From positions 1 through 37,779 of the forward strand of contig JAUXCW010000005.1 of the NCBI GenBank assembly GCA_030618705.1: DNA of 37,779 bases, given 5' to 3'. This document shows positions 1 through 37,779 of this stretch, one piece after another. The position numbers were made by a program, and so were the translations under genes. The DNA comes from Gammaproteobacteria bacterium (GTDB taxonomy: Bacteria; Pseudomonadota; Gammaproteobacteria; Pseudomonadales; JAHEGP01). The number at the start of each line of letters is the position of its first letter. Within the stretch, counting starts at the first letter, position 1. The notes under the pieces are model-generated. The model did not search any database. It was not told where the DNA came from and saw only the letters and a list, made by a program, of their open reading frames with translations.

Positions 1-1275
1 TACTCTTTCGAACACAATCCCCAGTGGCAGTACAAATGGTCCGGGCAGGAACAAATTTTGGATTACCAGAAGCATGTGGTAGACAAACACCGTCTGCGCG
101 ACTATATCCGCTTTGGCCAGGAAGTCAGTTCGGCGACATACGATGAGCGTGCCGGGCGCTGGCGGGTCACGACGCGACAGGGTGATGCGTTCGACTGCCA
201 GCACTTCATCAGTGCAGTGGGTCAGCTGCATCGGCCCCGCTTTCCGGATTTTCCCGGTAGGGGTAGCTTCAAGGGCGTCTGTTTTCACTCCGCAAAATGG
301 AATCATGAGGTCGACCTCGCGGGTAGACGCGTTGCGGTTATCGGTAATGCCGCAAGCGCCCTGCAGTTTATTCCGCAAATTGCGGACAGGGTGAAATCCC
401 TGGTGGTGTACCAGCGTAGCGCCAATTGGGTGCTGCCCAAACAGGATCGCCCGTACAAGCCCTGGGAGCAGCGCCTGTCCGATAAATTTCCCTTTATCGC
501 CAAACTCTACCGTTTTAAAATCTGGCTTCGCGGCGATGGCTTGTACTACCAGCTCATGCGCGGTAATTCTCTTCTGGGCCGGCTTCAGAGCTGGCTCAGT
601 TTGAAAAACATGCGACGCTACATCAAAGACCCTGTGCTCCAGCAGGCGCTGACTCCGGACTACCCGATTGGCGCCAAGCGGGTACTCTTTTCGGATGATT
701 ACTACCAGGCCCTGGCGCGGGATAATGTCGAGCTGGAAACAACGGCGATAAAGCAGATTACCGCTACCGGTATCACCACAGTGGATGAGCACAGTGAAAA
801 CTACGATGCCATCATCTTCGGTACCGGCTTCAAGTCCAATCCCTTTTTGGCATCTATGGATATTCGCGGATCGGGCGGGCAGCTGCTCAGCGAGCACTGG
901 CGTCAGGGCGCCTATGCCTACCTGGGCATGACGACACACGGATTTCCCAACCTGTTTATGCTCTATGGGCCCAATACCAACCTGGGACACAGTTCCATTA
1001 TATTGATGATCGAGGCCCAGACCGACTATATCGTTCGCTGCATCACGCGTATGGATAGTGAAGCCTGGGCCAGCATCGAGGTGCGTGATGCCCCGGAGCA
1101 GGACTTCAATAATAAACTACAGGCCCGCCTGGGCAGAATGGCCTTTTCCGCGGTCGAGGCCAGCTGGTATATGGATGCCGGAAGAATCACCAATAACTGG
1201 GCGGGCAGTACCCTGGAGTACGCGCTCAGATTGCGCAAGGTAAATTGGCAGTGCTTTGATAAAGTATCGGTCTAG
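1..1275 (+). CDS. Flavin-containing monooxygenase / Baeyer-Villiger-type monooxygenase, 5'-truncated by the window edge
   Basis: Open frame runs to base 1 (YSFEHNPQWQYKWSGQEQILDYQ...). Contains FISAVGQLHRPRFPDFPG, a second Rossmann motif (VAVIGNAASALQFIP) and IIFGTGFKSNPF, typical of FMO/BVMO proteins. Confidence 0.9.
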   Translation, partial: YSFEHNPQWQYKWSGQEQILDYQKHVVDKHRLRDYIRFGQEVSSATYDERAGRWRVTTRQGDAFDCQHFISAVGQLHRPRFPDFPGRGSFKGVCFHSAKWNHEVDLAGRRVAVIGNAASALQFIPQIADRVKSLVVYQRSANWVLPKQDRPYKPWEQRLSDKFPFIAKLYRFKIWLRGDGLYYQLMRGNSLLGRLQSWLSLKNMRRYIKDPVLQQALTPDYPIGAKRVLFSDDYYQALARDNVELETTAIKQITATGITTVDEHSENYDAIIFGTGFKSNPFLASMDIRGSGGQLLSEHWRQGAYAYLGMTTHGFPNLFMLYGPNTNLGHSSIILMIEAQTDYIVRCITRMDSEAWASIEVRDAPEQDFNNKLQARLGRMAFSAVEASWYMDAGRITNNWAGSTLEYALRLRKVNWQCFDKVSV

Positions 1276-1397
1276 CGATTATTCACTTCGGCAAGGATGT
1301 GTACTCCGGTACTTCGCCATCCCGAAGAAAGGCGTTTCCGGGCGTTCATTCCACAAGCACTGTCTTTCGATTAATTTCCACTCGAACAGGAGCCGTA

Positions 1398-2645
1398 ATG
1401 ATCGAGCCGCTTTATAAATCACGCCCCGTGGCGCCCGCGCCGGCCAGCTTGGAAACCGTCAGGGTAAACGACTTTATTACCCTGGCCGAAGGTTTTTCCA
1501 ATTGCTACCTGATACAAACCCCGGAGGGCAATATCCAGCTCAACGCGGGTATGAGTATCGAGGCGCCGATCCAGAAGCGGAACTTCGACGCGATCTCCAG
1601 CGCGCCGCTGGTATACCTGATCCTGACCCAGGGCCATGTCGACCACGTCGGTGGCGTACAGTACTTCCGCGATCACAATCCGGGGCTGCAGGTCATTGCG
1701 CAGGCCGGCAACCCCGAGCACCAGGTCTACGATGCCCGGCTCACGGCCTTCCGCGGGGCCCGCTCCGCCTTCGCCTTCGCCGAACGTATCATGGACTATA
1801 TCGGCTACGCCCAGGCGCAATGCGGTGAATTGCCCGAGCAGGATGCGCCGACCCCGGACATACTGTTTCAGGACACCCAGGAATTGTCGCTGGGCGGCCT
1901 GAACCTCGAGTTGATCGCGGTACCCGGTGCGGAAACCAACGATTCGCTTATCGTCTGGCTGCCCCAGCATAAAATCGTGTTTACCGGCAACCTGTTCGGC
2001 TGCCCCTGGGGCCACTTCCCCAACCTGGTCACTATTCGCGGCGATCGCTACCGGGATGCGCTGACCTGCGCCAGGGCGGTGAAAACAGTGATGGATCTGG
2101 AGCCCGAGATGGTCTTGTACGGCCACCATGCGCCTATTCGGGGCGGGGCGATTATTCGAGAGGAGTTACAGCGCCTGCACGGCGCGATTCTCCACGTGCA
2201 CGATGAAGTGGTCAAAGGCATGAACGCGGGCAAGGATATCTATACCTTGCAGCAGGAAATTACCCTGCCACGGGAGTTTGAGGTAGGGGAGGGCTATGGC
2301 AAGGTCTCCTGGGGTGTGAAGGCGATCTGGGAAAACTATGCCGGCTGGTTCCACCATGAGTCGACGACGGAGCTCTATTCAATCCCCCAGCGCACCATCC
2401 ATGCGGATTTGCTGGAGCTTGCCGGAACTGACGCCATTGTGAGCCGGGCACAGCATAAATTCGACACCGGCGAGCCGATAGAGGCTTTGCACCTGCTCGA
2501 TATCGTCTTCTCCCAGGGACCGGATCATGTCGCCGCTGTCGACCTGGCCATTCAGGTGCATGAGAGCCTGGCGGCACAGAGCGAGAATTTCTGGTTGAGT
2601 TGCTGGTTGGAAAACCAGTTGCTGGTGCTGCGGGAAAAAAGCTGA
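1398..2645 (+). CDS. MBL-fold metallo-hydrolase with alkyl-sulfatase-like C-terminal dimerisation region
   Basis: [11 protein letters not shown] metal-binding motif; [42 protein letters not shown] resembles the alkyl sulfatase dimerisation domain. ATG at 1398 follows AACAGGAG; the ORF track start at 1299 is probably too early. Confidence 0.85.
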
Positions 2646-2680
2646 GCCGGCAGTGTATACTGCCGCCAGGAGGAAAAAAT

Positions 2681-3025
2681 ATGAGTGCTTTACCCCCTTG
2701 TCCACAGTGTGCTTCGGAGTATACCTATGAGGACAGAAACTTGCTGGTATGTCCGGAATGCGCCCATGAGTGGGATCCCGCTGCCGGCGGCGAGGAGGAG
2801 AGCGAACCGGTCATCGTGGATGCCAACGGCAATGTATTGAGTGATGGTGATACGGTCACTGTTATCAAGAATCTCAAGGTCAAGGGCTCGTCGCTGGTGG
2901 TCAAGGTGGGCACAAAGGTCAAGAATATTCGTCTGGTCGATGGTGATCACGACATCGATTGCAAGATTGACGGCATCGGTGCGATGAAGCTCAAATCGCA
3001 ATTTGTGCGAAAAGCCCAGGCATAG
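2681..3025 (+). CDS. yjdM: YjdM/PhnA-family zinc-ribbon protein
   Basis: [25 protein letters not shown] zinc ribbon followed by [25 protein letters not shown]...[38 protein letters not shown] ribosome-binding site before ATG 2681. Confidence 0.93.
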
Positions 3026-3238
3026 AAGCGGCGGCCTTCGACAAACCGTTAGAGCGGAGCAGATATCGGATTCATTATTCCGGCAGCAACCTTGGTCCAA
3101 TGGGAAAAAACCATGACCGAAGAGAAATACCTCTGTGGCGATATAAGCTATACCGCCTGGCGACGCGGCTCCAGTGAATAAGCTTTAGCGCCGTGCCGCC
3201 CCGTGAGAGGGGTGGAAAATGTAACAAGGGAGTTCTCT

Positions 3239-4477
3239 ATGCCGTCGATTAAATTCGAGTTTCCCAATGGGGCCGGCGAGATGTTGGCCGGTCGACTTGA
3301 GCTGCCGCCGGATAGTGTGCCGGTTGCTGCTTACGCTATTTTTGCACATTGCTTTACCTGTGGCAAAGACAGCGCGGCGGCATCACGTATTAGTCGTGCG
3401 CTGGCTGAACGTGGAATCGGGGTGTTGCGCTTCGACTTTACCGGCCTCGGCAACAGCGATGGGGACTTTGCCAATAGCAACTTTTCCTCCAACGTCCAGG
3501 ATTTACTGGCAGCCGCTGGGCAGCTTGAAGCGGTCTATGCCGCGCCGTCGTTACTGGTCGGTCACAGCCTGGGTGGTGCGGCGGTGTTGATCGCTGCGCC
3601 ACAATTGGCCTCGGTAACCGCGGTGGTGACGATAGCCGCACCCGCGACGGCCGACCATGTGCGGCATATGTTCTCCAGTGCGGGGGATAGGTTGCAAACG
3701 CAAGGGCAGGTGGAGCTGCGTATAGGTACGCGAGAGTTTACCATCAAGCAGCAATTGCTGGACGACCTGGAAAATTACGCCAGTGCGGGCCCCATTCGAC
3801 ACCTCGGCAAACCGCTGCTGATTTTCCATTCGCCCCTGGATGAGGTCGTCTCTATCAATGAAGCCGCGGCGATTTACCGGGCGGCGTCCCAGCCCAAGAG
3901 TTTTATCTCACTCGACCGTGCGGACCACCTGCTCAGTAAGAAGGCGGATACGGAGTACGTCGCCGATACCCTGGCGGCCTGGGCCAGCCGCTATCTCGAA
4001 CTCGTCGAGTATCAGGGAGGGCGCTGGCAGGGCGATGCCCCCGGGGTGGCAGCGAACGAGATTCTGGTGACGGAAGTGGACAAGAAATTCCTCAGTGGCT
4101 TGCATAGCGACAGGCACCAGCTGCTCGCCGATGAGCCCGTGCGCTATGGCGGCACCGACCTGGGGCCGTCACCCTACGATTTGCTGTTGATGGCCCTTGG
4201 CGCCTGTACCTCGATGACCCTGCGCATGTATGCGACAAAAAAACAGCTGCCGCTGGAGAGCATCGAGGTGCGCCTGCGACACGAGAGAATCCACGCCGAG
4301 GATTGTGCGGAGTGTGACGATCGCGAGGGCAGGGTCGAACGGATTACGCGCAGTATTTACCTCGACGGGGAGCTCAGCCCGGAGCAAAAGCAACGCTTGC
4401 TTGAAATCGCCGACCGCTGCCCGATTCATCGCACCCTGGGGGGGCAACCGGTTATTGTGACCAGGGCCGACGACTGA
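3239..4477 (+). CDS. Bifunctional alpha/beta hydrolase / OsmC-family protein
   Basis: N-terminal alpha/beta hydrolase (HCFTCGKDS, GHSLGGAAVL nucleophile elbow) fused to OsmC domain (DEPVRYGGTDLGPSPYDLLLMALGACTSMTLRMYA...CPIHRTL). Confidence 0.93.
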   Translation: MPSIKFEFPNGAGEMLAGRLELPPDSVPVAAYAIFAHCFTCGKDSAAASRISRALAERGIGVLRFDFTGLGNSDGDFANSNFSSNVQDLLAAAGQLEAVYAAPSLLVGHSLGGAAVLIAAPQLASVTAVVTIAAPATADHVRHMFSSAGDRLQTQGQVELRIGTREFTIKQQLLDDLENYASAGPIRHLGKPLLIFHSPLDEVVSINEAAAIYRAASQPKSFISLDRADHLLSKKADTEYVADTLAAWASRYLELVEYQGGRWQGDAPGVAANEILVTEVDKKFLSGLHSDRHQLLADEPVRYGGTDLGPSPYDLLLMALGACTSMTLRMYATKKQLPLESIEVRLRHERIHAEDCAECDDREGRVERITRSIYLDGELSPEQKQRLLEIADRCPIHRTLGGQPVIVTRADD

Positions 4478-4485
4478 GTCGCCCC

Positions 4486-6672
4486 CTACGAGCCACAGCT
4501 GCTGAGGGAGTTGATCCAGGCGTTTATGGTTTCGACGGCTTTATTGTCGATGACATTGCTGGCCAGGGGCGGCATGCGTTGTCCGCCGGTATCCTGCATC
4601 CGCAGGGAAATCACCGAGCGGCCGGCATCGCCGGGGATCAACAGACGTGCATCGGCCTGCCCAAGGTCACCGTAGTCGGGGACGGCATTGCATACTCCGC
4701 TGTCGCTCAGTGCCGTGCCGAAGCGAAGATCGATCCCCGCGATGGGTCCGCCGGGGCGATGGCAGTTGGAGCAGTTGCTGTGCAGATAGCTCCGTGCCTT
4801 GTGTTCTGTGCCGGCCTGTTCGTCATCGAGCCCGGACAGTGATGATTGCAGCAATACCGCCGGGACATCGCCCTCGATATAGCCCAGCTGCTGTAATCGG
4901 GCGAGGGAATCCGGGTGTCCAGCACTTTCCGCCGTGTTGAGTTGCAGGGTTTCCAGCCCCAGGCTCCACCCGGCGGCGGCAGTGTGGCATTCCAGGCATT
5001 GGCCGCGATCAGGGAAGATATGGCGATAACTCGTGTCGATGGCGGTTTCCACACCCGCCGCGAGGAGCGTGGCGTCTGTTTTATCACTGTTCCACTCGTA
5101 GCTGTAACCCGCCCAGCCGCTGAGGTGCTTCATAAACAGGCGCGTTTCGAGAATTTCGTCGCCATAGTAAAAGTGTTTGATCAGCACGCTGCCATCGGGA
5201 AAAATGAACTCACCCGCCGCATCGATGCTGATGCGCGTATTATCGGGTATGGCAAAATAACGCTGTTTATCCGCGCCGTCACTCCAGAAACTGCTATTGA
5301 CCGTATAGGGGACGACGCCCTGTGCGGGGTTTTGTCTGTTCGCCTGGTCGAAACAACCAGTATCAGAAAGCTTGTCGGGGATAAGGCTGTCACCGTCGAT
5401 ACTTGCCGCTGCTATCCGGTAAATACCCGTGCCGTCGCCGCCTTGTAGATCGAGCGCGTATAGCTCGCCATCGTGATCCTCTGCAAAGGAACCCAGGGCC
5501 AGCGAGCTGTCGACAAGTTTCACGAAAGTCGAGGGCGCCTCCGGTGCGATCCCATAGACGATGCCGCTACAAAAATCGGCAAAAATATAGTGCCCGGTGA
5601 GTGTGCTGTTGGCGCTGCCGCGGTAGACATAACCCCCGGTCACCGAGCAGCCGTCGGTATCGTCGTGGCTATAGTCGATCACCGGAGGTGTTAATCCATT
5701 CCGGTCACACTGGTTGGCATTGAAACAGCTATTGCCCTCCATGATGGGCCAGCCGTAGTTGGCGCCCCTGGTGATGATATCGATCTCCTCGATCTCGAAC
5801 TGGCCGACATCTCCCAGCCAGAGTTCGCCGGTGAGCCGGTCAAAGCTCCAGCGCCAGGGATTGCGCAACCCGTAGGCGTAAATCTCCGGCCTGCCGCCCT
5901 GGCCATCGGCAAAGGGGTTGTCAGCAGGAATTTCGTAGGGAATGTCATCGTTACTAACATCCACATCGAGGCGCAACAGGGTGCCGAGCAATGTCCCGGT
6001 GTTCTGGCCGTTGCCGAAGGTGTCGTTGGCGCCACCGCCGTCTCCCAGGGAGAGGTAGAGGTAAGCATCGGGGCCAAAGCCCAGGCCGCCACCGTTATGG
6101 TTGGCGGCGGGCTGGCCGATGCTGAGAATAACTTTTTCGCTGTTCTTATCGAGGCGGGTGCCCGCTGCGTCCAGGGTGAAGCGGGAGAGCCGGGCCGAAT
6201 CCACGGTGGGCATATAGTAGACGAACACCTGGCCATTGACCGGGTATCGTGGGTGGAAGGCCAGGCCGAGCAGGCCGGCCTCGCTGCTGGCGGAAAACGT
6301 TTCCTGCTCCAGGTCGAGGAATACCCGGTAGTCGGCGGCATCGGCATTGTTATCAAACTGTAATACCCGACCGGTTTGGCTGAGTGCATACCACCGTGAG
6401 GTATCGTCGGGAGCCTGGTACAGGCCGAGCAGTCCCGGGATGGTCGGTAGCCGGGGGAAGGCGGCGATCAGTTCTATCGCCCCGCTGGCCGGGGCCGGTG
6501 TGTCGGGTGCGATACAGCTGCTATTGCTGGCGCGTAGCGGGGGAGTGGCAAAAGAATCATCGCCGCTTCCGCTACCACCGCAGGATGTCAGCAGCATCAA
6601 AACAGACAATAACCGCACCGGCAGTAACAAGGCCGGGCCAGTGAAAGTAGTCCCTGATCCCATGGTTTTCAT
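4486..6672 (-). CDS. Lipoprotein: PQQ-type glucose/sorbosone dehydrogenase (GSDH) beta-propeller fused to a C-terminal diheme cytochrome c-like domain
   Basis: Lipobox-like LLTSCGG; GSDH motifs (GLLGLAFHPRYPVNGQVFVYYM, NHNGGGLGFGPDAYLYLSLGDGGGANDTFGNGQ, AYGLRNPWRWSFD); two CxxCH sites (CLECH, CSNCH) in the C-terminal half. Confidence 0.88.
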   Translation of the reverse strand: MKTMGSGTTFTGPALLLPVRLLSVLMLLTSCGGSGSGDDSFATPPLRASNSSCIAPDTPAPASGAIELIAAFPRLPTIPGLLGLYQAPDDTSRWYALSQTGRVLQFDNNADAADYRVFLDLEQETFSASSEAGLLGLAFHPRYPVNGQVFVYYMPTVDSARLSRFTLDAAGTRLDKNSEKVILSIGQPAANHNGGGLGFGPDAYLYLSLGDGGGANDTFGNGQNTGTLLGTLLRLDVDVSNDDIPYEIPADNPFADGQGGRPEIYAYGLRNPWRWSFDRLTGELWLGDVGQFEIEEIDIITRGANYGWPIMEGNSCFNANQCDRNGLTPPVIDYSHDDTDGCSVTGGYVYRGSANSTLTGHYIFADFCSGIVYGIAPEAPSTFVKLVDSSLALGSFAEDHDGELYALDLQGGDGTGIYRIAAASIDGDSLIPDKLSDTGCFDQANRQNPAQGVVPYTVNSSFWSDGADKQRYFAIPDNTRISIDAAGEFIFPDGSVLIKHFYYGDEILETRLFMKHLSGWAGYSYEWNSDKTDATLLAAGVETAIDTSYRHIFPDRGQCLECHTAAAGWSLGLETLQLNTAESAGHPDSLARLQQLGYIEGDVPAVLLQSSLSGLDDEQAGTEHKARSYLHSNCSNCHRPGGPIAGIDLRFGTALSDSGVCNAVPDYGDLGQADARLLIPGDAGRSVISLRMQDTGGQRMPPLASNVIDNKAVETINAWINSLSSCGS

Positions 6673-6836
6673 CAGCGATGGTGCTCACGGTCCGATAGCC
6701 GCATTATTTGTGAAGCTTCGGGAAATGTAAATGGCGGCCACGAATGGGGTTTTAAACCATCCCCGGCTGTGTTTTGATTCAAAACCGCCTGAACCTGGGC
6801 AAGGGCTCGAAAAATCATTACAGGAGTACTGCAGAA

Positions 6837-7202
6837 ATGACCGATAACAGTAAGATAACGCAGGCATTTATAGAGGCGTGGATGGCGATGGATATCGACG
6901 CCATCCTGGATTTTTTCACCGAGGATGCGGTGTATATTAATATACCCATGGATCCCCCCAACCGGGGTAAAGTCGAGATTCGCGCGTTTATCGAGGGTTT
7001 TATCGGTATGGCGAGCGAAATGGAGTTTATCATCCACAACCAGGTGGAGGGGGAAAACGGCATCGTCATGAACGAAAGGACAGACCGCTTGCACATCGAC
7101 GGTAAATGGGTCGAACTGCCGGTGATGGGGGTTTTTGAATTTACCGACGGTAAAATCAGCGCCTGGCGCGACTACTTCGATATGGCGCAGTTTACCGCTT
7201 GA
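6837..7202 (+). CDS. Limonene-1,2-epoxide hydrolase / NTF2-like (SnoaL) family protein
   Basis: MTDNSKITQAFIEAWMAMDIDAILDFFTEDAVYINIPMDPPNRGKVEIRAFIEGF...WRDYFDMAQF; ATG 6837 after CAGGAG. The ORF track start at 6774 is likely too early. Confidence 0.85.
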   Translation: MTDNSKITQAFIEAWMAMDIDAILDFFTEDAVYINIPMDPPNRGKVEIRAFIEGFIGMASEMEFIIHNQVEGENGIVMNERTDRLHIDGKWVELPVMGVFEFTDGKISAWRDYFDMAQFTA

Positions 7203-7216
7203 TTACCCTACTATCG

Positions 7217-7253
7217 TTTAAAGGGGGCAGATCTCAATGGCGCTGACTTAAGC
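7217..7253 (+). repeat. Direct repeat copy 1: TTTAAAGGGGGCAGATCTCAATGGCGCTGACTTAAGC
   Basis: Near-identical copy at 8835-8870 in the same orientation (three substitutions and one extra G by eye). Confidence 0.85.
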
Positions 7254-7370
7254 GATATTGATGGAGGGACCGGGGCTTCCAGGGCGCCTAGCTCGAGTCC
7301 TGGGCTGGGAGCCGCGGTTCCTTGCCCGACTGAATTCGGCCCTGGTGTTTTCAATCCCGCTTGGGCAAGC

Positions 7371-8696
7371 TCAGTTCGGGTCAAACTCGACTTGAATTAA
7401 ATTCGGATCGGATTTAATAATCGTCAAACATGTCACCCCGTTAAGTACTGGAATTTCCTGGTAGCAGCCCTCCCAATCGTTAAACGTATAGCCTGCGGTG
7501 GGTGTGGCGGCAAGGGTGACGATCGTCCCCACGGCCACTTGTGCTTCACAGGTTTTCGGGCCAAAACAGGTGAGGACATCGGGGACGGTTGTCACCGTGC
7601 CTCCTGCGGCAACCTCCACGCTTAGCGTGGCGGTATCCACCGGGACGCCGACCCGGTCAAACTCGGCGTGAATAAAATTGGCGTCGAACTCGGAGATCGT
7701 CCGTATGCACTTTTCCCCGCTTGCATCCGAGATTTCCCGGTCACAGCCGTCCCAGTCGTCCAGCTGGTATCCCTGGTCGGGTATTGCGGTGAGGGTGACC
7801 TCGGTGCCGACGGGAATCTGCGCCTCACATAGGTCCGGGCCGGTACATTGGAAAAATGCGGGGCTGATTTGTACTGTACCGCCGGCCTCTGTTTCTACCC
7901 GCAGTGCGGCGGTGGTCACGTTGGCATCGGTCCACGGTATCGAAACCGTCGTGAGTTCCCCCGAACGTACGGGTGCGACACTGGTTTCGGCGCCATCGCC
8001 CGCGGAAACCAGAACCTTGGTATCAGTGTCAAAGTAGGCGAGGTACATCATTCCCCGTTGCCCCGGGGTACAGGCCGGTATGGCCGAGGTGAAATCGCCG
8101 CCGGTCAATGTGCCGTCGCAGTACAGCGCCCCGCCCCCCGCCGCGGACGGCGTGGTTGTGATGGCGACCCCATCGGCTTCGACGCCGTTATCGCTTGCCA
8201 CGTTTACCGCAATCCAGGCCTTGTCGGCCGGGCTGAGCATGAGTCCGGCGAAAGCCGTGTTGATAATGCTCTCGAACTCGGTCAGCGCCAGCAGGCTGAT
8301 ATTCATCCCCGGTGTATCCTCGGGGATAGCATAGAACGTGGTATTCAGGGTCACATAATCGGTTTTGGAGAATTCGAGGTAGGTGTCCGTATCTTTGAGT
8401 ACGCTGATCGAGTATTCGCCGGAGGCATCGCTGCTTGCGCTCGATTGTTCACCATCGGTCGCCGGTGCGGTGACGAGGTAAGACTTTACGCCTACATCAC
8501 TCAGCGTGCCCCCGGCGCTGCTGGTTGTTCCGCTTGTCGCTGCGGTGGGCGGAGTAAGGTCAGAGATTTGTTCCTCATCCAAGCCACTGTCGCCACCGCC
8601 TCCACCACACCCGGTCAAAGCCAGGCCGAACACCAGCGTGCCCAGCACGCCCCAATTGCCAATGTATTGCCCCGGGTGTCCAATGCTGATGCTCAA
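7371..8696 (-). CDS. Secreted lipoprotein with two C-terminal InlB B-repeat-like domains
   Basis: Lipobox-like LALTGCGGGGGD; two internal repeats: GGTVQISPAFFQCTGPDLCEAQIPVGTEVTLTAIPDQGYQLDDWDGCDREI and GGTVTTVPDVLTCFGPKTCEAQVAVGTIVTLAATPTAGYTFNDWEGCYQEI. Confidence 0.85.
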   Translation of the reverse strand: MSISIGHPGQYIGNWGVLGTLVFGLALTGCGGGGGDSGLDEEQISDLTPPTAATSGTTSSAGGTLSDVGVKSYLVTAPATDGEQSSASSDASGEYSISVLKDTDTYLEFSKTDYVTLNTTFYAIPEDTPGMNISLLALTEFESIINTAFAGLMLSPADKAWIAVNVASDNGVEADGVAITTTPSAAGGGALYCDGTLTGGDFTSAIPACTPGQRGMMYLAYFDTDTKVLVSAGDGAETSVAPVRSGELTTVSIPWTDANVTTAALRVETEAGGTVQISPAFFQCTGPDLCEAQIPVGTEVTLTAIPDQGYQLDDWDGCDREISDASGEKCIRTISEFDANFIHAEFDRVGVPVDTATLSVEVAAGGTVTTVPDVLTCFGPKTCEAQVAVGTIVTLAATPTAGYTFNDWEGCYQEIPVLNGVTCLTIIKSDPNLIQVEFDPN

Positions 8697-8834
8697 TGTC
8701 GTCTACCGCCTTTTGGTTATAAAAATGGGCTAGAATTGCGCAGGTCGAATTGCGTGGGGAATATAACCCAGCCTCCTCGCGGGAGTCCACACGCAATTAC
8801 CCCTACCTCCCATCGGGGTTTAAAAGGGAGCGGC

Positions 8835-8870
8835 TTTAAAGGGGCAGACCTGAATGGCGCCGACTTAAGC
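8835..8870 (+). repeat. Direct repeat copy 2: TTTAAAGGGGCAGACCTGAATGGCGCCGACTTAAGC
   Basis: Matches copy 1 at 7217-7253; the two copies flank the lipoprotein gene. Confidence 0.85.
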
Positions 8871-8948
8871 CCCTTGTCGAACCAGTACCGAGGAGTTGTA
8901 AGCCCTGGATTCCAGCCAAAAGACCGCTGGAATGACGGAGTACCTTGC

Positions 8949-10808
8949 TTAATCGGTGTCCTCGAGTGTGTCTAAGGAGCGAATATTGTGCTTGGGGTAC
9001 GGCGTTTCCATGCCGGCGGCCTCGAAGCGTTCCTTGACGCTGCGGGTGATATCCCGATAGACCCGCCAGTAGTCGCCGGTTTTGGACCAGGACCAGCAGA
9101 TGATATTCACCGTGTATTCAGCCAGTTCCTGTACTGCAATCAGGGGTTCCGGTTCTTTCAGTACCAGCGGGTGCTCATCGACGATTTCGCGGAGAATACG
9201 CAGTGCCGTCTCGATCTCGTCCTCGTAATTGATGCCGAACAGCAAATCGACGCGCCGTGTGTCGCTGCCTGTAATATTGGTGATGGTATCGCCCCAGATG
9301 GTGTTGTTGGGTACGATCAGCAGTTGATTGTCGAAGGTGGCGATGGTGGTGTTGACCAGGTTCATGGAGCGCGCCCGGCCGATGACCCCGCCGACCTTGA
9401 TGATATCGCCCACGTCGTAGGGCCGGTAGATCATGATCATGATGCCGCTGGCAAAATTGCTCAGGGTGTTCTGCAGGGCAAAGGCGACGACGAATCCCGC
9501 GGCGCCGACCACCGCCAGGATGGGGCCGATGTTGATGTCCATGGCCGAGAGGCCGATGATGATGCCGATGAGATAGATGCCCCGGCGCACGGTGCGCACG
9601 ATGACAGAGCGCATCAGTTCCACCGTGATGCGGGTCATGGCCAGGGCTTTGTCCAGAATCTTGCCCACCAGCATACCGATTACCCAGAACGTGAACACGG
9701 TCAGCAGGAATTTCCCCACGTGGCGGGCCAGCCGCAGTCCGCCTACCTCCGAGCCCAGCCAGCCCACGATATTGCTCCACAGCGCCTGGGTGTCGGAAAC
9801 GTCGACCGCGATGTCGCTTACCGCACTGGCGTAGAGGCGGTAGGGAACGACGAATTCGTGTTCCTTGCCCTCCGGGTTGCGCCCCAGTTTTTTGCTTAAC
9901 TCGTCCACTACCACGCTGAGGCGATCCACCAGCGCAGTGCGCTGGGCCTTGAGTTCGTTGACCGAAACCAGGATATCCTTTTTATCCTCCATCTCGTTTT
10001 CGGCCAGGTCGGCGACGATTTCCGCGGTCTTTTCCAGTTGCTGGTCATTGACCGTGGTCACGGCATCCGAGGTGTCCACCAGGGTGCTCCTGGCATCGTC
10101 GACGGCTGCCATGGTTTTCTCGGCCAATCGGGTCGCATCCCCGGAATGACCGCTGTCGGCGGCAGCCGCGGTTTCATCCGCCGCCCTGGAAACCTGCTCT
10201 GTTGCCTCACGCGCCTTCTCGGCCGAGTCGGTGAGCTCTGTGGAGTGTTGAAGTTCCCCGGAGGTTTCCAGGGCCTGCTGGACATTGTCGTCCTGGGCAA
10301 GCTGCTCGGTGGTGGTCAGTGCCTGCTCGATGGTGTCAGCAGTGTCGGCAGCCGTCTCCCTGGCCTCTTCGGCAAGCTCACTGGCTTCCTCCGCCGCACT
10401 GGCGGTGCCACTGTCGCGGGCTTCCCTGGAGGCATCCTCAACATCGTCGAGGATTTCCTGGGTGTCCTCCAGCGCTTCCTGCACTTCTTCGGCCTGATCG
10501 ATGGCCTTGTTTTTTTGTCGGATCGCCAGCTCCGCCTGACTGGTTTCGCGGGTTTTCTCCTGTAGCAGTGCCATCCAGGCGTCGGCTTCAGCCTGCAACT
10601 CTGGCACCGTCAGCGGTTTGACCAGTAGTTCCAACTCGTCACGGGGTATTTCGGGATTTTCTATGGTAAAGGGTTTGTATTGCGGATGGTTCCCGGAGTC
10701 GTCGGCGAATACAAGGCTACCGCCGAATGTGATAGCGAGCAGCAGCCAGGCTGTTCGCGTTGTTGGTCGAGTAGTTGGTCGGGTATTTGTTGCTGGTCGA
10801 ATATTCAT
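8949..10808 (-). CDS. Mechanosensitive ion channel (MscS family) with long helical N-terminal region
   Basis: MscS core: FVVAFALQNTLSNFASGIMIMIYRPYDVGDIIKVGGVIGRARSMNLVNTTIATFDNQLLIVPNNTIWGDTITNITGSDTRRVDL. N-terminal third is Ala/Glu/Thr-rich. Confidence 0.93.
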   Translation of the reverse strand: MNIRPATNTRPTTRPTTRTAWLLLAITFGGSLVFADDSGNHPQYKPFTIENPEIPRDELELLVKPLTVPELQAEADAWMALLQEKTRETSQAELAIRQKNKAIDQAEEVQEALEDTQEILDDVEDASREARDSGTASAAEEASELAEEARETAADTADTIEQALTTTEQLAQDDNVQQALETSGELQHSTELTDSAEKAREATEQVSRAADETAAAADSGHSGDATRLAEKTMAAVDDARSTLVDTSDAVTTVNDQQLEKTAEIVADLAENEMEDKKDILVSVNELKAQRTALVDRLSVVVDELSKKLGRNPEGKEHEFVVPYRLYASAVSDIAVDVSDTQALWSNIVGWLGSEVGGLRLARHVGKFLLTVFTFWVIGMLVGKILDKALAMTRITVELMRSVIVRTVRRGIYLIGIIIGLSAMDINIGPILAVVGAAGFVVAFALQNTLSNFASGIMIMIYRPYDVGDIIKVGGVIGRARSMNLVNTTIATFDNQLLIVPNNTIWGDTITNITGSDTRRVDLLFGINYEDEIETALRILREIVDEHPLVLKEPEPLIAVQELAEYTVNIICWSWSKTGDYWRVYRDITRSVKERFEAAGMETPYPKHNIRSLDTLEDTD

Positions 10809-10919
10809 TGTCGGGAGAATAAAAGTCCTTTTCGATAATGTCCATGCCTATCTGTGAAGCCCGGACCTGGGCCTTCTGGTAGCCCCGGTATTCGTTGAGA
10901 TAGACCCCCAGCGGGCGGA

Positions 10920-11921
<1,002 letters not shown>

Positions 11922-12094
11922 GGTTTGTTCCTGTCGTCTTTATCAGAGTGCTCTAAGCTACACTAGCTGAGCTAAAAAATCACTGGGGAAGCACTCTCCC
12001 GTGTCGGGCACAGTGGATGGTGGAATCCATGTCGGTGGGCGGCGGTTTATTATTGGGGCGCTGTGCTACAAAAGGGTAGTGGAAACCGATATTC

Positions 12095-12799
12095 TTGAAT
12101 GACACCAGCAAGGATAAAACGATAGATAAAATGAAACGCGACCAGAATAATCACGAAAGTCGCTTGCAGGTGGTCGGCGCCATGCAATCCCTGCTCGACC
12201 AGGGCATGACCAGCGGCAAATCCGGCAATGTCTCCATGAGAACGGCGGCGGGCATGCTGATAACCCCCACCGGGGTGGCTCCTGCGGATTTGACGCCCAC
12301 GCAGATCGTGGCGATGGCGCTCGACGGTACGGTCGAGCCGGGTCAACTATTGCCATCCAGTGAGTGGCGCATGCATGCCGATATCTATCGCAACAAGCCC
12401 GGGGCCGGCGCGGTTGTTCACTGTCACTCCAATTATGCCACCATGCTGGCCTGTGCCCACAGGGCGATACCGGCACAGCACTATATGGTCGCCGCGGCCG
12501 GTAGCGATGAGATACCGTTAGCGGAGTACGCCACCTTCGGCAGCCAGGAATTATCCGATGCCAACCTCGCCGCCCTGTCTAACGCCGACGCTTGTTTGCT
12601 CGCCAACCACGGCCAGCTGGCCCTGGGCGAGGATCTCGTCGCCGCGCTGGCCCTGGCAAGCCTGGTGGAGGAGCTGGCGTTCTGGTACTGGGGCGTGCTG
12701 GCCATCGGCAAACCCCATGTGCTCAACCGTGAGCAGATGGATGAAGTGAAAGAGTTGTTCGCCGGTTATGGCCAGCAAAAACCGGCCGATAAGCGTTAG
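12095..12799 (+). CDS. Class II aldolase/adducin family protein
   Basis: LLDQGMTSGKSGNVSMRTAAGMLITPTGV; EWRMHADIYRNKPGAGAVVHCHSNYATMLAC; LLANHGQLALGEDL. TTG start at 12095 or ATG at 12131; start uncertain. Confidence 0.88.
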   Translation: MNDTSKDKTIDKMKRDQNNHESRLQVVGAMQSLLDQGMTSGKSGNVSMRTAAGMLITPTGVAPADLTPTQIVAMALDGTVEPGQLLPSSEWRMHADIYRNKPGAGAVVHCHSNYATMLACAHRAIPAQHYMVAAAGSDEIPLAEYATFGSQELSDANLAALSNADACLLANHGQLALGEDLVAALALASLVEELAFWYWGVLAIGKPHVLNREQMDEVKELFAGYGQQKPADKR

Positions 12800-13779
12800 G
12801 CCGGCGCCATGATAATGACCGCGCGCCCCGCCAGTTTGCGTTGCTGCAGGTCGGCGATGGCCTGGCCGGTTTGCTCCAGCGAGTATTCAGTAATTTTCGG
12901 CGCTTTTAACAGCCCTTGATTGTACAGCGAAAGCAGCGCAGCGTTGACCCCGGCTGCGGTATCCGGCTCGGCATCCAGGGTGGCCCCCCAGTTGACGCCG
13001 ATTGCCGAACAGCGCTTGAGCAGCAGCAGGTTAAAGGGCAATTTCGGGATAGAGCCCGCCGCGAAACCGATAATCAAAAAGCGTCCGCCGGGGGCGCAGG
13101 CCCTCAGCGCCGGCTCGGAATAGTCGCCGCCCACGGGATCGAATACCAGGTCGACACCCGCGCCAGCGCACAGCTCTTTGGCGCGTACTTTCAGATCCTC
13201 GCTCTGGTAGTTGATCGTCTCGTCGGCACCGGCCTCGCGGCAGACTTGCAGCTTTTCCTCGCTGGAGGCCGCGGCAATGACCCTGGCCCCAAGCGCCTTG
13301 GCCACGTGTATGGCCGCCAGTCCGGTACCCCCCGAGGCACCGAGTACCAACAGGGATTCACCGGCCTGGAGCTTGCCGAGTGTGACCAGCGCCAGATAAG
13401 CGGTGCCGTTGGATTGGGAAAAAACCGAAGCCTCGGCGTCGCTCATGGCATCGGGGATGGCCGTCAGCTGTTCCGGGTTGAACAGCAGCTGCTCACTGAA
13501 ACCACCGATGCCGGGGCTGGCAAGCACCCTGTCCCCGGGTGCAAAGCCGCTGACCTCTGCCCCGACCTCGGTGACTTCTCCCGCGATGTCACCACCGGGC
13601 ACAAAGGGCGGCGGAAGCTTGATCTGGTAGCTGCCGGCAATCAGCAAACCGTCGACAAAATTGACCCCGGCGGCCTTGACCGACACCCGAACCTGGTTGG
13701 CGGGCAGGGCGGGCTCATCGCCGGTCTGGATCTCCAGTAAATCGGGGCCGCCGAGTTGTGTGCAAACTATAGAGCGCAT
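12796..13779 (-). CDS. MDR-superfamily NADPH:quinone oxidoreductase
   Basis: VKAAGVNFVDGLLIAGSYQIKLPPPFVPGGDIAGEVTEVG; LLVLGASGGTGLAAIHVAKALGARVIAAASSEEKL; GADETINY. Confidence 0.93.
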   Translation of the reverse strand: MRSIVCTQLGGPDLLEIQTGDEPALPANQVRVSVKAAGVNFVDGLLIAGSYQIKLPPPFVPGGDIAGEVTEVGAEVSGFAPGDRVLASPGIGGFSEQLLFNPEQLTAIPDAMSDAEASVFSQSNGTAYLALVTLGKLQAGESLLVLGASGGTGLAAIHVAKALGARVIAAASSEEKLQVCREAGADETINYQSEDLKVRAKELCAGAGVDLVFDPVGGDYSEPALRACAPGGRFLIIGFAAGSIPKLPFNLLLLKRCSAIGVNWGATLDAEPDTAAGVNAALLSLYNQGLLKAPKITEYSLEQTGQAIADLQQRKLAGRAVIIMAPA

Positions 13780-13950
13780 AAACCTATCCTTTTTATGCTT
13801 CGAGAAGCAAACAGAGGTGAAGTATAGGGTATTTCGCTGTGGTGTTCAGCGCAGACCAGGGCTGCCGGTCCCACCAATGGCCAGCGGCGAGGCTTGCAGA
13901 ATTCGGGCGCGAGTTTTACAGTGCGGCAGCGAAGCGAGGTGAGCACCTTC

Positions 13951-15108
13951 ATGAGAAAGATAAGAATGGGCATGGTGGGCGGTGGCGAGGGCGCTTTTAT
14001 CGGCGCGGTACATCGCATGGCCGCCAACATCGATGGCCAGATCGAGCTGGTCTGTGGCGCTTTCAGCAGCACGCGGGATAAAAGCCTTGCGTCCGGTCGG
14101 GCTCTCCATCTCCCGGGCGAGCGCTGTTATGCCGATTTCCAGACCATGATGGCCGCGGAGGCGGCGTTGCCGGGTGAGGAACGGATGGATTTTGTCGCCA
14201 TCGTCACCCCCAACCATCTGCATTATCCGGTGGCCAAACTGGCGCTGGAGCAGGGTTTTCACGTGATGTCCGACAAACCCGCCACCTTTGACCTGGCCCA
14301 GGCGCTGGCACTGCGAGAGCAGGTCGAGGCCACCGGCTTGCTCTACGGCCTGACCCATCCCTATACCGGCTACCCCCTGGTAAAAGAGGCCAGGGCGAGG
14401 GTGGTGGCGGGCGAACTCGGCGCCATTCGCAAAGTGGTGGTGGAGTATCCCCAGGGCTGGCTCGCCGAGCGACTGGTGGATGCAGACAACAAGCAGGCAC
14501 AGTGGCGGCTCGACCCCGACCGCGCCGGTATCAGTCTTTGTATGGGCGATATCGGCGTACACGCCGCCAATCTGGCGGAGTATGTCTGTGGCCAGAAGAT
14601 TACCCGCATTTGTTCAGACCTGGCGGCGGTCGCCAAGGCGCGGATACTGGACGATGACGGCTCCATGTTATTGCGCTTCGGCAACGGCGCCCGGGGCGTA
14701 CTGATGGCCAGCCAGATCTCGGTGGGTGAGGAGAATGCCCTGCGTATCCGAGTCTACGGGGACCAGGGCGGGCTGGACTGGTGCCAGCAGGAACCCAATA
14801 CCCTGTGGCTCAAGTGGCCCGATCAGCCGGCGCAAATGTTGCGCACCGGGGGTAGTTACCTCGGGGAACTGGCCCAGGCCAATACCCGCACCCCCGCCGG
14901 CCACCCGGAAGGTTACCTGGAGGCCTTCGCCAACCTCTATCGAAATTTCGCCGGCCAGATACAGGCGCGACTGGGGGGTATCGAGCCTTCCGCCGCGGCG
15001 CTCGATCTGCCGGGTATCGATGAGGCGGTGCGAGGTATGGCCTTTATCGAGCATGCCGTTGCGGCCAGCGCCAGCGATGTCAAATGGCACGATTTACCCG
15101 ATTATTAA
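13951..15108 (+). CDS. Gfo/Idh/MocA-family oxidoreductase
   Basis: MVGGGEGAFIGAVHRMAANIDGQIELVCGAFSS; VTPNHLHYPVAKLALEQGFHVMSDKP; ATG at 13951 (the ORF track start at 13894 is likely too early). Confidence 0.92.
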   Translation: MRKIRMGMVGGGEGAFIGAVHRMAANIDGQIELVCGAFSSTRDKSLASGRALHLPGERCYADFQTMMAAEAALPGEERMDFVAIVTPNHLHYPVAKLALEQGFHVMSDKPATFDLAQALALREQVEATGLLYGLTHPYTGYPLVKEARARVVAGELGAIRKVVVEYPQGWLAERLVDADNKQAQWRLDPDRAGISLCMGDIGVHAANLAEYVCGQKITRICSDLAAVAKARILDDDGSMLLRFGNGARGVLMASQISVGEENALRIRVYGDQGGLDWCQQEPNTLWLKWPDQPAQMLRTGGSYLGELAQANTRTPAGHPEGYLEAFANLYRNFAGQIQARLGGIEPSAAALDLPGIDEAVRGMAFIEHAVAASASDVKWHDLPDY

Positions 15109-15129
15109 CCCCGCAGTGAGGCAGTAGCC

Positions 15130-16176
15130 ATGAAAGGCCCCGCGATTTTTCTTGCCCAGTTTGCCGGCGCCGAGGCGCCCTTTGACTCCCTGCCCGCTAT
15201 TGCCCGGTGGGCCGCCGATCTCGGCTACAAGGGTATCCAGATTCCCACCTGGGAGACCGGCCTGTTCGACCTCAAGCTGGCGGCACAGAGTGTGGACTAC
15301 TGTGATGAAGTGGCGGGTATCGTCGCTGACGCCGGCCTGGAAATCAGCGAGCTTTCCACCCATCTACAGGGGCAACTGGTCGCGGTGCATCCGGCATATA
15401 GTGAGCTGTTCGACGGCTTTGCCGATCCCGCGGTACAAGGCAAACCGGCGGCACGGCAGGAATGGGCGGTACAACAGTTACTCGACGCGGCCAGGGCCAG
15501 CGCCAGGCTGGGTCTCGATGCCCACGCGACCTTTTCCGGAGCCTTGTTATGGCAGACGGTATACCCCTGGCCACAGCGGCCGGCGGGCCTGGTGGAAACC
15601 GGCTTCGCCGAGTTGGCGCGGCGCTGGCTGCCGATCCTCGATGCCTTCGACGAGGCCGGCGTCGATGTTTGTTATGAGATTCATCCCGGAGAGGACTTGC
15701 ACGACGGCGTGACCTTTGAGCGCTTCCTGGAGGCGACGGCCAACCACCCCCGGGCCAATATCCTCTACGATCCCAGCCACTTCCTGTTGCAGCAACTGGA
15801 CTACCTGGCGTTTATCGATATCTACCACGAGCGCATCAAGGCCTTTCACGTCAAGGATGCGGAATTCAATCCCAGTGGGCGCAGCGGGGTTTACGGCGGT
15901 TACCAGGGTTGGCTCGATCGACCGGGTAGGTTTCGTTCACCGGGTGACGGGCAGGTCGATTTTGGCGGGATCTTCAGTAAGTTGGCGCAGTACGATTATC
16001 AGGGCTGGGCCGTATTGGAGTGGGAGTGCTGTCTCAAACACCCCGAGGACGGCGCCGCCGAGGGCGCACCCTTTATTCAGCGGCATATGATTCGCCGCAC
16101 GGAGAAAGCGTTTGATGACTTCGCGGCCTCGGCTGCTGACGAGGCGACTAATCGGCGCGTGCTCGGGATAGACTAG
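15130..16176 (+). CDS. Sugar phosphate isomerase/epimerase-like TIM-barrel protein
   Basis: KGIQIPTWETGLFDL; VCYEIHPGEDLHDGVTFERFLEATANHPRANILYDPSHFLLQQLDYLAFIDIYHERIKAFHVKDAEF. 21 bp downstream of the Gfo/Idh/MocA gene. Confidence 0.9.
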   Translation: MKGPAIFLAQFAGAEAPFDSLPAIARWAADLGYKGIQIPTWETGLFDLKLAAQSVDYCDEVAGIVADAGLEISELSTHLQGQLVAVHPAYSELFDGFADPAVQGKPAARQEWAVQQLLDAARASARLGLDAHATFSGALLWQTVYPWPQRPAGLVETGFAELARRWLPILDAFDEAGVDVCYEIHPGEDLHDGVTFERFLEATANHPRANILYDPSHFLLQQLDYLAFIDIYHERIKAFHVKDAEFNPSGRSGVYGGYQGWLDRPGRFRSPGDGQVDFGGIFSKLAQYDYQGWAVLEWECCLKHPEDGAAEGAPFIQRHMIRRTEKAFDDFAASAADEATNRRVLGID

Positions 16177-16178
16177 CG

Positions 16179-17081
16179 CTACCACACACCGAGCTTATCC
16201 ATCATGGCGCGGAAGCGCTCCATGGCCTTGAACTTTACTTCCAGTTGGGTGTGATCCTCGCCTTCCTCGACCCAGAACGCACGACCCCAGGGGGAGGGCG
16301 TCCAGGGAAGTACGCTGGAGTGGTAGGTGCCGGCGGGGTCGAGGGATGCGAGAAACTCCGGGGTCAGTAATTCCATCGGGCTGAGGATGACGTCGAAGGG
16401 CTGCTGGTACAGGCCGTTTTCCTTTCTCATGGCAAACAATTGCCTGACCACGGCGGCCAGGCCCTCGTTGTTACTGGGCACACCCAGCCAGCCGTCGTTG
16501 GCGGCAGAACGGCGCAGTGCGGCCTTGCTCTTGCCGCCGACCCAGACGGGCACTTTCCGGGTCGGCGCGGGGGACATGATGACGTCGTCATAATCGAAGA
16601 ATTCGCCGTGGTGGGATACCACCTCGCCGCTATGGAGCTGGTGCATACAGGCGATGATTTCATCGAGGCGCCGGCCGCGATCCTTGAACTCGATGCCCAT
16701 CAGCTTGAACTCTTCCACCAGCCAACCGGCGGACACCCCGCAGGCTATCCTGTTGTCGGTAAACAAGGCGGCGGCGCTGGTGGCGCGGGCGACGGTGAAG
16801 GGGTCGCGCAATCCGGCGAGGTAGATATTGGTGGCCAGGCGCAGCTTGCTGGTGGCGACACCCATCGCCGTCAGGGTGACCCAGGGGTCGGGCCAGGGAT
16901 TGGTGTCCGGCCACCATACCTTGCCGTCCTCGGTATAGGGGTAGGGGGTTTTTCTGTCGGTGGGGTAGATCAGGTGGTCGGGCACGGCAATACCCTCATA
17001 GCCCAGCTCTTCCGCCTTTTTGGCGATATCGATAAACTGATCGACTTCCGTGGTGTTGACGAGGGATACCCAGTATTTCAT
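16179..17081 (-). CDS. LLM-class F420-dependent oxidoreductase-like protein
   Basis: AEELGYEGIAVPDHLIYP...PWPDPWVTLTAMGVATSKLRLATNIYLAGLRDPFTVARATSAAALFTDNRIACGVSAGWLVEEFKLMGIEFKDRGRRLDE. Confidence 0.9.
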   Translation of the reverse strand: MKYWVSLVNTTEVDQFIDIAKKAEELGYEGIAVPDHLIYPTDRKTPYPYTEDGKVWWPDTNPWPDPWVTLTAMGVATSKLRLATNIYLAGLRDPFTVARATSAAALFTDNRIACGVSAGWLVEEFKLMGIEFKDRGRRLDEIIACMHQLHSGEVVSHHGEFFDYDDVIMSPAPTRKVPVWVGGKSKAALRRSAANDGWLGVPSNNEGLAAVVRQLFAMRKENGLYQQPFDVILSPMELLTPEFLASLDPAGTYHSSVLPWTPSPWGRAFWVEEGEDHTQLEVKFKAMERFRAMMDKLGVW

Positions 17082-17133
17082 CGCGATAACTCTCTTTGTG
17101 GGATTTGAGTTCCGTTGTGGTCGTGGCCGTGAA

Positions 17134-18798
<1,665 letters not shown>

Positions 18799-18861
18799 CT
18801 ATTCAAACACAGCCTGCCCTGCAAAGAGAAGCCCCGGCAGAGTCTGTTGCTATGCTGGTGA

Positions 18862-19914
18862 TCATAGCGACAAGGTGGAGCGGATACTGGCTATACTGCC
18901 GATATTGTCCAGCGCCCGGTGAACCCGCTCCAGTGTCTTCATGGTGTAATTGATCGGCTGCCACTCGCTGCCCATTGCCACTGTCGTTGCCGCGGCAACC
19001 CAGGTGTATAGCGCATGCCACTGATACTGCTGCCACAAGGGTTCAAAACCAGGGGCCTCGACCCCGGCCTCGACCAGGCCTTGTCGATAGCCTTCGATCA
19101 GGTCCTGCTGATGGGCTTCGCGATCCTCCGGCTTCATGCTGCCTACCATAAAGTTGGCCAGATCGCGCATGCCGGAGGTTCTGCAGACCAGTGCCCAGTC
19201 CAGAAATCCCGCTTTGCCGTGGTCGGCAAACATATTGCCGTCGTGAATATCGCCGTGAACCAGGGTCGGTTGACCCGCTCGCCATAGCGCGTGTACGGCT
19301 TCGGTATGGCCCAGATAAAGCTCTGCGGCTTCGCTGAAAACCGCGGGCAGCTGGTCGCGATAGTGGTCCAGGGCGCGTTTGACCAACAGCGGCCCCATGG
19401 GGTGCAGCATCGGCGCTTGTATCCAGTTGAGGTCCGTTTCAAACCGGGGGCTTTGCATAAAAGCCGCGTGTAAGCGGGCAAAGCTGTCGATAGCACTGCG
19501 GATGTAATCCATGGAGTAATGCTTGGAAGCATTGCGAAACGTGCATCCACTCTGTTCGAGGTTCTCCAGCAACATAATGTAGTGCTCTCCGGCCTCGTCA
19601 CTGGTGGCGTAGTAACAGCGGGGCACGCGTATTTTTACCTCAGATGCCAATTGGGCGTAAAAATCCGCTTCACGTTTGCCCATGCCGGTGGAAATGACAA
19701 ACTCCCGCTGTTGCGGGTCACTCGGCGGAAGTTTGACAAAAAGCGACCGGGGGAGCTTGTCATCGTGGCCGCCGGCATAGTGCAGGTCGATCAGCGCCCT
19801 GCCGGTGGTTCCGTGATGCTCATCGGCAACCGTGACAGATTGAACATCGGCCTCCAAGCGTCCAGACAACCAGTCCGAGCTGATTTCTGCCAGCGTATCG
19901 GGAATGTTATTCAT
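18862..19914 (-). CDS. Phosphotransferase family protein (APH/ecdysteroid-kinase-like fold)
   Basis: LFVKLPPSDPQQREFVISTGMGKREADFYAQL; LVHGDIHDGNMFADHGKAGFLDWALVCRTSGMRDLANFM. Confidence 0.87.
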   Translation of the reverse strand: MNNIPDTLAEISSDWLSGRLEADVQSVTVADEHHGTTGRALIDLHYAGGHDDKLPRSLFVKLPPSDPQQREFVISTGMGKREADFYAQLASEVKIRVPRCYYATSDEAGEHYIMLLENLEQSGCTFRNASKHYSMDYIRSAIDSFARLHAAFMQSPRFETDLNWIQAPMLHPMGPLLVKRALDHYRDQLPAVFSEAAELYLGHTEAVHALWRAGQPTLVHGDIHDGNMFADHGKAGFLDWALVCRTSGMRDLANFMVGSMKPEDREAHQQDLIEGYRQGLVEAGVEAPGFEPLWQQYQWHALYTWVAAATTVAMGSEWQPINYTMKTLERVHRALDNIGSIASIRSTLSL

Positions 19915-20164
19915 GACCTGGCCTTTTATGATCCATTGGCAAAGCGCGGTTATCCGATAGCCGCGGCGTGATTATAAGCCGCACTTTCCAGGTCTGGCTA
20001 TTCCGGCGACCACCGTGTCTGGCAATCAACGCTGTTCGATGCCAATCCGCCGGGAAGCGTTGATGTTCGGGGATATCTCATGCAATCGGCAGTGTGGGTT
20101 GGTGGCCGAACACATCGGGTGTCTATAAAGCAGCTAGTCGGATCGTGGCTGTCCTGGTTTAAAA

Positions 20165-20620
20165 CTATGGGTGTCCCGGATTTATGTCCCTGGATTCAAG
20201 CTGTCTTTTCATGGCCTCGGCCTCGGCGATAATGCCGTTGCGTAGCGGGATTCCTACCACCAGCCTGGCCAGGCCGGCGAGCAGGCCGGTAACCTGGAGA
20301 TGGCAGGTGTAATGTGTCTTATCCCCGCGGACCTCTACATAGCGCCGGCGCTGGCCGCATATGAACCACGCACCGGGACCAAAGTCCCGCCAACACAGGC
20401 TTTTGCCGGGAATGTATTCATAGATCCGATGACTATAGGGCAAGCGAAAGCGACCCATGCTGGCCCTGCCGGTAATCACCTGGCCCAGGCCGAGCGTGCC
20501 TTCAGCTTGAACAATAAAGGGGTTCCAGTTTTGATAGTCGGACAGATTTGCGATCAGCCCATAAACCACTTCCGGTGGTGCGTCCATGGTTGTTTCGTAG
20601 GTGTATTCCCACATGGCCAA
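20165..20620 (-). CDS. SRPBCC-family protein (START/Bet v 1-like)
   Basis: MWEYTYETTMDAPPEVVYGLIANLSDYQNWNPFIVQAEG...ITGRASMGRF. Last gene of the putative GRE operon. Confidence 0.82.
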   Translation of the reverse strand: MAMWEYTYETTMDAPPEVVYGLIANLSDYQNWNPFIVQAEGTLGLGQVITGRASMGRFRLPYSHRIYEYIPGKSLCWRDFGPGAWFICGQRRRYVEVRGDKTHYTCHLQVTGLLAGLARLVVGIPLRNGIIAEAEAMKRQLESRDINPGHP

Positions 20621-20635
20621 TCCTTCAATTGGGGC

Positions 20636-21232
20636 TTAAGAAAGAACCGAGCGTAGCTTTGCAAGCCCTTCTAATGGCGCTCGAATCGGTAATGGGATTT
20701 TGCCCAGAACGTAAAAATCCAGAATCTCCAGATAGCAGCCGAGATCACTTCGGGTATCAAAGTATTTGAATTTGACGCCAAAGAGCCTCCCCAGGCTAAC
20801 GCCCCCTGAAACGACTGTCTGGTACCCTGCGCTATTCAAACGCTGTTCAATTTTTGAAGATTCGTTTTGGTAAATGCCGACATGGTGAAGTACGGCGCTG
20901 CACTCCCTCACTGCATCGGAATAGAAGCTCGTGCCTGCGCCGGGACCGAGGAATTCCAACTGACTATCCTCGCTATAACCGAGTGCGACATCGACTTTGG
21001 CCGTTACCCGTCGACCGTTCTCGGTCCAGTAGGGTGCGGGAGTATTGAACGCCATGAAAGGCCCGGCGCCCAGGGATTCTGCCCTGGCGCACTCGGCCTG
21101 CACATCACGGCAGGCAATACCGTACTGTTGTGCGGGGAGTAATCCAAAGCGGTCTCTAAAATCATCACTTAAAATTTCACCGAAAGCGGGCAGCTTATAA
21201 GCCTGCAGAACCTTTTTATGGTCACTCGTCAT
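20636..21232 (-). CDS. VOC (glyoxalase/dioxygenase superfamily) protein
   Basis: QYGIACRDVQAECARAESLGAGPFMAF...LEFLGPGAGTSFYSDAV...LHHVGIYQNESSKIEQRLNSAGYQTV. Confidence 0.75.
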   Translation of the reverse strand: MTSDHKKVLQAYKLPAFGEILSDDFRDRFGLLPAQQYGIACRDVQAECARAESLGAGPFMAFNTPAPYWTENGRRVTAKVDVALGYSEDSQLEFLGPGAGTSFYSDAVRECSAVLHHVGIYQNESSKIEQRLNSAGYQTVVSGGVSLGRLFGVKFKYFDTRSDLGCYLEILDFYVLGKIPLPIRAPLEGLAKLRSVLS

Positions 21233-21273
21233 TTGTTCGCCCTTGCTTGGTGAAGCTGGAGATTGGCGTCGTG

Positions 21274-22212
21274 TTAAGGTTCGAGGACGACTTTGATCGC
21301 GCCGGACGACTTGCGATCAGCTGCAAGCTCATAGCCACGGGCAGCATCTTCCAGCGGTAGGCGATGGGTGATCAATGTTTTGGCAATGTCCGGATTCCTT
21401 GATAACAGCGCGGCGGCCAAATCACAGTCCCTGCCTACGCCACTGATGGCATACATCATCGCCGTGTAGATGGTAAGCCCTTTCATTGCCGCGGCAGTCA
21501 CGGGAAAGTTCACACCGTCCCAATAGGTGCTCAGCAGGAGCAGGCGTCCGTTGGGCCGACACAGTTCAACCGCCTGGTTGAGGGCGCTGTCGGACCCGGC
21601 GCATTCCACAACGAGGTCATACGTGCCGTCCACCGCCACAGCCCCAAGTTTCTCTCCCGCCGCCACCTGCTGGGGGTGTCGGGCGATCAGGCTGACTTCG
21701 GCACAGGACTCGGCTGCCGCCGCCACGGTGCACAAGCCGATGACGCCTCCGCCAATGACTGCAACGCGCATTTCACCGTTGAGCCCGGCCTTGCGCAGCC
21801 CATGTAAAGCCACTGCCAGTGGCTCGATAAGACAGGCATCTTTTGCTTCGACATTGGCGGGCAGGTAAACCAGGCTGCGCTCGGGAACCACAATCTGCTC
21901 GGTCATGCCGCCATCGACACCCAATCCAAGGACGATTTCAGGAATCCGGTCGCACATATTGTAGTCGCCGGTTTTGCACTGCGGACACTCGCCACAGGCC
22001 AGCAAGGGCTCGATACTCACGGGGGTGCCGTCATCGAGTACGCCGCCGATTTCATGGCCCGGAATGACGGAGATCGGGAAACCCATGCTAAACATGTGCA
22101 GATCTGAACCACAGATTCCGGCGGATGTTACGTGAACCCGCACCCCGTCACCGCTGGGTTCCGGGGCGTCCTGAACTACCACCTTGCCATCGACATAATG
22201 AACTGCGCGCAT
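21274..22212 (-). CDS. Zinc-dependent alcohol dehydrogenase (MDR family)
   Basis: VTSAGICGSDLHMFSMGFPISVIPGHEIGGVLDDGTPVSIEPLLACGECPQCKTGDYNMCDR (catalytic and structural Zn ligands); VAVIGGGVIGLCTVAAA. Confidence 0.93.
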   Translation of the reverse strand: MRAVHYVDGKVVVQDAPEPSGDGVRVHVTSAGICGSDLHMFSMGFPISVIPGHEIGGVLDDGTPVSIEPLLACGECPQCKTGDYNMCDRIPEIVLGLGVDGGMTEQIVVPERSLVYLPANVEAKDACLIEPLAVALHGLRKAGLNGEMRVAVIGGGVIGLCTVAAAAESCAEVSLIARHPQQVAAGEKLGAVAVDGTYDLVVECAGSDSALNQAVELCRPNGRLLLLSTYWDGVNFPVTAAAMKGLTIYTAMMYAISGVGRDCDLAAALLSRNPDIAKTLITHRLPLEDAARGYELAADRKSSGAIKVVLEP

Positions 22213-22256
22213 AGTGCCTCTTTGTATAAATCAGTGTGATTGCTGTGAGTCTGGCA

Positions 22257-23279
22257 TCAAGCCTGGGCGCTTATCTCTGTCAGGCCGAAGCGGCCTACCA
22301 GTTGTCGCAAGCGCGCCAGGTCTTCAGCCGATTGCGGAGCTAACTCGGCCAGCGGGTATTCCATTCCATATTGCGGATACTTGGATACACCAAACGTATG
22401 GTAGGGCATAAGTTCTATCTGTTTATAACCTTGCTCGGCAACGAAGCGGGCCGATTCCAGAATGTTTTCCGTCGAATCATTACAACCGGGAATCAAGGGC
22501 AGGCGAATGACCACATCTTTTGGATCCATGACGGCGAGCAGCCGTGACAGATTGGACAGAATAAGTGTATTACTCTGGCCGGTCAATTTTCGGTGCTGCG
22601 CATCATCCCGGTGCTTTAGGTCTACATACAACTGATCCAGGTGGTGCAGCAAGGGTTCGAAGTCATCCCAGGGCAGGTAGGCACCGGTTTCCAGCGCCGT
22701 GTGGATCCCGGCATCCTGGGCCTCTTCCAGCAAGGCCCGGCTAAACTGGTGTTGCATTAGCGGGTCACCACCACCGAGGGTCATGCCGCCACCGGAGCGG
22801 CGGTAAAAGGGGCGGTCCTTCTCCACCTCATCCATCACCTGGGCCACGGACATCTGCTTGCCGACTATTTTTAACGCATCCTCCAGGCAGGGTTCCACAC
22901 ACTCGCCACAAGCTGTACAGCGCTCGCGGTCAATAATAGGAATACCCTCTACATTCAGCGTAATCGCGTCCTCTGGGCATGCTGCAACGCAGGGCGCATC
23001 GCAGCCGTCATCGCCTTTACAGGCCGAGCGAATAAAACCGAGTTCCGGGCCCGCTTTCTGTGATTCCGGGTTGGAACACCAGAGGCAGGCCAGGGGGCAA
23101 CCCTTGAGGAAAACCAGGGTCCTGATGCCCTCGCCATCGTGGATAGAATAGCGCTGGATATTAAACACCCGACCAGTCAGTGCCCTGTTCCTGGTGTGGC
23201 GATTGACACCCTGGCGATTGGCATTCTGATTGAGCACAACTTGATCCTGACTGGGCACAGCATTACCCCTTTCGGTCAA
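22257..23279 (-). CDS. Glycyl-radical enzyme activating protein (radical SAM)
   Basis: VFNIQRYSIHDGEGIRTLVFLKGCPLACLWCSNPESQ (CX3CX2C); ferredoxin-like clusters GDDGCDAPCVAACPEDAI and CTACGECVEPCLEDAL; SGGGMTLGGGDPL. ORF-track start is TTG 23279 overlapping the GRE stop codon; the true start may be internal. Confidence 0.95.
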   Translation of the reverse strand: MTERGNAVPSQDQVVLNQNANRQGVNRHTRNRALTGRVFNIQRYSIHDGEGIRTLVFLKGCPLACLWCSNPESQKAGPELGFIRSACKGDDGCDAPCVAACPEDAITLNVEGIPIIDRERCTACGECVEPCLEDALKIVGKQMSVAQVMDEVEKDRPFYRRSGGGMTLGGGDPLMQHQFSRALLEEAQDAGIHTALETGAYLPWDDFEPLLHHLDQLYVDLKHRDDAQHRKLTGQSNTLILSNLSRLLAVMDPKDVVIRLPLIPGCNDSTENILESARFVAEQGYKQIELMPYHTFGVSKYPQYGMEYPLAELAPQSAEDLARLRQLVGRFGLTEISAQA

Positions 23280-25726
23280 AACGAGTGTTCTGTTCTGGCA
23301 ATAATATCTATCTGTGTCGCCCTATCCAGTTCGACGAAGAAGGCGCTGTAGCCGACGACTCGCACCACCAGGTTCCTGTGCTCCTCGGGGTGCTCCAGGG
23401 CGTCTTTCAAGGTTTCGGCATCGACGATATTAAACTGCATCTCCCAACCGCCAAGGTCAAAATAGGTTCTCACCAGGTTGGCCCAGTTTCGAAGGCCGGC
23501 TTTGGTGTTCATCGACGCCGGGTGCATCTTCATGTTGTAGATCGTTCCCTGCACCAGGTTCACATGCGCCAGGCTGGATACCGACTTGGCCGAGGCCGTG
23601 GGGCCACTTACATCGGCACCCTGGGTCGGTGAGACACTGTCTGACAAGGGCGTGCCGGCCTTGCGCCCATCCGGGGTCGCGCCACAGAGCATACCGTAGC
23701 CCACATGAGCCGTTACCGGGGAGACTGTCGTGCCATAGATCGCCCCGAACTCGGTTTTATACTGGCGCAGTTCCTTGACGATGATATCGAGACACTCCCG
23801 GGCAATAAGGTCCACCTCGGGCACATCGTTACCGTACTTCGGCACCCGCTTGCACAGGCTCTGGATCTCGGGGCCGGTGGGAGCCGTGGTTTCATCCTCG
23901 AAGTTGGTGTCCAGCGCGTGCACGAGCTGCGATATGGTCAGCACTTTATCATCGAAGACCAGTTTTTTTAGCGCCATCATGGAATCACCCAGCGTGGCAA
24001 TTCCGATGTAACAAGCATTCAGGGTTGCGTTGCCGTACATGGCGCCACCCTCATAGTGCCCCTTGCCTCGACCGATACAATCCCGGGTAATTGAGGAAAT
24101 ATAAGGGCTGGGACGATAGGTGTTATGTCCTTCAACCAGCGGCAGGGCCTGGGTAAAAGCGAAGCGGGCAAACTGTTTAGCCTGCACCTTGTAAGCCGCC
24201 CATACATCGTCAAAGTTCTGCCATTGCAGCATATCGCCGCCGTCGTCCAGTGGCTGTCCGTTCCAGATATTGGTGTTGGCCAGCATCAGCTCGAACATGC
24301 GGGGACCACTTACGCCCTGATAAGCCAGACCCTCGGTGCCCCGACCGGCGAAGGCGATTTCCGAACAACCGATAATGCTGTAATCATTGGCGTCTTCAGC
24401 GGTCATATTCGGTACATTGGCCAACTGACTGGGGATAATCACCTCGTCGTTAAACATCGCCGGGTGACCACCGCCGTGGCTTTTTACCGCCTCGCCACAC
24501 CTGATCAGGAATTTCTCCGAGGTCCGGTTGTGCACCCGCGCCGATACCGTGGGCTCAGCGACATGCATACGTGAAGAGACTTCCAGAAACAGGAAGGAAA
24601 GCTCGTTAGTCGCGTCCAGGCCGTCGGGTGTCTTACCGCCGATGGGCATTTGAATCCAGAACGGGTAACCGGAGAAATTGGAACAAACATACTCGGGGAC
24701 CACGCGATTGGACTCGGAAAACTTGAGCCACATACATTCCATCAGCTCCACCGCCTCGTCAACGGTGAGTTTGCCTTCCTCGATATCCTGGCGGTAGTAC
24801 GGCAGCAGGCACTGATCCAGTCGCCCGGTGCCGATGGAAACGCCGTTGGTTTCTATCTGCACCGAGGCCATCACCATGGTCGCGACCTGTACCGCATCAC
24901 GGAAATCCCGGGCGGGATTGGCCGGCACCCACTCGCAGATCTCGGCGATTTTTTCCAGTTCGGCTTTTCTTTGTGGATCCTGCTCTGCGGCTGCCTGCTC
25001 ACGAGCCAGGTCGGCAAAACGCCCGGCCCACTTTATTACCGCCTTATCGCAAATGATAGCGGCTTGCAAAAACTGATGCTTCGTGCGGTCTTCGGCCCGG
25101 GTCAGGTCCAAACGACTGATATGTTCTTCGGCGCGTTCAATAAAACCGTTGAGACCAATTTCGATAACATCCTGGATATTCGGCGCCAGATGCCCGATAC
25201 CTCCTTCCATCGCCATGTCCACCAGGGTAAAGGCGGTGACCATTGAAAATTCTTTAATGACCTCAGGAGTAATCCCGTTAATCAGGGATTTGAGATTGCG
25301 ATCCTTCCAGTAGCTCATGCAGCCCACGATCGCCAATTTGTCTTCAGCAGCGATGTTCCAGGGGTCAGTGGGACGGGAGGATATGGTATCCAGCTCCGGC
25401 TCAATCCAGGAGCAATCGTACTCCGGGAACAGAAACGCCCCGCGGGGTCGCGAGGCGATATTGGCGACAATTAACTCCCCCGGTTGAATCCATATCGGCA
25501 TCTCGCTCAGGACTTTTTCAAAAGCCAGGGCCTGGCGCATCACCGGTGGCAGGGATTCCGTGCTTTTAAAGGATTCGGTGACAAGCAGGCTGCGCTCGGA
25601 GCAAATGGTGTGGGAATGACTCATATAGAGTTCGCGCAGCTTTTCCATTCGCTCGGTGCTGGGTCCGCCACTCATATCCCGATCTTCGACCGCCAGTTCT
25701 TCGTTTACCTCGACCTCATGCAGCAT
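23276..25726 (-). CDS. Glycyl radical enzyme (pyruvate formate-lyase-like family), substrate unknown
   Basis: C-terminal glycyl radical motif RVVGYSAFF (Gly codon 23351-23353); active-site motif NDYSIIGCSEIAFAGRGTEG (Cys codon 24365-24367); N-terminal PFL-like features (SHTICSERSLLVTES, WIQPGELIVAN). Confidence 0.96.
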   Translation of the reverse strand: MLHEVEVNEELAVEDRDMSGGPSTERMEKLRELYMSHSHTICSERSLLVTESFKSTESLPPVMRQALAFEKVLSEMPIWIQPGELIVANIASRPRGAFLFPEYDCSWIEPELDTISSRPTDPWNIAAEDKLAIVGCMSYWKDRNLKSLINGITPEVIKEFSMVTAFTLVDMAMEGGIGHLAPNIQDVIEIGLNGFIERAEEHISRLDLTRAEDRTKHQFLQAAIICDKAVIKWAGRFADLAREQAAAEQDPQRKAELEKIAEICEWVPANPARDFRDAVQVATMVMASVQIETNGVSIGTGRLDQCLLPYYRQDIEEGKLTVDEAVELMECMWLKFSESNRVVPEYVCSNFSGYPFWIQMPIGGKTPDGLDATNELSFLFLEVSSRMHVAEPTVSARVHNRTSEKFLIRCGEAVKSHGGGHPAMFNDEVIIPSQLANVPNMTAEDANDYSIIGCSEIAFAGRGTEGLAYQGVSGPRMFELMLANTNIWNGQPLDDGGDMLQWQNFDDVWAAYKVQAKQFARFAFTQALPLVEGHNTYRPSPYISSITRDCIGRGKGHYEGGAMYGNATLNACYIGIATLGDSMMALKKLVFDDKVLTISQLVHALDTNFEDETTAPTGPEIQSLCKRVPKYGNDVPEVDLIARECLDIIVKELRQYKTEFGAIYGTTVSPVTAHVGYGMLCGATPDGRKAGTPLSDSVSPTQGADVSGPTASAKSVSSLAHVNLVQGTIYNMKMHPASMNTKAGLRNWANLVRTYFDLGGWEMQFNIVDAETLKDALEHPEEHRNLVVRVVGYSAFFVELDRATQIDIIARTEHSF

Positions 25727-25798
25727 TTTGGACTCCGGATTTTATCTCACGCCATTGAAAAGTCAGATGATAAAGCACCCTATCACTTGCGGCAGTAA

Positions 25799-25826
25799 AT
25801 GTCACGTTTAATATAATATGTGACAT
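25799..25826. promoter_or_regulatory. Candidate operator/promoter: ATGTCAC-N14-GTGACAT inverted repeat containing TATAAT
   Basis: Perfect 7-bp arms at 25799-25805 and 25820-25826, between the divergent GRE and TetR genes; TATAAT at 25812-25817. Confidence 0.55.
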
Positions 25827-25886
25827 CTATAGCACGTAATTATTGATCTGTGTCATACTGTGCGAACAGTTTTGCCGGGCGGCATT

Positions 25887-25932
25887 CAGGAGCTGGTGCT
25901 TTGAGTGTCCAGGAGTTGGTGCTTTGAGTGTC
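25887..25932 (+). repeat. Tandem direct repeat, 2 x 23 bp (CAGGAGYTGGTGCTTTGAGTGTC)
   Basis: 25887-25909 and 25910-25932 are adjacent and differ at one position. Confidence 0.9.
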
Positions 25933-26005
25933 GGTGTACCGAAGCGGCCCGGGGCTGTTTTAACTGCAAGGCACCGTTTTGCAAGCCGAGAGGTGAGATT
26001 CTTTT

Positions 26006-26617
26006 ATGTCAGATGCTGCCGCCAATGGCAATACCCTGCGCTGGGGACTCGATGCCACTATCGAATCGCTATCCGCCAGGGAACGCCTGCTCAATGCCGC
26101 CAGAGCGTGCTATGAGCACAAGGGCATTGCCAAAACCACCATGGAGGATATCGCCCGGGAGGCCGGGGTTACCCGCCGCACGGTGTATCGACATTTCGGC
26201 AGCCACTCGGAGGTATTGAGTGGCGTCGTCCAGCGCGAGGCCAACCGTTTTTGGGCCGAGTTGCAGCAGCATCTGCCGCCCGTTGAAAGTTTTCAGGCGT
26301 TTATCCTGGAGGCCCTGATCTATACCCTGAAGCACGCGCCGCAAACACCGACCCACAGCTTTCTGTTCAACCAGAATATACTTCCGCTTGTCAACGAGAT
26401 GTATCTCAATTCCAGGGGCTTTATCGAGCAGCGAGTGGAAATTCTGCGGCCGGTTTATGAACGGTTCAATCCGGGCGGGGAGCTGGATCTGGTGATGGTC
26501 ACCGAGTGGCTCGACCGGATCATGGTGTCCTACCTGGCCACCCCCAGCCCCTTCTTTCGATCGGAGGATGAACTACGAAAGCTGTTTCGCACGATGCTGT
26601 TACCGGTATTTTCATGA
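26006..26617 (+). CDS. TetR/AcrR-family transcriptional regulator
   Basis: ARERLLNAARACYEHKGIAKTTMEDIAREAGVTRRTVYRHFGSHSEVLSGVV helix-turn-helix; divergent from the GRE operon. Confidence 0.95.
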   Translation: MSDAAANGNTLRWGLDATIESLSARERLLNAARACYEHKGIAKTTMEDIAREAGVTRRTVYRHFGSHSEVLSGVVQREANRFWAELQQHLPPVESFQAFILEALIYTLKHAPQTPTHSFLFNQNILPLVNEMYLNSRGFIEQRVEILRPVYERFNPGGELDLVMVTEWLDRIMVSYLATPSPFFRSEDELRKLFRTMLLPVFS

Positions 26618-26648
26618 GTTGAAAAATTAACCTGAACAAGAGGCAATT

Positions 26649-27182
26649 ATGTTTGCAGATAAATTATTTGGCCCGATAAAACAGTGGGGCTACCTGGTAA
26701 AAGATCTCGACGAGGCGATGGATTGCTGGGTTAATCAGCTCGGCGTCGGCCCTTTCTGGGGTTACCGCAATGTGCCGGTAACCGCTTACTTTCAGGGGCA
26801 GGAAACCAGCGTCGTGATGGATGTGGCGCTGGCCTACCAAAACGGGGTGCAGATCGAGTTAATCCACCAGACCAATGATGTTCTCTCGCCCTATAGCGAT
26901 TTTTATGGTACGGACAAAAAGCAGTTTTTACACCAGGTGGCCTACCATGCCGCGGATATCGATGCGGCTGTCGCCAGGGCGAAATCAGTCGGTATGGAGG
27001 AGGTCGGCTCGATCAAGACCATGATGGAGACCCGCTATGTCTACATGGCCTCGCCGCAGATGGACGGCCTGGTCATCGAATTGATGGAAGTGGATGAGGG
27101 CATCGTTGCCGACTTCGATCGCTGCGCTAAAGAAGCGGAGCAGTGGGACGGCAGCGAGCCCTATCGATTGGTCACCCTGTAG
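26649..27182 (+). CDS. VOC-family protein (glyoxalase superfamily)
   Basis: IKQWGYLVKDLDEAMDCWVNQLGVGPFWGYRNV...VALAYQNGVQIELIHQTND...HQVAYHAADIDAAVARAKSVGMEEV. Confidence 0.88.
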   Translation: MFADKLFGPIKQWGYLVKDLDEAMDCWVNQLGVGPFWGYRNVPVTAYFQGQETSVVMDVALAYQNGVQIELIHQTNDVLSPYSDFYGTDKKQFLHQVAYHAADIDAAVARAKSVGMEEVGSIKTMMETRYVYMASPQMDGLVIELMEVDEGIVADFDRCAKEAEQWDGSEPYRLVTL

Positions 27183-27189
27183 TTCCTCC

Positions 27190-28392
27190 TCATTCATTCA
27201 ACGGGCAGCGAATACCCCCCGGTGCCTCGATCAGCGAGGCGCAGAGATTGCAGTGAGTGCAGCCGTTTTTGTAGTTGCCATCGGCCATGGCGTTTATGAC
27301 GTAGTTAGGGTCCTTGATCAGCGGTCGGCCCAGTTGCACAAAGTCGAAGCCCTCTTTCATTACGGTTTCCAGGCTTTCCAACTCGGTGCAGCCGCCGATA
27401 TAAACCATCTGGCAGTCGACCCGGTCGCGGATCTTTTTGGCGTCCTCCAGGAAGTACAGTTCGTAGTAGGGGTAGTCCTTGAACATCTTGCTGCCGATCA
27501 GTTTGAGGCCGAGTTTGGCAATCGGATTGGTCTGCTGCTCGATAAGGCCCACTGCCAGGCTGTCGCCGCGGAAGTAGACCATGGGATTGAATGGGCTGGT
27601 GCCGCCGGAGCAAATCAGCGCGTCTATGCCGCCACTATCAAACATGGCGGCGATCTCGATGGCTTCCTCCAGGTGGATGCCGTCGCCCACGCCATCGGTC
27701 ATATTCATCTTGCCCATAATGGGGAACCCGTCGCCCACGGCGGTTTTAACGGCCTCCAATACGCGCAGCGGCAATCGCATGCGGTTTTCCAGGCTGCCGC
27801 CGTACTCATCGGTGCGTTTGTTGGTGCGGGGGCTGATAAACTGGCTAAGCCCGTAGCCGTGGCCGAAGTGAATTTCGGCGGCGTCAAAGCCGACGTCCTT
27901 CATTAACAGCGCGGCGTCGCGATAGGTTTGTACCAGGTAGTCGATGTCCTTGATCGTCATGGCGCCGGCAAAGGGGGCGCCCGAGGCCGCGCCCAGCATA
28001 TTGAACGCCTTGCTCGGCCCCAGTGGTCGCTTGAGGCGTTGCATTTTGCGAATCTTCGAGAAGTTGCCGCAGTGGGTCATCTGGCCCGATACCGTGACAT
28101 CCGGACTCACGGTTTTGAGTTCTCGAATCATGCTCGTCAGTTGCGGACGCACACCTTCATGTAACCACATCATCTGGTCGTTGATGCGTCCATCGGCCTC
28201 GGTGGTGCAGTAGCCGATCGTGGTCATGGCGACACCCCCGGCGACGACCTCCTTGTGGAAAGTCTGCAATAGTTCGCCGGGAACGCCATCGGGGGTTTTC
28301 CCCTCATAGGTGGCAGCCTTGATGATACGGTTTTTCAACTGCAGATTGCCCAGCTTTGCCGGGGTGAAGGCTTTATCCAGATACTCGCTCAT
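27190..28392 (-). CDS. Old yellow enzyme-like NADH:flavin oxidoreductase
   Basis: FTPAKLGNLQLKNRIIKAATYEGKTPDGVP; DAAEIHFGHGYGLSQFISPRTNKRTDEYGGSLENRMRLPLRVLEAVK; FVQLGRPLIKDPNYV. Ends with CTHCNLCASLIEAPGGIRCPLNE. Confidence 0.93.
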   Translation of the reverse strand: MSEYLDKAFTPAKLGNLQLKNRIIKAATYEGKTPDGVPGELLQTFHKEVVAGGVAMTTIGYCTTEADGRINDQMMWLHEGVRPQLTSMIRELKTVSPDVTVSGQMTHCGNFSKIRKMQRLKRPLGPSKAFNMLGAASGAPFAGAMTIKDIDYLVQTYRDAALLMKDVGFDAAEIHFGHGYGLSQFISPRTNKRTDEYGGSLENRMRLPLRVLEAVKTAVGDGFPIMGKMNMTDGVGDGIHLEEAIEIAAMFDSGGIDALICSGGTSPFNPMVYFRGDSLAVGLIEQQTNPIAKLGLKLIGSKMFKDYPYYELYFLEDAKKIRDRVDCQMVYIGGCTELESLETVMKEGFDFVQLGRPLIKDPNYVINAMADGNYKNGCTHCNLCASLIEAPGGIRCPLNE

Positions 28393-28444
28393 AATTGCCT
28401 CTTAAATAAATGGTGCCGAACTAAACGATAGTGACAGAGGGGGC

Positions 28445-28582
28445 GGGACTTCCAAGGCAGGACCGTGCGCCGGTTGGCCGGGTTTGTTCCAGACAAACCC
28501 TGAGGCCCCAACGTCCATGTCGTGGACCCGGCGCCCGAGCCTACATGGATGTATTCACGGCGCGTCCTGGCTTGGGAGTCCC
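28445..28582. repeat. Structured intergenic element bounded by a 19-bp imperfect inverted repeat, with internal hairpins
   Basis: GGGACTTCCAAGGCAGGAC (28445-28463) pairs with GTCCTGGCTTGGGAGTCCC (28564-28582), 17/19; perfect hairpin GGGTTTGT-TCCAG-ACAAACCC (28480-28500); TCCATGT/ACATGGA also pair. Confidence 0.7.
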
Positions 28583-28663
28583 GATTCCTCCTGAATTGGT
28601 GAACGCCTTGCCTTATTGACTTGAATCTAAACCAAGCACTATTTACCTCATAATCCATTGATG

Positions 28664-30925
28664 TTAATGCGGCAACCGCGGCGTCTCGCCCCGCGGCTGG
28701 TCGACGAATATCGGTGAGGACCAGGCGCGCTCGGACACGGGTGCCAGGCAGTCATCGCTGAAATCGGTGCGGTAGTCGCCGTAGCAGGGATCCATGGATA
28801 CCAGTTCTCCTGCCTTGTTGAGCTTTGCTCTCAGGTTGGCGCCGTTTATGGCCGGGGTAGCTGCCTGTAGCGCGCGCACATAATAGAGGCTGTCCCGGCC
28901 GTCTTTGCGATAGTCCGGATCTTCAAACCGCACTATACAGCCCTGTGGATCACCGGGGCACTCAAGCCGCAGCCATGGATCCTCGATCAACTCATCCACC
29001 GGTTCGGAAGGATAGCTCTGGGGGCGTATCCGTACCACCTCGATGGCGGTGATGACTTCCCGCTCGTCGTCCGGATGGTAGCATTCCCCGGCGCAGAGAT
29101 AATCCAGTCGTTCGGGGCTCAGCCCGTCCACCGCATCCGCCGGGCAACCCGGTTTCTGATTGAAAGCGCCCACCGCCCGAACCTCGAATATCGGGTTTTC
29201 TGCCATGCTCGTCCCCGAGCCCATGGGCAGTTGACCCGAGGGGGAATTGAGCAGGTCGAACCACAGCAGCATGCGTGGTCCGGAGGTGCCATAAACTTCC
29301 TTGCGTTTTAGGCCGGCCCAGATATCTTCGCGGCGGCGGCTGTCGGCGTGTACCGCGACGATGCCGCCGGGGTAGAGAAAGCTCTGCATTCGCTCCATGT
29401 CGGGAATCGGGGTGCTGCTTACGACACGTTGGGGCATCTGCGAGTCTTCGGACTCTCCAGCCAGGGACACAAGCCCGCCGTAAAAATCGCTACGGGGCCC
29501 GGTCACCAGTGTCATCTTGCGCCGCTGGTATTGTTTGTATCCCGTGCCGGGCCTTGAGGTGTGGTCGTCGGTCGAGGCGATAAAGCCGAAACGAAAGCGC
29601 AGGGGCTTGCCCTGCTTATCGACTTCGTCGAAATTGCTGATGGCCATGGCGTACTGGGAGCTTTCCGTGAACACCTGGTTGAAGGCCGGCTTGAAACAGT
29701 CGGTACACTGGCCACACTGCTGCCAGTCTTCGGCATGGGTGTCCGGGAACACGCCGAGGTAGGCACTGCCCGCCTCCACGGCATATTGCCGCGCCAGTTC
29801 TACCCGGGATTCGCATTCAGTCTCGCTCAAGCCCTCGCAGCGATTGCGCATGATCTCACCGGCCTGCCAACAGCAGGGGATATAACTGCCTTGCGGTTCA
29901 GGGCAGCTGAGACTGTCATCGGCATTGGCGATAGCCTGATGCAGGGGGCGGTACTCTTCGCTGTTGCCGTGTCCGGACATGACTTCCAGCAGGGGTTGGC
30001 GCTGATCGTCGTGGTATTTCCGCGCCAGGGCTTTATCCCAGCTGGCGGCGGGCGGCGTATAGGAACCCCAGGAGTTGCCGTGGGGGATGACCATGTGCTC
30101 GAAGCCCCACTCGTCCAACTTGCGATACAGGATATCCGGCGAGGGCGCGTTCTCAAAGCAGTCCGCGGGCAGGTCGCGGGTGTTGGCCTGTGTGTCGCAG
30201 CCGGGCACTTCGGCGATATCGTCCAGCAGGCGCAGCAGGTTTGCATAGGATTTCCAGTTGAGCGGATCGATGTAGCGACCGCCTCCGGCCCGGCGGGACA
30301 GGGCAAACACACCGAGGTCGTCAGGGGTGGCGCGGGCGCTGATGGGGCGCAGGGGCAACTCATCGTCAGCGATTCCCGGAAAGATCACGTTCTTGTGGCC
30401 CCAGTGGGCGTTGGCCGCGGTGGACATCTGGGTCCATTCCCAGCCGGCGAAGGCGACCAGGTCCGGGTTATCCGCATCGGCGCTGGCGTTGCAGGCCCGC
30501 ACGGTGTCTTTGGTGGCCTGCCAGTGTTTGGGCGTCAGCCCCTCAGCATGATCGTTATAGCTAAAGAAATCCAGTTTGCCGCAGTAGCGGGCGAAGTCGC
30601 AGGCATCGGCAACGGTATGCAGGCCCTGTTGGCCCATAATGGGGAGCTCCATGACGAAGGCATCCACCGAGTAGGTGCTGTGAACATGCAGGTCGCCAAA
30701 CAAAATTTGCCTGGCCTCTGTCTTGCCAATGGAAGCGGCAGCGGATTCCCGGGCGGATTGACGTTTCTCTAACGATGTCGAGGGCAGTGCGCTGCCGGTG
30801 ACTGTGCCGGCGGGGTGGGGGTCGCCACCGCAAGACGAGAGCGTGGCTAGCAGGGCCAGCATGAGTGGAATAGATGCTTTGTTCAGAAGTTTGCCCATGG
30901 TGCACCTGTAGAAATGCAGTGACAA
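28664..30925 (-). CDS. DUF3604-domain lipoprotein (PHP-like N-terminal motif)
   Basis: Lipobox-like [90 protein letters not shown]. Confidence 0.9.
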
Positions 30926-30976
30926 AGAAGATGTTATGCAGTATAGTTACACATGTCAATCGGTTAGGAAATATTT

Positions 30977-31588
30977 ATGAGTCGTAGCGGAGCAAAGCGA
31001 AGAACCCAGGCAGAGCGGCGAGCGGAATCCAGTCAGGCGGTATTGGATAGTGCTTGCAGGCTTTTCGGAGAAAAGGGTTATGCGGACACGTCTCTGGAGG
31101 AGATTGCCAGGGATTGCGGACTGACAATTCGCCCTATTTATCACTACTTCGGCAACAAGAAAGCCCTGTTCGCCGCGGTCAACGATGTCATGGATGAACG
31201 TATCGTCGCCAGTATGGATGTCGGCACTGATAGGGAGCGGGGAGCGGGTATTCTCGCCAATTGGCGTGCCTTTCTCAATCTGTGTGACGACCCGGGATTC
31301 CGGCGCATCGTGTTGGTGGACGGTCCCAATATTCTCGGCCGTGAACGCTGGTCTACCACCGCCGTCAGCGAGAAAGCCCGTTCGGTACTGGGTGCCGGCG
31401 AGCAATCCGATTCCATACAGCAATATCGCGTGATGCTGTTCAACCGGGTGATTATGGGAGCATTCACTGAGGCCGCGCTAATGATTGCGGCGTCCGATGA
31501 CATCGTGCTGGCTCGCAGTGAGGCAGAGCGGCTGATGGCCACGCTGTTTTCTGATTTCCGGGAGTATTTGAACCCTGGAAAAAAATGA
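30977..31588 (+). CDS. TetR/AcrR-family transcriptional regulator
   Basis: RRAESSQAVLDSACRLFGEKGYADTSLEEIARDCGLTIRPIYHYFGNKKALFAAV helix-turn-helix. Confidence 0.95.
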   Translation: MSRSGAKRRTQAERRAESSQAVLDSACRLFGEKGYADTSLEEIARDCGLTIRPIYHYFGNKKALFAAVNDVMDERIVASMDVGTDRERGAGILANWRAFLNLCDDPGFRRIVLVDGPNILGRERWSTTAVSEKARSVLGAGEQSDSIQQYRVMLFNRVIMGAFTEAALMIAASDDIVLARSEAERLMATLFSDFREYLNPGKK

Positions 31589-31620
31589 AACTGACCTGTT
31601 GGTAAAGAGGAGAGGCAATT

Positions 31621-31781
31621 GTGGCCAGGGTAATTATTAGTGGTAGCGCTTCAGGTATTGGCCTTGCCGCCAAAGAAAAACTGGAATCACAGGGTGATCG
31701 TGTTATTGGTATCGATATCTGCGACGCAAGGCCATGTCGGCTTTTGACGGCGGACGTGATCCTTATCTTGTGCTCAGGATA
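31621..31781 (+). pseudogene. 5' remnant of a short-chain dehydrogenase/reductase, interrupted by IS66-derived sequence
   Basis: GTG start after AAGAGGAGAG; VARVIISGSASGIGLAAKEKLESQGDRVIGIDICDA (TGxxxGIG-like Rossmann motif), after which SDR similarity stops near IS66-like sequence; a stop follows at about 31795. Confidence 0.8.
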
Positions 31782-32054
31782 ATGATCCCAGCAACCCAAC
31801 AGCGTAATACCCTGCGCTTCGCACACAGCTTGTGACCCAACTCAAGTTCCACCAGAGCTGCTAGACCTCGGTAAGATTTTCGAAAGTCGACAGGATCCCG
31901 ATACAGATACACACGGCTTCTCTCCTTGCAGGGACGCAGTACGGATTCACAGCCAGGTACTCGCCAGTTGCTGTGCCAACTGAACGTTATCGTCACGGAT
32001 TCCTTCCAGCGCAATACCATTGGGTAGGCGAAGGGCCAAGCCGGGGGCCCGTGC
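31782..32054 (-). mobile_element. IS66-family remnant: tnpA 3' end and tnpB 5' end joined to a short tnpC-like piece
   Basis: Minus-strand translations: RPCKERSRVYLYRDPVDFRKSYRGLAALVELELGHKL (TnpB-like) and AVCEAQGITLLGCWDH (TnpC-like), with the join near 31830. Confidence 0.8.
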
Positions 32055-32262
32055 CATCAATTTCAGTTATTCAGAGGGCCGTTCTGTCGTTTTCCGCCGT
32101 CATCCTACTATGCCTGGGCGACTCAACGGTACCATGTATAGGGTCATTCGATCTATCCAGGATTGAACGCAAAACGGGATAGGTGGCGGGCCGCAAAGTC
32201 CTGGGAGCGGCCGCCAGGTCGGGAAATCAAGAGGTAACCGAAATCTATTCAGTAGCTGAATT

Positions 32263-32733
32263 CTACATTGGATCACCCAGCGCTTCCTTCGGGTCGCCCG
32301 GCATCTCGATCAGCTCGACTGTGACGCCGTCTGGGTCGAGCACGTAGATAACCTCGACGCCAAAGTCCGGGTGTTTGACATGGGAAGATTTAATCATATC
32401 GAAGCCCTCCGCCTCGAGCTGCTCCAGCATCTCGGTGAGGCCCTCTACTCGCAGCGCCATGTGGGTGAGGCCCCGACAATTCATTGGCCGTGGCACAGGC
32501 CCATCCTCGTGCCCCGGTGAGATGTAGTGTAGAAGCTCGATCCGTACTCCGTCACGCTCGAGAAATCGGGAATGTAGTTCGAGATTGTCCAGGCCGACCA
32601 ACCGGGCCGAGTCTTCATCTGAGACGATCAGTTTAGTGAGTGGCTTGAAGCCGAGTAGGTCGCGATAGAAGCGCATAGAACGCTCCGGATCGGCGACGCA
32701 GATACCGAAGTGAGCGAAGTTTTGTACAGGCAT
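32263..32733 (-). CDS. VOC-family protein (glyoxalase/bleomycin resistance superfamily)
   Basis: FAHFGICVADPERSMRFYRDLLGFKPL...LTHMALRVEGLTEMLEQLEAEGFDMI...YVLDPDGVTVELIEMPG; lies between IS remnants. Confidence 0.92.
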   Translation of the reverse strand: MPVQNFAHFGICVADPERSMRFYRDLLGFKPLTKLIVSDEDSARLVGLDNLELHSRFLERDGVRIELLHYISPGHEDGPVPRPMNCRGLTHMALRVEGLTEMLEQLEAEGFDMIKSSHVKHPDFGVEVIYVLDPDGVTVELIEMPGDPKEALGDPM

Positions 32734-32844
32734 GATGTGAATGTCCTCTTGTAGAATCCAGATGGAATTGAGATTATAAATCCTACACCAAATCGTACCC
32801 GGAGTCGATTTGGGTAGGCCTTTTTGTGTCGAAGTACTAAACCG

Positions 32845-33300
32845 CTCGCGCGTTCACTACGGTGCCCGAAGCTGGGACAAGCCACGCCGGGTGATTGTCA
32901 AAGCCGAGCACAGTTCTCATGGTTCCACCCCCGGTTTGTGGTGACCAAGCTGCCACAGACGGATCGATTCCTGTATGACAAGGTCTACTGCGGCAGAGGG
33001 GATATGGAAAACCGCATTGTGGATCAGCAATTGGACTTGTTCGCCAAACGAACCTCCGCTTTTCCTTGGTGGCCGAATCAGTTTCAGCAATTGCTGTCGG
33101 GTTTGGCCTATACCTTGTTTGAAGGATTACGGCGCAAGGCGCTGGATAAAACATCGCTGGTAAAAGCCTGCCCGAACACCATAAGATTGAAGCTGTTGAA
33201 GATCGGTACCGTTGTAATTCGCAACACCCGTCGTATCCGAATCCTGATGAGCAGCGCGTGCCCGCACCAGGATTTGTTCCGCACTGTCGCCTTCCGCTGA
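32845..33300 (+). pseudogene. IS1380-family transposase C-terminal remnant, frameshifted
   Basis: HPRFVVTKLPQTDRFLYDKVYCGRGDMENRIVDQQLDLFAKRTSAFPWWPNQFQQLLSGLAYTLFEGLRRKAL...TIRLKLLKIGTVVIRNTRRIRILMSSACPHQDLF; upstream ARSWDKPRRVIVKAE lies in another frame. Confidence 0.85.
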
Positions 33301-33412
33301 ACTCCTCATAACCCCCAAAGAGTACTGCCCCGGCACGTTGATAAACAATGGGGTTGGGGGAGGTGTGCCTGAAAAACCTTATCTCACCCAGAAATGATCA
33401 AATCTTGAGCAG

Positions 33413-33430
33413 ATGCACCACGTGGTGCAT
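33413..33430. repeat. 18-bp perfect palindrome ATGCACCACGTGGTGCAT
   Basis: Sequence equals its own reverse complement. Confidence 0.95.
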
Positions 33431-33495
33431 TGATGTGAGTGAAGCGACGGAATTTGCCCGCATCCTATTCACTCATGCAACATGAGGGCTAGGCA

Positions 33496-33966
33496 TCGGT
33501 AAGTTTTTCGAAAGTCGACAGAATCCCGATACAGATACACACGGCTTCTCTCCTTGCAGGGACGCAGTATCGGATTCACAGCCAGGTACTCGCCAGTTGT
33601 TGTGCCAACTGAATGTTATCGTCACGGATTCCTTCCAGCGCAATGCCATTGGCCAGGCGAAGGGTCAAGCCCGGGGGCCCGTGCATTTACGCACCGGCAC
33701 AAAACCGGGCCCGGGTTTATCCAGGCTGCCAGGCGCCGCCGGTCTCAATTTATGTTTCCAATAGGTAAAGCGGCTCTTAACCAGGTCGTGCTCGCGGCAG
33801 TAAGCTGCCTGGTTTTGGCCTGAGTTTTCCACGCTTCAAGATGGAACCGTCACTGGGCAGATGGATCGTCGGCTGCAGTCATCATTATTCCCCTCGTGAC
33901 GTGTCGAGGGGATATTATTCACCAACCTGTCAGGGGAAAAAGTACGTGGCTTTAATTGGCGCTTAC
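33496..33966 (-). mobile_element. IS66-family remnant: left end, tnpA and start of tnpB
   Basis: On the minus strand it begins GTAAGCGCC (33966), an IS66-like terminus; AYCREHDLVKSRFTYWKHKLRPAAPGSLDKPGPGFVPVR resembles TnpA; shares about 190 bp with 31868-32054. Confidence 0.85.
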
Positions 33967-35567
<1,601 letters not shown>

Positions 35568-35819
35568 TGGTCTTGCTCCCAGTGGGTAAACCCAATCATT
35601 GCATAAATTATGTTGATTCGTAATCAAGCAGCATGCTTCAACCTGTCCAGGTAATGCAACAACTCGGATTTGGTCGCTGCGTTGGCGCTCATCGTCAGAT
35701 GTAACTCCGAAACTTGAGCTATAAGCTTTACTCCACGGACAACCGCATGAGGTTTGTCGACACTCTGTAACCAGTATTGATACTGCTTGGCAGGAGCCCC
35801 CGGCGCTCCCCGGCCTTTT

Positions 35820-36662
35820 TCAGATAGCGGCATTGGCCAGCACGGCTCGCATACTGTCGCCAATCCGCCCTGCAGCTTCATTTGCAGGCAAGCCCATTAA
35901 TTCGCCGTTGAATACCTCAACGCTGAGGGGAACTCTCACGCCGGACTGCCAGAGTGCTTTGATAACAGCAACGGAATCGCTACTGCCCTGCCCGGGCAGG
36001 AGTCGAGCGACAGCGGTTTCTTCAAATATGTCGTCCCAGGGATCGGCAGCAACATCGTTGAATTGCATGGCGCCGATCAGTGTGGAATCCAGCTCGGCGA
36101 GTTGTTCGATCATGCCGCCACTGCGAAAATGGTGCCAGGTATCGATATTGACGCCGCAGTTGCGCTGACCGGTGGCCTTGACCAGCTCCAGTGCAGATTG
36201 CAGTTTACCGATGGGCGACCAGGGTAAAAATTCAACGGTAACCGTCAGCTCATGGGCGCGGGCGCGTTCACACAGCGCCGCCAGGTGATCAATAACTTCC
36301 TGTTTGGTAAAGGGGTCATCGGTGGCCTGAACCACATTGAGCGTGCTTGCCCCCAGGGCATCGGCGAGCCGGAAAAAATCATCGGCCGTGTAAGCGGCAA
36401 AGGCACTCGCCAGGCCCGCATTGGCGGGATCAATTGGCAACCATGAACACATCGGATCGAGCTCGGTAATAGTCAGCTGGTTATCGGCCAGGATAATACG
36501 CAAATCCTGTTCGCTTAAACCACTCTCCAGGGCCGCGTCAAACAAGGTCGGCCACATAGTGATCGTACGGAAACCGGCGCTGGCGGCGGCTTCGGCCAAG
36601 CCGCGAAAGTCTGCCTGTATCAGGGAGCCGCAGCATAGGCCCAGCTCGTCGGGCTTATACAT
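35820..36662 (-). CDS. Sugar phosphate isomerase/epimerase-like TIM-barrel protein
   Basis: LTVTVEFLPWSPIGKLQSALELVKATGQRNCGVNIDTWHHFRSGGMIEQLAELD...MQFNDVAADP...VPLSVEVFNGELMGLPANEAA; probable ATG at 36662. Confidence 0.87.
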   Translation of the reverse strand: MYKPDELGLCCGSLIQADFRGLAEAAASAGFRTITMWPTLFDAALESGLSEQDLRIILADNQLTITELDPMCSWLPIDPANAGLASAFAAYTADDFFRLADALGASTLNVVQATDDPFTKQEVIDHLAALCERARAHELTVTVEFLPWSPIGKLQSALELVKATGQRNCGVNIDTWHHFRSGGMIEQLAELDSTLIGAMQFNDVAADPWDDIFEETAVARLLPGQGSSDSVAVIKALWQSGVRVPLSVEVFNGELMGLPANEAAGRIGDSMRAVLANAAI

Positions 36663-36752
36663 ATCAAAACTCCTCAATTATGGCTCTGCGCAGACTTGTG
36701 TTCCGGGGCAAGCTGGGGGATTTGAACATTAAATTCTTCCATTACGCGCCTC

Positions 36753-37238
36753 CTATGAGACCTCTCCGGCTCTCTTTTTCTTTAGGTAATTCAGAGCCGT
36801 TTTCAGACTGATGCTAAATACCCTCAGAGTACCCACATTCGCCCTGTTCTCTTTGGCGCGTTCGCACATTAGCCACCTACCATCAATCTTAACCCACTTA
36901 TCCGTGTATCGACCCAGTGTGCGGAAACTCAGTTTCTTTTTCCGGCCCTTGCCAAGGTGCATATCGGCAACATCGGCAGTACTGATGGCAGTGTCACCCT
37001 TTATGTCAATCAGAACGTTGGCCAGCATATGCTGGGTAGTACCGCAGGTATCCAGAAACTGACGCATCACCTCTACGAAGGCATCACGCCCTTCTTTGGG
37101 CCCCATGCCAACGTTGGATTTGATGTCATCAGTGGTGATGTCGTTAAGTTTGTCCCATTCGCGGTCATCCATGGCCCGCGCGAAACCTACCAACTTTCGA
37201 TAGATTTCTCTTTCAGCCAGGAGGTCTTCCAGGTGCAT
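36753..37238 (-). CDS. SnoaL/NTF2-like protein
   Basis: AEREIYRKLVGFARAMDDREWDKLNDITTDDIKSNVGMGPKEGRDAFVEVMRQFLDTCGTTQHMLANVLIDIKGDTAISTADV...RYTDKWVKIDGRWLMCERA. Confidence 0.85.
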   Translation of the reverse strand: MHLEDLLAEREIYRKLVGFARAMDDREWDKLNDITTDDIKSNVGMGPKEGRDAFVEVMRQFLDTCGTTQHMLANVLIDIKGDTAISTADVADMHLGKGRKKKLSFRTLGRYTDKWVKIDGRWLMCERAKENRANVGTLRVFSISLKTALNYLKKKRAGEVS

Positions 37239-37311
37239 CGTGATTGTCTCCTCACTTAAGCCGAACGCAGGTAGATTATCGCGCTATAGTTTTGTTCACT
37301 AGAAGTGCGCC

Positions 37312-37779
37312 CTAAAAGACATCGGGGTTATCACGGGCGTCCTGACCGCCATCCACCCAGATCATGGTGCCGGTAATAAACGATGCGGCATCGCTCAGCA
37401 AGAAAGAAATAACGCCCGCCATTTCCTCCGCTGTGCCGTTTCTGCCCATGGGAGATGTCATGGTTTCCAGGATGGGCCCCAACTCGGGATCTTCCTTTAA
37501 GGAGTCAACCATCGGCGTGTCTGTCATACCCGGAACACAGGCGGTAATTCGAACACCCAGTGGCGCCCATTCAGAGGCCCGGTGACGAATCAGTCTCGCC
37601 AGCGCATGTTTGGCGTAACGGTAGCCCGCACCTTTATCCATTTCATTGATCATTGCCCTGCACTTGGCCTCATCCCCTTCGAACAGCGCATCTATCATGG
37701 GGTCGTCAAACTCAACGAAGCGTGAGGAAGTTGAGACCAGACAGACCACGCAGGGATTGGGGCGGCCTTCCATGGCGGG
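37312..37779 (-). CDS. Short-chain dehydrogenase/reductase, 5' part beyond window edge
   Basis: YRYAKHALARLIRHRASEWAPLGVRITACVPGMTDTPM (YxxxK), [31 protein letters not shown]; frame stays open to base 37779. Confidence 0.92.
   Translation of the reverse strand, partial: PAMEGRPNPCVVCLVSTSSRFVEFDDPMIDALFEGDEAKCRAMINEMDKGAGYRYAKHALARLIRHRASEWAPLGVRITACVPGMTDTPMVDSLKEDPELGPILETMTSPMGRNGTAEEMAGVISFLLSDAASFITGTMIWVDGGQDARDNPDVF

Follow-up and report, generated by a model that had tools for sequence, protein, structure and literature searches.

The closest described relatives of the element treated here are the YPAL/RU-2 repeats of Yersinia, for which the published Y. pestis sequence comes from Delihas 2007 (PMC2759123), and which have been reported to be co-transcribed with upstream genes (PMC2229807). 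The printed RU-2 sequence, of 168 nt, has the same core arrangement as the element described below, namely an outer stem, a hairpin 1 with an AAGGAU loop and a hairpin 2 of sequence ACATGGATGT, and the Rfam family Ysr224 (RF02770) is the opposite strand of this YPAL/RU-2 core. A second point of comparison is the binding site of CsrA, which has the consensus RUACARGGAUGU and presents ANGGAN in a hexaloop that AC/GU closes; the protein bridges two such sites when they stand 10-63 nt apart, optimally at more than 18 nt (PMC7652899, PMC3791407); very stable stems were disfavoured for such sites in SELEX (PMC7652899). CsrA binding has also been proposed for the TwoAYGGAY RNA (RF01731) by Gardner and colleagues (PMC4333381).

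The locus lies in a window of 37,779 nucleotides, the whole stretch of DNA that was analysed, from a gammaproteobacterial genome of 3.4 Mb in 388 contigs that is 97% complete. An OYE-family gene (27190-28392, - strand) and a gene of 753 amino acids (28664-30925, - strand) flank a gap at 28393-28663, which extends from the end of the 753-aa gene to the start of the OYE-family gene. Scanning the gap for promoters and terminators gave no terminator and, on the - strand, a single weak promoter-like site. Elsewhere in the window, 23276-25726 is a glycyl radical enzyme whose best NCBIfam matches, PFL2-3 and sulfopropanediol dehydratase, are all under the curated cut-offs. An earlier note, made from the letters alone, had described a nest of stems in the gap, and each of them is present: the outer arms CGGGACTTCCAAGGCAGGAC (28444-28463) and GTCCTGGCTTGGGAGTCCCG (28564-28583), the hairpins GGGTTTGT-TCCAG-ACAAACCC (28480-28500) and GTCCA-TGTCG-TGGAC (28513-28527), and the segments TCCATGT (28514-28520) and ACATGGA (28543-28549). 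The note would have given up its structured element had the predicted fold been no more stable than shuffled sequence; the segment 28430-28600 folds at -94.7 kcal/mol on the + strand, where shuffles give -68.4 +/- 5.1 (z -5.2), and at -84.8 on the - strand, where they give -63.95 +/- 4.1 (z -5.1), with 0 of 200 shuffles reaching the native stability. The element itself, of about 237 bp, extends past the folded stem on both sides, and the Shine-Dalgarno-like AGAGG of the OYE-family gene is outside it. Its parts are as follows.

28408-28644, + strand: whole element, long form of an IS4-type MITE, delimited by degenerate terminal inverted repeats and by alignment with copies in its own genome
28397-28407, no strand: candidate left target-site duplication GCCTCTTAAAT, diverged; at best 8/12 against the right flank, equalled by about 7% of controls
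28645-28655, no strand: candidate right target-site duplication ACCTCATAATC, diverged; at best 8/12 against the left flank, equalled by about 7% of controls
28409-28430, + strand: left terminal inverted repeat AATGGTGCCGAACTAAACGATA, in the same position as AATGGCACTTACTTAAGCGATA in other copies
28622-28643, - strand: right terminal inverted repeat, complement AATAGTGCTTGGTTTAGATTCA, in the same position as CTTAAGTAAGTGCCATT in other copies
28444-28463, + strand: 5' arm of the outer stem, pairing with 28564-28583; the outer helix covaries across genomes
28564-28583, + strand: 3' arm of the outer stem, pairing with 28444-28463, with covariation
28464-28477, + strand: 5' half of hairpin 1, ending in GGTTGG; short copies have GGTTGGACCC here, and 9 of 9 hairpin 1 pairs covary
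28478-28525, - strand: module A, 48 bp inserted between the GG and the A of loop 1, present in long copies and missing from most copies; it forms two hairpins whose - strand loops bear GGA (CTGGA, ACATGGACGT)
28526-28537, + strand: 3' half of hairpin 1, ACCCGGCGCCCG, from comparison of own-genome copies
28539-28561, + strand: hairpin 2, GCC-UAC-AUGGAU-GUA-UUCAC-GGC; its C, A, GGA and G are kept in 148-150 of 150 covariance matches, and two stem pairs covary
28544-28551, + strand: CAUGGAUG, predicted CsrA-type site in hairpin 2

This element is one copy of many. BLAST of 28430-28600 against its own genome gives 68 matches, and a 30-mer of the core, allowing up to 3 mismatches, finds 63 sites where the reversed control finds 0, so that homologous copies, the lack of which would likewise have spoken against the note, are plentiful. 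The segment GCCTACATGGATGTATTCACGGCG, which the note likened to a dispersed repeat of marine gammaproteobacteria, does belong to a dispersed repeat, but one spread over Gammaproteobacteria generally rather than restricted to marine forms. Alignment of the own-genome copies places the ends of the element at AATGGCACTTACTTAAG...CTTAAGTAAGTGCCATT, beyond the folded part, and the end motif AATGGCACTTACTTAAG, at up to 2 mismatches, has 90 matches in this genome as against 1 for the control. The copies are non-coding, have terminal inverted repeats of the AATGGCACTTACTTAAG type and measure about 187-273 bp, most of them being short, at about 195 bp. Perfect direct repeats of 10-11 bp stand outside the ends in 7 of the 16 copies with both ends, whereas mismatched flank pairs, taken as a control, give none at an identity of at least 0.9; the target duplications in this genome are mostly of 11 bp. 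Furthermore, the same left end precedes a gene for an IS4-family transposase (NF033592, 220.7 bits), which begins at C170:9252 in an element that the end of the contig cuts off before its right end. The shared ends, the target duplications and this transposase mark the copies as MITEs of an IS4-family element: the repeat has inverted repeats (degenerate in the window copy), target-site duplication and a cognate autonomous element, in line with the MITE-like reading offered in the note. Mobility of the repeat is well supported, and we infer that the transposase at C170 moves the MITE copies. The window copy is an old one, with degenerate ends at 28409 and 28643.

The core of the repeat is a three-way junction of the outer stem and hairpins 1 and 2. 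In alignment A1, 22 of the 28 pairs show changes on both sides, and the 6 invariant ones are those of hairpin 2, which the search pattern had fixed; covariation is 0.655, as against 0.172 when shuffled and at most 0.18 when slid. All variable pairs covary among 43 diverse copies, and hairpin 2 varies too in the 150 covariance matches, with U-A and A-U pairs replaced by C-G. On the + strand G-U outnumbers A-C by 43 to 21 (p 0.008, from a sequence-based alignment in which kinship between copies is uncorrected), and the same excess is strong in the own-genome copies. Single-strand folding of the + strand would produce such an excess, yet because relatedness is uncorrected we treat it as a pointer only, one compatible with RNA or with single-stranded DNA. 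With the covariation, it backs for the core the structured RNA that the note had suggested.

The core reaches well beyond this genome. At least 117 gammaproteobacterial stretches contain an exact 23-mer pattern of it, from genera that include Methylotuvimicrobium, Marinobacter, Saccharospirillum, Rheinheimera, Shewanella, Stenotrophomonas, Thermomonas, Arenimonas, Yersinia and others. A covariance model built from 43 sequences, the search in relatives that the note had suggested, detects it in 50 of the 229 Gammaproteobacteria sampled; phylum-wide it is present in 19 of 299 genomes, and among the matches listed there all are Gammaproteobacteria; Yersinia is matched by this model as well. Copies number from 16 to at least 150 in the named genomes. 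The flanks around the core differ by genome, two or more frames, differing in their ends, coexist in M. buryatense alone, and alignment scores of frame against frame, set against shuffles, mostly stay at z <2 (two pairs reach 2.6 and 3.8). One M. buryatense locus (L145) is a chimera of halves from two MITE frames joined within the core, that is, a recombination between elements. Neither the element nor the consensus core has a match in phages, plasmids or E. coli genomes, although a contig labelled as a Klebsiella pneumoniae MAG (L124), which may be misnamed, holds several core copies.

Long copies are set apart by modules, of which A (48 bp) occupies loop 1, B the junction and C loop 2, while D replaces the 3' part. 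Modules A and C are alike in plan, with compensated stem differences, and both split their loop at GG^A, module A at TTGG^ACC and module C at CATGG^ATG. The window copy carries module A alone, which splits its loop 1 and leaves one intact + strand site. Methylotuvimicrobium and Saccharospirillum have a unit of the same plan in loop 1, likewise at GG^A, and in Methylotuvimicrobium these units are sometimes tandem 49-bp repeats. Indeed, the 17-mer TTTTTGCTCCTGCAAAA has 164 matches in M. buryatense (L342, G229) and 0 for the control; the matches listed include tandem runs at 49-bp spacing, and the loci that were read place them in the hairpin 1 loop or the outer stem. On their opposite strand the loop units form GGA hairpins, with CANGGANG in 26 of 27 collected units. 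In the window's own genome loop 1 is UUGGAC and not ANGGA; two loci there (L328, L329) represent a second subfamily, whose loop 1 is a canonical AGGGA or AUGGA and whose loop 2 carries module C. The window also holds, at 7236-7335, a core-less relative of the MITE with left end AATGGCGCTGACTTAAG, in which the outer stem is closed directly by a remainder of module D (GGCGCCTAGCTCG), and at 8853-8869 a lone end motif, AATGGCGCCGACTTAAG, without a partner and perhaps a remnant.

Conservation in the two loops suggests what the core may do. Across the 150 matches, hairpin 2 keeps its C in 148, its A, G, G and A in 149 each and its final G in 150, with the N positions free, and the loop of hairpin 1, which the search pattern left unconstrained, converges on the same C-A-N-G-G-A-N-G. 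In 135 of 137, one GGA is separated from the other by 22-24 nt. For the core family this motif and spacing equal the published geometry of CsrA/RsmA sites; in the window's own genome this applies to hairpin 2 only, hairpin 1 having UUGGA. A csrA gene is found in that genome, and in 46 of 50 element-bearing genomes versus 148 of 179 others (Fisher p 0.12), or, among good-quality genomes, in 38 of 39 versus 138 of 159 (Fisher p 0.08), a weak association; in one element-bearing genome (G196, 98% complete) csrA was not found. Loop convergence, the 22-24 nt spacing, the literature geometry and the presence of csrA make a mobile CsrA/RsmA-binding RNA the best explanation of the repeat.

We therefore propose a model that is read from sequence patterns and that we hold tentatively, at somewhat less than an even chance, in which the repeat is a MITE carrying a mobile CsrA-binding RNA module. 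An IS4-family transposase would act on the MITE in trans, and the cargo of the MITE would be the conserved RNA module that forms the core of Yersinia YPAL/RU-2. Transcription of the + strand may then display two hairpins, with C-A-N-G-G-A-N-G loops 22-24 nt apart, that match a dual-site ligand for the CsrA/RsmA dimer, so that transcripts containing the core would most likely bind CsrA. Such binding is predicted to alter what becomes of the host transcript, or to titrate CsrA. Long copies, the window copy among them, add a second two-hairpin unit, inserted in loop 1, with its GGA loops on the other strand. Several observations count against this reading. Hairpin 1 and the outer stem have very high stability, Ysr224, the catalogued relative, is modelled on the - strand, loop 1 is UUGGAC in this genome and is split in the window copy, csrA was not found in G196 and its association with the element is weak, and in the sampled loci copies antisense to both neighbours outnumber sense ones by 31 to 12 (2 to 5 in the window's own genome). 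Unpaired residues beyond the CsrA reading are conserved as well, namely the UUCAC bulge, the A before and the G after hairpin 2 and the U before hairpin 1, and the reading gives no account of the insertions at GG^A. A wider form of the model, that unrelated MITE frames across Gammaproteobacteria independently kept the CsrA/RsmA-binding module as cargo, with transposition multiplying the sites to as many as hundreds per genome and CsrB-like loop arrays on the opposite strand, is possible but on balance doubtful. If CsrA/RsmA does bind, mobile elements would distribute and multiply the binding sites of a global regulator, and the RNA of 60 to more than 150 repeats could buffer CsrA.

The GG^A insertions are better accommodated if the hairpins work as DNA, in single-stranded or cruciform form, and guide a transposase or recombinase that recognises hairpins, in the manner of REP and RAYT, with the GGA loops as recognition letters and the modules spreading by insertion between GG and A. 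We consider this unlikely, even though such splits affect hairpins 1 and 2 here and, in Methylotuvimicrobium and Saccharospirillum, hairpin 1, close inverted pairs of the element are found in Arenimonas and Marinobacter, GTAG adjoins hairpin 1 on the - strand, the window's own genome has five Y1_Tnp matches, and one-strand DNA would also fit the G-U asymmetry. The explanation is weakened by the 10 of 50 element-bearing genomes in which Y1_Tnp is unmatched, among them G073, which is 97% complete and has 20 copies or more, and the 100% complete G202; moreover, the Y1_Tnp genes of the window's own genome have neither core nor end motif nearby, and the element there shows IS4-type ends and duplications instead. 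GTAG-REPs are palindromes of 20-40 bp tagged with GTAG, in genomes that have a RAYT gene; as the present element is larger, and given the genomes without Y1_Tnp, we disfavour a GTAG-REP/RAYT partnership.

Still less likely, in our estimate, is a structured RNA at transcript ends that alters the stability of neighbouring mRNA by folding alone, without CsrA, as has been proposed for YPAL and ERIC. Among the sampled loci, on crude ORF calls, 35 copies lie between convergent genes and 8 between divergent ones (p 4e-5), which agrees with such a role, as does the co-transcription of YPAL with upstream genes; however, the same bias indicates that promoters are avoided, and promoter avoidance alone gives this placement, while folding alone predicts neither C-A-N-G-G-A-N-G in two loops nor a fixed spacing of 22-24 nt. 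Orientation to both neighbours follows no clear rule, being antisense in 31 and sense in 12 cases in other genomes and sense in 5 and antisense in 2 in the window's own. An OYE-specific, riboswitch-like cis-regulatory leader, which the note had entertained and which the position directly upstream would put on the OYE transcript if its start were far upstream, can be dismissed as highly improbable, because the same element stands at no fewer than 60 other sites in the genome, has no Rfam match and no conserved link with OYE, faces OYE with its - strand and leaves the AGAGG of that gene outside.

Compared with known systems, the mobile CsrA-binding module that we favour shares features with several. 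With CsrB, CsrC, RsmY and RsmZ it has in common GGA hairpin loops, the ANGGAN hexaloop and multiple sites at bridging distance, but it is a dispersed mobile repeat with a three-way junction and extra conserved residues, and the basic element has only two predicted sites per strand. TwoAYGGAY likewise has two hairpins with AYGGAY-like loops, although its model (RF01731) matches neither the window copy (E up to 1) nor a strong relative (E up to 10), and we reject membership. REP, BIME and REPIN sequences with their RAYTs are also high-copy intergenic palindromes with occasional inverted pairs, whereas the present element is larger, has IS4-type ends and is present independently of Y1_Tnp. Searching Rfam with the window copy and its relatives gave Ysr224, in a Yersinia locus, as the sole real match; low-scoring miRNA and RsmW matches (E up to 10) we take to be chance. 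In the searchable full-text literature the core sequence appears in Delihas 2007 alone, and in that same literature we found neither its wide spread, nor its carriage by unrelated frames, nor the CsrA reading. As Yersinia YPAL/RU-2 shares the core, the kind is already known; what is new here is a wider range and a testable function for a YPAL/RU-2-type core, of which papers beyond the searched literature may describe more. YPAL/RU-2 has the same core sequence and fold, and is likewise intergenic, multi-copy and flanked by target duplications, but it lacks IS-type ends and its duplications are of 3-26 bp, the loop modules and the UUGGAC loop 1 are features of the present element, and the outer sequences are mostly unrelated. 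With its IS4-type termini and mostly 11-bp duplications, the element is thus a relative of YPAL through the core and not YPAL itself. YPAL/RU-2 and Ysr224, known only from Yersinia (and Erwinia), are thereby tied to a structured RNA that extends across Gammaproteobacteria and of which Rfam holds the Yersinia entry, Ysr224, alone.
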